Part shown: in pieces, positions 1 to 64,000 of the stretch | Numbering within the stretch: position 1 is the stretch's first letter | Layout: every line of letters begins with the position of its first letter | NCBI GenBank assembly: GCA_009827225.1 | Contig: WUAI01000001.1 | Location: forward strand, 1 to 64,000 | Length of the DNA stretch: 64,000 nt | Direction: 5' to 3' | DNA from: Flavobacteriaceae bacterium | GTDB taxonomy: Bacteria; Bacteroidota; Bacteroidia; Flavobacteriales; Flavobacteriaceae | Program-made: the position numbers and the translations under genes | Notes under the pieces: generated by a model | The model's database searches: none | Seen by the model: the letters and a program-made list of their open reading frames with translations, nothing else | Told to the model about the DNA's origin: nothing

Positions 1-36
1 GGGCAATTTTAGCAACTTTTAATACGGAACTTTTCT

Positions 37-1089
37 ATGATAAAAACGGACATTCTGATAATAGGCGCGGGCCCCACGGGTTTATTTACTGTTTTTGAAG
101 CCGGATTACTAAAATTGAAATGCCATTTGATCGATGCCCTTCCCCAGCCTGGAGGACAGTGCGCAGAGATCTATCCCAAAAAACCCATTTACGATATTCC
201 AGCTTTCCCGGAAATACTGGCTGGTGAATTGGTGGACAATCTCATGAAGCAAATAGAACCTTTTCAACCGGGTTTTACATTGGGTGAAAGGGCCGAAACT
301 ATTGAAAAGCAAGACGATGATACTTTTATCGTAACTACGAATAAAGGAACTCAGCATCAGGCGCCCATAGTTGCAATCGCAGGAGGGTTGGGTAGCTTTG
401 AGCCACGAAAGCCTCCGATTTCAAATATTGCAGCATTTGAAGACAAAGGGGTTGAATATATTATCAGGGACCCGGAAATGTATCGCGATAAGAAGGTGGT
501 TATTGCAGGTGGTGGAGACTCTGCTTTGGACTGGAGTATCTTCCTTGCCGATGTGGCGTCTAGTGTTACTTTGATCCATCGAAGAAATGAATTTCGCGGG
601 GCTTTAGATAGTGTTGAAAAAGTACAGGAGCTCAAAAATGCGGGTAAAATTGAATTGATCACCCCCGCGGAAGTGAAAGGGATCATAGGGGATTACAATG
701 TGGAAGGTGTGACTATTCAGCATGGGGAAGAAACCTATGATCTGCAATGTGATCATTTTGTACCGCTTTTCGGATTGGCACCAAAACTGGGACCCATCGC
801 CGATTGGGGTCTGGAAATCGAAAAGAATGCCATTAAAGTAGATAATTCCTTAGATTATCAAACGAACATACCCGGTATTTACGCTATTGGAGATGTAAAT
901 ACTTATCCCGGGAAACTGAAACTCATCTTATGCGGATTTCATGAGGCCACACTCATGTGCCAAAGTGCTTACCAGAGAATATTTCCAAACAAACGCTATG
1001 TCATGAAATATACCACTGTAGGTGGTGTTGAAGGTTTTGACGGTAGTAAAAAAGAAGCTCCCAAAGCTGTTGTGAAAGCTATTGAATAG
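37..1089 (+). CDS. ferredoxin--NADP+ reductase (thioredoxin-reductase-like)
   Basis: This 350-residue flavoprotein should move electrons between NADPH and the ferredoxin encoded next to it, in the cytoplasm. An N-terminal FAD-binding GAGPTG motif lies at residues 10-15. The PGGQC segment near residue 40 resembles the thioredoxin-reductase fold, but there is no redox CxxC in the central domain, which points to the TrxR-like FNR family rather than thioredoxin reductase. A second dinucleotide motif (AGGGDSALD) sits near residue 157 and a C-terminal FAD motif (YAIGDVN) near residue 285. The stop codon overlaps the GTG start of the ferredoxin gene by one base, so the two are very likely co-translated. 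Physiological electron acceptors are not shown by the sequence. Confidence 0.9.
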   Translation: MIKTDILIIGAGPTGLFTVFEAGLLKLKCHLIDALPQPGGQCAEIYPKKPIYDIPAFPEILAGELVDNLMKQIEPFQPGFTLGERAETIEKQDDDTFIVTTNKGTQHQAPIVAIAGGLGSFEPRKPPISNIAAFEDKGVEYIIRDPEMYRDKKVVIAGGGDSALDWSIFLADVASSVTLIHRRNEFRGALDSVEKVQELKNAGKIELITPAEVKGIIGDYNVEGVTIQHGEETYDLQCDHFVPLFGLAPKLGPIADWGLEIEKNAIKVDNSLDYQTNIPGIYAIGDVNTYPGKLKLILCGFHEATLMCQSAYQRIFPNKRYVMKYTTVGGVEGFDGSKKEAPKAVVKAIE

Positions 1090-1424
1090 TGGATTCCAAT
1101 GATGTAAATATCACCATCATCGATAGGGAAGGCGTGACCCATGAGGTCATGGCTCCTACCGATATGAACATGAACCTCATGGAGGTGGTTCGTTCCTACG
1201 AACTGGCTCCGGAAGGAACCATTGGTGTTTGTGGAGGTATGGCGATGTGTGCTTCCTGCCAGTGCTATGTGTTAACGGAACATGATTTACCCGAAAAAAG
1301 CATGGATGAGGATGCCATGCTGGCCGAAGCCTTCTATGTGGAAGACAACAGCAGATTAGGTTGCCAGATTCATATAAATCCGGAAATGGAAGGCCTCAAA
1401 GTGCAACTTGCACCGGAAAGCTGA
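1089..1424 (+). CDS. [2Fe-2S] ferredoxin, adrenodoxin type
   Basis: A 111-residue electron carrier. Four cluster ligands are visible in the adrenodoxin pattern: Cys48, Cys54 and Cys57 (CGGMAMCASC) and Cys92 (LGCQIHI). Cys59 is an additional cysteine. The start is GTG at 1089, which shares its first G with the TAG stop of the upstream reductase. This tight overlap argues for translational coupling and for a dedicated reductase-ferredoxin pair. Ferredoxins of this class serve Fe-S assembly or monooxygenases. No client enzyme is encoded beside it, so the client is unknown. Confidence 0.93.
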   Translation: MDSNDVNITIIDREGVTHEVMAPTDMNMNLMEVVRSYELAPEGTIGVCGGMAMCASCQCYVLTEHDLPEKSMDEDAMLAEAFYVEDNSRLGCQIHINPEMEGLKVQLAPES

Positions 1425-1449
1425 TTCGTTTTTTTTCCTATTTTTAAGG

Positions 1450-2628
1450 ATGCTAAGTTGGTTGGTCGATTCCTTTCCCGATTTCAATATCCGAAGTTCT
1501 CCCTTGCTTATTCTCGTGCTGCAGGGACTTGTGTTCATCGGCTTATTAGTAAGCAGATATTTCAGAAATAAAAATCAATCGGATCTTTTACTGGCATTGA
1601 TACTATTGATCGTATGCTACGAACAAATATGCTATACCGTTGGGTTTATGGGGTGGTATCATGCGTTTCAAAATACCAAGATCAATTATTGGTTGATTCC
1701 TATGGGATTGGCTCTGGCACCGATGATCTATTTATATGTTAGGTCCATTACGATAGCATCATTCAGGCTTCATAAAAAAGATTTCCTGCATTTCATCCCT
1801 GCAATCGCCATTATATTGTACCGGGTATTTATTTATACCTACGATTCTTTGCAGCCGGAGTTTGCCAATATGCAGAACGGGATTCTAAAACGTACAGTGG
1901 ATGAACCCATATTCCAGCCCATGCTAATGTTCACTGAATTTGCCTTAATGCTGCTATATCTGGCATTTACTTTTCAGATGTACTATCAATATCGAAAGAA
2001 AATTTCCCATTTCTATTCCAACACCTATCGGTATGAATTGAATTGGATTCGGAATTTCCTGCTGGTATTCTCATTATTATTTGTGTATGAATCTATCCAG
2101 GACGTTATTGGAGCGTTGATCACGGATCTGCATTATACCCAACGTTGGTGGCTGAACTTACTCATGGCCATCGCGGTTATTTACGTCGGAGTAAAAGGAT
2201 ACTTTACCGACACCTCTAAACTGAAAGATCTTAGTTTTGATTCGGCTCCGGCTCCGGTATCGGTAAAGGATATTAGGGAGGATCGTTCTATTTCCGCAGC
2301 AGATAAATCTAAATTGGAACAGGCTATGACGGAAGAAAAACCCTATCTCAATCCTGAATTGAACCTGGCCGATCTCGCAGCGCAAACGGGGATGAATCGT
2401 GCCCAATTATCACAGTTGATCAATGTGGGATTCCGAAAAAACTTCAATGATTTTGTGAATGAATATCGCATTGCAGCTGTTAAGGCTCAATTCATGGAAG
2501 GTAAACACGAACAGTTGTCACTGCTTGGCATCGCTTACGAATGTGGGTTCAACAGCAAAGCCACTTTTAACCGTGTATTTAAAAAACTTACCCATACCTC
2601 TCCTTCAGAGTATCTTAAGTCCGGATAA
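1450..2628 (+). CDS. AraC-family regulator with 7TM N-terminal domain
   Basis: About 392 residues. The first ~250 hold seven hydrophobic segments (for example LLILVLQGLVFIGLLV and WLIPMGLALAPMIYLYV), and the last ~100 form an AraC-type double helix-turn-helix (LADLAAQTGMNRAQLSQLI, then LLGIAYECGFNSKATFNRVFK). It is a membrane-embedded transcription factor of a kind common in Flavobacteriia and probably senses an extracellular or membrane signal. The open frame extends back to 1408 inside the ferredoxin gene. The ATG at 1450 (MLSWLVDSF), 25 bases after the ferredoxin stop and preceded by AAGG, is the better start. It lies directly upstream of a DoxX gene, its most likely target. Confidence 0.85.
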   Translation: MLSWLVDSFPDFNIRSSPLLILVLQGLVFIGLLVSRYFRNKNQSDLLLALILLIVCYEQICYTVGFMGWYHAFQNTKINYWLIPMGLALAPMIYLYVRSITIASFRLHKKDFLHFIPAIAIILYRVFIYTYDSLQPEFANMQNGILKRTVDEPIFQPMLMFTEFALMLLYLAFTFQMYYQYRKKISHFYSNTYRYELNWIRNFLLVFSLLFVYESIQDVIGALITDLHYTQRWWLNLLMAIAVIYVGVKGYFTDTSKLKDLSFDSAPAPVSVKDIREDRSISAADKSKLEQAMTEEKPYLNPELNLADLAAQTGMNRAQLSQLINVGFRKNFNDFVNEYRIAAVKAQFMEGKHEQLSLLGIAYECGFNSKATFNRVFKKLTHTSPSEYLKSG

Positions 2629-2655
2629 CGTCTTTTTATGGTAAAATTAGACGTC

Positions 2656-2690
2656 TCAAATCGTATATAAGACCTCTTCGAACGATTTGA
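2656..2690. promoter_or_regulatory. 9-bp inverted repeat, candidate operator
   Basis: TCAAATCGT at 2656-2664 is perfectly repeated in inverse orientation at 2682-2690 with a 17-base spacer containing TATATAAG. It lies between the 7TM-AraC gene and the DoxX gene, about 60 bases before the DoxX start. A second short inverted repeat (ACGTCT 2628-2633 / AGACGT 2649-2654) sits just upstream. The placement suggests a regulator site or mRNA hairpin. Use by the neighbouring AraC protein is inference. Confidence 0.4.
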
Positions 2691-2750
2691 AGCGCGCATC
2701 TGGAATGGGTTTCTCAATTTTGGACCATCAAATCAAAAACACGAGAAATC

Positions 2751-3239
2751 ATGAAATCAATTTTACAAATTATCATTCAACCTGTATTACAAAAACACTG
2801 GATCGCAGATCTGTTTTTTGCTGCGATTCGATTTATCTGCGGAATGCTGCTCGCCATCGATTTTGGGGCAAGTAAGTTTGGGATGCCCTGGTCACCGGCC
2901 GAAAAGAATTTATCGTTTCTGGAAGTAGTCGACTGGTTTCCCGAAGATGTTGCGGCCTTTGGCGGGATCTTTGCCGTTGCACCTACATTCTTTGCCTGGA
3001 TGGGCGCCTTTAGCGAGGCAGTTGGAGGGCTGTTTCTTGCTATCGGATTTAAAACCAGGGTGTTTTCATTCCTCATAGGGTGTACTATGTTGGTCGCTAT
3101 CTTCTTTCAGAAGTGGGGACAAGGAACCTGGGGAATGTTACCCGCTTTTGGATTCCTTTGGGTGAGCGTTTATCACTGCTATTTAGGATCCGGAAGATTT
3201 GGATTGGACTATCTCATTCATCGTTATCTTAAGAAATAG
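2751..3239 (+). CDS. DoxX-family membrane protein
   Basis: A 162-residue integral membrane protein with about four transmembrane helices. The first (FFAAIRFICGMLLAIDFGASKFGMPW) carries the R-x-x-x-G-x-x-x-x-x-x-G-x-x-K spacing typical of DoxX proteins, and later segments (AWMGAFSEAVGGLFLAIGF) match the family's E-x-x-G-G motif. DoxX-like proteins associate with respiratory or redox membrane complexes, but this subfamily has no fixed biochemical role. It follows an AraC-type membrane regulator on the same strand by 122 bases and is a likely target of it. Confidence 0.8.
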   Translation: MKSILQIIIQPVLQKHWIADLFFAAIRFICGMLLAIDFGASKFGMPWSPAEKNLSFLEVVDWFPEDVAAFGGIFAVAPTFFAWMGAFSEAVGGLFLAIGFKTRVFSFLIGCTMLVAIFFQKWGQGTWGMLPAFGFLWVSVYHCYLGSGRFGLDYLIHRYLKK

Positions 3240-3314
3240 GTCAAATACAGTTTTGTAGGAAAATACAGTCAAATATTAAAATTTGGTTATATTAGCCCCC
3301 TAACATAACTAGTT

Positions 3315-4448
3315 TTGAAACTTTTAGCCCCTATTTTTTGGTTGTGTTGTCTTATTACATTTCCATGTTCTGCACAGCAATCTGAGTTAGACAGTTTAAA
3401 ATTGTCTTTCCGAAATGTTTCTGAAATAAAACAGAAAGCCATGACAGGTTTGCTCATTGGCGAGCACTATCTGGCAGGTCAGGTTTATTACGACAGTGCC
3501 TTCTATTATTTGGAGAATAGTTTGAAACTGGCCGAAGAAAACCAATTGGGATACGAGAAGGCCCGCGGATTATTCGACATGGGTATGCTGAACAATAAAA
3601 TTCAGAACTACCAGACGTCTATTACTTATTATCTGAAATCGGTTGATGCCAGTGAAGAAATTGAGCTGATGGGCCCTGTGGGTTCTGCCTATAACAACAT
3701 TGGAGCCAATTATTTTTTGTTGGAACAGTATGAGAAAGCCATCGAATATTATGAGATCGCCAAACAAATGGCAGAAGAGGATGGCGACATGTATTCGGTT
3801 GGCATCGACTGTATGAACATCGGTGAGGCCTATTATGAGCTCAATCAATTGGATAAGGCAAAGACAGAACTGGAAGGATCCTTGCGAATATTAGATAGTA
3901 TCGGGTTCAATCCTCCAACCGTTCATTTGTATTATGCGCGAACCATGAAAGCACTGGGTGAGGATGGAATTGCCAAAACAGAAGCTAAAGAAGCGTTGGA
4001 ATTGGCGCAGAAAGATGACAATCTAATATTGATTTCTGAAGCAGCGGAGTTGTTGTATCACATTTCCGCAGAAGAAAAGAATTTTAAGGAAGCTATTGGA
4101 TACAATGAGATTCATACTCGATTCAAGGATAGCCTGAATACAGCTCGGGAGATGAACGAGATAGAAAAACTCAAGCTCAATTTTGAACTCGCACAGAAAA
4201 AAGAGGAGCTGGCGTATCTGTCGCAAAAGAATCGTTATCAGAATATCATTTATCTGTTGATCGGGGCCGGAGTATTGCTTTTATTGGTCCTTGTATCACG
4301 ACAGTTCAAAATAGTGAAAATGACCCGCGAGATACACAGTGTGCAAAAACGGCTCATCGGACAGGAACTGGACTCGCGAAACTGGAAAAAACAAAATCCG
4401 GAGGCCACGGCCTTTGAAGCGTCTCTACAGCAGGACCTGGAAATTTAG
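3315..4448 (+). CDS. TPR protein with C-terminal transmembrane helix
   Basis: A 377-residue protein with an N-terminal signal peptide ending near SAQQ and tetratricopeptide-type repeats from about residue 40 to 270 (for example AYNNIGANYFLLEQYEKAIEY). A coiled-coil-like stretch follows, then a transmembrane helix (IYLLIGAGVLLLLVLVSRQF) and a short cytoplasmic tail of ~60 residues. This matches the sensor half of flavobacterial TPR histidine kinases or TPR-LuxR regulators, but no kinase or HTH domain follows. The last 4 bases overlap the convergent metallophosphoesterase gene. It may signal through a separate partner or be a scaffold. Confidence 0.75.
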   Translation: MKLLAPIFWLCCLITFPCSAQQSELDSLKLSFRNVSEIKQKAMTGLLIGEHYLAGQVYYDSAFYYLENSLKLAEENQLGYEKARGLFDMGMLNNKIQNYQTSITYYLKSVDASEEIELMGPVGSAYNNIGANYFLLEQYEKAIEYYEIAKQMAEEDGDMYSVGIDCMNIGEAYYELNQLDKAKTELEGSLRILDSIGFNPPTVHLYYARTMKALGEDGIAKTEAKEALELAQKDDNLILISEAAELLYHISAEEKNFKEAIGYNEIHTRFKDSLNTAREMNEIEKLKLNFELAQKKEELAYLSQKNRYQNIIYLLIGAGVLLLLVLVSRQFKIVKMTREIHSVQKRLIGQELDSRNWKKQNPEATAFEASLQQDLEI

Positions 4449-5344
4449 ATCACCGGGATGTAATCACATAATTGTTGGGGTCCTTCCAATAACTTTCGAA
4501 TGACTCTGAGAGTACCGTCCTCGGAAGTGGCAATAGACCACTTTATGAGTGAGATTTCTGAATTAACAATTTCAAGACCGGTAATGCTCCTTGGATGAAC
4601 ACAACTACCGTCGTTGAACAAAGGAATTTCATCGGGCTCCGGAAAACGAGGCCTGTGAGTATGCCCCGTAATGGTCACGATGTTATTGTTCTCATTGATC
4701 CACCGTTTACACCGTTTTTCAACCTTGATCAATTCGCGATAGTTTTTGGCGGGACTGGTAGGGTCACTTATTCCAAAAACTTGTAACTGTCTCCAAAGCG
4801 CACGAACCATAAATCGGTTGAATTTCCAACCGTGATAATTCATCCAGTCGGCCTGGTGCCCATGAAGCATAAAAATCTCCTGATCGGTGGTTTCATGTGT
4901 CAGTACCAACCCTTCGCTAAAGGTGATCCCCGGGAATAAAGGATCCTGTTTGCCTGTGATCTTGTTGAAGTAGGTATACAGATGTTTTTTAACGTAGTTC
5001 TCATTTTTGTAAACCATATCATGATTACCCAGCAAACGGTGCAATCGTTTCTCTTTGAAGAATAGCTGCATAAGCTCAAAAACATTCTTATGTGCTTCCA
5101 GTATGGACTTAAACTCGGTGTTCTCCCATAGTTCGTCACCGTCACCTAGTTCACAATATGTAAACCCTTCATTATAATAATGTTTTAATGCATGGTAATA
5201 GATATTCCGATTATTGGCGAAGTCGTCGGCGAAACTATTGTCACCCCGGTGACAATCACTGAAAACAATGAATTTCGAATCGTCATTAAAAGAAATACGC
5301 GGGGCAGTAGTATAAGCTCTGGTAATTCTTTTCCTGGACGACAT
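4445..5344 (-). CDS. calcineurin-like metallophosphoesterase
   Basis: A 299-residue cytoplasmic phosphoesterase. The dinuclear metal-site motifs appear in order: FSDCHRGD (D-x-H), LGDGDELWE (GD-x-x-D), LLGNHDM (GNHD), LHGHQADW and TGHTHRPRF (GHTH). The spacing resembles UDP-2,3-diacylglucosamine hydrolase-like and YkuE-like enzymes, but the substrate cannot be told. There is no signal peptide. It is convergent with the TPR gene and shares its last bases. Confidence 0.85.
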   Translation of the reverse strand: MSSRKRITRAYTTAPRISFNDDSKFIVFSDCHRGDNSFADDFANNRNIYYHALKHYYNEGFTYCELGDGDELWENTEFKSILEAHKNVFELMQLFFKEKRLHRLLGNHDMVYKNENYVKKHLYTYFNKITGKQDPLFPGITFSEGLVLTHETTDQEIFMLHGHQADWMNYHGWKFNRFMVRALWRQLQVFGISDPTSPAKNYRELIKVEKRCKRWINENNNIVTITGHTHRPRFPEPDEIPLFNDGSCVHPRSITGLEIVNSEISLIKWSIATSEDGTLRVIRKLLEGPQQLCDYIPVI

Positions 5345-5397
5345 TCAATTTGTTTTTTTAAAGATACAATTTGAGCAGCGTTCTCCAAATTCGGCAT

Positions 5398-5421
5398 AAA
5401 AAAAGCCCCCGGGAGGGATCT
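5398..5421 (-). terminator. probable terminator downstream of acyl-CoA dehydrogenase
   Basis: Read on the minus strand, a small GC-rich imperfect hairpin (AGATCCC / GGGGGCT) is followed by a run of seven T. It lies about 20-45 bases after the stop of the minus-strand acyl-CoA dehydrogenase gene. Confidence 0.45.
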
Positions 5422-5441
5422 TGTCTTATAGGGTCATTTCT

Positions 5442-6620
5442 TTATTTGAAGGCGTTGTGGCCGGTAATGTCAAGTCCTGTAATCAGTAGGTGGATATCAT
5501 GAGTCCCCTCATAAGTAATCACACTTTCAAGGTTCATCATGTGCCTCATTATGCTGTATTCACCGGTAATTCCCATTCCTCCCAAAACCTGTCTTGCTTC
5601 CCGGGCTATTTTGATAGCCATATCTACGTTATTTCTTTTTGCCATCGAGATTTGAGCCGAACTGGCACGATCCTCATTCTTCAATTGTCCCAATCGAAAG
5701 GCCAGCAATTGAGCCTTGGTAATTTCTGTGATCATTTCAGCTAATTTTTTCTGCTGAAGCTGAAAGGCCGCAATCGGTTTTCCAAACTGAATTCGCTCCT
5801 TCGCATATCGTAATGCAGTGTCATAACAATCCATAGCTGCTCCTATGGCTCCCCAGGCAATCCCGTAACGTGCGGAATCCAGACACCCTAATGGTGCGCC
5901 AAGGCCGGATTTGTTGGGCAATAAGTTTTCTTTTGGGACTTTCACATCCTGAAAAATCAATTCTCCGGTAGCACTAGCCCGAAGGGACCATTTATTATGC
6001 GTTTCCGGAGTGCTAAAACCTTCCATTCCTCGCTCCACTACTAGTCCATGTATTCTACCTTCTTCGTTTTTAGCCCAAACCACGGCAACATCACAGAAAG
6101 GGGAATTGGAGATCCATAGCTTAGCACCATTCAGAAGATAGTGATCACCCATATCTTTATAATGGGTTACCATTCCTCCAGGATTGCTACCATGGTCAGG
6201 TTCTGTAAGTCCAAAGGAACCCATCCACTCTCCGGTGGCCAATTTCGGAAGATATTTTTGTCGTTGTTCTTCAGTCCCGTATTTCCAAATGGGGTACATA
6301 ACCAAAGAAGATTGTACGGAAGCAGTGGATCGAACTCCACTATCACCGCGTTCTATTTCCTGCATGATGAGTCCGTATGAAATTTGATCCAGACCGGCTC
6401 CTCCATATTCCATTGGAATGTATGGGCCAAAAGCTCCAATTTCTGCCAACCCCGGGATTATAGATTTTGGAAATTCAGCTTTCTGGGCAGCGTCTTCAAT
6501 GATAGGTGAAACATCTCGTTTTACCCAGGCACGGGCTGCATCGCGAATTAACTTATGTTCATCGGTTAAAAGTTCGTCCAGATTATAATAATCAGGTGCT
6601 TCAAAAAGATCGGGTTTCAT
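5442..6620 (-). CDS. acyl-CoA dehydrogenase, glutaryl-CoA dehydrogenase-like
   Basis: A 392-residue flavoenzyme of full family length. The FAD-binding/substrate signature FGLTEPDHGSNPGGM lies near residue 145, a second signature (QVLGGMGITGEYSIMRHMMNLE) near 350, and Glu371 in YEGTHDIH sits where glutaryl-CoA dehydrogenases have their catalytic base. The N-terminal extension (DLFEAPDYYNLDELLTDEHK) also matches GCDH proteins. It would oxidise glutaryl-CoA to crotonyl-CoA in lysine/tryptophan breakdown, passing electrons to ETF. The substrate assignment is by resemblance. It follows trmN6 by 48 bases on the same strand and may be the last gene of that operon. Confidence 0.85.
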   Translation of the reverse strand: MKPDLFEAPDYYNLDELLTDEHKLIRDAARAWVKRDVSPIIEDAAQKAEFPKSIIPGLAEIGAFGPYIPMEYGGAGLDQISYGLIMQEIERGDSGVRSTASVQSSLVMYPIWKYGTEEQRQKYLPKLATGEWMGSFGLTEPDHGSNPGGMVTHYKDMGDHYLLNGAKLWISNSPFCDVAVVWAKNEEGRIHGLVVERGMEGFSTPETHNKWSLRASATGELIFQDVKVPKENLLPNKSGLGAPLGCLDSARYGIAWGAIGAAMDCYDTALRYAKERIQFGKPIAAFQLQQKKLAEMITEITKAQLLAFRLGQLKNEDRASSAQISMAKRNNVDMAIKIAREARQVLGGMGITGEYSIMRHMMNLESVITYEGTHDIHLLITGLDITGHNAFK

Positions 6621-6668
6621 ACAATGGATTTTAGCAGTTACAAATGTAAAAATCCCTTTGCGAACGAC

Positions 6669-7382
6669 CTACATTTTCAGATAAAAATCCTTGACTAGCT
6701 GGATGTATTCCGGGGTATAATTATGTCTCGAAATTTCAATAGCGATCGATTCTTCCAGTGGAACAGATTGCACAAATGAAAATTCTATCATACTTCGGAT
6801 TTCTTCGGAATCGAGATTCCCACGAACTCTGCAAATTCTTTTGGCGTACAGTCCGGATTCCGCAGCTAGTTGAATGAGACTGTCTTCTTCTTTCTTCGGA
6901 ACTATCAATGCAAAAACTCCGGTTTCCGATAGAAGGTGTGCCGCGCAAACGATTAGATGTTGAAAGGGAAGGGCGTCGTTAAACCGAGCCATATCCCGGG
7001 TCGGTTCGTCGGATTTATAATTTTCTGAATAGAACGGTGGGTTCGAGACTATAAGATCATAGGGTTCGTCCATTTCAGAAGCAAATTCCTGGATGGAGGC
7101 ATGGTAACAAAATAAACGGTCTCCCCAGGGAGAGCCTTCGAAATTCTCCTGGCACTGTTCGTAGGCCGCTTCATCAATTTCCACCCCGTCAATAAGAGCA
7201 GCATCACTTCGCTGTGCAAGCTGCAGTGCAATGATTCCGGTTCCACTCCCAATATCGAGTATGCTCTTGGGTCGGAAAGATACATCTGTCCAGGCACCAA
7301 GCAATACCCCATCTGTACCTACTTTCATGGCGCAGCGGTCCTGTTGAACCGTAAACTGCTTGAATGTAAATGGTTTCGACAT
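6669..7382 (-). CDS. trmN6: tRNA1(Val) (adenine(37)-N6)-methyltransferase
   Basis: A 237-residue SAM-dependent methyltransferase. Motif I (LDIGSGTGI) is at residues 42-50 and the N6-adenine catalytic motif NPPF at 114-117, and the N-terminal FKQFTVQQDRCAMKVGTDGVLLG is the TrmN6/YfiC signature. It methylates A37 of tRNA-Val in E. coli. Its ATG directly abuts the rimM stop codon, so it belongs to the rpsP-rimM-trmN6 unit, which links ribosome and tRNA maturation. Confidence 0.88.
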   Translation of the reverse strand: MSKPFTFKQFTVQQDRCAMKVGTDGVLLGAWTDVSFRPKSILDIGSGTGIIALQLAQRSDAALIDGVEIDEAAYEQCQENFEGSPWGDRLFCYHASIQEFASEMDEPYDLIVSNPPFYSENYKSDEPTRDMARFNDALPFQHLIVCAAHLLSETGVFALIVPKKEEDSLIQLAAESGLYAKRICRVRGNLDSEEIRSMIEFSFVQSVPLEESIAIEISRHNYTPEYIQLVKDFYLKM

Positions 7383-7907
7383 TTAAAGATATAGGTCAAT
7401 GAGCCCTTCCGGCACTTCCAGGTGAATGATCCTTTGTTCCCGATCCAGTTTTTTTATGATTTCGTCAGAAATTGGAATTAAGACTTCTTTCCCGTTGTGA
7501 TCGATATGAAATAAATGCTGAGCCGTGGCATCGTTCACAGAAGTAATCGGTCCAATTATACCGAAAGTCTTGTCATGAGCGGTATATCCTATAATCTCAT
7601 GATAGTAGAACTTGTTGCCGCTTAATTCAGGTAATAGATCAAGCGGAAGATACAATTCCGAACCTATTAGAGATTCGGCGTCGGCCTCCGTATCCACTTC
7701 TTCAAATTTGACTCGTAAAAGGGAGGATTTATGCAAGACAGCACGCTCCAAAAAAAATGGAATCAAATTTTTGTGTTTCTCCACAAAAACTGATTCCATT
7801 CCTATAAACGTTTCAGGTTCGTCTGTATCTAGTTTGATAAGTAACTCCCCTTTAAAACTGTATTTTTTAACGATTTTGCCTACGAAGAAACAATCCTTCT
7901 TTTGCAT
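7383..7907 (-). CDS. rimM: 16S rRNA processing protein RimM
   Basis: A 174-residue ribosome maturation factor for the 30S head, where it works with S19. The N-terminal barrel opens with FFVGKIVKKYSFKGELLIKLD and the PRC-barrel half contains KFYYHEIIGYTAHD and VLIPISDEIIKKLD, both typical of RimM. It lies 12 bases after rpsP and abuts trmN6. The pairing with S16 matches the common bacterial rpsP-rimM arrangement. Confidence 0.93.
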   Translation of the reverse strand: MQKKDCFFVGKIVKKYSFKGELLIKLDTDEPETFIGMESVFVEKHKNLIPFFLERAVLHKSSLLRVKFEEVDTEADAESLIGSELYLPLDLLPELSGNKFYYHEIIGYTAHDKTFGIIGPITSVNDATAQHLFHIDHNGKEVLIPISDEIIKKLDREQRIIHLEVPEGLIDLYL

Positions 7908-7919
7908 CGCTAAAAAGAT

Positions 7920-8549
7920 TTACTCTTCTTCCTTGGCTGCTTCTTCAGTAGCTTCTTCCGCAGTTTCCTCAGCAACCTCTTCTACAGCTTCGGCAGTCTC
8001 TTCCGCAGCTTCAGCCGCTTCTTCAGCTACTGCAGCTGGTGCTTCTTCCGCAGCTTCAACAGCTTCTGCACCTTCTTCTACTGCTTCTGCAACCGCTTCT
8101 TCTTCAACCGCTGCAGCTGCTCGTGCCTCGTTCACTGCTTTTTCAGCTTCTAAAGCTTCCGCTTTTGCTTTTGCCTTTGCATCAGCAAGTTTGGTTCTCT
8201 TGTTTTCAACAGCTTTCGCCTTTTCTTCGATCCAGTCGTTGAATTTCTTTTCGGCTTGCTCTTCGGTTAATGCTCCTTTGCGAACCCCTTCTGCAAGGTG
8301 TTTCTTAAGCATGGCCCCTTTGTAAGACAGTATGGCTCTCGCCGTATCGGTAGGTTGTGCACCATTTTGTAACCATTGTACCGCCCCATCTAGGTTGAGG
8401 TTGATTTCGGCTGGATTTACATTTGGATTGTAGGTTCCTAATTTTTCAAGGTATTTACCGTCTCTTTTTGCGCGGCTGTCCGCAGCAACGATCCAATAAA
8501 ATGGTTTTCCTTTTTTACCGTGTCTTTGTAGTCTAATTTTTACAGGCAT
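7920..8549 (-). CDS. rpsP: 30S ribosomal protein S16 with long Ala/Glu tail
   Basis: The start is set at MPVKIRLQRHGKKGKPFYW (ATG at 8549), the conserved S16 N-terminus. An upstream in-frame ATG at 8603 adds 18 residues unlike the family. Residues 1-80 are canonical S16. Residues ~110-209 form a low-complexity tail of Ala, Glu and Val (EEAAEAAEETAEAVEEV), giving 209 residues against about 80-90 in E. coli. Such acidic extensions occur in Bacteroidota S16. It heads the rimM-trmN6 unit. Confidence 0.93.
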   Translation of the reverse strand: MPVKIRLQRHGKKGKPFYWIVAADSRAKRDGKYLEKLGTYNPNVNPAEINLNLDGAVQWLQNGAQPTDTARAILSYKGAMLKKHLAEGVRKGALTEEQAEKKFNDWIEEKAKAVENKRTKLADAKAKAKAEALEAEKAVNEARAAAAVEEEAVAEAVEEGAEAVEAAEEAPAAVAEEAAEAAEETAEAVEEVAEETAEEATEEAAKEEE

Positions 8550-8600
8550 ACTAATTAATTTTTGAGGTACCCGACCTCGGTTATAATTTCTTTGAGGGCG

Positions 8601-8608
8601 CAAAGATA
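8601..8608 (-). promoter_or_regulatory. probable -7 element of rpsP promoter
   Basis: The minus strand reads TATCTTTG, matching the Bacteroidota -7 consensus TAnnTTTG, about 50 bases upstream of the rpsP start. No well-spaced -33 TTTG is clear. Confidence 0.45.
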
Positions 8609-8650
8609 CTATAAAATTGATTCAAAATGAGGTAGATTAAACTTTTATTT

Positions 8651-8658
8651 TATATTTG
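8651..8658 (+). promoter_or_regulatory. -7 promoter element (TATATTTG)
   Basis: TATATTTG matches TAnnTTTG exactly and lies 26 bases upstream of the lipoprotein gene at 8685. It is divergent from the rpsP operon promoter. Confidence 0.55.
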
Positions 8659-8684
8659 TTACAACCTATTTACGCAATAATACC

Positions 8685-9491
8685 ATGAAAAGAATAGTAT
8701 TAGCCCTATTCGTAGCTGTAATTGCCTTCTCAAGCTGCGAGAATTTGGAAGACAATAGTCCCGCTATGCAGGGAATGATTGACAGCCTGTTCTTTAAGGC
8801 CAATGAAGTATTGGCGGTAAAGAATGAAGATGGGTCATACACCATGCAAGGGATTAATCAGAATGAGGTCCTTACTCTGCAAATTGACCGGGCTCAACTT
8901 GGGACCTATCAATTAGGTCCGGGAAGTGCCAGTTTTGCTACTTATGTGGATGCCAATGAAAACGTTTATACTACCTCTCCCAACGGAAGTGGTGTAATAG
9001 AACTCACAGATCGTTGTATTTCCTGTGGATGGTTAACAGGAACCTTTCAATTCTCGGCCATCTTAGAAGGAATAGACACCATTACAGTGAACCGCGGATT
9101 CTTTTTTGAAGCGAACTTTCTACAAGGTGGTTTGTTCCAGGATGAATCTCAACTCAACGATGGTACTTTGATCGCCAAATTAAACGGTGAAGTATTCGAA
9201 GCAAATACGGTGATCGCAAATGATAATGGAGCCGTTATTAGTGTCGAAGGAGCCATAGACAATAAAATCATTACCATATCTGTACCCTCAGACGCTGTCC
9301 CCGGTAACTATGGAATCGGAATCCCCGGTTTTGATGCCTCTTTCACTACTTCGGACGGTGTAGAGCCGGCTACAGGTGGATTGATCTCTGTTAACTTCAA
9401 TAATACAGGCACCCGAAAGTTGCGGGTATTCTTCAGATTTGAAACGGAAAACAATTCGATCACGGAAGGGGATCTGTTCGTAGATTATTAA
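8685..9491 (+). CDS. secreted lipoprotein, DUF6252-like
   Basis: A 268-residue lipoprotein with lipobox FSSC (Cys19). The body is beta-rich and seems to hold two related segments. The first has CISCGWLTGTFQFSAI followed by DTITVNRGFFFEANF, a pattern I associate with the DUF6252 family of Bacteroidota lipoproteins (tentative). It has its own promoter and a strong terminator, so it is a single-gene unit. Function is unknown. Confidence 0.7.
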   Translation: MKRIVLALFVAVIAFSSCENLEDNSPAMQGMIDSLFFKANEVLAVKNEDGSYTMQGINQNEVLTLQIDRAQLGTYQLGPGSASFATYVDANENVYTTSPNGSGVIELTDRCISCGWLTGTFQFSAILEGIDTITVNRGFFFEANFLQGGLFQDESQLNDGTLIAKLNGEVFEANTVIANDNGAVISVEGAIDNKIITISVPSDAVPGNYGIGIPGFDASFTTSDGVEPATGGLISVNFNNTGTRKLRVFFRFETENNSITEGDLFVDY

Positions 9492-9512
9492 ACATCGACA
9501 TACAATATTATG

Positions 9513-9538
9513 ACCGGGCTTTTATGCCCGGTTTTTTT
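9513..9538 (+). terminator. rho-independent terminator
   Basis: ACCGGGC (9513-9519), loop TTTTAT, GCCCGGT (9526-9532) and then a T run, 21 bases after the stop of the lipoprotein gene. Confidence 0.9.
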
Positions 9539-9569
9539 GTTTATAAGTGTGTCCCATTGTGTACAACTT

Positions 9570-9671
9570 TTACTTTCGAATGAGCACGTGATTCTCTATT
9601 TTTACTTCGGAAATCTTCCTAGCAATTTTTCCCTCTTTGTCGTACACCAGCAACTTATTTAGTCGATGTAT
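9570..9671 (-). pseudogene. possible 3' remnant of a lost gene
   Basis: On the minus strand an open frame of 33 codons without a start reads like the C-terminus of a real protein. It contains KLLVYDKEGKIARK and ends in HVLIRK before TAA at 9570-9572. It sits between a strong terminator and dnaE, overlaps the first codons of dnaE on the other strand, and is cut off upstream by an in-frame stop. It may be a leftover of a deleted gene. Chance cannot be excluded at this length. Confidence 0.3.
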
Positions 9672-12600
9672 TTAATCTTTGATACCGAAACCACCGGTTT
9701 ACCAAAACGTTATGATGCTCCGGTAACCGATACCGATAACTGGCCACGCTGTATTCAGATCGCATGGCAGTTGCATGACGAAAATGGGGCTCTGTTAGAA
9801 CATGAAGATTACCTGGTACAACCCGAAGGTTTTGATATTCCTTATGATAGTGAACGAATTCATGGTATTTCGACCGCGTTAGCCACACAGGAAGGAATCT
9901 CGCTCAAGGAGGTATCGGAAAAGTTTGCCAGGGTATTGGGTAAGGCCAAATTTGTGGTGGGCCAGAATGTAGGTTTCGATGTAAATATTATGGGGTGTGA
10001 GTTCTACCGGTTGGGGATGGAAACGCCTTTGGCAAAACTTCCGGTTCTGGATACCTGTACCGAAACTACTGCGCAATTATGTCAGATCCCAGGGGGTAGA
10101 GGAGGTAAATTTAAATTACCCACCCTTACGGAACTTCACCAGTTCTTATTCGACCAGCCTTTTGCCGAAGCGCACAACGCCACCGCAGACGTAGAAGCAA
10201 CAACTCGTTGTTTTTTAGAATTGGTTCGTCGTAATATTTTTACTGAAGAAGAACTAGATGTTCAGCCGGATTACTTCCAGCGGTTTTCAGAAGCCAACCC
10301 GAAAACTATTGAGTTGATCGGGCTTAAGCATATCAATCTCAAAAAGGCTTCGGATGCAATACGAGCCACTATGGCTCCCCAAACGGAAACCTCCGAAATT
10401 AGTTCCGAAGAGATCGACGAGAATGTTGAAGTCCTCAAGGGAGTTGCATTCTCACATTTACATAATCATTCCCAGTTTTCTATTTTACAATCCACCTCGT
10501 CGACTCGTGACCTAGTGCAGGCCGCTATTGATGCTGAAATGCCTGCTGTGGCACTCACCGACAGTGGCAATATGATGGGAGCTTTCCACTTTACCAAAGC
10601 GGTGAATGACTATAATAAATCACTTTCCGAGGAAGAGAAACATAAGGAACTAAAGGCCATCGTGGGCTGTGAGTTTTTTGTTTGCGATGATCATACGGAT
10701 AAAACTCAAAAGGACAACGGGTATCAAATTGTGATGTTGGCCAAAAACAAGAACGGATACCATAATTTGGCCAAAATGGCGAGTATCGCCTATACCGCAG
10801 GGTTCTATTATGTTCCCAGGATCGATCGTAAGGTGATAGAAACCTACAAAGAAGATATCATCGTGCTTACTGGAAGTATTTATGGAGAAGTTCCCAGTAA
10901 GGTCTTGAACATTGGTGAAAAGCAGGCAGAAGAAGCACTAATTTGGTGGAAGGAACAGTTTGGAGATGATTTGTACATTGAGATCATGCGGCATAACCAG
11001 GAGGACGAACGCAGGGTGAACACTGTTTTGGTCGATTTCGCCCGGAAGCATGACATAAAACTGGTGGCTTGCAATAATACCTATTACATAAAGAAGGATG
11101 ACGCCAATGCGCATGACATTCTGTTATGTGTGAAAGACGGTGAGAAACAGGCGACACCTATTGGCAGGGGACGAGGATATCGATATGGTTTGCCGAACCA
11201 GGAATATTACTTTAAATCTCAGGAGGAGATGAAGTCCTTGTTCAGGGATCTGCCGGAAGCCATTCAATCCATTTCAGAGATTGTAGACAAGATCCAGCCT
11301 TTTTCCCTGGCGCGTGAAGTACTCCTTCCAAACTTTGGCATTCCAAAAGAATTCCTGCATGCTGAAGACGCCGATGGAGGCAAAAGAGGTGAGAACGCAT
11401 ACTTGCGTCATCTTACCTACGAAGGAGCCAAGAAACGTTACCCGGATATTTCCGAAGAGATCAAGGAACGGCTCGATTTTGAGCTGGAAGTTATCGCCAA
11501 TACGGGTTATCCCGGTTATTTCCTTATCGTACAGGATTTCATAGCGGAAGCAAGAAAAATGGGAGTTTCCGTAGGTCCCGGAAGAGGATCGGCGGCGGGA
11601 AGTGCCGTGGCCTATTGCCTCGGGATCACGAATATCGATCCTATCGAATACGACCTTCTTTTTGAGCGTTTCCTGAATCCGGATCGAATCAGCATGCCGG
11701 ATATCGACATCGACTTTGACGATGAAGGACGAAGCAAGGTGATGGACTATGTGATCGAAAAATACGGAGCCAACCAGGTAGCGCAGATCATCACCTACGG
11801 AACTATGGCGGCCAAATCCTCTATTCGGGATACGGCCAGGGTGTTGGACCTTCCTTTAAATGATGCCGACCGTATTGCCAAGCTGATTCCGAATATGACC
11901 AAGCTGAATAAGATATTTGGTTATGACGACAAGGAATTGCGAAGTAAGTTCCGAAGTGACGAACTGCCTAAGGTGAATGAACTTTTAAACCTTTCAGAAG
12001 GGGAAGATCTGGAGGCTCAGACGATCAATCAGGCGAGAGTATTGGAAGGATCGGTACGAAATACGGGAATCCATGCCTGTGGGGTGATCATCACTCCAGA
12101 TGATATCACCAATTTCGTTCCGATTGCCACGGCCAAGGATTCGGATTTATATGTGACTCAGTTCGACAACTCGGTGGTGGAAAGTGCGGGATTGCTAAAA
12201 ATGGATTTCCTGGGGTTAAAGACCTTAACGCTGATCAAGGACACGGTAAAGATCGTAAAGCACAAGCACGGGGTGGAACTGGATCCTGATAATTTCCCAT
12301 TGGACGATGAGAAGACATATGAACTCTTCCAACGTGGTGAAACCGTTGGGATTTTCCAGTATGAAAGTGCCGGGATGCAAAAACACATGAAAGACCTGAA
12401 ACCTACGGTCTTTGCAGATCTTATCGCCATGAACGCCTTATATCGCCCCGGGCCCATGGAATACATCCCGAGTTTTATCCGAAGAAAGCATGGTGACGAG
12501 GAGATTGCGTACGATCTACCGGCGATGGAGGAATATTTGAATGAAACCTATGGAATCACGGTCTACCAGGAGCAGGTGATGTTGTTGTCTCAAAAACTGG

Positions 12601-14015
12601 CCGATTTTACTAAGGGTGAAGCCGATGTACTACGGAAGGCCATGGGTAAGAAACAGAAAGCCGTCCTGGATAAAATGAAGCCTCAATTCATCCAACAGGC
12701 TGAGGCGAAGGGTCATGATGCTGAGGTGCTGGAGAAAATATGGAAGGATTGGGAAGCCTTTGCGAGTTATGCGTTTAACAAATCGCATTCTACCTGCTAT
12801 GCATGGATCGCTTATCAAACGGCATACCTCAAGGCACATTATCCGGCCGAATACATGGCCGCAGTGCTTTCGAATAATATGAGCGATATCAAGCAGGTTA
12901 CCTTCTTTATGGAAGAATGTAAGCGAATGGGACTGGAAGTTTTGGGACCTGATGTGAATGAATCCTTTTATAAGTTTACTGTAAACGACCGCGGGGCCAT
13001 CCGTTTTGGAATGGGTGCCATCAAAGGTGTGGGCGGAAATGCTGTGGCCACTATTGTGGAACATCGAAAAGACGGCACCTATAAATCTATTTTTGATTTA
13101 GCCAAGCGAATTGATCTGAGAGCGGCCAATAAGAAAGCTTTTGAGAATCTTGTGTTAGCGGGCGGATTTGACAGCTTTGATACCCATCGCGCACAATATA
13201 TGCATGCCGATGGGGATGGAGTGATGTTCTTCGAAAAGGTCTTGCGTTATGCTGCCAAGTACCAGGAGACTCAGAATTCCTCCCAGGTGAGTTTGTTTGG
13301 AGATTCCAGTGAAGTACAGATTCCCGAGCCAGAAGTTCCTCCCTGCGAAGAATGGGGAACGATGAAAAAGTTAAAGCAGGAGAAAGAAGTGGTGGGAATC
13401 TATATTTCGGGGCATCCACTGGACGATTTTAAAACAGAAATGGAGAATTTCTGTAATGTAAAGGTGTCCGATTTCAATGAAATGGAACGATTCGTTAACC
13501 GGGAGGTGTGCTTTGGAGGTGTGGTGAGTGAGGTGCAGCATCGGGAGAGTAAGGCCGGAAAAGGTTGGGCCATTTTCACTGTGGAGGACTATGATGACAG
13601 TTTCGAGTTCAAGATCTTCGGTGAGGAGTACCTGAAGTTCCGTCATTTCCTGATCCCGAATTCTTTTGTGTACGTGAGAGCATTTATCAAAGAAGGTTGG
13701 GTGAATCGGGAGACCGGCAAAAAGGGAGATCCGCGGATGCAGTACAATAATTTCCAGTTGTTGCATGACGTGATGGGGAGCCAGGCGAAGAAACTCACGA
13801 TACAAATGCAGATTGGCGACTTACAGGAGAAACGGATCAAAATATTAAAGGATCTTTTCAAATCTCATAAAGGGGATGCGCAATTGCATTTTACCATGTA
13901 TGATATGGATGAGAAGGTAAAGCTGAACATGCCCAGTCGAAAAACCAAAGTGGCTATTAGTAAGGAGCTGTTGAATGAGTTGAAGGAACATGAGGTAGTT
14001 TACAAATTGAATTAA
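9666..14015 (+). CDS. dnaE: DNA polymerase III alpha subunit with fused N-terminal proofreading exonuclease
   Basis: A 1449-residue replicative polymerase, ~290 residues longer than E. coli DnaE. Residues 1-190 form a DnaQ-like DEDDh 3'-5' exonuclease with Asp6, Glu8 (FDTETTG), Asp105, His170 and Asp175 all present. A linker follows, then a PHP domain beginning HLHNH at 264-268, then the C-family polymerase core with GPGRGSAAGS near 637 and the catalytic PDIDIDFD near 678, then HhH and OB regions. The exonuclease precedes the PHP domain, unlike PolC, where it is nested within it. This layout is the usual one in Flavobacteriia. The PHP metal-ligand pattern HxHxH is also retained, so two potential nuclease centres exist in one chain. 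Confidence 0.95.
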   Translation: MYLIFDTETTGLPKRYDAPVTDTDNWPRCIQIAWQLHDENGALLEHEDYLVQPEGFDIPYDSERIHGISTALATQEGISLKEVSEKFARVLGKAKFVVGQNVGFDVNIMGCEFYRLGMETPLAKLPVLDTCTETTAQLCQIPGGRGGKFKLPTLTELHQFLFDQPFAEAHNATADVEATTRCFLELVRRNIFTEEELDVQPDYFQRFSEANPKTIELIGLKHINLKKASDAIRATMAPQTETSEISSEEIDENVEVLKGVAFSHLHNHSQFSILQSTSSTRDLVQAAIDAEMPAVALTDSGNMMGAFHFTKAVNDYNKSLSEEEKHKELKAIVGCEFFVCDDHTDKTQKDNGYQIVMLAKNKNGYHNLAKMASIAYTAGFYYVPRIDRKVIETYKEDIIVLTGSIYGEVPSKVLNIGEKQAEEALIWWKEQFGDDLYIEIMRHNQEDERRVNTVLVDFARKHDIKLVACNNTYYIKKDDANAHDILLCVKDGEKQATPIGRGRGYRYGLPNQEYYFKSQEEMKSLFRDLPEAIQSISEIVDKIQPFSLAREVLLPNFGIPKEFLHAEDADGGKRGENAYLRHLTYEGAKKRYPDISEEIKERLDFELEVIANTGYPGYFLIVQDFIAEARKMGVSVGPGRGSAAGSAVAYCLGITNIDPIEYDLLFERFLNPDRISMPDIDIDFDDEGRSKVMDYVIEKYGANQVAQIITYGTMAAKSSIRDTARVLDLPLNDADRIAKLIPNMTKLNKIFGYDDKELRSKFRSDELPKVNELLNLSEGEDLEAQTINQARVLEGSVRNTGIHACGVIITPDDITNFVPIATAKDSDLYVTQFDNSVVESAGLLKMDFLGLKTLTLIKDTVKIVKHKHGVELDPDNFPLDDEKTYELFQRGETVGIFQYESAGMQKHMKDLKPTVFADLIAMNALYRPGPMEYIPSFIRRKHGDEEIAYDLPAMEEYLNETYGITVYQEQVMLLSQKLADFTKGEADVLRKAMGKKQKAVLDKMKPQFIQQAEAKGHDAEVLEKIWKDWEAFASYAFNKSHSTCYAWIAYQTAYLKAHYPAEYMAAVLSNNMSDIKQVTFFMEECKRMGLEVLGPDVNESFYKFTVNDRGAIRFGMGAIKGVGGNAVATIVEHRKDGTYKSIFDLAKRIDLRAANKKAFENLVLAGGFDSFDTHRAQYMHADGDGVMFFEKVLRYAAKYQETQNSSQVSLFGDSSEVQIPEPEVPPCEEWGTMKKLKQEKEVVGIYISGHPLDDFKTEMENFCNVKVSDFNEMERFVNREVCFGGVVSEVQHRESKAGKGWAIFTVEDYDDSFEFKIFGEEYLKFRHFLIPNSFVYVRAFIKEGWVNRETGKKGDPRMQYNNFQLLHDVMGSQAKKLTIQMQIGDLQEKRIKILKDLFKSHKGDAQLHFTMYDMDEKVKLNMPSRKTKVAISKELLNELKEHEVVYKLN

Positions 14016-14343
14016 CGGTGTGTCATTCAGAGCGCCCGCCAGAACGAAGTCTTTCGGGCTGGAAGCGAAGAATCTTTTGTCACTTCGAGTGTTTTGCGAA
14101 GCAAAATGTAACGAGAAGTGGGCCAGCGGTTGCAGCGGCATCCTTTTTGTTTCTTCGGTGTCACCGTTGAAGGGTTTGATACACAACAAAAAGATATAGC
14201 GGAAGACGCGGTACTCTAAAGCTTTAGCGAAAGAGTAGGCCCCATAATAAAAACCAATGGTTCTATTGCCTCAACTAATGAAAGGCTTGTAAGTTTTGGT
14301 ATAAAAATTGACTACTTTTGCGTAACCTATAAAAAATAAAATA
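14016..14343. repeat. intergenic region with REP-like palindromic sequence
   Basis: This gene-free stretch contains imperfect palindromes built from CATTCAGAGCG, AGCGAAGAATC and CACTTCGAG motifs. Clearest is 14081-14120, where CACTTCGAGT and ACGAGAAGTG flank TTTTGCGAAGCAAAA. Further on are GCAGCGGCATCC and AAAGATATAGCGGA, words I recognise as common in dispersed intergenic repeats of Flavobacteriaceae. No protein-coding potential is evident. It also carries the trxA promoter at its right end. Confidence 0.55.
14313..14320 (+). promoter_or_regulatory. -7 promoter element of trxA
   Basis: TACTTTTG matches TAnnTTTG and lies 23 bases upstream of the trxA ATG. A candidate TTTG lies at 14295-14298, closer than the usual spacing. 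Confidence 0.6.
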
Positions 14344-14664
14344 ATGGCTTTAGAAATAACAGACGCAACATTTGAAGAAACTGTATTGAATAGTGACAAA
14401 CCTGTAATGGTAGACTTTTGGGCTGCCTGGTGTGGACCTTGTCGAATGGTAGGACCTATCATCGATGAAATCAGTAATGACTATGATGGTAAGGCGGTAG
14501 TTGGTAAGGTAGATGTAGATGCCAACCAGGAGTTTGCTGCTAAATACGGTGTTCGAAATATTCCTACGGTGTTAGTGTTTAACAACGGAGAGTTGGTAGG
14601 CCGACAAGTAGGTGTAGCCCCTAAGAATGTATATGCAGAAGCATTGGATTCGTTATTGAACTAG
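14344..14664 (+). CDS. trxA: thioredoxin
   Basis: A 106-residue cytoplasmic thioredoxin of canonical length. The redox motif WCGPC is at residues 29-33 (Cys30, Cys33), followed by the cis-proline segment RNIPTVLVF. It reduces protein disulfides and serves ribonucleotide reductase and peroxiredoxins. It has its own promoter and terminator. Confidence 0.95.
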   Translation: MALEITDATFEETVLNSDKPVMVDFWAAWCGPCRMVGPIIDEISNDYDGKAVVGKVDVDANQEFAAKYGVRNIPTVLVFNNGELVGRQVGVAPKNVYAEALDSLLN

Positions 14665-14710
14665 GAATAGTTCAGGATTTCATATATCGAAGTTAAAATT
14701 AAGTGATAAG

Positions 14711-14736
14711 AGGCTCTCATTTGGGAGCCTTTTCTT
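14711..14736 (+). terminator. rho-independent terminator after trxA
   Basis: AGGCTC (14711-14716) pairs with GAGCCT (14725-14730), followed by TTTTCTTATTTT. Confidence 0.8.
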
Positions 14737-14795
14737 ATTTTAGAGAACTATGGAGCGACGCGGAGATATGGCCTCCATTATAACAACTTTAAAGA

Positions 14796-14822
14796 CCTCT
14801 CGACTCCGCTCGAGGTGACACA
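14796..14822. repeat. short REP-like palindrome
   Basis: CTCGA (14799-14803) and TCGAG (14810-14814) flank CTCCGC, followed by GTGACA. The word CTCGACTCCGCTCGAGGTGA resembles dispersed flavobacterial repeats and the element at 14.0-14.3 kb. It lies just before the clpP paralogue. Confidence 0.45.
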
Positions 14823-14832
14823 ATGATAAATT

Positions 14833-15378
14833 ATGGAAAGAATAAATAAAGTTCAGGATCAAATTGACAATCGGTTGTTGGAAGACCGCAAAGTGTTCTT
14901 ATGGGGGATGGTGGATGATGAGAGTGCCAAGCATGTGGTGGACCGTTTGCTCTATTTGGATTCGCTGAACAATAAAGAGATCAAATTATATATCAACAGC
15001 CCGGGAGGGTATGTGACCAGCGGATTCTCCATGTACGATACGATCAAGGAAATCAAAAGTCCGGTGTCCACAATCTGCACCGGTTTGGCGGCTTCGATGG
15101 GAAGTATATTATTGTCGGCGGGCGAAAAAGGCCGCCGATTTATCCAACCGCATGCCAGGGTGATGATCCATCAGCCGAGTGGTGGAGCCAGAGGCCCTGC
15201 CAGTGATATTGAAATTTCGGCCCAGGAGATTATAAAGACCAAGGAATTGAGCGCAAAGATCTTGGCAGACAATTGTGGCCAGGATTTTGAGAAGGTAATG
15301 AAGGATTTCAACAGGGACCACTGGATGGACGCTGAGGAGAGTGTGGAGTACGGGATTGTGGATGGAGTTGCGGAGTAG
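14833..15378 (+). CDS. clpP: ClpP-family serine protease
   Basis: A 181-residue ATP-dependent Clp protease proteolytic subunit. The catalytic triad is complete: Ser88 in GLAASMGS, His113 in MIHQPSGG and Asp162 in FNRDHWM. It has no propeptide and stands alone, away from clpX and tig, which suggests it is a second ClpP paralogue rather than the housekeeping tig-clpP-clpX copy (inference, since the rest of the genome is not visible). It could form mixed rings or work with a different ATPase. Its stop codon lies in the first unit of a heptamer repeat. Confidence 0.9.
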   Translation: MERINKVQDQIDNRLLEDRKVFLWGMVDDESAKHVVDRLLYLDSLNNKEIKLYINSPGGYVTSGFSMYDTIKEIKSPVSTICTGLAASMGSILLSAGEKGRRFIQPHARVMIHQPSGGARGPASDIEISAQEIIKTKELSAKILADNCGQDFEKVMKDFNRDHWMDAEESVEYGIVDGVAE

Positions 15379-15424
15379 TGAATAGTGAATAGTGAATAGT
15401 GAGTGGTGAATAGTGAGAAGTGAG
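15375..15424 (+). repeat. degenerate tandem heptamer repeat (AATAGTG)n
   Basis: About seven 7-base units of the type AATAGTG, drifting to AGTGGTG and AGAAGTG, run from the clpP stop codon toward the four-helix-bundle gene. The right-hand units form the left arm of the inverted repeat described separately. Confidence 0.85.
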
Positions 15425-15824
15425 GTATAAAATGTAGAATGGATGAATCATAAGGAGATGGATGTCTGGCAAAAAAGCATGTTGCTAGCGGAGAAGATTT
15501 ATGAAATAAGTTCTCAGTTTCCTAAAGAAGAATTATATGGATTGACTAGTCAGATTCGGAGAGCTGCTGTTTCAGTGCCATCAAACATTGCGGAGGGAGC
15601 GGCTAGAAAAAGTGATAAGGAGTTCTTGCAATTCATTACTATTTCTCTTGGATCTTTATCTGAAATCGAAACACAATACATCCTAGCAACACGACTTGGG
15701 TATTTAGAAAGTGATATTGAAATTGATGAATTAATTATTGATGTCAAGAAATTGATCTTAGGGACCAGAAATTATCTTAATAGAAAAATCTAAATCGATT
15801 TACTTCTCACGACTCACAAATCAC
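15399..15824. mobile_element. inverted-repeat-bounded IVP gene cassette
   Basis: A 23-base sequence at 15399-15421 recurs in inverse orientation at 15802-15824 with 19 of 23 positions matching, including the 9-base core GTGAGAAGT / ACTTCTCAC. The pair brackets exactly one gene, the four-helix-bundle protein at 15443-15793. The family is well known as the protein encoded in 23S rRNA intervening sequences, which also sit on the stem of an inverted repeat. There is no transposase, so movement, if any, would be non-autonomous. Confidence 0.5.
15443..15793 (+). CDS. four-helix bundle protein (23S rRNA IVP family)
   Basis: A 116-residue helical protein. The start MDVWQKSMLLAEKIYEIS, the core LTSQIRRAAVSVPSNIAEG and the central SDKEFLQFITISLGSLSEIETQ are diagnostic of the S23/IVP family, related to the Avd accessory protein of diversity-generating retroelements. 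The pentameric bundle is basic and binds nucleic acid in Avd. No reverse transcriptase or variable repeat is nearby, so this is not a DGR. It is bracketed by inverted repeats between clpP and a DUF58 gene. Cellular role is unknown. Confidence 0.9.
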   Translation: MNHKEMDVWQKSMLLAEKIYEISSQFPKEELYGLTSQIRRAAVSVPSNIAEGAARKSDKEFLQFITISLGSLSEIETQYILATRLGYLESDIEIDELIIDVKKLILGTRNYLNRKI

Positions 15825-15836
15825 CGTTGAAGTGAC

Positions 15837-16769
15837 ATGACAAACATAGAGAAACAAATAAATGAGATATCTGGGTTTAAGAACCTGGAGCTACTTGCCA
15901 CTCAGGTGGTGGAGGGATTTATTTCCGGGTTGCATAAGAGTCCGTTTCATGGTTTTTCTGCGGAATTTGCCGAGCATAAAATCTACAACACCGGCGAAAG
16001 TACGAAGCATATCGACTGGAAGCTTTTCGCAAAAACGGATAAGTTATATACCAAGCGATATGAAGAGGAGACGAATTTGCGTTGTCACCTGATTATTGAT
16101 AACAGTAGTTCCATGCATTATCCGAAGGTGAAAGAATTTAAGATCGATTCCCTGAATAAGATCGGGTTTGCGGCATTAGCCAGTGCGGCCATAATGAATT
16201 TATTGAAGCGACAGCGAGACGCTATTGGAATGAGTATTTACAGTGATCATTATGAGTTTTATTCCAATGAAAAAGGAAGCGAGCGTCATCACCAGATGTT
16301 ATTGGGAGAACTTAATAATGCAATATCACGATCAAGGAAGGATATTACTACAAAAACCTTTACTCATCTTCACCTGATTGCGGAGAAATTAAAGCGTAGA
16401 TCACTGGTTTTTTTGTTTACTGATATGTTTCAAAGCGATGCGGAGGAGGAACAATTGTTCCAGGCCTTGCAGCATCTGAAATACAATAAGCATGAGGTGG
16501 TGTTGTTCCATACGTATGACAAGTCGAAGGAGCTGGAATTTGATTTTAGTAATCGGCCGAAACGATTTGTGGATGTTGAAACGGGGGAGCATGTGAATCT
16601 CTATGCCGACAATATTAAAGAGAATTACGAGAAGGCAGTAGGAGAGTATTTTTCCGCTTTGGAACTGAAGTGTGGGCAGTATCGGATTAAGTATGTACGT
16701 GCCGATATCAATGAAGGGTTCAATAAGATTCTAACCACCTATTTGGTGGAGCGGTCAAAGTTTGGATAA
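15837..16769 (+). CDS. DUF58 domain protein with vWA-like fold
   Basis: A 310-residue cytoplasmic protein. The DUF58 signature GESTKHIDWKLFAKTDKLY lies near residue 55, followed by a MIDAS-like DNSSSM that suggests a von Willebrand A metal site. DUF58 proteins usually sit in MoxR-AAA/BatA operons and act as partners of the ATPase. Here no moxR is adjacent, which is unusual. The ATG lies 12 bases after the right inverted-repeat arm of the IVP cassette. Confidence 0.8.
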   Translation: MTNIEKQINEISGFKNLELLATQVVEGFISGLHKSPFHGFSAEFAEHKIYNTGESTKHIDWKLFAKTDKLYTKRYEEETNLRCHLIIDNSSSMHYPKVKEFKIDSLNKIGFAALASAAIMNLLKRQRDAIGMSIYSDHYEFYSNEKGSERHHQMLLGELNNAISRSRKDITTKTFTHLHLIAEKLKRRSLVFLFTDMFQSDAEEEQLFQALQHLKYNKHEVVLFHTYDKSKELEFDFSNRPKRFVDVETGEHVNLYADNIKENYEKAVGEYFSALELKCGQYRIKYVRADINEGFNKILTTYLVERSKFG

Positions 16770-16843
16770 ATACAGCTTTGTATCGAGCAATTTGGTTGCT
16801 TTGAACTTTGGACTTCCGTCTTCTGTCTTTTTACAAAAAATAG

Positions 16844-16874
16844 TTTGTGAACACTAAAAATCGTTTTATATTTG
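16844..16874 (+). promoter_or_regulatory. promoter of tRNA-Asp
   Basis: TTTG (16844-16847) and TATATTTG (16867-16874) match the Bacteroidota -33 and -7 consensus with a 19-base gap, 65 bases upstream of tRNA-Asp. Confidence 0.75.
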
Positions 16875-16939
16875 CACCCGCTGATTAAGCAATTTCAATA
16901 ATATCAACTGTTGTTGGTTCCTTTCGAGGTTTGAAAATT

Positions 16940-17013
16940 GGTCTGGTAGTTCAGTTGGTTAGAATACCTGCCTGTCACGCAGGGGGTCGCGAGTTCGAGT
17001 CTCGTCCAGACCG
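16940..17013 (+). tRNA. tRNA-Asp (GUC)
   Basis: A 74-base cloverleaf. Acceptor arms GGTCTGG (16940-16946) and CCAGACC (17006-17012) pair perfectly and the discriminator base is G. The anticodon arm CCTGC-CTGTCAC-GCAGG gives GTC, and the T arm contains GTTCGAGTC. CCA is not encoded. A consensus promoter lies upstream and a terminator 63 bases downstream. Confidence 0.97.
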
Positions 17014-17021
17014 CAACTAAA

Positions 17022-17110
17022 ATGTTGTGTTGCGATGCAGAAATGCATCGAGTGGTTTAGAAATAGACCAATGAGAAGCTTTACCTTAACTGGTGAGGCT
17101 TTTTTTGCTT
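17022..17110 (+). repeat. direct repeat copy A (tRNA-Asp tail)
   Basis: The region after tRNA-Asp shares ATGTTGTGTTG (17022-17032) and GTGGTTTAGAAATAGACC plus ATGAGAAG (17052-17078) with copy B at 18994-19090. The latter block matches at 26 of 27 positions. The spacing between blocks is conserved within about ten bases. The two copies flank the VCBS gene. Confidence 0.8.
17076..17106 (+). terminator. terminator of tRNA-Asp transcript
   Basis: AAGCTTTACC (17076-17085) pairs with GGTGAGGCTT (17092-17101) through two G-U pairs, with loop TTAACT and a following T run. The remaining bases to 17212 show only weak REP-like words (CCAGAGCGAAGACGAGG) and no gene. Confidence 0.8.
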
Positions 17111-17212
17111 TAAGGCAATCACGTTTATTGGAATCCTAAATCTAGCCTGTCCAGAGCGAAGACGAGGGAGGCTTTTTTGATTGGGGCGGCTTCTTTTAGT
17201 TTTCTTAGAAAA

Positions 17213-18922
17213 TTAATACGATATTTTAATTAATTTGAATTGTTGCACAGTATTGTTCATGTAAACATTGGCAATATAAATTCCATTGGATAAATTAAGA
17301 TCACTAAAGTCAACATTATTGATCCCGGAGATATCTTTGGATATAAGAAGTCTTCCATTCATATCATATAGTTCCAGTTGCGCCTTATCAATTACTTCTC
17401 CGCTAAGGAAGATATCGTCCTTAAATGGATTAGGATATAGTTTCAGGTGGTGTTCATCAGGATGATCTTCATTGTTGAGCAAGACGGTATTGTTATAGAG
17501 AATGACAACATCTGCCGCTTCATCTATCATTGTAATGTCCATAGCTCCGTCATTATTCCTGTCGTGTATCACTGCACAAGCACTCATATCAGCGGAAGGA
17601 TAAACCCTTGCATTGATAAACTGGCCTGTACCGTCGTTTTCCATCAAAGTATAATCACCGCCAAGTACATTACTTGAAATAAAATCAAGGTCTCCATCCC
17701 CGTCAATATCTCCAAGGTCCACGGCAACTGTAAAATTATTTGTGGGATAATGTCTGTCAAATTCTAATCCGCCAGAGCCATCTGAAAAGACTACGGAAAC
17801 GTCATTGGTAAACCGATTTGCCGTAATAGCATCTGCATATCCATCGCCATTGATATCTCCGATAGCTATCATCCATGGCCCATCACCAACGGCAGCACTG
17901 GAAGTCACGGTCATATTCCCTGTTCCATCATTTAACAGACTCACCACACGGCTATCATCATAGGTGGCTACCAGCAAATCAGTATATCCATCGGCATTAA
18001 GGTCGGTTGCAGCAATCGATGTCTCTCCCTGAAAACCGCTATCAAAATCTATTGCTGGCTCAAAAAAACCGCTTCCATCATTTAATAAAATGGACATGTT
18101 GCTGTCCACACGGTTAGCGGTAACGATGTCATCCCAGCCATCTCCATTGAGATCTGCAACTGCAATCCCTCTAACCCCTTCAGATACCGGGTAATTCAAT
18201 TGTGTGCTGAAAAAAGACACCGGATCACCCACTTGTATATTCACATTGTTCGAATATGTGCTACCAATAGCCATATCGATGAGACCATCTCGATTGAAAT
18301 CAGCTCCTTCGTTGGTGCTAGGGCCAAGCCCCGGAGGCATCTCGATTATAACGAACGGTTCGTAGCCAACAGATCCATCACTAATCATCACCCTGATATC
18401 ATCAGAATCCTCGGTGATGACCACAAGATCTGAAAATTCATCATTATTGACGTCACCGGCATAAGCCCCGTAACATGTTATTGGACCTTCTCCTTGCAGT
18501 CTCATATTGATCTGTCCACCATATTCAAGGTCTAAAGATGCTGGCAAGGCTTTAGTCCAAAACTCAAAGCTATATCCATTAATTAGTTGCGTACCACTTG
18601 AGCTGAGAATTTCATTGGACAATCGCACCGAAACCCATTCTCCATAGAATAGGGGGCGTTGAGGTAAAAATTTAACAGTATTGGTGCTCGCCTCAAGGGT
18701 GAAACTTCCATCCATAGGTCCTGACCATTTTCCAAAAACACGGAAAGTCCCAGCATTTATGGTCGTCATGTCAGGGGTCTGATTAAATCTAGTTACAATT
18801 TCACCGGTTGGAGTGGCCGTCATAGATTGTGCTTCAGGAAATGTCTCAGTTACCTGCAATCCTTGAGCTAAGAATTGCTGTAGAAGAAAATTGAAAAATA
18901 AGAAGGTAAGTATGTTCCTCAT
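17213..18922 (-). CDS. secreted VCBS/FG-GAP repeat protein with T9SS sorting domain
   Basis: A 569-residue exported protein with a signal peptide ending near FLAQG. Residues ~22-105 look like a bacterial Ig-like (Big_5) domain (VTETFPEAQSMTA, SVRLSNEI). About eight FG-GAP/VCBS repeats with Asp-rich calcium loops follow (DLNGDGWDD, DINGDGYAD, DIDGDGDLD) and should fold as a beta-propeller. The end (KLYPNPFKDDIFLSG to FKLIKISY) is a type-A T9SS sorting domain, so the protein is secreted through the outer membrane and surface-anchored or released. It lies alone between two copies of the tRNA-Asp tail sequence. The ligand is unknown. Confidence 0.88.
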   Translation of the reverse strand: MRNILTFLFFNFLLQQFLAQGLQVTETFPEAQSMTATPTGEIVTRFNQTPDMTTINAGTFRVFGKWSGPMDGSFTLEASTNTVKFLPQRPLFYGEWVSVRLSNEILSSSGTQLINGYSFEFWTKALPASLDLEYGGQINMRLQGEGPITCYGAYAGDVNNDEFSDLVVITEDSDDIRVMISDGSVGYEPFVIIEMPPGLGPSTNEGADFNRDGLIDMAIGSTYSNNVNIQVGDPVSFFSTQLNYPVSEGVRGIAVADLNGDGWDDIVTANRVDSNMSILLNDGSGFFEPAIDFDSGFQGETSIAATDLNADGYTDLLVATYDDSRVVSLLNDGTGNMTVTSSAAVGDGPWMIAIGDINGDGYADAITANRFTNDVSVVFSDGSGGLEFDRHYPTNNFTVAVDLGDIDGDGDLDFISSNVLGGDYTLMENDGTGQFINARVYPSADMSACAVIHDRNNDGAMDITMIDEAADVVILYNNTVLLNNEDHPDEHHLKLYPNPFKDDIFLSGEVIDKAQLELYDMNGRLLISKDISGINNVDFSDLNLSNGIYIANVYMNNTVQQFKLIKISY

Positions 18923-18993
18923 GCCATCGATCCATTGTTTGCCTTTTTAAAGATAGTTAATTTACTGTGCTTTAAAATGGAATAATTATATAA

Positions 18994-19095
18994 TATGTTG
19001 TGTTGTTCTCCCGCTCATAAATCTACGGAGAATGTGGTTTAGAAATAGACCCATGAGAAGTTTTCCTTAAAAATGTTGAGGCATTTTGTTTCTAA
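18994..19095 (+). repeat. direct repeat copy B (orphan tRNA-Asp tail)
   Basis: ATGTTGTGTTG (18994-19004), GTGGTTTAGAAATAGACC (19034-19051) and CATGAGAAG (19052-19060) repeat the sequence downstream of tRNA-Asp, followed by a degraded version of its terminator. No tRNA precedes this copy. Confidence 0.8.
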
Positions 19096-19107
19096 AATAT
19101 CTAAATC

Positions 19108-20619
19108 CTAAAATCGCTCCAATGCCTGAGTCGGGCGTAAACGCTTGGGACCGATCTTCAACGTAAGCTCATACTGCTCCTTTGCTTCCTTTATTTTACC
19201 CTGTTCCATCAGCCAGTCGGCGTAGAGTTCGCGCACGGGTTTTTGGATGTGTGGTGGTCCGTAGCTATAGCTCATCGACTCGAAAAGTTCGATCGATTTC
19301 TGTAATTGTTGTTCGGAGAGTTCTATATCACCGTCCAGCCAGGCCACTAAGGCGGTTAGTTGTTCTTTGCGCACTTCTGCTTCCTGGATATCCATTTCAC
19401 TGGCGTCGGCCCTGGAGACATTGGCACACATTTTTGTGCTTCCGGATTTCACCACAAAGTTTTCACGGTTGATATCGTTCTCAATAACTGCGATTGCATC
19501 TTTAACGCCTTGCTTATTTTCATCCTTAAATGCTTTCATCCCGTTCAGGAAATAATACATCGATCGTACCGATATGTTGAGGTCGGCGGTTTCCACTTCG
19601 ATATCAGCTATTTCGGAATCCCAGTCGTTGGTCTCGACGAGGTAAGTACCTTTTAAAAAGACCATGTGGGCTCGGGTTCTTGGTGCAGCAGATTCCTTCA
19701 TAAACTCTTGCATTTCCCAAACCATTTCCGCAGCTTTCACAGTATTTCCTTGCTGGAGGTAACCGTATTGCAACCAGTGAAAGGCATGGTATCCCCGGGC
19801 ATTGCCATCAAGACCTTTGCGCTCCATCCGCTTCAGACTAGCTTCGTAGGAGGCGATGTTTGAAGATACAACTTCATTCCACATACCCATGGCCACATAA
19901 ATATGGGATGGCATGTGCAAAGCGTGACTGGCATCGGGAGCCACAACTGCATAGGCATCGGCAGCATCCAGGGCCAGGGTGGCATGTTTGGGATCGTCAT
20001 AGGAATGGATGAGATAATGCAGGGCTCCCGGATGATTAGGATTCTCTTCAATAATTCCTTTGGCGATGATTGCTCCCTGCTCGTAAACGGCCTCATCCCG
20101 TCCTTCCGAAACCGATCCCAGCAGCGATAAAGCATAAAATGCAGCTACTTCGTGATTATCGGGATATTTCTGATATAAGGACTCCATAAATTCTGCGTAA
20201 TTCTTATCGCGTTCCAATTTGTCGATCTTGGGTGCATACAGTACTTTCAAAGCTTCGATGAAATCGACTTCTAACTCACTGCATTTGGATGTATAGTCCA
20301 AGTCCTCCAATTTTTCCAAAACAGGTTCGGCCTCTTCGTAATCCTGTTCGCTCCACAGTCCATGGTTATAGGTCATAGCTTCTCCCCAATAGGCCATTGC
20401 CATGTCAGGGTCTGCTTTTTGTGCCTCCTTAAAAGCCTCGCGGGCGTCCTTGTATTCAAAGGAATGTAATAGCAGCAATCCCTTTTCGAAATGAGCAGCA
20501 GCAGCAGGTTTACCGGTAACTTCCAGAGAAACCATTCCCAGGAAGGCAGGTTCCGGACTTTTGTTTTTGCAAGACCATACCCATAGAATAACGAAGAATA
20601 ATAGTACGAATTTTTTCAT
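19108..20619 (-). CDS. TPR-containing lipoprotein
   Basis: A 503-residue lipoprotein with lipobox VWSC (Cys17). The start of the mature part (GLLLLHSFEYKDAREAFKEAQKADPDMAMAYWGEAM) is a typical TPR opening found in a family of Bacteroidota/proteobacterial TPR proteins. Further TPR-like pairs follow through the C-terminus (LYADWLMEQGKIKEAKEQYE). It has many Trp/His positions (AHMVFLKG, HMPSHIYVAMGMW) characteristic of that family, whose role is not established. Single-gene unit. Confidence 0.78.
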   Translation of the reverse strand: MKKFVLLFFVILWVWSCKNKSPEPAFLGMVSLEVTGKPAAAAHFEKGLLLLHSFEYKDAREAFKEAQKADPDMAMAYWGEAMTYNHGLWSEQDYEEAEPVLEKLEDLDYTSKCSELEVDFIEALKVLYAPKIDKLERDKNYAEFMESLYQKYPDNHEVAAFYALSLLGSVSEGRDEAVYEQGAIIAKGIIEENPNHPGALHYLIHSYDDPKHATLALDAADAYAVVAPDASHALHMPSHIYVAMGMWNEVVSSNIASYEASLKRMERKGLDGNARGYHAFHWLQYGYLQQGNTVKAAEMVWEMQEFMKESAAPRTRAHMVFLKGTYLVETNDWDSEIADIEVETADLNISVRSMYYFLNGMKAFKDENKQGVKDAIAVIENDINRENFVVKSGSTKMCANVSRADASEMDIQEAEVRKEQLTALVAWLDGDIELSEQQLQKSIELFESMSYSYGPPHIQKPVRELYADWLMEQGKIKEAKEQYELTLKIGPKRLRPTQALERF

Positions 20620-20807
20620 CTGAAATAGCTGAGTTTGAACAGTGGACTATTGATAGTAAGCAAGATACGGAAAATAAGTAATCTGCTATGGAGACTTGAT
20701 TGATTGGATAGGCCTTATTTTTTCAGCTATTGTTGTTCATCTAATCTATTTCGACGTCACAGTTAGGAATTTCGTAGCTTTAGAGAATCACGCACAAACT
20801 GTTAATT

Positions 20808-21182
20808 ATGAGAACTATAAATTTTGGAATTAGAATTACAATGGTACTTCTTTTAGTACTGACTTTAGCTACAACAGGGTCCTGTAAAGAGGAACCCAAA
20901 AAGAAAGATACTCCTACCAAAACTTCGACCTCTGTGACTCCGGGACCAGCGAATAACAAGACTTCGGAAACCAAAGGAGAAATAGCATTAAATCCGGCAC
21001 ATGGTCAACCGGGGCATCGGTGTGATATACCGGTGGGAGCTCCTTTAAATTCTGTGCCGGCGACCACAACCAATAATGCTGAAAGTGGCTCTCCCGTAAT
21101 CAATTCCGGGGAGGTAAAACTTAATCCGGCTCATGGTCAGCCGGGACATCGTTGCGATATTAAAGTAGGAGATCCGCTTTAG
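20808..21182 (+). CDS. small lipoprotein with two GHRCD-motif repeats
   Basis: A 124-residue lipoprotein with lipobox TGSC (Cys27) and a Lys/Thr/Pro-rich linker. The mature part carries two nearly identical copies, about 50 residues apart, of a segment containing LNPAHGQPGHRCDI and ending V-G-x-P-L. Each copy has two His, one Cys and one Asp, a set able to bind metal. I recall single copies of the motif in other flavobacterial proteins, but no function is known. It lies just before a Tat-exported DinB-like protein on the same strand. Confidence 0.75.
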   Translation: MRTINFGIRITMVLLLVLTLATTGSCKEEPKKKDTPTKTSTSVTPGPANNKTSETKGEIALNPAHGQPGHRCDIPVGAPLNSVPATTTNNAESGSPVINSGEVKLNPAHGQPGHRCDIKVGDPL

Positions 21183-21226
21183 ATTTCTGCTAATTGTTTC
21201 ATATTATCATCCTAAATTACTTATTC

Positions 21227-21874
21227 ATGAATTCTGAATCACATTCCCTTGACCGTAGAAAATTTATCAAACAAGCCTCTTTAGCGACCGTTGCTTCAGC
21301 CGGGCTAATGTCCTTTACGAGCAACCCGGGTCCAGTTTCAACCGGGCTCAACGATATAAACATTGTTGGACCCAAGGAAGGATTCAGTCCTCATATCGGT
21401 ACGCTGGTTTCTATGATGAACTGGATGCGCTTTGTGATTCTTCGACCGGTGAACGGAATGAGCATTAAGGATTTGGATTACCTGGTGGATGATAATGCGA
21501 ATAGCATAGGGGCCATGCTTTGGCATTTGGCATCTACCGAGCGTTTCTACCAGATTCACTCTTTCGAAGGTCGTCGCTGGGGAGATTGGGATCAAAAGGA
21601 CAAGGACGACTGGAGTGTAGCTTCAGCCTTAGGACAACCGGCGCGAGAAACCATCAAAGGAAATCCGTTGGAATTCTACCTGGAAAAATTGGAAACGGTA
21701 CGCGCGCATACTTTGAAAGAATTTGCCAAGCGTGATGATGATTGGTTGATGGAAGTTGATGAGGAATGGGGATGGGGCCCCACCAATAACTATTGCAAAT
21801 GGTTTCATGTATGTGAACATGAATCCAACCATAATGGTCAGTTTAAGTTCATCAAAAGTCGGATTCCTTCTTAA
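21227..21874 (+). CDS. DinB-superfamily protein with Tat signal
   Basis: The start is chosen at 21227 because MNSESHSLDRRKFIKQASLA is a Tat signal. The upstream in-frame ATG at 21194 would add 11 hydrophobic residues ahead of it. The mature part is a DinB four-helix protein of ~190 residues with the expected His positions (MLWHLASTERFY and HVCEHESNHNGQ) for a single metal site. Tat export implies folding with its metal in the cytoplasm before transport. DinB-like proteins include thiol-dependent transferases. The substrate here is unknown. Confidence 0.8.
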   Translation: MNSESHSLDRRKFIKQASLATVASAGLMSFTSNPGPVSTGLNDINIVGPKEGFSPHIGTLVSMMNWMRFVILRPVNGMSIKDLDYLVDDNANSIGAMLWHLASTERFYQIHSFEGRRWGDWDQKDKDDWSVASALGQPARETIKGNPLEFYLEKLETVRAHTLKEFAKRDDDWLMEVDEEWGWGPTNNYCKWFHVCEHESNHNGQFKFIKSRIPS

Positions 21875-21901
21875 TAAAATGAACGATTTCTTATATTAAA
21901 C

Positions 21902-21927
21902 AAAGCTCCCGATAATTCGGGAGCTTT
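21902..21927. terminator. bidirectional rho-independent terminator
   Basis: Perfect 10-bp stem AAAGCTCCCG (21902-21911) / CGGGAGCTTT (21918-21927) with loop ATAATT, placed between two convergent genes. Confidence 0.88.
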
Positions 21928-21954
21928 ATCAATTGGTCATACGAATATAATGAT

Positions 21955-22797
21955 TTAGTTTTCCATGCTTGGTTGTTTGGAAAGTTCAGCAACATAGGTA
22001 TACAAGTAGTCACCATGCTCTCCGGTAAAGTATTTGTTATAGCTGTCGAAAAATGACTTCCTTGCTTCTTCATCCGGCCATTTGGCATTGATGGCTTCAC
22101 TATTGCCTGCGTTCATGTCGTTAAGATCATCCAGCGATTCTAAATAGAAAGCTTCGACAAAATCAGTGCGATCCGAACCCCATCCGTGTACGTTGGGATA
22201 GTAGGCTTTCACTTTATCGTTGTTATCCACTGATACTTCCAACCATTCTTTATGCAGTTTAGTAAACTCCTCATTGCTACCGTCGTCCGGGTAGGCCATT
22301 TTGCTGATACGAACATAAGTCACCATGTTTTCTGTAGGAGTAGTAGTCATCATTTTCGCTCCAGCGATGGGAACATAGATCTCGTCTGAATGGAAGTCCA
22401 TATAGAATGATTGCCTGTTTTTTAGGAAGGCTTCTCGTTCTTCCTTATCCGGCCATGCTTCTTTTTCCAATTCTCCATTTCTGTCTTGTGCCTTTTCGAT
22501 ATCGGCCCATGAAGCATACGTCTGGACATATTTGGATTCATTACTGGTTTCTGTATACAAATGCATGTAAAAAGAGGCCGCAAGAATGTACTCGTTTTTT
22601 TGGGTTACTTTTTCGAGGTATTCTTTTTCAATGGCCATCCAGTCGTTGTTGTCGGTGGATTCACGATTCAGGTCCCAGTGTAAGGTGGTCACTGTGATGT
22701 AAGCGGGCCGCTGATTTTCGTCTTGCGCCATTGCCGGAGTTTGGAGAACCAGCAAGAAACAGAGTGCAGAAAGCACGAATAGAAATTTGGTTTTCAT
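21955..22797 (-). CDS. exported protein of unknown function, two similar halves
   Basis: A 280-residue protein with a signal peptide ending AMAQD. The mature part appears to hold two ~120-residue halves, each with a beta strand (YITVTTLHWDL; MVTYVRISKMAY), a helix, a second strand pair with aromatic residues and an EAWPDKEER or AKWPDEEAR segment near the end. This is reminiscent of duplicated dimeric alpha+beta barrel domains. A protein of similar plan lies at 34834-35628. Function unknown. Confidence 0.6.
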   Translation of the reverse strand: MKTKFLFVLSALCFLLVLQTPAMAQDENQRPAYITVTTLHWDLNRESTDNNDWMAIEKEYLEKVTQKNEYILAASFYMHLYTETSNESKYVQTYASWADIEKAQDRNGELEKEAWPDKEEREAFLKNRQSFYMDFHSDEIYVPIAGAKMMTTTPTENMVTYVRISKMAYPDDGSNEEFTKLHKEWLEVSVDNNDKVKAYYPNVHGWGSDRTDFVEAFYLESLDDLNDMNAGNSEAINAKWPDEEARKSFFDSYNKYFTGEHGDYLYTYVAELSKQPSMEN

Positions 22798-22974
22798 AAT
22801 GATATATTTATGGTTAGTAATCGGAATTTAGTGCCTACTAAGCATAAGTACTCGGCTTCATGAAATCGTCTTTCTGCTTGAATTAGAAGTTAAAGGAGAA
22901 GTGGGAAGTGCTATTAAAGATACTAAAATTTTCATAAATAACACAAAATCAGTATATTAGACTAACAACTAATC

Positions 22975-23487
22975 ATGCGCCGGCACCTTACATTATTCCT
23001 TGTGGTGCTGAGTGTACTGTCCCTAACCGCTCAGCAGGACAAACATCGAGTTAAAACATATTTAGCTAGAGTAACCCTTATGGATAAAACAATCCAGAAA
23101 GGCATATTGTATCGGGCCGATGCCGAAGGAGTTCATCTTTCCAAAACCAAGGAATTCATCAATCCGGACATACAAACCATTCCTTTCAATCAAATTACTT
23201 CGATTAAAGTAAGACGCAAAGGAAGCGGCTGGATAGGTGCAGGAATAGGATTTGGAGCTGGAATAATATCTTCAGTAGCTTTTACGGAGGCTCATACAGA
23301 TGGAGCATTCAACGGTTTCACTTTGCTAGTTTCGGCATTCATTGCATTGATGGTGGCACCTATCGGCGCATTGATAGGTGCGGCCATAGCTGGTGGAGGA
23401 AAAAACTATACCATTTATACCAGCGCGAAACTATATAACGAGCATTTACCTAAGCTGCAGCAATATTCCATTGTTTTTGAGGAATAG
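22975..23487 (+). CDS. hypothetical protein with signal peptide and glycine-rich membrane segments
   Basis: A 170-residue protein. A signal peptide (ends SLTAQQ) leads to a ~60-residue beta-rich part (KTYLARVTLMDKTIQKGILY, TIPFNQITSIKVRRKG) that resembles the small beta domains sensing envelope state. Two Gly/Ala-rich transmembrane segments follow (GWIGAGIGFGAGIISSVAF; LIGAAIAGGG). I do not recognise a named family. Confidence 0.55.
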   Translation: MRRHLTLFLVVLSVLSLTAQQDKHRVKTYLARVTLMDKTIQKGILYRADAEGVHLSKTKEFINPDIQTIPFNQITSIKVRRKGSGWIGAGIGFGAGIISSVAFTEAHTDGAFNGFTLLVSAFIALMVAPIGALIGAAIAGGGKNYTIYTSAKLYNEHLPKLQQYSIVFEE

Positions 23488-23596
23488 CGCCGCCTACGGA
23501 GATTGGGGATGACATAAGTAACTCAAATTCCACCCCTCTCTCGAAAAGAACATCGATTCAAGCCATAGCAGAAGTATAACCTTAAACTATTGAATC

Positions 23597-25045
23597 ATGA
23601 TTTTCAAACGACTCAGCCCATTCTTCCTACTTGTATTTTTATCGGTATCTCTCATTGCACAAACCCAGATAGGGGATGATATTCACGGGGATACAATCGA
23701 TGAAAGAAGCGGTCTGTCTGTAGATATTAATTCCAACGGAACCGTGGTGGCAATAGGATCCCATTGGTATGATAATGCCCGGGGACGTATGCGTATTTTT
23801 GAATTTTCCGGAGGAGATTGGGTTCAACGTGGACAACATTTGCTGGGTTCAAACGAATTAGATTTTTGCGGTAATGTTTCAATTAACAATAGTGGAGAAT
23901 ACGTAGCACTGGGTTCTGGTAGTTTCGATAATGCCCGGGGTCAAGTAAGAGTTTACCAGTTTGATGGTGCGTCCTGGAATCAATTAGGGAATGATATTCT
24001 GGGTGAGGCAGAAGGTGATACGAGTGGTGTTAATATAGACTTGAGTGATACGGGAGACATTATAGCCATTGGAGCAACCGGCAATGATAGCGGAGCCACC
24101 GGGGCAGGGCATGTGAGAGTTTTCGAGTTTAGTGGTGGTGACTGGAACCAGTTGGGAAGTGATATTGATGGCGAATCGGCTGCGGATGCACTTGGAGTTT
24201 CGGTTTCGTTCAATGACGATGCTACTATTCTTGCCATCGGTGTGCAGGGATATGAAAATGAAGGCCAGGTTAAGGTCTATCAGTTTGATGGAGGGGATTG
24301 GACTCAAATGGGACCTTCCATAAATGGAACTGAACCGGATACTTCACAAAGCGTTGTATCACTTAATGGATCAGGAAATATAGTAGCTATTGGTACACCA
24401 AACTCGCATGGCGGAATTGGTGATGCCGGCAAGGTGGAAGTATTTGAATTTAACGGAACCGATTGGATCCAACGTGGAAATACGATTACCGGCGAAAACG
24501 TTGGTGATCGTATTGGCGGTTATGATCATTTAGCTATCGATGATGAAGGTTCATTTCTGGCGATTGGTTCACCGTTTAACAGTAATGGGGGTACCGAAGC
24601 AGGAACGGTTTGGTTCTATAAATATGATGGAAGTGGTTGGATCCAAGTTGGAAATGAAATAACCGGTGATTTTCCTCAAGATAGTGCGGCCATTTTATCA
24701 TTGAGCGATTGGGGAGGTGAAATAGCAATTGGCAGCGGTTTGAACGATGAAAATGGAACAGACACCGGCCATGTTCGGGTATTCGATATCTCCGATCTTT
24801 TAGGTATTAATTCGATTGACAGCCTGTCCCGACTTGTAATCTATCCGAACCCCGCAACGGACGTACTGTTTGTAGAGGGAATCTCCACAGAATATCAAGT
24901 TGAGATGTATGACGTATATGGACGTAAAGTGATGTCCGGATCAAATCTGGATAGAATCGATATACAATCGTTTCAGTCGGGAATGTACTTGCTTTCTGTA
25001 TCGAACCAAACTGAAACCGAAATTCGCAGAGTGGTTAAAAACTGA
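23597..25045 (+). CDS. T9SS-secreted propeller-like repeat protein
   Basis: A 482-residue exported protein with a signal peptide ending SLIAQ. About seven repeats of ~55 residues carry a pattern such as G-x-x-I-x-G-E, V-x-L/I-N-x-x-G, VAIG and VRVFEFSGGDWNQLG, consistent with one blade each of an integrin-like seven-bladed beta-propeller. The C-terminal LVIYPNPATDVLFVEG to RRVVKN is a T9SS type-A sorting domain. It should be surface exposed. Ligand unknown. Confidence 0.85.
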   Translation: MIFKRLSPFFLLVFLSVSLIAQTQIGDDIHGDTIDERSGLSVDINSNGTVVAIGSHWYDNARGRMRIFEFSGGDWVQRGQHLLGSNELDFCGNVSINNSGEYVALGSGSFDNARGQVRVYQFDGASWNQLGNDILGEAEGDTSGVNIDLSDTGDIIAIGATGNDSGATGAGHVRVFEFSGGDWNQLGSDIDGESAADALGVSVSFNDDATILAIGVQGYENEGQVKVYQFDGGDWTQMGPSINGTEPDTSQSVVSLNGSGNIVAIGTPNSHGGIGDAGKVEVFEFNGTDWIQRGNTITGENVGDRIGGYDHLAIDDEGSFLAIGSPFNSNGGTEAGTVWFYKYDGSGWIQVGNEITGDFPQDSAAILSLSDWGGEIAIGSGLNDENGTDTGHVRVFDISDLLGINSIDSLSRLVIYPNPATDVLFVEGISTEYQVEMYDVYGRKVMSGSNLDRIDIQSFQSGMYLLSVSNQTETEIRRVVKN

Positions 25046-25070
25046 CGAGAGTTGTATATGTGTTCATCGA

Positions 25071-25679
25071 TCAGTTTTGTGTTAAGGCTTTGACGTGAGC
25101 ATACACCTGGACCCCGTTGATCACGGTTTCCACCTCCTCGTCCATCATTTTCAATCCTTTCACCGAGTTTACTTTTCCATCGGGTGAGACCGCAACAATG
25201 TTATATAGGATAGGTTGTGGTCTTATGGCTCTAACATGTATGATATTTCCTGTTCTGCTAAATCCCTTCACATCGATAGATTCTCCGTCCGGGTCGATCG
25301 CTTTAACGTCATAAATGGTTCCATCCTGACCGATGGCCTTTACAGGATACAACTTATCGTTCTTTTTTACGATCAGTTTAACGGGTAATCGGAGTCCGTT
25401 CACTAAGGCTTTTACGTTTAGCACGCTCGTATCATCCGAATCCTGGATGGCCTTAATATCATGGATATTACCGTCTTTGTCGATGGCCTTCACTTTTAAT
25501 AAACCCCAGGTCGGACTATACGCTTTTACGTTCCAGTAGATCTCGGCAGGAACTTCGGTTTCCGGTTTGTTGAGTTTTTCGCGTTCTTTATCGAGGACCT
25601 GTGCAAACGTGGCGGAAGTTAAAATTGTGAAAGTAAATAGGAAGAATACGGTTTTGAGTTTTTTGGCTGAAATATTCAT
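25071..25679 (-). CDS. exported VKA-repeat protein
   Basis: A 202-residue protein with a signal peptide ending TFAQV. The rest is a chain of about seven repeats of ~22 residues based on D-x-x-G-x-x-x-D-V-K-A-I (VKAIDKDGNIHDIKAI; VKAIGQDGTIYDVKAI), predicting a regular beta solenoid or propeller. I know such VKA repeats from flavobacterial proteins of unknown function. It is convergent with the propeller protein, and AAAACTGA / TCAGTTTT at 25037 and 25071 bracket the gap. Confidence 0.6.
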   Translation of the reverse strand: MNISAKKLKTVFFLFTFTILTSATFAQVLDKEREKLNKPETEVPAEIYWNVKAYSPTWGLLKVKAIDKDGNIHDIKAIQDSDDTSVLNVKALVNGLRLPVKLIVKKNDKLYPVKAIGQDGTIYDVKAIDPDGESIDVKGFSRTGNIIHVRAIRPQPILYNIVAVSPDGKVNSVKGLKMMDEEVETVINGVQVYAHVKALTQN

Positions 25680-25801
25680 ATATCAAGATTTATCTAACGA
25701 ATCTAGACAAGGAAACCGATATAGAATATGAGGAAAGTCAGTTAACCGAAGCTGGTGCTTCAGCAATGACTAAAAGCGCGAATATTTCCGAAGAAAATCA
25801 A

Positions 25802-26467
25802 TTAAAACCCTGTAGGAACTGCCACTGAACCTGTTGGTGAATCGCTCATGTCCACCGTGATGTCGGTATGCGTTTTTGCAATAAATCCTTTGCGATAGAT
25901 CATCACGTTGAGCCACATATCGATCTCTGTGTCGATATAGTCGCTGTGGCTGCTGGAATACTTTTGCCAGGTAGAGTTATTGATGAAAGCTCTCAGGAAC
26001 CAGGTCCCTGTGGAGGAGTTCGGATAAGCGTAAATCTGATAACCTTCAATATTTAAAGCATCGATAGAACTATGCGGCATAATACTTCCCGTACGACCGG
26101 CTCCAGCAATTCCGCAGGAATAACCCTGAATACTCACTAGGTAATCGGAGGTAGAGATTTTGGTGTCATAATCCACCAGGCCATCCGCAGAGAGATTTTT
26201 AAAGGCAAACTCAACATAATTGATAGGGCCGTATTTGCTGATATCGATATCGTATCGGGAAAGGTCATTAGCTGTAGTAACCACTAGAAATTTGGAACCT
26301 CGGATATTGGTATTATTTCCTGGGTTTTCCAGGTAAACACTACTATCCACAAGAACCTCACCTTGTACATCCAAGGTTGCGGAAGGTGAAGAATTGTTAA
26401 TCCCCACTTGGGAAAAAATGTGCCCTGTAAAGGTGATGAAAGCTAGTATAAAGTAAAGTTTTTTCAT
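25802..26467 (-). CDS. secreted paralogue 3 of a three-gene operon
   Basis: A 221-residue exported protein with a signal peptide ending HIFSQ. The mature N-terminus VGINNSSPSATLDVQGEVLV is the G-I-x-x-x-x-P-x-A-T-L-D-V-x-G motif seen at the start of Bacteroidota surface and tail-fibre-like proteins. The rest is a beta-rich domain shared in plan with the two genes upstream (strand-rich middle, then TGTWFLRAFI, then a hydrophobic W-x-x-V-M-I-Y strand). Last gene of the unit. Function unknown. Confidence 0.6.
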   Translation of the reverse strand: MKKLYFILAFITFTGHIFSQVGINNSSPSATLDVQGEVLVDSSVYLENPGNNTNIRGSKFLVVTTANDLSRYDIDISKYGPINYVEFAFKNLSADGLVDYDTKISTSDYLVSIQGYSCGIAGAGRTGSIMPHSSIDALNIEGYQIYAYPNSSTGTWFLRAFINNSTWQKYSSSHSDYIDTEIDMWLNVMIYRKGFIAKTHTDITVDMSDSPTGSVAVPTGF

Positions 26468-26478
26468 GGCAAAGCAAT

Positions 26479-27105
26479 TTATTCAAAGACGGGAATTGAA
26501 CTGGCAGTTCCGGTATTAGAACCTCCCAGATCATCGTTGATTACAGGTAGTTCCCTAAAATATGATTTATCATAGACCACCAGGGTTATATAATACTCCA
26601 GAGAGTCTGAAACGTCAAGATCCAGTTCCACATTACTTATGGACAAATGCCATGTTCCACCGCTCTTAAAGGTCTTCACAACAAAATGTCCGATCGAATA
26701 ATTGTCTCCGCCTGGTACTTTTTTGATAGCGTCTCCCACATGACGAAAATTGGCCACACCTAGAACGTACTTGGTAACGTCATAATTCAAATCCACATCG
26801 TTCAAATTGTCCAAATGAACATTCGTAAAATGATAATTGATCATATTGATAGGAGCGACGTTCATATTGTCTGGATCCAATATGGTTAATTGTCCAACGG
26901 GGGATGACGTAGTCACCCTTGAAATAAGTTTGAAATCCTCTTCTGTGGAAGAAACTGTATTCAGGTTTTTGGTAACCAATTCATCTTGAATTAGCATGGT
27001 TCCGGCCACGTGTAAATCGGCCATAGGTGCTGTGGTCCCTACACCTACTTGTGCAAGTAACGTTCCAGTGAGAAGAAGCGATAGTATATATAATAGTCTT
27101 TTCAT
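26479..27105 (-). CDS. secreted paralogue 2 of a three-gene operon
   Basis: A 208-residue exported protein with a signal peptide ending LLAQ and then VGVGTTAPMADLHVAGTMLI, the same motif as its neighbours. The core has the same order of landmarks: INMINYHFTNV, DLNYDVTKYVLGV, a GGTWHLSISN strand and LEYYITLVVYDKSYF. It is 10 bases after paralogue 1 and 11 before paralogue 3. The three copies diverge strongly in sequence, which points to an old tandem duplication or fast evolution. Confidence 0.6.
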   Translation of the reverse strand: MKRLLYILSLLLTGTLLAQVGVGTTAPMADLHVAGTMLIQDELVTKNLNTVSSTEEDFKLISRVTTSSPVGQLTILDPDNMNVAPINMINYHFTNVHLDNLNDVDLNYDVTKYVLGVANFRHVGDAIKKVPGGDNYSIGHFVVKTFKSGGTWHLSISNVELDLDVSDSLEYYITLVVYDKSYFRELPVINDDLGGSNTGTASSIPVFE

Positions 27106-27115
27106 GATAGCCAGA

Positions 27116-27748
27116 TTAGTTGATTATGGGTGATGAAGCTGCTCCGGAAGATGCCCCGGACATTGGGATATCTACGGTTCCAAATTGTTTCGAAACGTCC
27201 CTTGAAAAGATCAAGGTGCTAATGGTCCAGATACCCATTGCCGATTCGTCAAGGTTGGCAGCTTGCGGATAATCGGCTACAATTCGCCAAGTACCAGATT
27301 CAACAAAAGCAGAAGAAAATGGTAAACTGGCATTGTCGTCAACACCCGGATTATTGGTAAGGTCCAGTTCCTGATTAAAACTTGCTGAAGTTACAATGAC
27401 CACATAGTCTGTGGCATCGATTCCCGTGTCGTAGTTCTTGATCCAATCAAGATCAGGATCTTCGATCACATACTCCTGGATATAGGCAAGGGCAACTCCT
27501 GTCGGATTGCTAACATCCAGGGATTTTATCGAATTGTCTCCATCCTGAACGAGAAATGTTTGTTGATCTACATCCGTGAGGGTATTGTAGTTCATGATTT
27601 CCAGGGTTTCAGAAATAAACATGTCGCCAGCCACTTCGAGCGTTGTTCTTGGTGAAAGGGTGTTGATTCCCAGTTGTGCCGAGGCGGAAGTGCACAGGAT
27701 CATACTTAGAAGTAGTATAATCGTAGCGGGGGCGTTGTACGATTTCAT
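27116..27748 (-). CDS. secreted paralogue 1 of a three-gene operon
   Basis: A 210-residue exported protein, first gene of the operon. A signal peptide ending ASAQ precedes LGINTLSPRTTLEVAGDMFI. The core shows ALAYIQEYVIED, KNYDTGIDATDYVVIVTSA, a SGTWRIVADY strand and IWTISTLIFSRDV, matching the landmarks of the next two genes. The C-terminus is Ser/Ala/Gly-rich (SGASSGAASSPI). No T9SS sorting domain is visible in any of the three. Function unknown. Confidence 0.6.
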   Translation of the reverse strand: MKSYNAPATIILLLSMILCTSASAQLGINTLSPRTTLEVAGDMFISETLEIMNYNTLTDVDQQTFLVQDGDNSIKSLDVSNPTGVALAYIQEYVIEDPDLDWIKNYDTGIDATDYVVIVTSASFNQELDLTNNPGVDDNASLPFSSAFVESGTWRIVADYPQAANLDESAMGIWTISTLIFSRDVSKQFGTVDIPMSGASSGAASSPIIN

Positions 27749-28001
27749 AAGTATTTAATTTGGTTCTTTCAAAGATAGGCACTGCAGGAGTATCTAGTTG
27801 TTAAAGAGTTAGTTATAAAAGTGCATTACAACGATTATTTTAACAATTACGTCGAATTATGTTAAAATATGATCTAATTTATGTAAGAATGACTTCAAAA
27901 AACTGTAGGAAAAATTATAAATGGGAATTCCAATTCAGATCGATTTTTACAAAAAATTAGCCCCTTTTATGAAGGGGCTAATCCTTAATCTAATCACTAA
28001 T
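27749..28001. other. intergenic region, no further gene seen
   Basis: This AT-rich gap holds the presumed promoter of the three-paralogue operon (not clearly defined) and, at its right end, a terminator for the NmrA operon. I see no other coding or structural feature. Confidence 0.5.
27957..27981 (-). terminator. strong terminator of the NmrA operon
   Basis: Perfect 10-bp stem TTAGCCCCTT (27957-27966) / AAGGGGCTAA (27972-27981) with a 5-base loop. On the minus strand it is followed by a TTTTTTG run. It lies 153 bases beyond the NmrA stop but only 20 beyond the stop of the 35-residue ORF described next. Confidence 0.85.
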
Positions 28002-28109
28002 CTACCCAGCACAGTGGCTAAGTTCTACAGGTAAAACTAGTTCGTTTGGGCGATCATATCTTTGGATTCTTTTGGAACCAGTGCACCTGTAAGATGCACT
28101 TTTTGACAT
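28002..28109 (-). CDS. candidate 35-residue small protein
   Basis: An ATG at 28109 opens a 35-codon frame that begins MSKSASYRCTGSKR and ends LPVELSHCAG before TAG at 28002. It starts 24 bases after the NmrA stop and ends 20 bases before the operon terminator, filling a gap otherwise unexplained. It has two Cys and a basic first half, with no signal peptide or membrane segment. No known family is recognised. The case rests on position and protein-like composition. Confidence 0.45.
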   Translation of the reverse strand: MSKSASYRCTGSKRIQRYDRPNELVLPVELSHCAG

Positions 28110-28133
28110 TGTTTTCGGTTGAAGTAATTGAAC

Positions 28134-28979
28134 TTACTCTGAAATTGTTGCAGTGGCATTCCATATCCCGGAATGTGCCATTTCCGTTGCAAAGTCGGAA
28201 AAGCTTCTGGGTTTGCGCTTCAAAACTAGCTCGATATCGTCCGTGATCTCTTCGTTAGAAAGATTGGTAATGATATGACTGAACAGATACTCCAGCAACC
28301 ATGAGTAGCCCTCCGGAAGGTCCATCGAGTTGAGGACCTTTACGTAATCTTCCAGCGAAATAGGAACAAATTCTATTTCTCGCCCGGTTCTTTCTGCTAT
28401 CAATTCTACAACTTCCGGAAAGGTGTATCCTTCCGGACCTGTGAGTTGATAAATCTTACCGTTGTGTTCTTCATGTAATAAGCTTTCCACGACAACGTCG
28501 GCAATGTCACCTGTATCCACATAAGGGACTTTGTACTGATACATGGGTAAGGCAACCACACCTTGTACTATGGGATCGAGTAAAAAGCTTTCGCTAAAGT
28601 TCTGCATAAACCAATTGGCCCGAACGATGGTATAATCCAATCCGGAATTCATAATAACAGCTTCACATCTTTCGGCTTCTTGCTCTCCCTTTCCAGACAA
28701 TAAAACTACTTTTTGTACTCCTTTCGTTTTCGCGAGATTAACCAGTGCTTCAATGGCATCTTTAGCGCCCGGAACGGCAAGATCGGGTTGAAAGGTGATG
28801 TACATTTTATCGATTCCGTTCAAAGCGTCATCCCATGTTTTTGGGTTGTCCCAGTCGAATGGGATTTCGGCTCCACGAGATCCAACCCTTACTTCCTGGT
28901 TTAGAACTCGTAATGATTCGACAACTTTTCGCCCGGTTTTACCGGTTCCTCCTATGATTAAGAATTTTGTTTTTTTCAT
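28134..28979 (-). CDS. NmrA-family NAD(P)-binding protein
   Basis: A 281-residue atypical short-chain dehydrogenase. The Rossmann motif is GGTGKTGRKV near residue 10, followed by VVLLSGKG and DYTIVRANWFMQNFSE, characteristic of the NmrA/NAD(P)H-quinone-oxidoreductase-like (YtfG, HSCARG) group. Members either reduce quinones or sense the NADPH/NADP ratio. The residue pattern does not separate these. It is last among the recognised genes of an AraC-linked unit, 10 bases after the DUF1772 gene. Confidence 0.85.
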   Translation of the reverse strand: MKKTKFLIIGGTGKTGRKVVESLRVLNQEVRVGSRGAEIPFDWDNPKTWDDALNGIDKMYITFQPDLAVPGAKDAIEALVNLAKTKGVQKVVLLSGKGEQEAERCEAVIMNSGLDYTIVRANWFMQNFSESFLLDPIVQGVVALPMYQYKVPYVDTGDIADVVVESLLHEEHNGKIYQLTGPEGYTFPEVVELIAERTGREIEFVPISLEDYVKVLNSMDLPEGYSWLLEYLFSHIITNLSNEEITDDIELVLKRKPRSFSDFATEMAHSGIWNATATISE

Positions 28980-28989
28980 GATTATTATT

Positions 28990-29496
28990 TTAAATGATTA
29001 TTGATTTATAGTTTATTATGGCGGCACCCACGAGGAGTGCGAAAGAGAAGAATGAACTCCAGGTCCTTATCAAGTGCAACCGCGCCCATTTTTGTTCGAA
29101 CAGATCTCGCATATTTCTTAGTTCCTCTGAACTCGCCAACGAGAGGTCCGTTTTATCCAGAACTTCGTTGATCGGGACATTTCCGAAGATGGTCACCAAA
29201 ACGAGTCCGATGAAATACAACAACCCGGCGGTGAGGATCATTATCTTGACATGATTTGGCAGGCTTCGGAGGAAAAACATATTTCCAATATGAAATAGTA
29301 CCGGACCAAAAAATACTATGAGGAACGCGGGATTGATAATAGCTCTGTTCATTTCTTGAAAGGCTTGAAGAAACCCTGGATTATCCAGTCGTGCAATTCC
29401 GGGAACAATAGTATTGCTCCAGTTAAAACAGAGTCCGGCAGATAAACCTGTTAATATAATAGCAGCTGCCATTGAAAGAATTTTTAGTGATATCAT
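28990..29496 (-). CDS. DUF1772 (anthrone oxygenase-like) membrane protein
   Basis: A 168-residue protein with four transmembrane helices. The family landmarks VTIFGNVPINEVLDKTDL and KWARLHLIRTWSSFFSFALL are present. DUF1772 proteins are annotated from fungal anthrone oxygenase. In bacteria they often neighbour NmrA-type reductases, as here, but their chemistry is untested. It is 4 bases after the preceding gene, so clearly in the same operon. Confidence 0.82.
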   Translation of the reverse strand: MISLKILSMAAAIILTGLSAGLCFNWSNTIVPGIARLDNPGFLQAFQEMNRAIINPAFLIVFFGPVLFHIGNMFFLRSLPNHVKIMILTAGLLYFIGLVLVTIFGNVPINEVLDKTDLSLASSEELRNMRDLFEQKWARLHLIRTWSSFFSFALLVGAAIINYKSIII

Positions 29497-29500
29497 TTTG

Positions 29501-29902
29501 TTAGTTTTTAAGGGTTTGTTGAATTTTCTTGTTTCTGAACAGGTCGAAGAGTACTACCATACTTACATATTCGATTGCAATCAACCAGAACCCCAAAGAC
29601 CCGAAGAATGCTTCATATGTGCCTCCCATCGGAATGATTAATACCGGTACTGTGATAATGGCGTCCAATAGAATGGTGATGGAGATCATTACCATGGCCA
29701 ATAAATAGCCAGGTGTGTTTACGGCTTTTTTGTAGTAGTACTTTGCGCCATACCAAGTGAGGGGTAATAGCACAAATGCAAGCGTTAGATTACCCTGTAA
29801 TTCAGGATTCTCAAGGATCGTAAAATTTCCTGCGATGATGAAAAATAGAACGGCTATTGTCCAAATTATTGCCGCGGTTCTAATTGCTCTTTTGTAGTCC
29901 AT
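29501..29902 (-). CDS. small four-TM protein, DUF5367-like
   Basis: A 133-residue integral membrane protein with four helices (AIIWTIAVLFFIIAGNF; LTLAFVLLPLTWYGAKYYY; LLAMVMISITILLDAIITV; SLGFWLIAIEYVSMVVLFDLF). It resembles DUF5367 proteins by layout (tentative). It is the first gene after the AraC regulator and sits directly behind a -7 element and phased repeats, so it should be the first gene of the regulated operon. Confidence 0.65.
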   Translation of the reverse strand: MDYKRAIRTAAIIWTIAVLFFIIAGNFTILENPELQGNLTLAFVLLPLTWYGAKYYYKKAVNTPGYLLAMVMISITILLDAIITVPVLIIPMGGTYEAFFGSLGFWLIAIEYVSMVVLFDLFRNKKIQQTLKN

Positions 29903-29928
29903 ATCAATAGTTTTAAAGTTTGATATGA

Positions 29929-30001
29929 CAAAACTACCTAGCGGCTAAGCGGATGACTTATTCAAAAAGGAGGATGATTTGTTCGAAAAGGAGAACTATT
30001 T
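29929..30001 (-). promoter_or_regulatory. -7 element with 21-bp-phased repeats, candidate AraC-type operator
   Basis: The minus strand has TAGTTTTG (29936-29929), a consensus -7 box. Upstream are two 20-base direct repeats, 29982-30001 and 29961-29980, matching at 16 of 20 positions with a 21-base period. A third weaker half (AAGTCATCC, near 29959-29951) continues the phase. A 21-base, two-helical-turn spacing is classic for AraC-family half-sites. The block overlaps the stop codon of the araC-type gene and precedes the operon it would control. Confidence 0.6.
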
Positions 30002-30850
30002 TACCTGACTCGGGCGATAACCAAACTTTTTGGCAAATGCATTGGAAAACGAGCTCAAACTATCGTAACCAACATGCCAGGCAGCTTCTTGTACGGTCGC
30101 CTTGTCGGTTCTAATGAGATCGTGTGCTGTAGTGAGCCGTTCGTTTTGGAGATATTTGAAAACAGGTAAGCCAAATAATTCTTTGAAGTTCTTTTTAAGA
30201 CTGTAGGTGTTCAGTCCAATTTGACGGGCCAGCTCCGACAAGGATGGTGGTTTCTCCAGATTACTGCTTAGTATGGTTTTGGCCTCTTCCAGTTTTTCAC
30301 GTTCCACAGGATTGATCGATGGAGTCTTTAAGGTCGAAAGTTGACCAAAAAAATGAGAGAGAAGCACGGTCATCTGACTTCGGAAGAATAGCATCTTGGT
30401 CTTGCCGTGATACTGATTTTTAAAAACAGAATCCACTACCGTTTGCATTTCGGGGGTCATATAAAAACTAGGACCCTCCACATAATGATCACTGGGATGA
30501 ACCAGTTCATGCAATAAATTGCTGAATATTTCCCCTTCTTGATTGGGTAGCTTCTCCAGGTTTCGTGTCGCAGTGGCAATTAGTATACACTCCAGGGGTT
30601 TATTGGCCGCTACGGTATGTTCACAGATAACATGATCATCGGCGAAGAAGGACAAAGCCAATCCCTTGGTATATTCAAATTCTTTGATCTTGCCGTCGTA
30701 TTTCATTCTTAGGCCTACGTTACCAGCACCATAAAATGCCACGGCGATCATAGGCTCATCAAAATGACAGGAATCAACAATCTCTTTGGTCGAATTAGCA
30801 GTCTCCACGAGGATGGTAAAATCATTGATATCGATTATATCCCGAGTCAT
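29996..30850 (-). CDS. AraC-family transcriptional regulator
   Basis: A 284-residue cytoplasmic regulator. The N-terminal ~175 residues form a probable sensing domain. The C-terminal double helix-turn-helix is clear (LSELARQIGLNTYSLKKNFKE; TVQEAAWHVGYDSLSSFSNAF, then KKFGYRPSQV). It is encoded directly before the DUF5367-like/DUF1772/NmrA genes on the same strand with a 93-base gap holding phased repeats, so it most likely activates that operon. The inducer is unknown. Confidence 0.88.
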   Translation of the reverse strand: MTRDIIDINDFTILVETANSTKEIVDSCHFDEPMIAVAFYGAGNVGLRMKYDGKIKEFEYTKGLALSFFADDHVICEHTVAANKPLECILIATATRNLEKLPNQEGEIFSNLLHELVHPSDHYVEGPSFYMTPEMQTVVDSVFKNQYHGKTKMLFFRSQMTVLLSHFFGQLSTLKTPSINPVEREKLEEAKTILSSNLEKPPSLSELARQIGLNTYSLKKNFKELFGLPVFKYLQNERLTTAHDLIRTDKATVQEAAWHVGYDSLSSFSNAFAKKFGYRPSQVK

Positions 30851-31091
30851 CTCTTCAAAAATAGGTATAAATTATACGATAAGGTGTTAAGAAATATATA
30901 AGCACAAATTGAGGAAGCAGAAACAATAAAACAACAACTCAAGAAGTGTTGAGTTAAAAGCAAAAGTATTCTAGGTCCAGCTTTCAATTTCTTGATTTAT
31001 TCATCGAAATCCATAGAAAATGAATGGACTCATCTACTTAAATGCTCTGCTTGTCTAGATGATAATAACAGATTTTATCTTAAAATCTGTG

Positions 31092-31364
31092 TTAGTTACA
31101 ATCTGGATGGTCTGGGTACAGCTCACAGAAACAAACAGGGTCCGTTTGTAACGTACATTCGGTGCTACAGGCTCCTTCACTATCACCGTGTGCGAGATGT
31201 GCAGGAAGTGCATTAATACTAATAGTAATTGAATGTGCATTTTCTGGATTCCCTGGTGGAATATGACAAATTGTAACTTTTGGGCCATCATTCTCACTTC
31301 GAATCCCGGTTGCCGAAATTAAGCCTATCATTAGCAAAACAATGATAAAGATTGATTTTTTCAT
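31092..31364 (-). CDS. small exported Cys/His protein with ICHIPPGNP motif
   Basis: A 90-residue protein with a signal peptide (MKKSIFIIVLLMIGLISATG). The mature part begins VTICHIPPGNPENAH, then has PAHLAHGDSEGAC and ends with a Cys-rich tail containing CFCELYPDHPDC. The ICHIPPGNP...AHLxHGD pair recurs as a module in many secreted bacterial proteins. Here it forms almost the entire mature protein. Eight Cys suggest disulfides or metal binding. Function unknown. The gap at 30851-31091 shows no gene. Confidence 0.75.
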   Translation of the reverse strand: MKKSIFIIVLLMIGLISATGIRSENDGPKVTICHIPPGNPENAHSITISINALPAHLAHGDSEGACSTECTLQTDPVCFCELYPDHPDCN

Positions 31365-31461
31365 TACTTATTGGATTTATTTTCAATAAGTTAAGAAAAT
31401 TGGATCAAATTTGTCAATTATTTAGATGTATTGAAAATATAATCGTTTAACGTCGAATGGA

Positions 31462-33654
31462 TCAAGCTAAAATACTCTCGTGTCCTGAATCCTTCACAAA
31501 CAAGCACGAACTGTTCGTTTTCTCCGTCATTTCTTTAACGAATTCAAATCGTAGGTCGGCATTCATTCCGAAGATATTTAAATCGGCATGGGGGGCATTG
31601 TTCACGACATTTCTGAAATTTCCGACGTATATTTCTGTGAGTGTTTCCGGCAGGCGCGCTAAATTGATAAGCCGGTTCATGTAATCCTTGGCGTTCTCTT
31701 TTTCAGATTCATCATCCAATACCATGATCAGACGAATTTTTGCACTCCAGTTCTTTTTCAGTTTATAGGCGATCAGGGTGGAAAGATCAAGATTTCCAAT
31801 GTCCCAGCCAAGGTTCCAATTGCCTTTTCGATCACTAATCCAGACGTTGATAGTATTTCGCTGGCCTAATAATGCCGTAGGATGCGATTGGTACAACAAG
31901 ACACCAATCTCAAGACGAATACACTCACGGATTACCGGACGCAATTCATGCTCGTAATTATCGTGCTGCTGCAAGTTCAGAAACACAATATTCGGACGAA
32001 AAAAAGCTCCCAATAATGCCTGGTTTCCATAATTTACACCCTTGGCAAATTCCGTAGTGTTTATTATTGTCCAGGAAGAGAATACGCCTTGCTCCCGAAA
32101 GGATTGTGCCAGTGTTTCAAGATCTTCAGGCATTTGGCTACCCTCGGACTCCGGTTCGATCCCCAGTAGTTTGATCGATCCCTTAGGGTTTGCAATGTTC
32201 CGCAGAAATTGGAAATTCCCTCGGGCGCCTGTCATGTCTCTAACGGGGACCATAAGGTTAGGCTTCCATGCCCGCTGTTGCATCTTTTTCATCCCCCAAG
32301 TGTGCTTTGCGGCCCATTCAGCGAATGATACGAATAATCCTGAACGCACATCTTCAAAAGGCGTTTCGAGGTTTTGACGTGAAAGGTACCAGTAAACGGC
32401 CAAGACAATAGCGATAGTGATCAAACTAATAGTTGGGTTGATGATAAACATTGCCAGGACGGAAGAAGCAAGACCCAGCCAGGGAATCCAACGCTTTACT
32501 TTAAAGATGGGCCGATAACTGATAAGCCCCAGGTTTTGCTCAATGATGACTACGATGTTGATCATCGCATAGGTAACCAGGAAAAATAAGGTTACTAAGG
32601 GAGCCACAGCATTCAGATTACGCAGAAGCATGGTGGCAAAAATCAGAATACCGGTCACGATCATCGCATTACGTGGTTGTCCGTTGGCACTTTGTCCCGC
32701 CAGGAATTTTGACTTCGGAAGTACATTATGCTGCCCCATGGCGAACAGGATTCGCGAAGATCCCACCAAGGACGCCAGTGCCGAAGAAAAAGTGGCACCC
32801 AGAATTCCTGCGATGATCAATGGGCCCACATAGGCTTTGTCGATAATAATGTTATAATTGGATACGAGCTCTTCTTCGGTGGCGGTCTTTGCCAACCAGA
32901 ATGCCAGTAACATATAGATCACAAAACTCACTCCAATAGCCCAAAGCGTTCCAACGGGTATACTAGTTCTTGGATCTTTGAGCTCGCCCGACATGTTCGC
33001 GCCGGCCATAATACCTGTGGCGGCCGGGAAGAAAACGGCGAAGACAATCCAAAAGCTGCTTCCTCCGAAATCATTTTCCGGAGATCCTTTGAAACTACCC
33101 CATTTCAGCGCTTCCCCGGTAGCAATTTCCATGGAACCGTCATAAGCTGCAAGCACAATTGAGACCAGTGAAGCAACAATCACTACCATGATAAGGTACT
33201 GTGTTTTGATAGCGAGATTCGCACTGATATAAGCGATGGTAATAAGCCCAGCAAACACAAAAATATCTACCATAAATGCATTGTGCTCCGGGAAAATACC
33301 CATCCAGCCTTCCCTAAAACCAAAGATATACATGGTAACTGCCAAGCCTTGCGAAATATACCTGGGAATGCCCAGGCTTCCTCCCACTTCCAGCCCCAGT
33401 GACTGCGAAATGATGGCGTAGGCACCGCCTGCTCCAATCCGGATGTTGGTAGTTATGGACGACATAGATAGGGCCGTACAGAGTGTAATCAAAAAGGAAA
33501 CAATAATGATGAGCCACGCGCCTAAAAGCCCGGCGTTTCCAACTACCCAGCCCATACGCAGGTACATAATCACGCCCAGGATAGTGAGCAATGTTGGGGT
33601 AAATACCCCGCCAAAGGTTCCGAATTTTTTCGTTTTGATCGAGTTGGTTTCCAT
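31462..33654 (-). CDS. SLC12-type (cation-chloride cotransporter family) permease
   Basis: A 730-residue transporter of the APC superfamily. The start FGTFGGVFTPTLLTILGVIM matches the TM1 region of eukaryotic NKCC/KCC proteins, followed by about 12 helices to residue ~430. IGAGGAYAIISQSLG and FFPAATGIMAGANMSGELKDP are CCC signatures. A ~270-residue soluble C-terminal domain follows (MVPVRDMTGARGNFQFLRNIANPKGSI), as in SLC12 proteins. It likely moves chloride or amino acids with a cation. Substrate cannot be fixed from sequence. Single-gene unit. Confidence 0.85.
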   Translation of the reverse strand: METNSIKTKKFGTFGGVFTPTLLTILGVIMYLRMGWVVGNAGLLGAWLIIIVSFLITLCTALSMSSITTNIRIGAGGAYAIISQSLGLEVGGSLGIPRYISQGLAVTMYIFGFREGWMGIFPEHNAFMVDIFVFAGLITIAYISANLAIKTQYLIMVVIVASLVSIVLAAYDGSMEIATGEALKWGSFKGSPENDFGGSSFWIVFAVFFPAATGIMAGANMSGELKDPRTSIPVGTLWAIGVSFVIYMLLAFWLAKTATEEELVSNYNIIIDKAYVGPLIIAGILGATFSSALASLVGSSRILFAMGQHNVLPKSKFLAGQSANGQPRNAMIVTGILIFATMLLRNLNAVAPLVTLFFLVTYAMINIVVIIEQNLGLISYRPIFKVKRWIPWLGLASSVLAMFIINPTISLITIAIVLAVYWYLSRQNLETPFEDVRSGLFVSFAEWAAKHTWGMKKMQQRAWKPNLMVPVRDMTGARGNFQFLRNIANPKGSIKLLGIEPESEGSQMPEDLETLAQSFREQGVFSSWTIINTTEFAKGVNYGNQALLGAFFRPNIVFLNLQQHDNYEHELRPVIRECIRLEIGVLLYQSHPTALLGQRNTINVWISDRKGNWNLGWDIGNLDLSTLIAYKLKKNWSAKIRLIMVLDDESEKENAKDYMNRLINLARLPETLTEIYVGNFRNVVNNAPHADLNIFGMNADLRFEFVKEMTEKTNSSCLFVKDSGHESILA

Positions 33655-33835
33655 GGATATACAATATTAACATAATTCGGTGACTAATGGGTTACACCCA
33701 AAGTTGAGATGGTTCAACATGAATGGATAAGGCATGGAATTGAAAGAATACAGATAGTTAAGTTACCTTATATCTCAAGATGTTAAATTTTTAAGAAGAA
33801 CATTCGACTTCTTTCAATACTCTTTATATTTAAGC

Positions 33836-34363
33836 ATGAAGAAATTTGTTCTTTTACTGTTTTTATCCTTTTGTTTACTGAATATATCTACAACTAATGC
33901 TCAGGAAACCATCCAATGGATGACCTTTGCTGAGTTGGAGGTAGCCATGGAAAAAGAGGCCAAACCAGCGTTCGTGGATTTTTGGACCTCATGGTGTGGG
34001 TGGTGTAAGCGAATGGATGCTACCACCTTTAAAGATCCTAAGATCGTGGCTTATATCAATGAGAATTTCTATCCGGTGAAATTCAATGCGGAAGAAAAAG
34101 AAACGGTGGTATTTCGTGGAGCCGAATTCAAATATAAGGCTATTGGTCGAAGAGGATATAATGAATTGGCCCATCAAATACTGAAGGGTAAATTGAGCTA
34201 TCCCAGTTATTCGTTTCTACAGGCGGGAACTGCCAAAGTGCTCACCACCGTGAGAGGATACCAAAAAGCGGTGGATTTGTTGCCTATTCTTACTTTCATA
34301 GGTGACGAGCATTACCAGAATTCTACCTGGAAGGAATTCAAAACGGCATGGGACGGTAAGTAG
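33836..34363 (+). CDS. periplasmic thioredoxin-fold protein
   Basis: A 175-residue protein with a signal peptide ending TTNAQ. The redox motif WCGWC is at residues 53-57 (Cys54, Cys57) within FVDFWTSWCGWCKRMDATTF, typical of thioredoxin_7/DsbD-gamma-like exported thiol reductases. It probably reduces or isomerises disulfides in the periplasm. It is followed by a small lipoprotein gene after 71 bases. Confidence 0.85.
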   Translation: MKKFVLLLFLSFCLLNISTTNAQETIQWMTFAELEVAMEKEAKPAFVDFWTSWCGWCKRMDATTFKDPKIVAYINENFYPVKFNAEEKETVVFRGAEFKYKAIGRRGYNELAHQILKGKLSYPSYSFLQAGTAKVLTTVRGYQKAVDLLPILTFIGDEHYQNSTWKEFKTAWDGK

Positions 34364-34434
34364 TTATTGAGGGACTGCAAACGGCAGTTTATAGATTTTC
34401 CCTTATATTTATTCTACCCCAAATACTTGAAGCC

Positions 34435-34800
34435 ATGAGAACTATGCCCAAATTCTTCAAACGGTTAGCCTGTTTTTTATCGTTTTTATTGCTTTTACAA
34501 GGATGTACGGCCTACAAGGGATCTATCACCTTGCAAAATGCCGTTCAACTTCAGAAGAAAGTAAAAGTAACTACTACCGACAGTGAGAAACCTTATGAAT
34601 TTGCTTATATCGAAGAACGCGATGGAAAGTATATTGGGCAGCCTGCGCGCTACAAACAATACGGAGAAGTAGAGCTTGATGAAGCCAAGATCACCCAGAT
34701 CAAGGAGCACGATAAAACGGTATCCACTATCGTTACTTTTACGCCTATTGCCATTATTATTGCTGCCGGGATTATATTATTTACGAATGAAAGTGAATAA
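34435..34800 (+). CDS. small lipoprotein with C-terminal hydrophobic segment
   Basis: A 121-residue protein with lipobox LLQGC (Cys24) and a C-terminal hydrophobic helix (IVTFTPIAIIIAAGIILF). The middle (YEFAYIEERDGKYIGQPARYKQYGEVELDE) is a small beta-rich region that I do not recognise. The double anchoring (lipid plus C-terminal helix) is unusual. An alternative start is the ATG at 34444. Confidence 0.6.
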   Translation: MRTMPKFFKRLACFLSFLLLLQGCTAYKGSITLQNAVQLQKKVKVTTTDSEKPYEFAYIEERDGKYIGQPARYKQYGEVELDEAKITQIKEHDKTVSTIVTFTPIAIIIAAGIILFTNESE

Positions 34801-34803
34801 AAA

Positions 34804-34826
34804 AACCCGGCCATAAAGACCGGGTT
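34804..34826. terminator. bidirectional terminator
   Basis: AACCCGG (34804-34810) pairs with CCGGGTT (34820-34826), extended inward by a C-G and a G-U pair. A run of A precedes it, giving a T run on the minus strand. It lies between convergent genes and serves both. Confidence 0.85.
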
Positions 34827-34833
34827 GGGTTGA

Positions 34834-35628
34834 TTAGTTGACTTTTTCACTTCTTACCATCCGTTCTAAGATTCCCACATTCACACTTTTCATATCTCGG
34901 GTATTCAGACCGTCTTCGACAGCCTTTTGCTGTGCCGCTGTTAATTCCGGGGCTTTGTATTCGGATTTACCGAACATATGATTCGCATTCTTAAACATAT
35001 TGACCGTCATATGAGAGGCATAGGTGTCGCTTCCAATCGGCATGATGAAACGCAATAAACTCCACGAGCCTTTCGCACCTGCATCTACCTGTCGCTGATG
35101 ATCCGGCATAAATACTTCTTGTTCGGCTTTTTCATATTTGCCATATTTCCCCAAATCCACTTTCATCCAGTCGAAAGATGCAAAAGTGCCTTTGGCCATT
35201 TTAAATTCACCATTGGTAGTCACGACTTGCTCCATATATATACGGTGAGCAAGGTCTCGGGTATCGGCGGCACTGTTCATCTTTTTCACGAGGTCGTCTT
35301 CGCTCATGTCGGGATATGCAGCTTTAGCCGCGTCCCAAAGTCCGCTATCTTTAAACATTGCGGCCTTGTCGTTATAAAGAGTTACCACAGCATATTGATG
35401 TCCCTGCTTCTCACCTCCCGGCAGAAGTCTCCATAGATCCCATCCCACAATGTCTCCGTTGTTGGCACGTTGTTGATGGATTTTTTCCCAGAAAGCCTCT
35501 GTTTCGTCATATGAGGATTCCTGGCTGTTGTCAACCTTCATTAATTCGACAATCAGGAATAGTTTATCCTGAGCCATAGAAGTTTGAAAGACAAAAAGGG
35601 CACACAAAAAAATGAGTAATTTTTTCAT
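34834..35628 (-). CDS. exported protein of unknown function
   Basis: A 264-residue protein with a signal peptide ending TSMAQ. The mature part resembles two alpha+beta halves: LFLIVELMKV, GWDLWRLLPGG and YAVVTLYND in the first, and WSLLRFIMPIGSD and HMTVNMFKN in the second. The plan is like that of the protein at 21955-22797, though sequence identity is low by eye. It may be a duplicated dimeric alpha/beta barrel. No substrate residues are evident. Confidence 0.6.
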   Translation of the reverse strand: MKKLLIFLCALFVFQTSMAQDKLFLIVELMKVDNSQESSYDETEAFWEKIHQQRANNGDIVGWDLWRLLPGGEKQGHQYAVVTLYNDKAAMFKDSGLWDAAKAAYPDMSEDDLVKKMNSAADTRDLAHRIYMEQVVTTNGEFKMAKGTFASFDWMKVDLGKYGKYEKAEQEVFMPDHQRQVDAGAKGSWSLLRFIMPIGSDTYASHMTVNMFKNANHMFGKSEYKAPELTAAQQKAVEDGLNTRDMKSVNVGILERMVRSEKVN

Positions 35629-35890
35629 AATTATGATTATTGGTTACTATTCGTTGTTTATGTTAAATACCAACGGTATCTTAATACTAAAACAGGAAGT
35701 TTAATGTAGAGGGAGCATGGTAATGGAGGTGGTAATTCGTAAAAACCTGAATTACTGATACTTAAAGATACAAAAAAATTATAAAATATTGATATATAGA
35801 GCAATATGTATTTAAGCTGTTTTCGGAATCTAAATCTACAACCCATTGATTATAAATTTTTTATCTTTAATGATACTAACTTCCAACCTC

Positions 35891-36454
35891 ATGAAAAAAA
35901 CAATAATTTCCGTTGCTGCCCTGATATTCCTATTGTCCATTGTTTCCTGCTCCACAGGAGGCGATGATGATGGTAGATCTGCCATCATCAACTCGCTCGT
36001 GGCAGCGGTCTATAATAATTGCAACACCTCCTTGAATTATCGTGATAACGACGGTAATGTTTATGCTTACCGGGCTGATGATATCTTTGGAAGGGTTTCC
36101 ATACAGGCAGGCGGACACAGTGATGAAGATGAAGAAACCGATTTGGGGGCTAACATCTTTGGCGCCACGCCTATCTTTGGCCTGCCCGATCCTTCAACCT
36201 ATACAATCAATTCGGGAAATGGCGATCCGGGAACAGCATACATTTTTTATTTTGATGGTTCCGGGGATCAATTCATCAGTACAGACGATAATCTCGGGGT
36301 AACCTTGTCCATCGAAGAACTTACTCTGGAACAAGACGGAACGGTTACAGAAATCCAGGTTACCTTCGCACAAGTGGAAGTTCAGAATATTAATGATCCG
36401 GAGGATAAAAGATGTATCAGTGCGTTCGATCTCACCGTAAATAACGGTTCCTAG
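35891..36454 (+). CDS. lipoprotein of unknown function
   Basis: The start is set at 35891 (MKKTIISVAALIFLLSIVSC), which gives a clean lipobox. The open frame begins at 35846, but that would bury the signal peptide. 187 residues with an acidic, beta-rich mature part (CSTGGDDDG, DGNVYAYRADDIFGRVSIQAGG, GTAYIFYFDGSGDQF). No known family is recognised. It lies 143 bases ahead of the outer-membrane receptor gene on the same strand. The stretch 35629-35890 shows no gene. Confidence 0.6.
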   Translation: MKKTIISVAALIFLLSIVSCSTGGDDDGRSAIINSLVAAVYNNCNTSLNYRDNDGNVYAYRADDIFGRVSIQAGGHSDEDEETDLGANIFGATPIFGLPDPSTYTINSGNGDPGTAYIFYFDGSGDQFISTDDNLGVTLSIEELTLEQDGTVTEIQVTFAQVEVQNINDPEDKRCISAFDLTVNNGS

Positions 36455-36597
36455 AATTTTAACACCCTGCTTGTGTTATTCTTTTCTTAAATAAACTTCG
36501 GAAGTTCAATTAATTAATACCTTCAAGTTTGAAATTTTTGGAAGAGACTAACCGGCTTCCTGAATGGTATTTCGTAACAACAACTAACCGCTCACTT

Positions 36598-39015
36598 ATG
36601 AAGATCAAATTATCGATTGCATCGCTGCTACTCCTGTTTCCATTTGTGCTATTTGCACAGTCTACTTTCAAAGTTTCCGGAAAAATTACTGATGATCAAG
36701 GCGAAGGGGTTCCTTTTGCTAATGTATTATTACTGAAATCTGCTGATTCCACCCTGGTGAAAGGAGCACTGGCATCCGATCTTGGTGATTATGTGATCGA
36801 GGACATCCCCAATGGGAATTATTTTATCCAAAGTACGGTCTTGGGGTATCAACCCTCCCAGTCCGATAGCTTTCTCTTGAATGCAGACAAAACCATTCCC
36901 ACGCTCATTTTATCAGAGGGGGAAGCCCTTGATGAGGTAGTGGTCACGGCTGCAAAACCACTATTTACTCAAAAAGTGGATCGTTTGGTCATCAATGTGG
37001 AAAGCAGTATTGTCTCCTCGGGAGGCACCGCATTGGAAGTCTTGGAACGATCTCCGGGAGTTGTGGTGAATCGTCAGAACAATAATATTTCCGTAGTGGG
37101 AAAAGATGGGGTAGTAGTTATGATCAATGGTAAAATAAGTTATGTGCCCGCCTCTTCCATCGTTCAAATGCTGGAAGGAATGAGTTCCGATAATATCGAA
37201 TCGATCGAACTCATTACAACCCCACCGGCAAATTTTGATGCAGAAGGGAACGCCGGATTTATCAATATTGTGCTAAAGAAAACCAGTGACCTCGGACTTA
37301 ACGGATCTTATTCGCTGTCTGCCGGATATGGTAAAGGGGAAACCACCAATGACAATATCAATTTCAATTATAGGAAGAACAAGGTAAATCTCTTCGGAAG
37401 TTATTCCTTCTCCATCGATAAGAGATCGCAGGTTATAAAAGCAAGTCGTGAGTTTGTGAGCAATGACACGCTCTTCTCGACCAACACCACTACCGATCGG
37501 GACCCAACGCAGCGAAATCATAATGCGCGCTTGGGATTTGACTACCAGTTAACTGAAAAAACCATCATGGGGATTTTGATCAACGGATTTGATAACCGAT
37601 GGTCCATGGATGCTTTTAATATGAGCTTTGATGCGGCCGATGGCGTACCTACCTCATTCGTAGATATCGCCAACGATGAGATCAATCAACTTAAACACTT
37701 CGGTGCGAACTATAACATCCGACACGATTTTACCGAAAATGAGTTTATAAGTTTTGATGTGGATTACCTCTTTTATGAATTTGATAACCCCACTAATTAT
37801 TCGAATATGTTCTTTGATGCCGACAGGGAATTCCTGAGGAATGAACTGCTGCGGAGTGGTAAAGAAACCCCGATTACCACTTGGGTGGGCAAACTGGATT
37901 ATAGCAATCAGTTAAGCGACAAATTAAAGATCGAGACAGGGGTGAAGGGAACTAAATCCGACTTTGAGAATGATGTTTCCGTAGATAACTTGATCGATGG
38001 CGAATGGATTCCCGACCTAACTCTTACTAATAAAAGTGTGCTCGATGAGACCATTCTTGCCGCGTATTTTGCAGGGGATTATACCCTGGATGATAAGTGG
38101 AGTATGAAAGCAGGTTTGCGATATGAATACACCGACTCACAATTGGACACCAATACCGAAGGAACGGTAGTGGATCGTCAATATGGGCTCTGGTTCCCCT
38201 CTGTGTTCCTGAACCGAAAGTTTGGAGAACATCTGAGTATGAATGTGTCTTATTCCAGAAGGATCACCAGGCCTACCTTCAACGATCTGGCTCCTTTTGT
38301 GATTTTCTTTGATCCGAATACCTTCCTGTCCGGTAACGCATCGCTGCAACCGGCTATATCCGATACATATAAATATGATATCAGTTATAAGTCGTATTTT
38401 CTATCGTTTCAGTACACCAATGAAGACGAGTCGATCGCGAACTTCCAGGAGTCTATCGATGAAGAAACAGGGCGCCTGATTTTCGAAGCCGCCAACCTGG
38501 ATTACACCCGGACGTTTTCCATCATTGCAGGTATACCTGTGAAGATCACCAACTGGTGGAGAACTCAAAACAACGGTTCGTTTATTATGCAGGAGGTACG
38601 ATCTTTTTATGATGGAGAAGCCATAGAACAGGATTTGCGCACATTCTCCTTGAATAGTACCCACTCCTTTAAGGTTTCAGATACTTTTTCGGTGGAGTTA
38701 TCCGGATTCTTTAATGGAGAAGGGTTCTTTGGATCGGCGCGTTATGATGAGGTGTACGGAGTAAACCTGGGCCTTCAGAAGAAATTCAGTGACAAATGGG
38801 GCACGTTGCGTTTTTCTATTAACGATCTACTGGATTCGATTGAATTCACAGGAGGAACCGATTTACCGGAGCAGAACATTCGTACTAGAAACCTGTTTGA
38901 TTTCAGCAACCGAACTTTTACACTTACGTATTCAAGGAACTTTGGTAACAAAGAACTGAAGTCGTCCAGAAACCGTGAAACCGGTTCTGAAGATGAGCGT
39001 CGAAGAGTGAATTAA
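36598..39015 (+). CDS. outer-membrane beta-barrel protein, TonB-receptor-like (CarboxypepD_reg + barrel)
   Basis: The start is set at 36598 (MKIKLSIASLLLLFPFVLFAQ, a proper signal peptide). The frame opens at 36529 with 23 atypical residues. 805 residues: a carboxypeptidase-regulatory-like domain (FKVSGKITDDQGEGVPFANVLL) at ~22-110, a plug-like domain (SGGTALEVLERSPGVVVN; IESIELITTPPANFDAEGNAGFINI) and then a C-terminal barrel (GLRYEYTDSQ, YSRRITRPTFNDLAPF), the outer membrane beta-barrel family 3 layout. No SusD partner is adjacent, so the ligand (peptide, metal or siderophore) is open. Confidence 0.85.
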   Translation: MKIKLSIASLLLLFPFVLFAQSTFKVSGKITDDQGEGVPFANVLLLKSADSTLVKGALASDLGDYVIEDIPNGNYFIQSTVLGYQPSQSDSFLLNADKTIPTLILSEGEALDEVVVTAAKPLFTQKVDRLVINVESSIVSSGGTALEVLERSPGVVVNRQNNNISVVGKDGVVVMINGKISYVPASSIVQMLEGMSSDNIESIELITTPPANFDAEGNAGFINIVLKKTSDLGLNGSYSLSAGYGKGETTNDNINFNYRKNKVNLFGSYSFSIDKRSQVIKASREFVSNDTLFSTNTTTDRDPTQRNHNARLGFDYQLTEKTIMGILINGFDNRWSMDAFNMSFDAADGVPTSFVDIANDEINQLKHFGANYNIRHDFTENEFISFDVDYLFYEFDNPTNYSNMFFDADREFLRNELLRSGKETPITTWVGKLDYSNQLSDKLKIETGVKGTKSDFENDVSVDNLIDGEWIPDLTLTNKSVLDETILAAYFAGDYTLDDKWSMKAGLRYEYTDSQLDTNTEGTVVDRQYGLWFPSVFLNRKFGEHLSMNVSYSRRITRPTFNDLAPFVIFFDPNTFLSGNASLQPAISDTYKYDISYKSYFLSFQYTNEDESIANFQESIDEETGRLIFEAANLDYTRTFSIIAGIPVKITNWWRTQNNGSFIMQEVRSFYDGEAIEQDLRTFSLNSTHSFKVSDTFSVELSGFFNGEGFFGSARYDEVYGVNLGLQKKFSDKWGTLRFSINDLLDSIEFTGGTDLPEQNIRTRNLFDFSNRTFTLTYSRNFGNKELKSSRNRETGSEDERRRVN

Positions 39016-39138
39016 ATTATTGCGCAATTCTCTGATTTACAGTCGTCAATGACCCAGATCATTGTTTATTTTTTTTTCTGAAAGTAGTTTTATAGTTACA
39101 AATTACATAACCTAATTAGTAACCTAAAATTATTTGAT

Positions 39139-39642
39139 ATGAGAAAGTTATTCTTGGTTGTATTTTTATTTGGTTTGACCAGCCCAATGATCGCACAGGA
39201 TCCCGTCCTATTGAGCGAAGTATTTATTTCAGTGAAAAACTATAAGTACTTAGATGCTGTCGACAATTCAGAAGCAGCTGTCCCTGTGAAGGAATTAGAA
39301 CGACAAGTAGCCATTTTCAACGCCGAAAATGAAGATGACTTGTATGTAGACAATTTTGCCACTTACAATGTGTCCTTTTATATCCCGGATGGAAAAATAG
39401 TAGCTATGTACGACGATGAAGGTAAAGTTATCAAAACCATAGAACGGTTCAAGAATGTTCAACTTCCAAATGATGTACGTAAAGCAATCTCTAAACGTTT
39501 TCCGGAATGGAAAGTTGTGAAAGACGTTTATGAAGTTAAGTACTCTGCCACTAAAGGCGCTAAGAAGTTGTACAAAGTGAAACTTAAAAATGGTAACGAA
39601 ACCATTCGCGTTAAGATCGACGAATATGGTAACTACATGTAA
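39139..39642 (+). CDS. secreted PepSY-like (BLIP-like) protein
   Basis: A 167-residue protein with a signal peptide ending PMIAQ. The C-terminal half (VRKAISKRFPEWKVVKDVYEVKY, then KKLYKVKLKNGNETIRVKID) has the helix-plus-sheet pattern of PepSY-like/BLIP-like domains of Bacteroidota, in which FPEW-type turns are common. Such domains inhibit peptidases or buffer other proteins. The target is unknown. Confidence 0.65.
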   Translation: MRKLFLVVFLFGLTSPMIAQDPVLLSEVFISVKNYKYLDAVDNSEAAVPVKELERQVAIFNAENEDDLYVDNFATYNVSFYIPDGKIVAMYDDEGKVIKTIERFKNVQLPNDVRKAISKRFPEWKVVKDVYEVKYSATKGAKKLYKVKLKNGNETIRVKIDEYGNYM

Positions 39643-39666
39643 AAAAAATTATGCCTAAACAAAAAA

Positions 39667-39691
39667 GGAAGCTTAATGCTTCCTTTTTTTT
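39667..39691. terminator. bidirectional terminator
   Basis: GGAAGC (39667-39672), loop TTAAT, GCTTCC (39678-39683), extended by flanking A and T runs. It serves the PepSY-like gene and the convergent minus-strand gene. Confidence 0.88.
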
Positions 39692-40139
39692 ATTCTATCC
39701 GTTTGTAGTTTTCGGAGACATATTTATTGCCGTCACTGTCGAAACTTATCTGACTGTAAGTATCGTCCTCCAGTTCCAGTTCAAAGCGGAAGACCTGCAC
39801 CGTATCAACGATCTTCATCATGGCGTTGGAAGCGTATTCCAATTGTTCTTCCAGGGTATTGTCACTGATCTTGTAAGTTCCATAACCAAACCATTCATCT
39901 GTGTCTACTGGGTTGAAGCGCGACCACATCACTCTACCGCGACTGTACATCTTCACCTGCCGGTATCCGCCCAGGTTGTATAAGGTGTCCTGAACTTCAT
40001 TGTTTTCAAAAATAAACTGGTGTTGTAATTCCCAAACTCCTTCCAGGGAATGGAGGGTAATAGGTTTTTCATCGGAGGAGGCAGAAATACAGATGATGGC
40101 TACTATAAGTCCGCATGCGATTAGGCTTACTTTCTTCAT
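39690..40139 (-). CDS. small exported lipocalin-like protein
   Basis: A 149-residue protein starting at ATG 40139 (MKKVSLIACGLIVAIICISA). An upstream TTG at 40145 is less likely. The mature part begins LEGVWELQHQFIFENNEV and continues with VKMYSRGRVMWSRFNPVDTDEWFGYGTYKISDNTLEEQLE, matching the G-x-W start and strand pattern of lipocalin-like Bacteroidota proteins. Role unknown. Confidence 0.6.
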   Translation of the reverse strand: MKKVSLIACGLIVAIICISASSDEKPITLHSLEGVWELQHQFIFENNEVQDTLYNLGGYRQVKMYSRGRVMWSRFNPVDTDEWFGYGTYKISDNTLEEQLEYASNAMMKIVDTVQVFRFELELEDDTYSQISFDSDGNKYVSENYKRIE

Positions 40140-40351
40140 GATCAAGAACGTTTAGGTTGATAATTAATCAGTTAACTCATTTAAGATACAAAAAATACTC
40201 TTAAATCGTTGAGGGAGAGATGTAAATTAAAGTTCAGCTGATTGTGATTTTCTGAAATTTTTATAGACTAAAGAAATTTATTCGAAATAAAATGTGTCGT
40301 TTATCGGTATTTCAAAGAACATAATTGGCAGATGAACGAAAACCATAATGC

Positions 40352-40398
40352 TATGCATGCATATTATTTTCCAGTTACGGAAACTGGACTTATATTTG
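40352..40398 (+). promoter_or_regulatory. promoter with CCAGTT-N5-AACTGG operator-like palindrome
   Basis: TATATTTG (40391-40398) is a perfect -7 box. CCAGTT (40371-40376) and AACTGG (40382-40387) form an inverted repeat occupying the -33 region, where no TTTG is present, suggesting an activator site. TATGCATGCATA (40352-40363) is a further perfect palindrome just upstream. The likely downstream gene is the cytochrome-VCBS lipoprotein at 40595. Confidence 0.55.
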
Positions 40399-40404
40399 CA
40401 TAGT

Positions 40405-40508
40405 AATTAATTGATTAATAGAGTGTTAATCGATTTTTTTCATATTAAAATATATTGGTTAGTTTTTTAAACCTCCTTTAAAGCCTTGTGTTTTGGGGAG
40501 GTTTTTTA
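40405..40508 (+). ncRNA. candidate short leader RNA or small RNA
   Basis: From the expected transcription start just after the -7 box to a terminator-like hairpin, AAACCTCC (40469-40476) / GGAGGTTT (40497-40504) followed by TTTAG, lie about 100 AT-rich bases without a reading frame. The hairpin has an 8-bp perfect stem and a 20-base loop. It could end a small RNA or act as an attenuator for the gene at 40595. There is no family match. Confidence 0.3.
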
Positions 40509-40594
40509 GTTTGATGAGGTTAAGCTAACAATAAGGTAACTCCATTCCTTTGGTTTCATCGAGCTGATTTATTCAATTTGGGAAAATCGAAAGA

Positions 40595-42118
40595 ATGAAA
40601 TATTTTTTGACGGTCAGTATTTTACTGATATCGGTATCATCTTGTCAATCCCCACAAAAAGAAGATCAAAACCGCGTTCCTCCTAGCGGTGAAAAACTTT
40701 CACAAATCTATTGTGCTTCATGTCACCTCTATCCGGAACCCTCGTTGCTCGACAAAGAAACCTGGCAGAATTACATGCTACCGCGGATGGGTTATATGTT
40801 CGGGATATATCGTGATTCGACCGAAAGAACGGCCTTATTTGAATCCAACAGGGGCGGTGAATTGGTTCGTGCTTCTAATTTATTTCCTGCCGCACCCACA
40901 ATTGACAGTCTGGATTGGTTGGCTATTCAAAACTACTATTTAGAGAATGCTCCGGATACTCTTCCTTCACCTCCAGTTGCTAAAATCACAAAGACATTGC
41001 CTCAGTTCGAAGTTATAATTCCTTCTCAAAAAGTACAGGTTCCGAGTAGTACCATGGTAAAATTTTCAGAAAAAGGAGAGATCTATCTTGGTGATGCTTT
41101 AACCAGAAGTTTTACCATTTTTTCTTCTGATCTCGAGTTGATTCAAACCGGGAACGTTCAGGAAGGTGCGGTGAGCATTCATGAAACCGATAACGAATTC
41201 TGGCTCACGGTTATGGGTAGTTTCTCGCCAACAGATGCACCTGCTGGTTTAATAGCAACTCTTCCTAAAAATGCCAATGGTATCGCTTCAGTTCCTATCA
41301 CCGAACTCCAGAGGCCAGTCCATAGTAGCTATGAAGATATGGATGGAGACGGAGATACTGATGTTGTCGTTTCGGAATTTGGAAAATGGACGGGAGCTTT
41401 GTCCTTCTTCAGAAACAATAATGGCGCATATTCCAAAGAAATACTTCTGAACACTCCAGGTGCTATTAAATCTTACATTAGAGATATGAACAACGATGGC
41501 CATCCCGATATTGTGGCATTATTTGCACAGGGAAATGAAGGGATAGACATATACTTTAATGATGGTAAAGGTAATTTCAGTCGAGAACGCGTATTAAGCT
41601 TCCATCCTTCAATGGGTGGTAGCTTTATGCAATTAATTGATTTCGACAGTGACGGTCATCTCGACATTCTTTATACCGCAGGGGATAATGCCGATTATAA
41701 ACCAGTTATGAAACCGTGGCATGGAGTCTATGTTTTTCTGAATGACGGGAAGAATTCTTTCGAAGAACACTTATTTCTTCATCTCAATGGTGCCTATAAT
41801 GCCATCGCCGAAGACTTTGACGCTGATGGTGATATGGACATAGCCGCCATCTCGTTTTTCCCGGATTGGGTAAAATCTCCGGAAGAGAGCTTCGTTTTCT
41901 TTGAAAATAGGGGAGATAACCAATACGCAAGATCTACCTTCCCTGAAGTCAATTTCGGAAGATGGGTAGTAATGGACGGTGATGATTTTGACAATGATGG
42001 GGATATGGACCTAATTTTAGGATCTTTAGCCTTTGAAGTGGTACCTAAATTGGGATACGTCGAGAAATGGGTTGAAAGAGGCATCCCTTTTATTATTTTA
42101 GAGAACAAGCGCTACTAA
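40595..42118 (+). CDS. lipoprotein with c-type haem site and VCBS/FG-GAP propeller
   Basis: A 507-residue exported protein with lipobox VSSC (Cys17). A cytochrome-c motif CASCH is at residues 40-44 in a short N-terminal domain (LSQIYCASCHLYPEPSLLDK), with Met ligands possible in YMLPRMGYMFG. From ~130 to the end it is a propeller with calcium-type loops (DMDGDGDTD, DMNNDGHPD, DFDSDGHLD, DFDADGDMD, DFDNDGDMD). The fusion suggests a surface electron-transfer protein bound to a carbohydrate or protein partner. It is first in a same-strand series with a PhoX phosphatase and a di-haem peroxidase. Confidence 0.85.
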   Translation: MKYFLTVSILLISVSSCQSPQKEDQNRVPPSGEKLSQIYCASCHLYPEPSLLDKETWQNYMLPRMGYMFGIYRDSTERTALFESNRGGELVRASNLFPAAPTIDSLDWLAIQNYYLENAPDTLPSPPVAKITKTLPQFEVIIPSQKVQVPSSTMVKFSEKGEIYLGDALTRSFTIFSSDLELIQTGNVQEGAVSIHETDNEFWLTVMGSFSPTDAPAGLIATLPKNANGIASVPITELQRPVHSSYEDMDGDGDTDVVVSEFGKWTGALSFFRNNNGAYSKEILLNTPGAIKSYIRDMNNDGHPDIVALFAQGNEGIDIYFNDGKGNFSRERVLSFHPSMGGSFMQLIDFDSDGHLDILYTAGDNADYKPVMKPWHGVYVFLNDGKNSFEEHLFLHLNGAYNAIAEDFDADGDMDIAAISFFPDWVKSPEESFVFFENRGDNQYARSTFPEVNFGRWVVMDGDDFDNDGDMDLILGSLAFEVVPKLGYVEKWVERGIPFIILENKRY

Positions 42119-42443
42119 TCTGCTATTTAGACCTATTCCAGATTAGTTTGGAAATCAACGATGTAGATTATAATTCATGAACTTGGCACGAACCTCCTTC
42201 AAGCGCAATTCCTTGACTCGTGGGGGTTATCGAAAATATAGGACACAGGCCGGTTTAATATGTTCCAAACTGATGTTATCAAATAATAAATTAACAGCTG
42301 TTCAAACACAGAATTATTTAAAGATTTCATCAATCACTTAACTTTGAAATTACTTTTCTTTTAAATGCGCTTCATTTTTCCTTAACAGGGCGATTCTAGT
42401 TTTAAGTGTTTAAAAAATTTAACCTTTTAACTCAATCAAAAAG
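42119..42443. other. intergenic region before PhoX
   Basis: 325 AT-rich bases. I see no hairpin terminator and no strong promoter (TAGTTTTA at about 42398 is one mismatch from the -7 consensus). TTAACAG occurs at about 42292 and again near 42383, which could be regulator half-sites but is too short to support a claim. Confidence 0.4.
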
Positions 42444-44294
42444 ATGAAACGTACATTACTTTCAGTATTTATGGGGCTGCTAACCATCTCATTAGCTGCT
42501 CAAAACGATTTTCCCTCAAGAGTAGTTGAGGTAGACTGGGAAGCCACAGAAGTGGTGGTTCCACCTTCGCCTTTTCAATATCAGATCTTATTTATAGGAG
42601 GGGAAGACATGGTGCAAACCGGAGTGAACGAAGAAGTTCCGGCCAAACAGTGGCACGATTTTATTGGATTTACAGAAGTAACCGCAGATGATTGTGTGGA
42701 CGATCCAAATGCAATTGGGTGGATCTCAGTAAATCATGAAAGAATCCTGGCCGATGATAAAATTGGCGATGGGGGTGGAATGACTGCATTCCTTTTGGGG
42801 AGACAGCCAAGTAACGACGAACTATATGTGATTCCACAAGAGCTTACCGACGGAAGAAAAGGAGCTTTCTTCAATGTAGACTTTAGTAATGTTGGTGAGA
42901 CCGGAATGAATTGCGGTGGTATCAACTCTATCGTGGATGGAAGAATCTGGACGGCCGAAGAGTGGTTCCGTTCCAGTAACGAAAGTATCTGGGCCGATGG
43001 TAACGGGGTTCGTGATACCACAGATTATACTATTAAGTATACGGAATTCGAAATGGCCAATTTCGAAACCATTCCAAAATACCAAAACTTTAACTGGATG
43101 GTCGAGATTGATCCTCGTGCTGCTAAGGCGGTTCGTAAGCAATATAACTGGGGGCGTCAACCTTTTGAAGGTGGAACCATTGCGGCAGATAACAAGACGG
43201 TATACCTGGGCGCCGATGCAACACCTGGATTCTTTACCAAATTCGTAGCCGACACTGAAGGTGATTTCACCGTTGGAACGACTTATGTGTACAAGCACGA
43301 TGAAGCAGGAGACCCATGGGTTGAGATAAACAACGATGACTTCTCCAAAATGTTGAACTTCAAAGCCGAAGCTGTAAGTGAAGGAGCTACGATGTTCAAT
43401 CGATTAGAGTGGATCACTATCGATAAGAATACCGGTAAAGTTTATATGACAGAGACTGGTCGTGACAATCCTGGTGGAAACTGGGAAGACGAATTGGCCG
43501 ATGGTGCTGTGTTTGCACCACACCATATCCAGAGAGCAACAGACCAAGGAGTTTCTGGTCCGGACGACCCTGATTACTGGGATTACTACGGAAGAATCCT
43601 CGAATTTGATCCAGCTACCGGAGATGTGACAATTTTTGTAGAAGCAGGGCCTTACTTTACTTCAAGTCCTCCATTGGCCGACTATCCAGCAAAGCATCTT
43701 TCGAACCCAGACGGTTTAAATATGTTATACGTGAATGTAGCCGGAGAAGACAAAACCTATATGTTGATCAACGAGGACTTAAATGGAACTTCTTTCGGTA
43801 GAACTCCCTTAGAGTACCCGGATGATAGAATGTGTGAGATGTATATCCTGGATATGGAAGTTGAGAATCCTACGATCGATGATTTGATTCGATTAACTCA
43901 AACTCCTAGAGGAGCAGAAATTACCGGAGCCTGTGCAACCACAGATGGAAAGTCGGTATTGGTGAATTCACAACACCCGGATTCTGCTAATCCATTCCCC
44001 TATAACAACTCTTTGACATTCGCAATTACTGGATTTGATGATTCAGGTGCTATTGAGACCCTATCTAATCCCGATTTTGATGATATCTCAGGCGACGATT
44101 TCGTGATTTATCCAAACCCAACCGAGCGTATCGTTTATTTCAACAAAGTGGTGGATCTAGCCATATATGATATAAGCGGAAAGAGAATCGCTGTCTACAG
44201 AGATGTTAAATCAATTGATATCTCAGGATTATCACAAGGGACCTATTTGCTTAAAACAAACGAAGGAACTGCCAAGAAACTTTTAGTTAAGTAA
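42444..44294 (+). CDS. PhoX-family phosphatase with T9SS sorting domain
   Basis: A 616-residue secreted protein with a signal peptide ending SLAAQ. The body matches the PhoX/DUF839 family, a calcium- and iron-dependent alkaline phosphatase fold: IGWISVNHERIL, GINSIVDGRIWTAEEWF, FNWMVEIDPRAAKAVRKQYNWGRQPFEGG and RLEWITIDKNTGKVYMTETGRDNPGG. The end (FVIYPNPTERIVYFNK to AKKLLVK) is a T9SS type-A sorting domain, so it acts at or outside the cell surface. PhoX releases phosphate from organic esters during phosphate limitation. Many PhoX-like proteins remain untested. Confidence 0.87.
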   Translation: MKRTLLSVFMGLLTISLAAQNDFPSRVVEVDWEATEVVVPPSPFQYQILFIGGEDMVQTGVNEEVPAKQWHDFIGFTEVTADDCVDDPNAIGWISVNHERILADDKIGDGGGMTAFLLGRQPSNDELYVIPQELTDGRKGAFFNVDFSNVGETGMNCGGINSIVDGRIWTAEEWFRSSNESIWADGNGVRDTTDYTIKYTEFEMANFETIPKYQNFNWMVEIDPRAAKAVRKQYNWGRQPFEGGTIAADNKTVYLGADATPGFFTKFVADTEGDFTVGTTYVYKHDEAGDPWVEINNDDFSKMLNFKAEAVSEGATMFNRLEWITIDKNTGKVYMTETGRDNPGGNWEDELADGAVFAPHHIQRATDQGVSGPDDPDYWDYYGRILEFDPATGDVTIFVEAGPYFTSSPPLADYPAKHLSNPDGLNMLYVNVAGEDKTYMLINEDLNGTSFGRTPLEYPDDRMCEMYILDMEVENPTIDDLIRLTQTPRGAEITGACATTDGKSVLVNSQHPDSANPFPYNNSLTFAITGFDDSGAIETLSNPDFDDISGDDFVIYPNPTERIVYFNKVVDLAIYDISGKRIAVYRDVKSIDISGLSQGTYLLKTNEGTAKKLLVK

Positions 44295-44312
44295 TTTTTT
44301 TTCATTGAAACT

Positions 44313-44342
44313 ACAAACCGGACGTTCTTGCGTTCGGTTTGT
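44313..44342 (+). terminator. hairpin between PhoX and peroxidase genes
   Basis: ACAAACCGGACG (44313-44324) pairs with CGTTCGGTTTGT (44331-44342) through one G-U pair. It is followed by TTAAAT rather than a clean T run, so read-through into the peroxidase gene is possible. Confidence 0.6.
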
Positions 44343-44357
44343 TTAAATATTCGGGTC

Positions 44358-46310
44358 ATGAAGTCGGATTCAATTTTAATTTTCATCAGCTTTCTTTTAA
44401 CCTTCGTCCTTATCTCTGCGAGTAAACCCAATCAAGAGCGTAAAGGAGTTTATGTCGAAAAAGCCATAGGTAAGATCAATCAGCAGTTTCAACAAGACCT
44501 ACAGGAATTGCTTATTTACGCCAATGCCTTTGAAACCAGTGTGCGGTCATTCCAGACTACGGGTTCAAATTTTGGAAATCTGTGGGCGGATTATCAAAAT
44601 CTTCGTTCTGAATTTAAACGGATTGAATTTTTGTTGGAATACTTAGATAAGGAAGCCTTTGATAAAACTATGAATGGGGCTCCACTGCCGAAACTCGAAA
44701 AAAAAGTTGCCGATCTCAATGTTTTAGAACCTAAAGGACTGCAGGTGATCGATGAGCTGGTTGGTGAACTGAAAACAGATATATCTGTGTATGCGGAACT
44801 GGTCGAGCACAGCCAAAAATTTAGAAAAGACGTTCAGAAGATACATTCCTATTTTAAAATCCGACGAATTACTGATCGTCAATTTTTGGAAGCATCACGC
44901 CAATCCGTGGTTCGATTAATAACTCTAGGGATTACCGGATTTGATACTCCGGGAACGGCTTCGGGGATACGGGATTCCAAATCGGTATTAGAGAGTATCG
45001 ACAGCTATTTTCAGTTTTATGCCTCGGAACTTGAAAACGTGAACCGATCTGAATTCTCCTCTGAATTAAATTCCATTTGCCAAAATGGAATCATAATGGC
45101 CGAAGAGTCCACTTTTGAGAATTTTGACCGAATGCGATTTATCAAAGAGGTAGGACATCCAATTTATAAACTGATCAAAGACATTCATCTTTCTTTAGAC
45201 TATGAAACCATCGATGAAGTTTCGAAATATCCTTTGGCCATAAATTTTGAATCCAATTCTTTATTTGAAGAGGATTTTTTTAATCCGTTCTATTATATAA
45301 GTGTTCCTAACGACCCATCCTTTGATGAGGTCACAGAGCTAGGCAAGATGTTATTCTATGATCCGGTGCTTTCCTCAAACAATGAAATGTCTTGTGCCAA
45401 TTGCCACAAGCCAGAGAAAGCATTTACCGATGGCTTGAAGACCAGCTTTGCTAATGATGGAAGTGCCCTGAAGCGCAACGCTATGACGCTTAATTATTCA
45501 GGGTTTGCGACTGGGTTCTTTCATGATCTAAGAACACGGCGATTGGAGGATCAATTTGAACATGTGGTCTTGAATAAGGATGAATTCAATTCTTCTTATC
45601 AGGAAATAATCGGGAAATTAGAAAGAAGTGAAAGTTACCGGCAGCTATTTAACGACGCCTTCCCCGCACAAAAAGGTAAGATCCGATCGAATCAAATCGA
45701 TTATGCATTGGCCGCTTACGTGATGAAATTATCCCCGTTCGATAACGTGGTTGATACATATTTTCAAGGTGCGACCGATGAGATTCCAAAAGAAATTAAA
45801 AACGGATTTAACTTATTTACCGGTAAGGCCAATTGTGCCACCTGTCATTTTCTGCCCTTGTATTCCGGGCTCGTTCCACCGCTTTTTAACGAGTCGGAAG
45901 CAGAGGTATTAGGAGTGCCGGAAGACCAGGAAAAACCCTGGAGTTTGGATCCGGATCTTGGCCGACTTGGAAACGGAAAGACTCAAGAAGTAGCAACATT
46001 CTACAGAGCTGCATTTAAAACCCCAACGATAAGAAATATTGACTTAACCGGACCCTATATGCATAATGGGGTCTTTAAAACTTTAGAAGAAGTTATGGAT
46101 TTTTATAATGAAGGCGGAGGTGCGGGACAAGGTATCGAATTGGAGCATCAGACTCTAGCACCAGACAAGTTAAATCTCACTCAAAAGGAGATTCAGGACA
46201 TCATTACTTTTATGAAGTCCCTCAATGACAATACCCTTTTTAAAGCCGTCTTGGAGCTGCCTAGGGACTTTGAGAAAAATGAAATAGACAATAGGGTTTT
46301 GTTGAAATAG
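44358..46310 (+). CDS. di-haem cytochrome-c peroxidase (MauG/CcpA family) with N-terminal helical extension
   Basis: The start is set at 44358 (MKSDSILIFISFLLTFVLIS, a signal or anchor). The in-frame ATG at 44328 lies inside the loop of the preceding hairpin. 650 residues. Residues ~30-290 are helical (coiled-coil-like, LLEYLDKEAF and related segments) and absent from standard ~350-residue peroxidases. The peroxidase part has two haem sites, CANCH at 346-350 and CATCH at 493-497, and the late motif TPTIRNIDLTGPYMHNG. It reduces peroxide or oxidises a protein partner in the periplasm. It follows the T9SS PhoX gene and may share its transcript. Confidence 0.88.
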   Translation: MKSDSILIFISFLLTFVLISASKPNQERKGVYVEKAIGKINQQFQQDLQELLIYANAFETSVRSFQTTGSNFGNLWADYQNLRSEFKRIEFLLEYLDKEAFDKTMNGAPLPKLEKKVADLNVLEPKGLQVIDELVGELKTDISVYAELVEHSQKFRKDVQKIHSYFKIRRITDRQFLEASRQSVVRLITLGITGFDTPGTASGIRDSKSVLESIDSYFQFYASELENVNRSEFSSELNSICQNGIIMAEESTFENFDRMRFIKEVGHPIYKLIKDIHLSLDYETIDEVSKYPLAINFESNSLFEEDFFNPFYYISVPNDPSFDEVTELGKMLFYDPVLSSNNEMSCANCHKPEKAFTDGLKTSFANDGSALKRNAMTLNYSGFATGFFHDLRTRRLEDQFEHVVLNKDEFNSSYQEIIGKLERSESYRQLFNDAFPAQKGKIRSNQIDYALAAYVMKLSPFDNVVDTYFQGATDEIPKEIKNGFNLFTGKANCATCHFLPLYSGLVPPLFNESEAEVLGVPEDQEKPWSLDPDLGRLGNGKTQEVATFYRAAFKTPTIRNIDLTGPYMHNGVFKTLEEVMDFYNEGGGAGQGIELEHQTLAPDKLNLTQKEIQDIITFMKSLNDNTLFKAVLELPRDFEKNEIDNRVLLK

Positions 46311-46352
46311 ATTACGGTTAATTCTGTATCTTGGAGTCGCAAAAATTTTGTT

Positions 46353-46910
46353 ATGATTTCTGAGTTGATTCGAAGCCGTCGCGCTGTGTATCCAGCGCAG
46401 TATAATGCGCAAGCTATTTCTAAAGATGAATTGGTCTCCATCCTGGAATCGGCCAATTGGGCGCCTACCCATCGGCGCACCGAACCCTGGCGTTTTAAAG
46501 TTTTTCATACCGAAGAATCGCGGCGCAAACTGTCGGATTTTTTAGGGGAAATCTATGAGGAGACCGTTCAGCCCTTTTCCGAAGTAAAACATAAAAAAGT
46601 GATGGATAAACCGTTACAAGCAGCGTGTGTTCTTGCGATTTGTATGCAAAGGGATCCCAAGGAATCGGTTCCGGAATGGGAAGAGATCGCCGCAACAGCG
46701 ATGGCAGTTCAGAATATGTGGCTGCATGCCTCTGCTTTACATATTGGTGCTTATTGGAGCTCTCCAGCGTTAAAAGATCACCTTCACAAATTGGTGGATA
46801 TGGAAGAAGGAGAAAAGTGCCTTGGATTCTTTTATATGGGTAAATATGACGGAGAGGTTTCCGAAGGAGAACGTAAAACCAGCATCGAAGACAAGACCGA
46901 GTGGGTTTAG
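46353..46910 (+). CDS. nitroreductase-family protein (YdjA-like)
   Basis: A 185-residue FMN-dependent oxidoreductase, short like E. coli YdjA. ELIRSRRAVYPAQYN is the N-terminal FMN-phosphate-binding segment, SILESANWAPTHRRTEPWRF is the family signature, and AATAMAVQNMWLHASALHIGAYW is the dimer-interface helix. It probably acts as a homodimer on quinones or nitro compounds. The substrate is unknown. Its last 4 bases overlap the convergent DUF456 gene. Confidence 0.87.
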   Translation: MISELIRSRRAVYPAQYNAQAISKDELVSILESANWAPTHRRTEPWRFKVFHTEESRRKLSDFLGEIYEETVQPFSEVKHKKVMDKPLQAACVLAICMQRDPKESVPEWEEIAATAMAVQNMWLHASALHIGAYWSSPALKDHLHKLVDMEEGEKCLGFFYMGKYDGEVSEGERKTSIEDKTEWV

Positions 46911-47410
46911 AACAGTACTGTTCGGTACTCCCAGAAAACAAGATACAGGAATATAAACAGGTAGACTACCGTTGCAAAAAACTTGATAAAGGTGGAAGCC
47001 AGGAATCCGAAAAAGGATCCTATGGCCGCCTTAAAAGCCTGAGGGCCCTTGGTTTCATTAAATACCATTTCCCCGATGAGAGCACCCACGAACGGGCCGA
47101 TGAGGATTCCAAACGGGATAGGTGCGAATATCCCAACGATGAGTCCAATGGTGGTTCCCCATGCTCCTGCGCGGCTGCCGCCAAATTTTTTGGTTCCGAC
47201 TGCAGGGATGATATAGTCCAGAATATAAATACTGATAGCCACCACACCGGTCACAATCAGTAGCGTCCAATCAAATTCTAGGGAAGGAGCGAAGTAAAGT
47301 ACGATCAATCCCAGCCAAGAGATAGGAGTTCCGGGGATAACAGGCAAGATACTTCCGAGAATGCCAACCAGCATTAACAATAAGCCAATTACTACAAATA
47401 ATAGATCCAT
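46907..47410 (-). CDS. DUF456 membrane protein
   Basis: A 167-residue protein with about five transmembrane helices and the glycine-rich DUF456 pattern: LLMLVGILGSILPVIPGTPISWLG, AVGTKKFGGSRAGAWGTTIGLI and FGILIGPFVGALIGE. Length is normal for the family. Function unknown. It is divergent from blaI. Confidence 0.88.
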   Translation of the reverse strand: MDLLFVVIGLLLMLVGILGSILPVIPGTPISWLGLIVLYFAPSLEFDWTLLIVTGVVAISIYILDYIIPAVGTKKFGGSRAGAWGTTIGLIVGIFAPIPFGILIGPFVGALIGEMVFNETKGPQAFKAAIGSFFGFLASTFIKFFATVVYLFIFLYLVFWEYRTVLF

Positions 47411-47457
47411 ATGCAGGGCATTGGACGTGCAAATTACAAATACGTTACAAAATATTT

Positions 47458-47498
47458 AACTAAAAAATTAGTTTAAACTAAATATTTAGTTATATTTG
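47458..47498. promoter_or_regulatory. blaI promoter with two tandem AACTAA-N4-TTAGTT operators
   Basis: Two perfect palindromes AACTAA-N4-TTAGTT lie at 47458-47473 and 47476-47491, 18 bases apart centre to centre. The second ends on the first base of the -7 box TATATTTG (47491-47498). Placement across the promoter and immediately before a BlaI-family repressor gene fits autorepression. The half-site differs from the TACA/TGTA core of Gram-positive BlaI/MecI/CopY operators. Confidence 0.7.
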
Positions 47499-47517
47499 AA
47501 GCATCAATCAATTCGTT

Positions 47518-47880
47518 ATGAAACAACTCACCAAGGCAGAAGAGGACATTATGAAAATTCTATGGGATTTGGGAGAGGGCAATGTGGCTGCTATCGTAGA
47601 CCAGTTTCCAGAGCCTAAACCTGCCTATAACACTGTATCCACCATCGTTAGAATTTTAGAAAACAAGGAATTTGTCGATTATCGCAAGCAAGGAAGAGGA
47701 CATATTTATTTCCCGAAGATCCGAAAGAATGAATACAGCAATCAATCCATCAACAAACTGGTGGACGGTTATTTTCAGGGGTCATTTAAGAGCATGGTAT
47801 CCTTCTTTATGAAGAAGAACGATATCAGTATTCAGGAATTAGAAAGCATATTAAAAGACATTAATAAAGAGGAATCATGA
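47518..47880 (+). CDS. BlaI/MecI/CopY-family repressor
   Basis: A 120-residue winged-helix regulator. LTKAEEDIMKILWDLGEGNV and YNTVSTIVRILENKEFVDYRKQGRGHIYFP are the N-terminal DNA-binding domain. The C-terminal part (INKLVDGYFQGSFKSMVSFFMK) is the dimerisation and cleavage region. In the known mechanism, an M56 membrane peptidase triggers cleavage and derepression. The gene overlaps the M56 gene by ATGA, giving tight coupling. No beta-lactamase lies beside it. Confidence 0.93.
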   Translation: MKQLTKAEEDIMKILWDLGEGNVAAIVDQFPEPKPAYNTVSTIVRILENKEFVDYRKQGRGHIYFPKIRKNEYSNQSINKLVDGYFQGSFKSMVSFFMKKNDISIQELESILKDINKEES

Positions 47881-49298
47881 TTCATTATCTCATACAAACC
47901 ATCGTATTTCAAACTTTGTTCTTATTGGTATACGACCTCTTTTTAAAGCGTCAGACGTATTTCCGATGGAATCGCATTTACCTGGTAGCCACTACCGCCT
48001 TAAGCTTTATCTTGCCTTTTATTCAGCTCGCCGTGATACGGCAGAATCTCCCGGATGAATTAGTTATTCAGCTACCAACCGTTTTAATTGGTTCTGAAAC
48101 AGCAGCTTCAACGGAGACCTCGTTTTCTGTGTATAGTGTAGCACAGTGGGTATGGCTTGTTGGTAGCTTAGCGAGCTTGACTTATTTTGTTCAAAAACTA
48201 TGGAGAATTCGCCGCTTCCGATTGAAAGGGCGAATGAGTGAGCGATCCGGATATCGGCTTGTGAAGTTGCCACAATCGGACCTGGCGTTTTCGTTCTTAA
48301 ATACCATTTTTTTAGGAGAGCAACTTTCCGAAGAAAACAAAAAGAGCATTTTACTACACGAAGAGGTTCATATTCGTCATAAGCACAGTTGGGATCTTCT
48401 ATACTTCGAGACCCTGAGGATTGTATTCTGGTTCAATCCCATCATTTACCTGTATCAAAATCGTATGGGAGCATTGCAGGAATTCATTGCCGATGCCGTG
48501 GTGACGAGTCAACGAACCAAGAAGGAGTATTATCAAAATTTGCTTTCTGAAGTTTTTCAAACCGAAAATATTTCATTCATCAATACATTTTTTAATCATT
48601 CATTAATCAAAAAACGAATTCATATGTTACAAAAATCAAAATCAAGGAAAGTTTCGCAGTTAAGATATTTGCTGTTATTACCGCTATTAGGAGCCATGCT
48701 CATGTACACTTCTTGCTCTGAAGAGGTGGGACAAGATGCCAATTCAACACTGTCTGAGCAAATTGCGGATCTTACGGCTGAAATTAAAAGCAAAGAAAAC
48801 CTGACCGAAGAAGAAAAGGCTGAAATTGCCCGCATGATCCTGGAGATCTATCCCGAAGATGTGGAGGGAGTTTCAGGGGATAGAGCGCATTTTAAAAGCA
48901 AAATACACGAAGACGGAGGAAAGAACGAATTCTTCTTCCGGGAGGAAAGCCTGAACTTCAATGAGATCGATAAAGTGCCGGTATTTCCGGGTTGCGAAGG
49001 TATGAGTGGAGAAGCAGCTAAGAAGTGTTTCGTTACCAAGATCACCGAGTTTGTGGTTCAGAATTTTAATACCAAAGTTGCAGGACCTGACGTTAGCGGG
49101 AAACAACGAATTGCTGTAAATTTTGTCGTTGATAAGGATGGTACGGTATCCAATGTACTTGCAAAAGCCCAGGACCAAAGCCTGATGGACGAGGCAAAGA
49201 GAGTGGTACAACTACTTCCTACGATGGTGCCCGGAGAGCATGAAGGAAAAAAGGTAGGAGTGCAATTTGCATTACCGATCATTTTTCAAATGGAATAA
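47877..49298 (+). CDS. M56 (BlaR1-like) membrane metallopeptidase with TonB-type C-terminal domain
   Basis: A 473-residue protein. N-terminal transmembrane helices frame a cytoplasmic zinc peptidase domain with HEEVH at 161-165 (HExxH) and a probable third ligand in QEFIADAVVT near 206. A later helix (YLLLLPLLGAMLMYTSC) leads to a periplasmic part ending in an ~90-residue TonB-C-like domain (VPVFPGCEG, QRIAVNFVVDKDGTVSNVLA, PTMVPGEHEGKKVGVQFALPI). In place of BlaR1's penicillin-binding sensor domain it carries a TonB-like domain, common in Bacteroidota. The signal is unknown. Confidence 0.92.
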   Translation: MIHYLIQTIVFQTLFLLVYDLFLKRQTYFRWNRIYLVATTALSFILPFIQLAVIRQNLPDELVIQLPTVLIGSETAASTETSFSVYSVAQWVWLVGSLASLTYFVQKLWRIRRFRLKGRMSERSGYRLVKLPQSDLAFSFLNTIFLGEQLSEENKKSILLHEEVHIRHKHSWDLLYFETLRIVFWFNPIIYLYQNRMGALQEFIADAVVTSQRTKKEYYQNLLSEVFQTENISFINTFFNHSLIKKRIHMLQKSKSRKVSQLRYLLLLPLLGAMLMYTSCSEEVGQDANSTLSEQIADLTAEIKSKENLTEEEKAEIARMILEIYPEDVEGVSGDRAHFKSKIHEDGGKNEFFFREESLNFNEIDKVPVFPGCEGMSGEAAKKCFVTKITEFVVQNFNTKVAGPDVSGKQRIAVNFVVDKDGTVSNVLAKAQDQSLMDEAKRVVQLLPTMVPGEHEGKKVGVQFALPIIFQME

Positions 49299-49317
49299 TA
49301 CATTGTCCTAAAAGAAT

Positions 49318-49343
49318 AACCGGGGTATATCCCCGGTTTTTTT
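49318..49343 (+). terminator. rho-independent terminator after blaI-M56
   Basis: AACCGGGG (49318-49325), loop TATAT, CCCCGGTT (49331-49338) and a T run. Confidence 0.92.
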
Positions 49344-49394
49344 GTTTATAGCGGAAGTGATAAAATTTGTACTTTTCGGTTGCGAATCGGGAAT

Positions 49395-49883
49395 ATGAAA
49401 CGAATTGGGATCATAGTGTTGCTATTTGTTACTGCTTCATGTCAGTTTTTTGATACGGAAAAGATTACCTCGGAAACTTTTTATGAAGAAGAAATGAAGG
49501 CCATTGAATGGGAAGAAGTGGATCAATATCCCACTTTTTCGGTATGCGATCAAATTACCGAAAAAGCAGAACAGCGCGAATGTTTTACCAATACAATCAA
49601 AGAAAGACTCTACCTGATGTTGATCGATAAGAATTTAAGTCTGAGAGATGAGATATCGGACACGGTCTTCGTCCATTTTGGTATTTCAAATTCAGGGGAA
49701 TTGTTGAATCAACAAGTCATTATCGATAGTACAGTGATGTCGCAGTTACCCATGTTGGAACAATGGCTGCTGGCTGAAATCGATTCTCTACCTGCTATGC
49801 AACCGGCGCATAAGCGCGGAATTCCTGTGGCAACCGAGTTTCATTTACCTATTGTAATTAAGACGGAATCGACTAAAGATTAA
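49395..49883 (+). CDS. lipoprotein with TonB-C-like domain
   Basis: The start is set at 49395 (MKRIGIIVLLFVTASC, lipobox TASC). The frame opens at 49380. 162 residues. The mature part (WEEVDQYPTFSVCDQITEKAEQRECFT, then DTVFVHFGISNSGELLNQQVI and GIPVATEFHLPI) follows the same order of landmarks as the C-terminal domain of the M56 protein just upstream, including the paired Cys. It looks like a duplicated, secreted version of that domain and may act as a partner or ligand. Confidence 0.75.
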   Translation: MKRIGIIVLLFVTASCQFFDTEKITSETFYEEEMKAIEWEEVDQYPTFSVCDQITEKAEQRECFTNTIKERLYLMLIDKNLSLRDEISDTVFVHFGISNSGELLNQQVIIDSTVMSQLPMLEQWLLAEIDSLPAMQPAHKRGIPVATEFHLPIVIKTESTKD

Positions 49884-50745
49884 TTTTGTAGCCCACGACA
49901 AAATCGGTGGGGAAATCGCCATTATCTTCCAGATTGAGGGCAAACATATCATAAAGTCCTAGAGTAATAAAACCGTTGGCAAGTGCTATATCCGCTCCAA
50001 GTCCGAAAGCAAAAGGAGCTTGAAACTCTCCTCCCGAACCCTGGAAGGCATCATCCATATTTCCATCATTGTCGGGATCTGGTATGTTGGATTTCAGATA
50101 GACATAATCGGAAATTTTTGTATTGACGAAAATCGCTACTCTTTCCGTATGCACAAACTTGAAACGATAGTTTAATGAGAACTGAGTGGAGGAAACGTCA
50201 TATTCGGAATTGGAAAACAATTGCCTGAATTGAAATACCATACTATGGCGCTTCAACTTTACGTCATCGATAATCTCGAAATCAACTCCTGCCTGTGGCA
50301 ATAGGGTATTATCGGGATTCACGAAATAGGCATAATTGGTCATTCCGGCAAACACTCCCAGACGTGTTTTCAATTGAACCTTTTCCGTAGTGACCACATA
50401 GTTAGGATCGACCAGGGCATTATAGGTGTCATGGTATTTTCTTAAACTCACCAGCGTGAGCTTTACCTTGTCAACGGGAACCGGGTTGTCTGCAGTAAGA
50501 AGTCGTAACACATCTTTGTATTCCCCCTGATACTTTCCTTTAAGCTGAGAATTTTTCAGTTCGTTGATCTTACCGTCTTTCTGCACAAAATAACGGTATT
50601 CACCATCGATGATGTTCCAAAGCAGTGTCATGGTACCCTCCACTTCGGTTTTCAGGGTATAGGACTGTCCGTCCACAGTATACTGTTCCTGGGAAATAAC
50701 ACTAAATGAACAAAGAAAGACAAATAGTAGCAGCAGGCGTTTCAT
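49873..50745 (-). CDS. putative outer-membrane beta-barrel protein
   Basis: A 290-residue protein with a signal peptide ending SVISQ. A ~90-residue N-terminal domain (YTVDGQSYTLKTEVEGTMTLLW, GEYRYFVQKDGKI) precedes a run of amphipathic strands (TRLGVFAGMTNYAYFV, FSLNYRFKFVHTERVAIF, FGLGADIALANGFITLGLYDMF) ending in VVGYKINL, consistent with a small barrel. I recognise the N-terminal pattern as common in flavobacterial tRNA-modification-GTPase-named or outer membrane beta-barrel proteins but assign no function. Convergent with the TonB-C-like gene (11 bases shared). Confidence 0.6.
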   Translation of the reverse strand: MKRLLLLFVFLCSFSVISQEQYTVDGQSYTLKTEVEGTMTLLWNIIDGEYRYFVQKDGKINELKNSQLKGKYQGEYKDVLRLLTADNPVPVDKVKLTLVSLRKYHDTYNALVDPNYVVTTEKVQLKTRLGVFAGMTNYAYFVNPDNTLLPQAGVDFEIIDDVKLKRHSMVFQFRQLFSNSEYDVSSTQFSLNYRFKFVHTERVAIFVNTKISDYVYLKSNIPDPDNDGNMDDAFQGSGGEFQAPFAFGLGADIALANGFITLGLYDMFALNLEDNGDFPTDFVVGYKINL

Positions 50746-50793
50746 AACGTTTTGATTTGGTACGCCTAAAGGTAAAAAAATAATTGAATTCGG

Positions 50794-51927
50794 CTATTTT
50801 CTGAACTTTCGCCCTTTCCAGGAATAGGAGCCAAAAAGACTTAGAAAAACTACCCAGGTGTTGATTAAGGGATAGACCAGGGCACACACCAGATATTTCA
50901 TCAAGGATAGCTTTTTGCGATACATTCCGGCTGTAGAGACTATCACTGCATAATCAATTATAAACTTTGCAAGTATCAGCCCAACGAATGTCCACAGGTG
51001 TTGTGTTATGGTTCGGATTCCTATGAATGCGAATATAAATGCAAGGTTGGTTAAAAAGACAAGTAGCCCTAATAATTTTACTTGCATATTGGGCTGATTA
51101 GACGTTTTTGAGGCCCAGCGTACCCTTTGCGATATAATTTCTCTCAAGGAGTTTTCAGCTTGCGTTTTTACTAAATAATCAGGGGATTTCAAGAAATACA
51201 GGCTTTCAGGATAGCAAGCTCTCACCTTTTCCATAAGGAAGATGTCATCTCCGCTGGCGAGCTGATTATTGTCCTTATAACCCTCCACTTCCTGAAATAC
51301 ATGTCTCGAATACGCCATATTTGCCCCGTTGCAGATGAGAGGGTGACGTCTTGAAAAACCCGCCAATGTGAGGGCCTGCAAACTGAGTCCGTCAAGAAAT
51401 TGAAAATAGTTTTCCAAAGGTCCTGATTCGGGATAAATGATCGGTCCGAAAACCATTTTTGGTTTGTTTTCAACGATACAGCTGTTTAATAATGTAAGCC
51501 AGTCTTGCGGGACCGAGCAATCGGCGTCGGTGGCGACCATCCAATCGTTACTCGCCCGATCGTTGGCAAGGGTAATGGCATCTTTCTTTGGAGACCCAGA
51601 AAAACGATGATTCTCCAGTACCTTCCAGCTTTTATGATCTTCCGGGCGATCTCTAAGGAAGGTTTCGATAACCGCTAAGGAATTATCGTTAGATTCATCA
51701 TTAACCAATATGATTTCAAAAAGGTCATTCGGATAGTCGATATCGGCAAGACTTGACAGAAGGTTTGGTAAATTTTCCGCTTCATTTCTGAATGGGACTA
51801 CAATCGAAAAAGTAGTTTGGGGAGGAGAAATTTCCGAAGTAAAAAAAGGCATTTTAATAGCATCGACCCATACCCGGATCATCACGGTGAAGTATAGGAG
51901 AAAAACGATACCAATAAAATAGATCAC
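50794..51927 (-). CDS. family 2 glycosyltransferase, membrane
   Basis: A 377-residue inner-membrane enzyme. An N-terminal helix precedes a GT-A domain with FSIVVPFRNEAENLPNLL, EIILVNDESNDNS, the metal-binding ATDADCSVPQDW and GDDIFLMEKV. Three C-terminal helices follow. It would add sugars to a lipid or polymer at the cytoplasmic face. Donor and acceptor are unknown. It overlaps the preceding LPG-synthase-like gene by 4 bases, so the two probably work together. Confidence 0.88.
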   Translation of the reverse strand: MIYFIGIVFLLYFTVMIRVWVDAIKMPFFTSEISPPQTTFSIVVPFRNEAENLPNLLSSLADIDYPNDLFEIILVNDESNDNSLAVIETFLRDRPEDHKSWKVLENHRFSGSPKKDAITLANDRASNDWMVATDADCSVPQDWLTLLNSCIVENKPKMVFGPIIYPESGPLENYFQFLDGLSLQALTLAGFSRRHPLICNGANMAYSRHVFQEVEGYKDNNQLASGDDIFLMEKVRACYPESLYFLKSPDYLVKTQAENSLREIISQRVRWASKTSNQPNMQVKLLGLLVFLTNLAFIFAFIGIRTITQHLWTFVGLILAKFIIDYAVIVSTAGMYRKKLSLMKYLVCALVYPLINTWVVFLSLFGSYSWKGRKFRK

Positions 51928-52871
51928 TGCTTAGGCGGTTGATAGGTTATCACATAGTAGCCACCCCATAAAGCCGGGAGTACAAAGTTGAGGAGCCACA
52001 TACTAAGCACCGTGCATAATACCGGCCAATGATGGATTCCAAACATGGAAAACAACCATACGGCAATACCGCCGCGAACGGCCACATCCAGAAGTAGCAC
52101 AGTGGGGGCTACTGAGACCAATAGATACATAGCCGTGATTACAGGGTACAAAACGAGGAAATTCTGTTCGACACCAAAAAATTTCAGCAGCAAAAAGAAT
52201 AGAATCGAAAAGACGGTATATCGTATCATTGAATAAACGACCAACGACATTTTCACCCTTTGCGGCAGTCCTTTAAGGTAGGTAATAATCCTTTCGAAAG
52301 TCAATCCTTTAAAAACCAGGCGACGTTTTCTGAAATAAAACACAACTATGGTAATGCTAAGCAGGATCAATATCCCCAGAAAGACATTGATACCTGAAAA
52401 CTGCATATCCGTTGTAAGTACAAGATATACGAGGCCTGGAATCCCAAACAGTAGCGTCATGAATAGTTGCATCATATTCGAGTATAGATTCAGCGTCAAG
52501 ATCTTTTTCCTTTGGGATTTTGGAAAGTACATAGACTTAGCGCCATATTCTCCAACTTTAAAAGGTGTGATTATGCCTGCAAAAAGAGCAGAAAGGCATT
52601 GCCTTATTGCTTCTGAAAGGGATAGATTGGTGATGATGCTCGTAAGGGATTTCCATTTCAGGATCTCAAAGAACCAGTTTACGGCGGCCATGAACAGAAA
52701 CAGTAATATCCAGTTCAAGTTATCGGTAGGAACAGATTCAAGGAATGCCGAAAAGGAAATACTGTCATTCCCCGTAAGTTTAAGGTAGATATAGATCAAT
52801 GTTGCCGCAAGCACCAAAACTTTTAGGGCAATCAAGCCATATTGCTTAGATTTGTGGGAAAGGGCTAACAT
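51924..52871 (-). CDS. lysylphosphatidylglycerol synthase TM-region-like protein
   Basis: A 315-residue protein with about eight transmembrane helices (UPF0104/LPG_synthase_TM family). WILLFLFMAAVNWFFEILKWK and LSALFAGIITPFKVGEYGAKSM match the family. It lacks the aminoacyl-transfer domain of MprF, so it probably serves as a flippase or a partner of the adjacent GT2. It overlaps the GT2 gene by 4 bases and is divergent from ruvC with a 33-base gap. Confidence 0.83.
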   Translation of the reverse strand: MLALSHKSKQYGLIALKVLVLAATLIYIYLKLTGNDSISFSAFLESVPTDNLNWILLFLFMAAVNWFFEILKWKSLTSIITNLSLSEAIRQCLSALFAGIITPFKVGEYGAKSMYFPKSQRKKILTLNLYSNMMQLFMTLLFGIPGLVYLVLTTDMQFSGINVFLGILILLSITIVVFYFRKRRLVFKGLTFERIITYLKGLPQRVKMSLVVYSMIRYTVFSILFFLLLKFFGVEQNFLVLYPVITAMYLLVSVAPTVLLLDVAVRGGIAVWLFSMFGIHHWPVLCTVLSMWLLNFVLPALWGGYYVITYQPPKQ

Positions 52872-52904
52872 AGTAAGCTAAAATACAATATCTTTTTAGA
52901 GGGA

Positions 52905-53456
52905 ATGGCTTCAGAAAAAATCATATTGGGAATAGACCCGGGAACCACAATCATGGGTTTTGGTTTGATCAAAGTGGTTGGGAAGCAAATGCAATTCCTC
53001 CAATTGAACGAATTGAAGCTCTCCAAATATGATGACCATTACCTCCGATTGAAGCATATTTTTGAAAGGACAGTAGAACTCATCGATACTTTCCACCCGG
53101 ACGAGATCGCCATTGAAGCTCCTTTCTTTGGGAAAAATGTTCAATCGATGCTGAAACTGGGAAGAGCACAGGGTGTTGCCATGGCAGCAGGGTTGTCACG
53201 ACAGGTACCCATCACCGAATATTCTCCGAAAAAGATTAAAATGGCGATTACCGGAAATGGAAACGCCAGTAAGGAGCAGGTTGCGAAAATGCTTCAAAGT
53301 ATCCTTGGTTTGAAAGAGCTACCCAAAAATCTGGATAGTACCGACGGACTAGCGGCAGCCGTATGTCACTTCTATAATGCGGGCCAAGTTCAAGCCGGCA
53401 AGAGTTATACCGGCTGGGCCGCTTTTGTAAAACAAAATGAAGATCGCGTCGAGTAA
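52905..53456 (+). CDS. ruvC: crossover junction endodeoxyribonuclease RuvC
   Basis: A 183-residue Holliday-junction resolvase. The four catalytic acids are present: Asp11 (GIDPGT), Glu71 (IEAPFF), Asp144 and Asp147 (NLDSTDGLAAAVCH). It acts as a dimer with RuvAB at the end of recombinational repair. Length is normal. The DUF3667 gene follows after 3 bases. Confidence 0.95.
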   Translation: MASEKIILGIDPGTTIMGFGLIKVVGKQMQFLQLNELKLSKYDDHYLRLKHIFERTVELIDTFHPDEIAIEAPFFGKNVQSMLKLGRAQGVAMAAGLSRQVPITEYSPKKIKMAITGNGNASKEQVAKMLQSILGLKELPKNLDSTDGLAAAVCHFYNAGQVQAGKSYTGWAAFVKQNEDRVE

Positions 53457-53459
53457 AAA

Positions 53460-54194
53460 TTGGAAACGGAGACTACATACTGCAAGAACTGTGATGCGGT
53501 TATTGACGGACCTTTTTGTAAGAATTGTGGGCAACGCACCAAGGTGTACAAGGTGTCTTTCCGGGATACCTTCGATGATTTAGCCGCTTCCCTGTTTTCA
53601 ATCGAGGCGCCATTGTGGAAAACGATTAAGTTATTGTTCATAAAGCCCGGACTGATCTTACGCGATTACCTGGCGGGCCGCCGAAAGAGGTACTACAAGC
53701 CGGTTACTTTTTTTATCCTTACCACCTTTGTGTATCTCTTACTTAGAAATCTTATCGGATTTGATCCATTTAATGACTCTACTATTGTGGCAGAAGATTC
53801 TTCCGCATCGCAATTGCTTACCAAAGCAAGGAATTTTATGTTGCTGAATATCGATAAGCTTTTGTTCGTTTTTGTATTTACACTCGCCCTTTGGTTAAAA
53901 TTGTTTTTCTACCGAAAAAGATCGTTTGCGGAATTTATTGCCATAAGTTTTTATTTACTCGGCGTCTATACCATCTTGGTCACCATGAATATGTTTTATA
54001 TCCAATATTTTGGAGAGATGCAATTCCTGGGAATGCTGGCTATGGGTGTTTATTTTATCTATGCCATGGTAAGTTTCTTCGATCGGCGACTATTCCTGGT
54101 GGCCATAAAGTCTGTTTTCGTCTATTTGTTTGCGGTCCTGAGTTATATGATCGTTGCCTTTGGAATTTCTTATCTCATCGTAGCATTTCTATAA
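53460..54194 (+). CDS. DUF3667 membrane protein (TTG start)
   Basis: 244 residues. An N-terminal zinc-ribbon (YCKNCDAVIDGPFCKNCGQ, two CxxC pairs) is followed by VSFRDTFDDLAASLFSIEAPLWKT and about five transmembrane helices, the DUF3667 layout. The start is TTG at 53460, three bases after the ruvC stop. The next ATG would lose the zinc ribbon. It abuts hemW with no gap. Function unknown, but the family is common in Bacteroidota. Confidence 0.85.
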   Translation: METETTYCKNCDAVIDGPFCKNCGQRTKVYKVSFRDTFDDLAASLFSIEAPLWKTIKLLFIKPGLILRDYLAGRRKRYYKPVTFFILTTFVYLLLRNLIGFDPFNDSTIVAEDSSASQLLTKARNFMLLNIDKLLFVFVFTLALWLKLFFYRKRSFAEFIAISFYLLGVYTILVTMNMFYIQYFGEMQFLGMLAMGVYFIYAMVSFFDRRLFLVAIKSVFVYLFAVLSYMIVAFGISYLIVAFL

Positions 54195-55340
54195 ATGGCA
54201 GGCATCTACTTACATATTCCCTTTTGCAAGCAGGCCTGTCACTACTGTGACTTTCACTTTTCTACTTCATTGAAAAAAAAGGACGAAATGGTTAAGGCGA
54301 TTTGTACCGAACTGGCACTTCGAAAAAATGAGCTGAATCAAACTGTGAGCACCATATATTTCGGAGGAGGCACTCCAAGCTTATTAACTTCTGAGGATTT
54401 AGATCGAATATTTCAGGCCATTCATGCTAATTTCAGCGTGGTGCCCGATCCCGAGATAACCTTGGAAGCAAATCCGGATGACCTTTCCGAAGAAAAAATC
54501 AGGGAACTGGCTGAAAGTCCGATAAATCGGTTAAGTATCGGAGTTCAATCTTTTTTTGAATCGGATCTGAAATTGATGAATAGAGCACACAATGCGAGTG
54601 AGGCCATAGAATGCATTAAACTGGCACAAAAGTATTTCGAAAACATTAGTATGGATCTCATCTATGGAATTCCTGGGATGAGCCGCGAACGGTGGATTGC
54701 AAATCTTGAAAAGACATTCGAACTCGACGTGCCACACCTTTCCTGCTATGCACTCACGGTGGAACCCAATACGGCACTTCACCATTTTATTGAAAAAGGG
54801 GTGGTAGCACCGGTGGAGGATGAACTGGCGATGGAACATCATCAGATTTTGTTGGATCGAACCGAAGAACAAGGTTATGACAACTATGAATTCTCCAACT
54901 TCGGAAAGCAAGGCTTTTTCTCTAAGAACAATATGGCATACTGGGAAGGAGAACCTTATTTGGGGATTGGCCCTTCTTCGCATAGTTTCGACGGAAAAAC
55001 TCGTAGTTGGAATGTGGCCAATAATTCCATTTACATAAAATGCATCGAAGAAGCGAGTCTGCCTCTTGAACGGGAGACGTTAACCCGCAAAGACCAGTAT
55101 AACGAATACGTGATGACTCGCCTGCGTACTTCCAAGGGAATTCAGCTACAGGAAATACGGCAAAAATTTGGGGATGCCTACCTGGAATATCTGTTGAATC
55201 AGGCAAAAACTCATATTGCTGAACATAGATTGTATTACGACGAGGAAGTACTTCGGGTAACAAAAAAAGGAAAGTTTTTAAGCGACGGAATTGCTTCCGA
55301 CCTGTTTTTACTTAATTTAGAAGACCCAACAGACTTGTGA
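54195..55340 (+). CDS. hemW: radical SAM haem chaperone HemW
   Basis: A 381-residue protein starting GIYLHIPFCKQACHYCDFHF with the radical-SAM cysteines Cys11, Cys15 and Cys18 (CX3CX2C). FGGGTPSLL and SIGVQSFFESDLKLMNRAHN are typical HemW motifs, and the HemW C-terminal domain is present. HemW inserts haem into respiratory enzymes. It is often misnamed coproporphyrinogen III oxidase (HemN), but it lacks the extra HemN cysteine next to the cluster motif. Its stop overlaps the next gene by GTGA. Confidence 0.92.
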   Translation: MAGIYLHIPFCKQACHYCDFHFSTSLKKKDEMVKAICTELALRKNELNQTVSTIYFGGGTPSLLTSEDLDRIFQAIHANFSVVPDPEITLEANPDDLSEEKIRELAESPINRLSIGVQSFFESDLKLMNRAHNASEAIECIKLAQKYFENISMDLIYGIPGMSRERWIANLEKTFELDVPHLSCYALTVEPNTALHHFIEKGVVAPVEDELAMEHHQILLDRTEEQGYDNYEFSNFGKQGFFSKNNMAYWEGEPYLGIGPSSHSFDGKTRSWNVANNSIYIKCIEEASLPLERETLTRKDQYNEYVMTRLRTSKGIQLQEIRQKFGDAYLEYLLNQAKTHIAEHRLYYDEEVLRVTKKGKFLSDGIASDLFLLNLEDPTDL

Positions 55341-56083
55341 AAGCTAAAATATCCATACGTGGTAAGAAGTATAAGGTGGATCTTTCCCGGCCTTACGATA
55401 TTTCTATACCTCTTAAAGCTTCCAAGGACAATCCCTTGGCATGGTATTTAAAACCGGCCGAGATCACACCCGTTGAGGTGGAAGACTGGGTGGGAAGCGT
55501 GAAAGAAGGAGCTGCAGTCAATTTTTACAATATTTGGTTCAATCCGCACGCCCATGGAACCCATACCGAATGCCTGGGTCATATCTCAGCCGATTTTCAC
55601 TCTGTAAACGACTCTTTAAGACAGTATTTTTTTTCTGCGGAATTGGTATCGGTTGCACCTGAAACCCGGGGTGATGATCAGGTAATTACATTGAATCAAT
55701 TAAAAGAATTATTAGGGGGAAAGAGTCCGGAAGCTTTGATCATCCGAACCTTACCCAATTCGTCGGACAAACTGTTCAAGGATTATTCCAATACCAATTG
55801 GCCCCACCTGGAAGCTCCGGCCGCTGAATACCTGAAGGATTTGGGCGTGGACCATTTGTTGATCGACCTCCCGTCCGTGGACAAAGAAAAGGATGATGGG
55901 GAATTACTGGCACATCGGGCTTTTTGGAATTTTCCAGATAAACCAAGAATGCATGCAACCATTACCGAATTTGTGTACGTCAAGGATGAAGTAAAAGATG
56001 GAAGTTATTTATTGAGTCTGCAGGTAGCCCCTTTTCATAACGATGCGGCGCCAAGCCGACCTGTGTTATATAAAATCAAATAA
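55337..56083 (+). CDS. cyclase-family hydrolase (kynurenine-formamidase-like)
   Basis: 248 residues with a GTG start overlapping the hemW stop by 4 bases. The metal-binding motif HAHGTHTECLGH near residue 71 is the HxGTHxDxPxH-type signature of the cyclase/KynB family. DISIPLKASKDNPLAWYLKP is the N-terminal pattern. It probably hydrolyses an amide or ester in the cytoplasm. The substrate is not determined. DUF4260 follows 2 bases later. Confidence 0.85.
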   Translation: MKAKISIRGKKYKVDLSRPYDISIPLKASKDNPLAWYLKPAEITPVEVEDWVGSVKEGAAVNFYNIWFNPHAHGTHTECLGHISADFHSVNDSLRQYFFSAELVSVAPETRGDDQVITLNQLKELLGGKSPEALIIRTLPNSSDKLFKDYSNTNWPHLEAPAAEYLKDLGVDHLLIDLPSVDKEKDDGELLAHRAFWNFPDKPRMHATITEFVYVKDEVKDGSYLLSLQVAPFHNDAAPSRPVLYKIK

Positions 56084-56085
56084 TT

Positions 56086-56439
56086 ATGAAGAACATTTTG
56101 AAACTGGAAGAATTAGCCCAGCTGCTTTTGGGAATCTTTGCTTTTTCCATGCTGGATTATTCATGGTGGATGTTCGTTGCGCTTTTCCTCGCACCCGATA
56201 TTGGAATGTTAGGATACCTGGTGAATTCCAAAATTGGAGCTTTCACCTACAATATTTTTCATCATAAAGGGATTGCCATCGCCTGTGCTGCCATGGGATA
56301 TTATTTAGGTTCAGAATTATGGATTTTTATAGGGATCCTGCTTTTTTCCCATGCGGCTTTTGATCGAATGCTGGGTTATGGTTTGAAATTTGAGGATAGT
56401 TTTAAAAATACCCATCTCGGTAAAGTGGGGAAATCGTAA
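56086..56439 (+). CDS. DUF4260 membrane protein
   Basis: A 117-residue protein with about three helices. LEELAQLLLGIFAFSMLDYSWW, FLAPDIGMLGYL and HAAFDRMLGYGLKFEDSFKNTHLG are family hallmarks. Function unknown. It abuts the transglutaminase gene. Confidence 0.88.
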   Translation: MKNILKLEELAQLLLGIFAFSMLDYSWWMFVALFLAPDIGMLGYLVNSKIGAFTYNIFHHKGIAIACAAMGYYLGSELWIFIGILLFSHAAFDRMLGYGLKFEDSFKNTHLGKVGKS

Positions 56440-57387
56440 ATGAACCTAATACTCGCATATAGGAAATGTTTAAAATGGGTGGTATTCCTTATCCTTGGAA
56501 CAGTCTACGCCCAGGACTACGAGCGAGTGGATGCGACTATTCAGTTATATCCGGATCGTTTCAATTCGGCCGAAGAACTATCTCGATTTATCACGCGTGA
56601 CTTCTCTACAGAAGAAGATAAAGTACGCGCCATTTATGGTTGGATCATACAAAATGTAGCCTACGATCCGGAAGAATACAAGAAATTCAATTATAATTTT
56701 AAGAACTTCAGGGAACGAAACCAAAAAGAAGAGAAGACCCGTGAAAAGGTGATCATAAGAACCCTTCAACATGGAGTTGCGGTTTGTGAAGGATATGCAA
56801 TGTTATTTGAACGCCTTTGCGAGTTGCAGGGGATTTCAAACTACCTGGTTCGCGGGGATATCAAATCAAATTTTAACGATATCGAGCGGCCTTTTAAAAA
56901 CTCGCATATGTGGAATGTGGCTATCATCGATGGGGAAAGTTTTCTGTTCGATCCCACCTGGGGAGCCGGGAAATATCGTGAAAAGTTTGTAAAAGAGCCT
57001 TCCTATTATTACTACAAAACACCCCCTGAGCAAATGATAAAGTCACATTTTCCTCAGCTGCAGGAGGATACGTTTCTTTTGGAAAATATGTCTCGGGAAG
57101 AATTCTCGAAATTACCTTTGGTCATTCATCCCGATCTTACTTTGAAGGATCTTGTTTCACCTTCGGACGGAGTGATTTCTTCCTTTTCGGAATCAGGAGA
57201 AGTGGAGTTTGAGGTGCGCTCCGACGCGCCCGGGGAAATGACCTATACCTTCGGAAATGAACGACAGGAACTTGAATTTGAAGCAGAAAACGGGTCTTTG
57301 AAGTTTCGAGTCCCTATTGAATTAGGCAGCTCTATTTTGTTGGTGTATTTCGACGATCAACCGGCACTCGGTTTTAAAATAAAGTAA
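56440..57387 (+). CDS. exported transglutaminase-like protein
   Basis: 315 residues, with an N-terminal hydrophobic signal ending VYAQD. The transglutaminase-core triad is visible: Cys in GVAVCEGYAMLFERLC, His in NSHMWNVAIIDG and Asp in FLFDPTWGAG. A C-terminal ~90-residue beta domain follows. Such proteins are periplasmic cysteine peptidases or crosslinkers in Bacteroidota. The specific reaction is unknown. One base separates it from the next gene, so it lies in a compact operon starting at ruvC. Confidence 0.83.
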   Translation: MNLILAYRKCLKWVVFLILGTVYAQDYERVDATIQLYPDRFNSAEELSRFITRDFSTEEDKVRAIYGWIIQNVAYDPEEYKKFNYNFKNFRERNQKEEKTREKVIIRTLQHGVAVCEGYAMLFERLCELQGISNYLVRGDIKSNFNDIERPFKNSHMWNVAIIDGESFLFDPTWGAGKYREKFVKEPSYYYYKTPPEQMIKSHFPQLQEDTFLLENMSREEFSKLPLVIHPDLTLKDLVSPSDGVISSFSESGEVEFEVRSDAPGEMTYTFGNERQELEFEAENGSLKFRVPIELGSSILLVYFDDQPALGFKIK

Positions 57388-57388
57388 C

Positions 57389-57748
57389 ATGAACATTGAA
57401 GAATTTCGGGATTATTGTTTGGCAAAAAAAGGAGTGACGGAGTCCTTTCCCTTTGATGAAGTGACCCTGGTTTTTAAGGTGATGAATAAAATGTTTGCCC
57501 TCACAGGTTTAGAGCGAACACCATCCCAGGCCAACCTGAAATGCGATCCCGAACGTTCGATGGAACTTAGGGAAGAATACGACGGAGAAATCATCCCCGG
57601 CTACCATATGAACAAGCATCATTGGAACACCGTGATGTTAGAAGGCAATGTCCCTAGAGATCTCATCCTGGAACTCATCGATCATTCGTACGACCTTATA
57701 GTAAATTCCTTGCCCAAAAAGGTTCACAAAGAGTGGGAAGAGTTATAA
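57389..57748 (+). CDS. MmcQ/YjbR-family protein
   Basis: 119 residues, full family length. FRDYCLAKKGVTESFPFDEVTLVFKV and GYHMNKHHWNTVMLEGNVP are the MmcQ/YjbR (CyaY-like fold) signatures. Proposed DNA-binding, but no clear function. Last gene of the ruvC-hemW strand run, sharing 6 bases with the convergent AraC gene. Confidence 0.88.
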   Translation: MNIEEFRDYCLAKKGVTESFPFDEVTLVFKVMNKMFALTGLERTPSQANLKCDPERSMELREEYDGEIIPGYHMNKHHWNTVMLEGNVPRDLILELIDHSYDLIVNSLPKKVHKEWEEL

Positions 57749-58591
57749 TGGGAGGTTTTGTCGGTATTGCTTGGGCGTACAGTTTTTCCGAAGTTTAAAT
57801 ATCCTATTGAAATTAGAGAGGTTTTGGAATCCACTGTTCTCAGCAACTTCAGCAATGGACATATCGGATCTGGTGGTAAGTAAACGAACCGCCTCTGCAA
57901 TTCGTATCTCGTTCAGGAAAGCCACATAACTTTTCCGGGTTCGTTTCTTAAAATATTTGCAAAAAGCATTTTTCGTCATGGCAGCGCGATCTGCCACTTC
58001 TTGCAATTGAATTTTTCTTCGGAAATTTTCTGAGGTAAATTCCATGACAGCCCTCATCCGGCTGGCATCCGTATCGGAATATCGCCTTTCGGAAGGTAGA
58101 TCAGACAGGCTTTCATAAGAGGCGTTTTGAATCCCTTGTAATAATTCCATAAAACGAATGAATCTGTCCAATTTTTTAGCCTTCATAAGGGCGTCAAAGA
58201 TGAAGACCAATTTCTTTGAAGGGCGTTTAACGATGAAGCCGTTTGTAGCCTTTGTGAAAAATCGTCGCAACGACTTAAGTTCTTCTGTCTGAAAGAAGGA
58301 ATCGCCAAAAGATGTTTCCGTAAAGAAAACACTCCACATATGCGAAGGAGTGGGTTGCTGTGTATCGCTTCTGAAAACATGCGGTTGATAGCTGCCCAGA
58401 ACTATTATCTCACCCTTTTGATAAGGCATTACACTGTCGCCGGTAAATAGTGTTCCTTCACCTGAAACGATATAACTGATTTGTATCTCCTCGTGACTAT
58501 GAAGAGAACTATAAAAGGTAACTCCTCGATCTACCTGGAGGATAAGCGCATCTTGTGTAGGCTTCGGAATAGTGAATGGCAATACCTTCAT
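57743..58591 (-). CDS. AraC-family regulator, cupin type
   Basis: The start is set at 58591 (MKVLPFTIPKP). A longer frame starts at 58609. 282 residues: an N-terminal cupin-like sensing domain (HSHEEIQISYIVSGEGTLFTGD) and a C-terminal AraC double HTH (LQEVADRAAMTKNAFCKYFKK; SIAEVAENSGFQNLSNFNRIF). It is divergent from the hydroxyproline cluster with a 126-base gap, so it most likely controls that cluster in response to hydroxyproline or an intermediate. Confidence 0.87.
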   Translation of the reverse strand: MKVLPFTIPKPTQDALILQVDRGVTFYSSLHSHEEIQISYIVSGEGTLFTGDSVMPYQKGEIIVLGSYQPHVFRSDTQQPTPSHMWSVFFTETSFGDSFFQTEELKSLRRFFTKATNGFIVKRPSKKLVFIFDALMKAKKLDRFIRFMELLQGIQNASYESLSDLPSERRYSDTDASRMRAVMEFTSENFRRKIQLQEVADRAAMTKNAFCKYFKKRTRKSYVAFLNEIRIAEAVRLLTTRSDMSIAEVAENSGFQNLSNFNRIFKLRKNCTPKQYRQNLPL

Positions 58592-58621
58592 ATGTATAAA
58601 AATAATCAATTAATTGTATTT

Positions 58622-58700
58622 AATGATAATAATTGGATAATATAGTATCATTTTAGAGTAAATAAGCATTGAACGACCCTGTTAATATGTGCTAGTTTTG
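58622..58700 (+). promoter_or_regulatory. promoter region of hydroxyproline cluster with inverted repeat
   Basis: TAGTTTTG (58693-58700) is a -7 box, 17 bases before the ATG at 58718. TTG at 58669-58671 lies 21 bases upstream. AATGATA (58622-58628) and TATCATT (58646-58652) form a 7-bp inverted repeat with a 17-base spacer, a candidate regulator site. Whether the divergent AraC protein binds here is inference. Confidence 0.5.
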
Positions 58701-58717
58701 AATTAAAATTTTAGAAT

Positions 58718-59632
58718 ATGAAATTTCAATGGAAAGGCGTCATGCCGGCGGTTACCACCAAGTTTACGAACGAGGATACTTTAGATATTCCTTTGTTCGA
58801 ACACAATTTAAAGGCTCAGCTGGATGCTGGTGTTCATGGAATTGTATTGGGAGGAACCTTGGGTGAAGCAAGCACCCTGAGTGAAGAAGAGAAAGGAATT
58901 CTAACCCGAACAGCGGTCAAATACGTGGATGGACAAGTACCGGTGCTTATCAATATTGCGGAGCAAACAACCAGAGGAGCTATAGCTGCCGCCCACAGGG
59001 CAGAAGAAGACGGCGCGTCAGGTCTTATGATGCTACCTCCCATGCGATACAAAGCAGGCGATAGGGAAACGGTTGAATACTTCAAGGCTGTGGCTAATAA
59101 TACTTCATTGCCCATTATGGTTTATAATAATCCTGTAGATTATAAGATTGAGGTGACCCTTCCCATGTTCGATGAACTTCTGAAATGTGACAATATTGAG
59201 GCTGTAAAGGAATCGACACGTGATATTTCTAATGTGACAAGAATTAAAAATAATTTTGGTGATCGCTTAAAAATTATGACCGGCGTGGATACATTGGCCC
59301 TGGAGAGTTTATTGATGGGTGCTGATGGTTGGATCGCAGGGTTGGTATGTGCGTTTCCCGCAGAAACTGTAGCAATCTTCGAATTACAACGCGTAGGAAG
59401 GATCCAGGAAGCCCTGGAGATTTATCGGTGGTTCCTTCCTTTGCTGGAATTGGATATTAACCCTAAATTGGTTCAAAATATTAAACTGGCCGAAGTAGCA
59501 ACCGGTCTGGGATCAGAGACGGTTCGACCTCCCAGGCTTCCCCTGGTAGGGGCTGAAAGAGAACACGTGCTGGAAGTTATAAATAAAGGTTTAAAAACCA
59601 GGCCAAAACTCCCTGCTTATAAGAATTTATAA
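58718..59632 (+). CDS. DHDPS-family lyase, probable pyrroline-4-hydroxy-2-carboxylate deaminase
   Basis: 304 residues. The (beta/alpha)8 aldolase fold of the DapA/NAL family shows the Schiff-base Lys164 (EAVKESTRDI), Tyr136 (VYNNPVD) and the G-G-T-L-G-E substrate loop in place of the G-T-T-G-E of DapA. In the hydroxyproline route it would deaminate and dehydrate pyrroline-4-hydroxy-2-carboxylate to alpha-ketoglutarate semialdehyde. The neighbouring epimerase and dehydrogenase support that reaction over dihydrodipicolinate synthesis. Its stop overlaps the next ATG. Confidence 0.83.
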   Translation: MKFQWKGVMPAVTTKFTNEDTLDIPLFEHNLKAQLDAGVHGIVLGGTLGEASTLSEEEKGILTRTAVKYVDGQVPVLINIAEQTTRGAIAAAHRAEEDGASGLMMLPPMRYKAGDRETVEYFKAVANNTSLPIMVYNNPVDYKIEVTLPMFDELLKCDNIEAVKESTRDISNVTRIKNNFGDRLKIMTGVDTLALESLLMGADGWIAGLVCAFPAETVAIFELQRVGRIQEALEIYRWFLPLLELDINPKLVQNIKLAEVATGLGSETVRPPRLPLVGAEREHVLEVINKGLKTRPKLPAYKNL

Positions 59633-59901
59633 TGTTAGAAATACGACCCACTTGTGAACACTGTAATAAGGACTTGCCGTCTGACTCTAAAGAGGCAATG
59701 ATCTGCACTTTCGAATGTACTTTCTGCGTCACTTGCGTCGAAGAGTTGCTTCTGGGTGTTTGTCCGAATTGCGGAGGTGATTTTCAACCTCGTCCTATTC
59801 GTCCGTCACACCTGCTTGACAAATATCCGGTGTCTCAGACAGTGGTACACAAACCGGTTAATTTAGATGTACATATAAAAAATATCAGTAGCAATGATTA
59901 A
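59632..59901 (+). CDS. DUF1272 small zinc-ribbon-like protein
   Basis: 89 residues starting MLEIRPTCEHCNKDLP. Eight or more Cys in CxxC-type pairs (CEHC, CTFECTFC, CVTC, CPNCGG) fit a DUF1272 treble-clef/zinc-ribbon fold. It overlaps the upstream gene by one base and the downstream dehydrogenase by 8. DUF1272 has no known role. Its position inside the catabolic operon is conserved enough in layout here to suggest co-expression. Confidence 0.85.
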   Translation: MLEIRPTCEHCNKDLPSDSKEAMICTFECTFCVTCVEELLLGVCPNCGGDFQPRPIRPSHLLDKYPVSQTVVHKPVNLDVHIKNISSND

Positions 59902-61411
59902 TGGCAATAACCTTATCGGATTTTCTGAAAGTGCTTTAGGAGAACGAACTTATAAAACCTTCAATCCGAGGATGAATTCCGAGAATGAATGGAAATTTAC
60001 TGAAGCTACTTCGGGCGAAATTGATAGGGCCGTGTCCCTGGCCCAGGATGCGTTTACGGTGTATGCTGAAATGTCCGGGAAAAAGCGTGCCGATTTCTTA
60101 GAAGCCATCGCCAATGAAATCCTTGAACTTGGCGATGAGGTTATTGAAGTCTACATGAAAGAATCCGGGTTACCCGAAGGTCGAGCTTTGGGAGAAAGAG
60201 GTCGTACGGTTGGGCAATTAAGAGCTTTTGCAGTACTCATCCGGAACGAGTCATGGAGGAATTTAAAAATTGATGAAGGCAATCCGTCGAGAACACCGAC
60301 ATCAAAACCGGACCTTAGAATGACGTCAGTACCATTAGGGCCTGTTGTTGTTTTTGGCGCGAGTAATTTCCCATTTGCGTTTTCAACTGCTGGTGGTGAC
60401 ACCGCAAGTGCTCTTGCAGCGGGGTGCCCAGTGATTGTTAAATCCCATCCCATGCATGCCGGTACCAATGAATTGATCTCAAGAGCCATTGTCAAAGCAG
60501 CTAAACAAACAGGCATGCCTGAGGGAGTATTTTCGAGTTTGAACAGTTCTGGAATTGAAGTAGGGCAACAACTGGTGATGCATCCGGGCATTTTCGCAGT
60601 TGGCTTTACCGGCAGTCATCGTGGTGGTCGAGCCTTATATAATTTAGCGAGTTCCAGAGAAGTCCCGATCCCGGTTTTTGCTGAAATGGGAAGTATCAAC
60701 CCGGTTATCATTTCCGAAGAAGCATTGAAAGAAAGGTCTGAAGAAGTGGCTGTTCAGTTGGCGAATTCCATCACCCTGGGTGTGGGACAGTTTTGTACGA
60801 ATCCGGGGTTGATCATAGCGATCGGATCGGAAGCATTAACCCAATGGATTCAAAAATTAACCCTGGAAGCAGAAAAGATTGCACCTCAACCCATGTTACA
60901 TCCTGCAATTTATGATGCTTTTAAATCGGGAAGTGAGGAAATGACAGGCACGGCAGGTGCACAAAAAGTGGCGGCATATTCTTCAGAAGAAGGGATAAGC
61001 AGCGGAGCAGTTTTAGCAACAGTTTCAGGTAGGGAGTTTATTCAGAACTCCAGATTACATGACGAGGTATTTGGGCCGTATTCCCTGGTGGTGGAATGTG
61101 AGGATGCCTTTGAGTTGAAGGCCGTGATTAGAAGTTTGCAAGGACAACTTACCGGAACCCTGATTGCAGAGTCCGGAGAACCGGGCTTAAAAGAAATTGT
61201 GAAGGAACTACAGCAGAAAGTAGGAAGGATTATTTGGAACGGAGTACCCACCGGCGTGGAGGTGTCTCCGGCAATGACCCATGGCGGTCCTTACCCGGCT
61301 TCGACCGATAGTAGGTTCACGGCTGTTGGAACTAGGAGCATAAGTCGATGGGTGAGGCCATTTAGTTACCAGGATTTTCCGAACGAATTGCTACCTGTAT
61401 ATCTAGCTTAA
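59894..61411 (+). CDS. aldehyde dehydrogenase, probable alpha-ketoglutarate semialdehyde dehydrogenase
   Basis: 505 residues. The nucleophile is in LGVGQFCTNPGL near residue 300 and the general base in FAEMGSINPV near 265. The NADP-dependent 2,5-dioxovalerate dehydrogenase subfamily has the same FGASNFPFAFSTAGGDTASALAAGCPV segment near 154. It would oxidise alpha-ketoglutarate semialdehyde to 2-oxoglutarate, the last step of hydroxyproline breakdown. Its start overlaps DUF1272 by 8 bases. Confidence 0.87.
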   Translation: MINGNNLIGFSESALGERTYKTFNPRMNSENEWKFTEATSGEIDRAVSLAQDAFTVYAEMSGKKRADFLEAIANEILELGDEVIEVYMKESGLPEGRALGERGRTVGQLRAFAVLIRNESWRNLKIDEGNPSRTPTSKPDLRMTSVPLGPVVVFGASNFPFAFSTAGGDTASALAAGCPVIVKSHPMHAGTNELISRAIVKAAKQTGMPEGVFSSLNSSGIEVGQQLVMHPGIFAVGFTGSHRGGRALYNLASSREVPIPVFAEMGSINPVIISEEALKERSEEVAVQLANSITLGVGQFCTNPGLIIAIGSEALTQWIQKLTLEAEKIAPQPMLHPAIYDAFKSGSEEMTGTAGAQKVAAYSSEEGISSGAVLATVSGREFIQNSRLHDEVFGPYSLVVECEDAFELKAVIRSLQGQLTGTLIAESGEPGLKEIVKELQQKVGRIIWNGVPTGVEVSPAMTHGGPYPASTDSRFTAVGTRSISRWVRPFSYQDFPNELLPVYLA

Positions 61412-61413
61412 TT

Positions 61414-63153
61414 ATGAACGTGATGTTGAAAATTGCCTATATTGGATTATTACTTCTATTTACATCGGTACCTGTTACCTTGGCTCAGAATAAGTCGGAC
61501 GCGCAAAAGTTAGAGGATATTATCGAGGGACTTGAAAATCTGAAACTTTACGATCATAAGGAATTTCCTCTGGGACTATTTACCGAGGAATATTATAAGA
61601 AAGAATACAATGTCGCAAAGTCATTTATGGTCCAATTGGACCGACTGGATGCAGCGAAAATGACGGAAACCCAGGCTATTTCATTGGAGCTGCTAAAGTT
61701 TCAGCTTAATGAAACCATCACACAGTATGAATTTAGGATGCATTTGAATCCCCTGTTGTCCGATTCAGGATTTCATTCCAACTGGCCTTATATGGTAAGG
61801 CCAATTACCAATGCTCAACAGGCCATTCAATATTTGAATCGGCTTAATGCGATCCCTACAGCGGTTGACCAACATCTGATACTTCTCCGGAAGGGTTTAA
61901 GAGAAGGAATTTCACAACCGAGGGTAATTTTTAATGGATATGAAACTTCCTATAGCGATCATATCGTGGATGATTACCGGGAAAGTTTTTATTATGACCC
62001 CTTTAAAGAACTTCCTTCAGGGATACCGGTTAATCAAAGGGATTCCATTTTAAAGGCTGCAAAGGAAACCATCGAGAATTCTGTAGTTCCTCAATACCAG
62101 CGTATCAAAAGGTTTTTTGAAGAAGAATATTTGCCCGGAACCCGGAAAAGCATTGGAGTATCAGAAATTCCCGAAGGAGTGGATTATTATCAGAGCAGAA
62201 TAGATTACTATACAACGAGCAAGGAATATACGGCGGATGAGATTCACTCGATTGGTCTGGGCGAAGTTGCCCGTATCAAAGGAGAAATGGAGAAGATTAT
62301 TTCCGAAGTTGAGTTTGAGGGTAGTTTTTCTGAATTCCTGACTTTTCTTAGAACCGATCCACAGTTCTATGCTACCACGCCCAAAGAATTATTGATGATC
62401 GCTCGGGATATGGCAAAACGGGCTGATGAACAGCTTCCCAAGTTTTTCAAAACCCTGCCACGTAAACCCTATGGTGTGGCACCTGTTCCTGATGCGATTG
62501 CTCCGAAGTATACCGGTGGGCGTTATATTCCCACTTCACCGGAAAGTACCAACCCCGGGTATTATTGGGTGAACACCTATAATTTGCCCAGCCGACCCCT
62601 ATACGTAATGCCGGCATTAACGGTCCATGAAGCTGTTCCAGGGCATCATTTGCAAATGGCATTGAACCAGGAATTGGGAGATCGAATACCTAGATTCCGA
62701 CGAAATATGTATTTATCTGCCTATGGTGAAGGTTGGGGGTTGTATACCGAATACCTGGCAGCAGAAATGGGAATGTACACTACACCATACGAACGATTTG
62801 GACAATTAACTTATGAAATGTGGAGAGCTTGCCGACTCGTGGTTGATACCGGAATTCATGCCAAGGGATGGACACGGGAACAGGTTGTGGAATTCATGGC
62901 ATCTAATACCGCATTATCGCTTCATGAGGTGAATACGGAAACCGACCGCTATATTTCATGGCCAGGACAAGCACTTTCTTATAAAATTGGAGAATTGAAG
63001 ATTCGTGAATTGAGAGCCAAGGCGGAAGAAGTTTTAGGTCCTAAGTTTGACATCCGTGAATTTCATGAAGTCATATTAGAGGAAGGTACCGTCACACTTG
63101 CCATACTTGAAAACCGAATTAACAACTATATCGATAAGACCAACAATGAGTGA
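61414..63153 (+). CDS. DUF885 zinc metallopeptidase, exported
   Basis: 579 residues with a signal peptide ending TLAQN. The family motif HEAVPGHHLQ is at 405-414, a gluzincin-like HExxxGH variant, with YGEGWGLYTEYLAAEMG near 440 supplying the third ligand. DUF885 proteins are related to carboxypeptidases. In this operon it may release hydroxyproline from peptides in the periplasm (inference). Its last 8 bases overlap the epimerase start. Confidence 0.85.
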   Translation: MNVMLKIAYIGLLLLFTSVPVTLAQNKSDAQKLEDIIEGLENLKLYDHKEFPLGLFTEEYYKKEYNVAKSFMVQLDRLDAAKMTETQAISLELLKFQLNETITQYEFRMHLNPLLSDSGFHSNWPYMVRPITNAQQAIQYLNRLNAIPTAVDQHLILLRKGLREGISQPRVIFNGYETSYSDHIVDDYRESFYYDPFKELPSGIPVNQRDSILKAAKETIENSVVPQYQRIKRFFEEEYLPGTRKSIGVSEIPEGVDYYQSRIDYYTTSKEYTADEIHSIGLGEVARIKGEMEKIISEVEFEGSFSEFLTFLRTDPQFYATTPKELLMIARDMAKRADEQLPKFFKTLPRKPYGVAPVPDAIAPKYTGGRYIPTSPESTNPGYYWVNTYNLPSRPLYVMPALTVHEAVPGHHLQMALNQELGDRIPRFRRNMYLSAYGEGWGLYTEYLAAEMGMYTTPYERFGQLTYEMWRACRLVVDTGIHAKGWTREQVVEFMASNTALSLHEVNTETDRYISWPGQALSYKIGELKIRELRAKAEEVLGPKFDIREFHEVILEEGTVTLAILENRINNYIDKTNNE

Positions 63154-64000
63154 AACCTTGTTTCAATGTATCGATGCTCACACCTGCGGAAATCCCGTGA
63201 GGGTTGTCACTACGTCCAGGCCTCCTCTACAGGGAGTGACGATGAGTGAAAAAAGGCAGCATTTTTTGAAAGAATACGATTGGATTCGGACAGGTTTGAT
63301 GTTTGAACCCCGTGGTCACGATATGATGAGCGGTAGTTTCTTTTTCGAGCCACATGATCCGGCCAATGACCTAGGTATTCTGTTTATAGAGACCTCAGGA
63401 TGTTTGCCAATGTGTGGTCATGGAACCATTGGCGCGATAACCATTGGAATCGAGAAAGGGTTGATTCATCCTAAAGTTCCCGGAGAAGTAAGATTGGAGA
63501 CTCCGGCAGGCTTGGTCGAAGTAAAGTATCAGCAGAGAGAAGGAAAAGTAGAGTGGGTTCAATTAAAAAATGTACCCTCTTATTTAGCTGGTGAGAACCT
63601 CAAGGTGGAATGTCCTGAATTAGGAACCCTGCATTTAGATGTTTCGTATGGCGGAAATTTTTACGCCATTGTGGATCCTCAGGAAAATTTTAGCGGTGTA
63701 CAGGATTTTACAGCAGGGAAACTCATTCAATACTCACAGGTGTTAAGAGATAGAATAAATGCATCCTATCCTGATCATTTTGTGCATCCTGAAGACCCTA
63801 CCATTCGAGACGTGAGTCATATTTTATGGACGGGAACCCCTATACATTCTGATTCCGATGGAAGGAATGCGGTTTTTTATGGCGATAAAGCGATTGATCG
63901 ATCACCCTGTGGTACTGGTACTTCTGCGAGGATGGCGCAAATGTTTGCCAAAGGAAATTTAAAGGTGGGTGATTCTTTTGTTCATGAGAGTTTTATTGGA
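63146..64000 (+). CDS. 4-hydroxyproline 2-epimerase (proline racemase family), cut by window end
   Basis: The frame opens at ATG 63146 and is still open at 64000 (285 residues; the family is ~330). MSETLFQCIDAHTCGNPVRV is the family N-terminus. Both catalytic cysteines are visible, Cys90 in MCGHGTIG and Cys255 in SPCGTGTSA, which supports an epimerase rather than trans-3-hydroxyproline dehydratase (where one is replaced). It converts trans-4-hydroxy-L-proline to cis-4-hydroxy-D-proline. A D-hydroxyproline oxidase is expected beyond the window. Confidence 0.9.
   Translation, partial: MSETLFQCIDAHTCGNPVRVVTTSRPPLQGVTMSEKRQHFLKEYDWIRTGLMFEPRGHDMMSGSFFFEPHDPANDLGILFIETSGCLPMCGHGTIGAITIGIEKGLIHPKVPGEVRLETPAGLVEVKYQQREGKVEWVQLKNVPSYLAGENLKVECPELGTLHLDVSYGGNFYAIVDPQENFSGVQDFTAGKLIQYSQVLRDRINASYPDHFVHPEDPTIRDVSHILWTGTPIHSDSDGRNAVFYGDKAIDRSPCGTGTSARMAQMFAKGNLKVGDSFVHESFIG

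Follow-up and report, generated by a model that had tools for sequence, protein, structure and literature searches.

A di-haem peroxidase with an M75-like domain encoded beside a PhoX-type phosphatase without Tat motif in Flavobacteriaceae

The window analysed here, a stretch of 64,000 nucleotides of Flavobacteriaceae DNA, contains a two-gene module encoding a PhoX-type phosphatase (gene 2) and an extended di-haem peroxidase (gene 3) in which, as judged from the predicted structure, an EfeO/EfeM/imelysin (M75) fold is fused to a MauG/MbnH-type peroxidase. Gene linkage, domain fusion, kept residues on both sides and a split between Tat and non-Tat PhoX are observed. We tentatively propose that the fusion may be a periplasmic iron-oxidation/insertion partner of secreted ferric phosphatases exported unfolded.

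Table 1 Genes, domains and haem sites of the locus, in window coordinates.
Feature	Coordinates	Strand	Length or basis
Gene 1, lipoprotein with one c-haem site (CASCH) and FG-GAP/VCBS repeats	40595..42118	+	507 aa
Gene 1, CASCH haem-attachment site	40712..40726	+	direct sequence reading
Gene 2, PhoX-type phosphatase: non-Tat signal peptide, propeller-type PhoX domain, T9SS sorting tail	42444..44294	+	616 aa
Gene 2, PhoX domain, residues 41-540	42564..44063	+	PF05787
Gene 2, T9SS type A sorting domain, residues 555-614	44106..44285	+	PF18962 2e-9, TIGR04183 7.8e-9
Gene 3, extended di-haem peroxidase: M75/EfeM-like domain and MauG/MbnH-type peroxidase, N-terminal signal-peptide-like helix	44358..46310	+	
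Gene 3, predicted EfeO/EfeM/imelysin-fold domain, N-terminal, residues 30-284	44445..45209	+	structure and profile matches
Gene 3, di-haem peroxidase domain, residues 303-633	45264..46256	+	6e1c Z 33.6; CCP_MauG 2.1e-41
Gene 3, first haem site CANCH	45393..45407	+	sequence; both Cys and His invariant 78/78
Gene 3, second haem site CATCH	45834..45848	+	sequence; both Cys and His invariant 78/78

The PhoX-type phosphatase and its neighbourhood

A first-pass annotation of this DNA had placed three same-strand genes at 40595-46310, and all three ORFs are found there, with intergenic gaps of 325 bp (genes 1 and 2) and 63 bp (genes 2 and 3). Gene 1, to which a haem site and a calcium-loop propeller had been ascribed, has a lipobox (...VSSC), a single CASCH motif and FG-GAP_3/VCBS repeats (PF13517, 9.8e-27 in a Pfam search). 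It had also been taken as the third part of a module whose co-location in relatives was to be checked. The PhoX/fusion pair is indeed co-located, lying side by side in three of eight same-genus relatives (the other five have neither gene), but a gene 1-type cytochrome/VCBS gene adjoins the PhoX-peroxidase pair in just 6 of 120 fusion loci and in one of the three same-genus relatives that carry it. The three-gene module is therefore rejected, and the cytochrome/VCBS lipoprotein is accessory.

The annotation of gene 2 as a T9SS-exported PhoX holds. PF05787 is matched with 91.6 bits against a curated cut-off of 24 (E 8.7e-26), and the protein carries both signatures of T9SS type A cargo, PF18962 (Por_Secre_tail, 2e-9) and TIGR04183, with a signal peptide judged by eye. 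The AlphaFold model (mean pLDDT 84.5) matches Pseudomonas fluorescens PhoX (4a9v/3zwu) with Z 28 over 422-424 residues. Ten residues (D72, N97, E99, C157, E242, D258, E322, D423, D445 and E492) are identical in 115/115 PhoX sequences (60+26+29), C157 corresponding to Cys179 of 3zwu in the alignment. The residues that we take to form the PhoX active site, Cys179, Glu273, Arg385 and Glu387, align with C157, E242, R320 and E322; C157, E242 and E322 are present in all 115, while R320, the Arg385 equivalent, is not conserved throughout the linked PhoX. Gene 2 thus encodes a PhoX-type phosphatase by fold and residues, with cofactor and activity predicted. It shares the PhoX fold and most active-site residues with the Tat-exported P. 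fluorescens enzyme, and differs in its T9SS tail, its linked peroxidase and the signal region, where no RR/RK motif was found. The PhoX cofactor comprises two Fe3+, three Ca2+ and an oxo bridge, and iron insertion ahead of Tat export has been put forward as speculation (PMC4223295).

Architecture of the extended peroxidase

Gene 3 encodes 660 aa from the TTG of the ORF list, or 650 aa from the ATG at 44358. The ~260-residue extra helical domain described earlier corresponds to ~280 additional residues at the N-terminus, which the AlphaFold model (mean pLDDT 93.4) shows as helical; the M75/EfeM identity of the domain had been missed. Structural matches to this domain include Algp7 (3at7, Z 24.1), EfeM (7q1g, Z 24.0) and EfeO (7wgu, Z 23.9), with Z 21-24 over 234-255 residues against 3at7, 7q1g, 7wgu, 3pf0, 7xrx and 4ecg. 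A fusion-family profile run against PDB sequences ranked Algp7, EfeM and EfeO top (E 1.2e-5 to 6.1e-5). PF09375 (Peptidase_M75) was matched by 12/40 family members with E-values no higher than 1 (lowest 3.7e-5), while a Pfam search of the window protein gave no PF09375 match.

The metal ligands of EfeM are replaced, with Gln129 in place of His126 and Lys87 in place of Glu90 (both 78/78), and Asn106 in place of Asp107 (77/78). The HxxE (Site III) and ExxE...D (Site IV) ligands, defined in PMC9174327, are absent; almost all 78 sequences have QxxE/D, KxxE and N at these positions, and canonical iron binding by the domain is therefore doubtful. Arg and Lys residues are conserved at R83 (72 of 78), K87 (78), R186 (73) and R258 (75). 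These could bind an anion, as would fit a substrate-side role in which the fusion oxidises phosphorus-bearing matter (ferric-phosphate, humic or phosphonate) so that the phosphatase frees phosphate. Such a role would explain a single neighbour for phosphatases of unrelated fold, but it leaves unexplained why Tat-type PhoX are avoided, and we know of no enzyme of this superfamily acting on phosphorus-bearing material; we consider it very improbable.

The C-terminal domain contains two CxxCH motifs, matches CCP_MauG (PF03150, 2.1e-41) and is closest in structure to 6e1c, a MauG-like protein that we take to be MbnH (Z 33.6). Y583 aligns with residue 294 of MauG (3svw) and is Tyr in 78/78; in MauG, Tyr294 presumably takes the place of the Met of classical peroxidases. 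The distal-pocket residues Q399 and E409 (MauG Gln103 and Glu113) are likewise invariant (78/78), and the position of the MauG surface Trp199 is an alanine in the window protein. Both NCBIfam scores lie below cut-off (MauG TIGR03791, 155.7 against 443.85 bits; MbnH-family TIGR04039, 179.7 against 362.85 bits), and gene 3 is therefore assigned, by sequence scores, as a superfamily member and not as a MauG/MbnH orthologue. Fold (Z 28 to 34), CxxCH motifs, Tyr and distal Gln and Glu are shared with MauG, 6e1c and BthA, whereas the N-terminal M75-like domain, the missing Trp199 and the phosphatase neighbour set gene 3 apart.

The 6e1c match and the invariant Y583, Q399 and E409 are consistent with a MauG/MbnH-type modification, in which a bis-Fe(IV) state would oxidise one or more phosphatase residues, creating a cross-link or protein-derived cofactor on which activity depends. 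PhoX Y281 might be a target: in the two linked subfamilies this position is Tyr in 93% (c1) and 85% (c2) of the proteins, whereas 93% of Tat PhoX have Gln. Y281 is, however, not invariant, and a scan at ~85% conservation found no other oxidisable residue that both linked subfamilies have and Tat PhoX lack. Furthermore, Trp199 is replaced, and the clients come from at least three unrelated phosphatase families and therefore have no single residue context in common. We thus regard this modification as unlikely, near as it comes to a published suggestion (PMC8812569).

For iron oxidation and insertion, the reading that we prefer, a close parallel is EfeUOB/EfeM iron uptake. There, an M75 fold and a haem peroxidase are tied to extracytoplasmic iron, and the EfeM-type domain and haem peroxidase of gene 3 repeat the EfeO-EfeB pairing. 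A 2011 study already noted fusions between imelysin-like and EfeB-like domains (PMC3143127). Gene 3 differs in that its peroxidase is of the CCP_MauG type (PF03150), its M75 metal ligands are replaced and its neighbour is a phosphatase.

Phosphatase partners and export route

A phosphatase lies no more than one gene away in 106/120 sampled fusion loci and no more than two genes away in 112/120; in five more loci the phosphatase stands at a greater distance, lies in an open-ended frame or is recognised through a weak match, and three could not be judged. In 40 loci of short di-haem peroxidases no phosphatase neighbour was found (0/40). Fewer than two ORFs were available on one side in 6/120 fusion and 4/40 control loci. 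Of 43 distinct full-length places, 41 were used (all but G061 and G010), and L083, almost identical to another locus, was removed. The partner is PhoX, purple acid phosphatase (PAP) or PF04185 phosphoesterase, found with profiles learnt partly from the fusion's own neighbours; 17 partner proteins besides the window PhoX were compared with Pfam. The first c2 profile also caught T9SS tails (L087); the final counts use a version restricted to the PhoX domain, together with a shortened PAP profile. Two of three c1 representatives lack a PF05787 match, so that c1 is taken as PhoX from the third, from six c1-length genes beside the fusion that pass the cut-off and from kept residues. In a quick peroxidase tree with 116 of 120 rows labelled, the partner type changes at least six times, and the linkage is therefore not merely inherited gene order.

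The linkage separates two kinds of PhoX. Canonical PhoX (n=29; RR in 22, RK in six, no motif in the called start in one) have the fusion nearby in 0/29 cases, an absence verified on the sequence itself in regions of 6-8 kb, and anywhere in the genome in 1/29. Divergent non-Tat PhoX are fusion-linked in 26/31 cases, with a fusion in the genome in 27/31. For both groups, scoring was limited to a maximum of three candidates per genome, and the genome-wide counts may therefore overlook a fusion located elsewhere. These counts derive from 79 rows; 10 of them were second pieces and nine were weak partial rows, and their removal left 60 genes. The dropped weak rows (E 1.8e-6 to 9.6e-4) represent eight frames, and equally weak rows beside a fusion (G317, G476 and G344) were kept. 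The divergent count becomes 20/25 without the six c1-length genes, or 26/39 with the eight dropped frames counted as unlinked, and Fisher p < 1e-8 under either. Among PhoX from fusion loci, with 10 long proteins left out of the scoring, a strict RR was found in 0/86 and an RR/RK pattern in 3/86. TatC is present in 22/22 tested genomes with linked PhoX, and the Tat route was therefore available to them; from the absent motif, we infer that linked PhoX are probably exported by Sec.

This split bears on co-regulation alone, in which the peroxidase would guard the periplasm or iron handling from peroxide, or drain electrons, in phosphate starvation and leave the phosphatase untouched. Flavobacterium johnsoniae induces both genes when phosphate is depleted (PMC8115612), and the window genome has two further di-haem peroxidases, so the enzyme class has other uses. 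However, short peroxidases had no phosphatase neighbour (0/40), and co-regulation alone does not predict the tracking of non-Tat rather than Tat-type PhoX; it appears distinctly unlikely. Iron oxidation and insertion, our preferred reading, also faces contrary cases: four unlinked divergent PhoX on longer contigs (L190-L192 and L194) speak against a maturation factor, as does the incomplete conservation of the Arg385 equivalent among linked PhoX.

The other partners give a mixed picture. The ferric-ligand Tyr (GDNAY) is kept in 11/11 PAPs of fusion loci and in 0/19 other PAP-type proteins, the latter drawn from 20 hand-picked regions. A direct search found GDNxY in 29/30 PAPs of the linked subfamily, most of them unlinked (fusion in 2/30; none in 28/30 within an available flank of about 1.5 kb or less), and GDNAY as a mark exclusive to linked PAPs is rejected. 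A Tat/Sec split for PF04185 is incomplete, with RR/RK in 11/20 unlinked proteins and RR in one of eight full-length linked ones; several non-Tat PF04185 proteins with signal-like N-termini by eye (L241-L244 and L246) have no peroxidase linked to them. Which metal this family uses is unsettled (PMC9837106).

Proposed role and relation to earlier work

In the proposed mechanism, the phosphatase would cross the inner membrane unfolded via Sec, and therefore would pick up no iron in the cytoplasm, unlike what is thought for Tat-exported PhoX. In the periplasm, with the client or the client's iron held by the M75-like domain, the di-haem peroxidase would use peroxide to oxidise Fe(II) to Fe(III). 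Oxidation would fill and lock the ferric site, which in PhoX comprises two Fe(III), three Ca(II) and an oxo bridge and in PAP contains tyrosinate-Fe(III), after which the folded enzyme could exit by T9SS or remain as a lipoprotein. Physical contact, iron oxidation and a need of the phosphatase for the fusion would all follow from such a scheme. In its favour stand the linkage with its changes of partner, the export-route split, the EfeO-EfeB-like domain pairing, the ten invariant PhoX residues, the ferric-ligand Tyr of PAPs in fusion loci, the joint presence or absence of both genes within the genus and the published F. johnsoniae results. The remodelled M75 metal sites, the unlinked ferric-type PAPs and the non-Tat PF04185 enzymes count against it. 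A broader version would make the M75-MauG fusion an extracytoplasmic metallation factor of general use, one that loads oxidised iron into phosphatases with at least three unrelated folds once Sec has exported them; this we consider rather doubtful.

The first-pass annotation had called redox-linked maturation or regulation of the phosphatase conceivable and, to its knowledge, not described. The conserved PhoX/extended-peroxidase pair fits such maturation, with the cytochrome/VCBS lipoprotein removed from it; the novelty claim holds only in part. According to Lidbury et al. 2022, F. johnsoniae PhoX was inactive in P. putida, and every Flavobacterium genome has phoX and a MauG-like gene in one operon; these authors suggest that PhoX may depend on this neighbour (PMC8812569). 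Like the window pair, Fjoh_2478/Fjoh_2477 (phoX and MauG-like) sets a PhoX-type phosphatase next to a MauG-like peroxidase; there, PhoX has been proposed to need the peroxidase, and phosphate depletion induces both genes. Fjoh_2477 is listed as predicted cytoplasmic (PMC8115612), which counts against a periplasmic factor. The Flavobacterium PhoX is described as a lipoprotein, whereas the window PhoX is T9SS cargo of another PhoX subfamily. The passages on the Flavobacterium pair make no mention of an M75 domain, other phosphatase partners or a Tat/Sec split. Searches of open-access literature found nothing joining PhoX with cytochrome c peroxidase in Bacteroidetes/Flavobacteria, nor imelysin with PhoX; for PhoX or alkaline phosphatase with MauG, the Lidbury papers were the only relevant titles among the matches listed. 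MauG and imelysin co-occur in Leptospira literature. The M75 fusion, the breadth of linkage, the other phosphatase folds and the export-route split are new here.

Many Bacteroidota with TatC carry PhoX without a Tat motif, and the partner tracks only these enzymes; its limitation to non-Tat PhoX makes ferric-centre assembly in exported proteins directly testable. If true, the proposal would account for the inactivity of Flavobacterium PhoX in P. putida, and the fusion would be the extracytoplasmic counterpart of what Tat export allows inside the cell in other bacteria.

The phosphatase–peroxidase pair and its neighbours

Three same-strand genes, read in the first-pass annotation as a single surface module in which redox-linked phosphatase maturation was conceivable, were found by open reading frames and domain matches where it had placed them. 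The second and third are separated by 63 bp, counted to the ATG of gene 3. A genome search returned a single PF05787 (PhoX) match, and two CCP_MauG proteins besides gene 3, whose frames span 356 and 480 residues.

Features of the window at and around the PhoX and peroxidase genes
Feature	Position	Strand	Description
Upstream genes	36529-39642	same	TonB-dependent receptor (OMP_b-brl_3); 167-aa protein weakly resembling PepSY
Gene 1	within 40595-46310, first of three	same	Lipoprotein, one CASCH, FG-GAP repeats
Gene 2	within 40595-46310, second of three	same	PhoX phosphatase; signal peptide lacking a Tat motif; T9SS sorting tail
Gene 3	within 40595-46310, ATG at 44358	same	Di-haem peroxidase, long N-terminal extension, 650 residues
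Flank of module	46353-49298		Nitroreductase, DUF456 gene, pair resembling BlaI/M56 (by eye)

We compared 120 loci carrying an extended peroxidase. Of these, 41 come from the 43 full-length places detected across 149 genomes of the window's family; the other 79 are the 80 best among 542 relatives from named genomes, less one near-copy. Using trimmed profiles with a threshold of 50 bits, a phosphatase was located within one gene of the peroxidase in 106/120 loci (35/41 and 71/79) and within two genes in 112/120 (37/41 and 75/79). The median gap between partner and peroxidase is 69 bp for PhoX subfamily c1 (60 cases) and 74 bp for subfamily c2 (19 cases). Of the short di-haem peroxidases from the same sample of the phylum, 0/40 have a phosphatase within two genes, four of these loci having fewer than two ORFs on one side. 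Six-frame searches of the eight remaining extended-peroxidase loci revealed PhoX in adjoining open-ended frames (L037, L043), a weak adjoining PhoX-like match on the other strand (L135; 3e-9, 31 bits), a PF04185 phosphoesterase three genes away (L118) and a purple acid phosphatase (PAP) seven ORFs away (L045); L041 and L090 contain masked N, and L149 ends at a contig edge. L037, L041 and L043 carry a tandem pair of extended peroxidases, which in L037 and L043 adjoins a very large open frame that contains PhoX. The L135 and L149 peroxidases lie outside Bacteroidota, in MAGs labelled Fibrobacteres and Gemmatimonadaceae.

The neighbourhoods uphold the pairing of PhoX with the extended peroxidase but not the inclusion of gene 1 in a three-gene module: a lipoprotein of this type occurs near the pair in just 6/120 loci, all of c2 type and once on the other strand. 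Among eight genus relatives, PhoX and peroxidase are side by side in three, only one of which has the lipoprotein there; neither gene is present in the other five, three of these being genomes 76–82% complete. Gene 1 may be a putative electron-transfer helper. The gene clusters of the 46353-49298 flank also border the module in L032, L039 and L042, the latter two in reversed order (peroxidase, PhoX, leucine-rich-repeat protein), and different versions of the pair seem to occupy one chromosomal site in these loci and the window.

Domain identity of the extended peroxidase

An AlphaFold model of gene 3, using the window protein and 77 relatives as input, has a mean pLDDT of 93.4. In structure comparisons, residues 303–633 match 6e1c, a MauG-like protein we take to be MbnH (Z 33.6, rmsd 2.3 over 315 residues), while residues 30–284 match Algp7, EfeM and EfeO (Z 24.1, 24.0 and 23.9; rmsd 2.6–2.7 over 234–235 residues, 10–11% identity) as well as imelysin-like proteins (Z 21.0–22.4). 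The likeness to Algp7, EfeM and EfeO goes beyond fold, because a profile of 40 N-terminal domains ranks these three first among PDB sequences (E 1.2e-5 to 6.1e-5; next row 0.028). Pfam Peptidase_M75 is matched by 12/40 of the domains at E up to 1 (best 3.7e-5), the window protein itself giving no match to this family. Comparing profiles against 14 flavobacterial imelysins yielded a probability of 61% (E 8e-5), GLQVIDE falling opposite GYHAIEF.

On the peroxidase side, both CxxCH motifs, Q399, E409 and Y583 are invariant in 78/78 extended peroxidases. The last three align with MauG Gln103, Glu113 and Tyr294 (numbering checked via P107V of 3svw), which, from the roles of these residues, makes the protein one of the MauG/MbnH rather than the Met-ligated type. 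The M75-side pocket is conserved, yet differs from the EfeM metal sites as set out in PMC9174327: Glu90 becomes K87 (78/78), Glu93 E90 (73/78), Asp107 N106 (77/78), His126 Q129 (78/78), Glu129 E/D132 (77/78) and Glu189 D196 (77/78, one Glu). These alterations make classical iron binding by the M75-like domain doubtful.

Partner phosphatases and export route

The partners comprise c1 PhoX (lipoproteins for the most part, with 60 genes lying at position -1 to the peroxidase), c2 PhoX (on either side, with T9SS tails in those scanned), PAPs (PF00149 with PF16656) and PF04185 phosphoesterases. A quick tree of the 120 peroxidases requires at least six changes of partner type among 116 labelled rows, and thus the partner seems to have been swapped for phosphatases of other folds; the PF04185 partners form one supported group (SH-aLRT only). 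In L116 the peroxidase lies between a histidine phosphatase (PF00328) and a PAP. A leucine-rich-repeat protein is found near the fusion in 15/120 loci; one of ~300 residues follows another form of c2-type PhoX in L038, L039, L040, L042, L044, L047 and others.

Searching 392 genomes of the phylum with PF05787 left 60 genes once pieces had been merged and weak rows discarded; these were split into the 29 strongest (E below 1e-60) and 31 divergent. The strongest carry a Tat motif (RR in 22, RK in 6, none in the called start of one), and no extended peroxidase occurs in the 6–8 kb regions inspected around them; 1/29 of their genomes holds one anywhere among the candidates scored, at most three per genome. 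The divergent genes lie within 2 kb of a fusion in 25 cases and at 6.3 kb in one, five being unlinked (one on a 3.1-kb contig), and 27/31 genomes possess the fusion. Linkage of 0/29 versus 26/31 corresponds to a Fisher p of 2.5e-12, stricter (20/25) and laxer (26/39) row choices giving 1.7e-10 and 2.9e-9, all uncorrected for kinship. At fusion loci, strict RR is seen in 0/86 PhoX and an RR/RK pattern in 3/86; TatC is present in 22/22 tested genomes with linked PhoX.

The window PhoX model matches 4a9v (Z 28.3). D72, N97, E99, C157 (aligned with Cys179 of 3zwu), E242, D258, E322, D423, D445 and E492 are identical in 60 c1, 26 c2 and 29 Tat PhoX; some linked PhoX have Gly or Lys at the Arg385 equivalent (R320).

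In PAPs a tyrosine ligates Fe3+ (PMC4223295). This residue occurs as GDNAY in 11/11 PAPs of fusion loci and 0/19 other sampled PAP-type proteins; the linked PAPs are thus of the ferric type. A direct search for this subfamily yielded 30 loci, the top hits from 40 of 197 genomes of the class; 29/30 show GDNxY and 2/30 have a fusion in the flank, so ferric-type PAPs do not require an adjoining fusion gene. Unlinked PF04185 proteins show RR/RK in 11/20, and several with signal-like N-termini are likewise unlinked; which metal this family uses is not settled (PMC9837106).

Proposed role in phosphatase maturation

Iron oxidation or insertion in client phosphatases by the gene 3 fusion is preferred over modification of a phosphatase residue by its peroxidase, because the clients (PhoX, PAP) have ferric iron and not sequence in common, because the partner accompanies only non-Tat PhoX, and because an M75 domain with a haem peroxidase is the EfeO-EfeB arrangement, a fused form of which was noted in 2011 (PMC3143127). 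One H2O2 would oxidise two Fe(II), fitting a diferric site. Residue modification, the main rival, has one candidate found, PhoX residue 281, where 93% of c1 and 85% of c2 PhoX at fusion loci carry Tyr but 93% of Tat PhoX carry Gln. Attachment of c-type haem takes place outside the cytoplasm. Several points count against iron oxidation or insertion: the M75 ligands are altered, PAPs and PF04185 proteins also occur unlinked, and the F. johnsoniae MauG-like protein Fjoh_2477 has a predicted cytoplasmic location (PMC8115612). The same paper lists phoX (Fjoh_2478, 12.50) and Fjoh_2477 (9.58) among genes induced under phosphate depletion.

The first-pass claim that such a link was not described holds in part: a need of Flavobacterium PhoX for its MauG-like neighbour had already been proposed (PMC8812569). 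No paper combining imelysin and PhoX was found among the open-access papers searched and, as far as literature searches go, the domain identity, breadth, non-PhoX partners and export-route split are new. The best-supported reading is that gene 3 is a maturation partner of the phosphatase.
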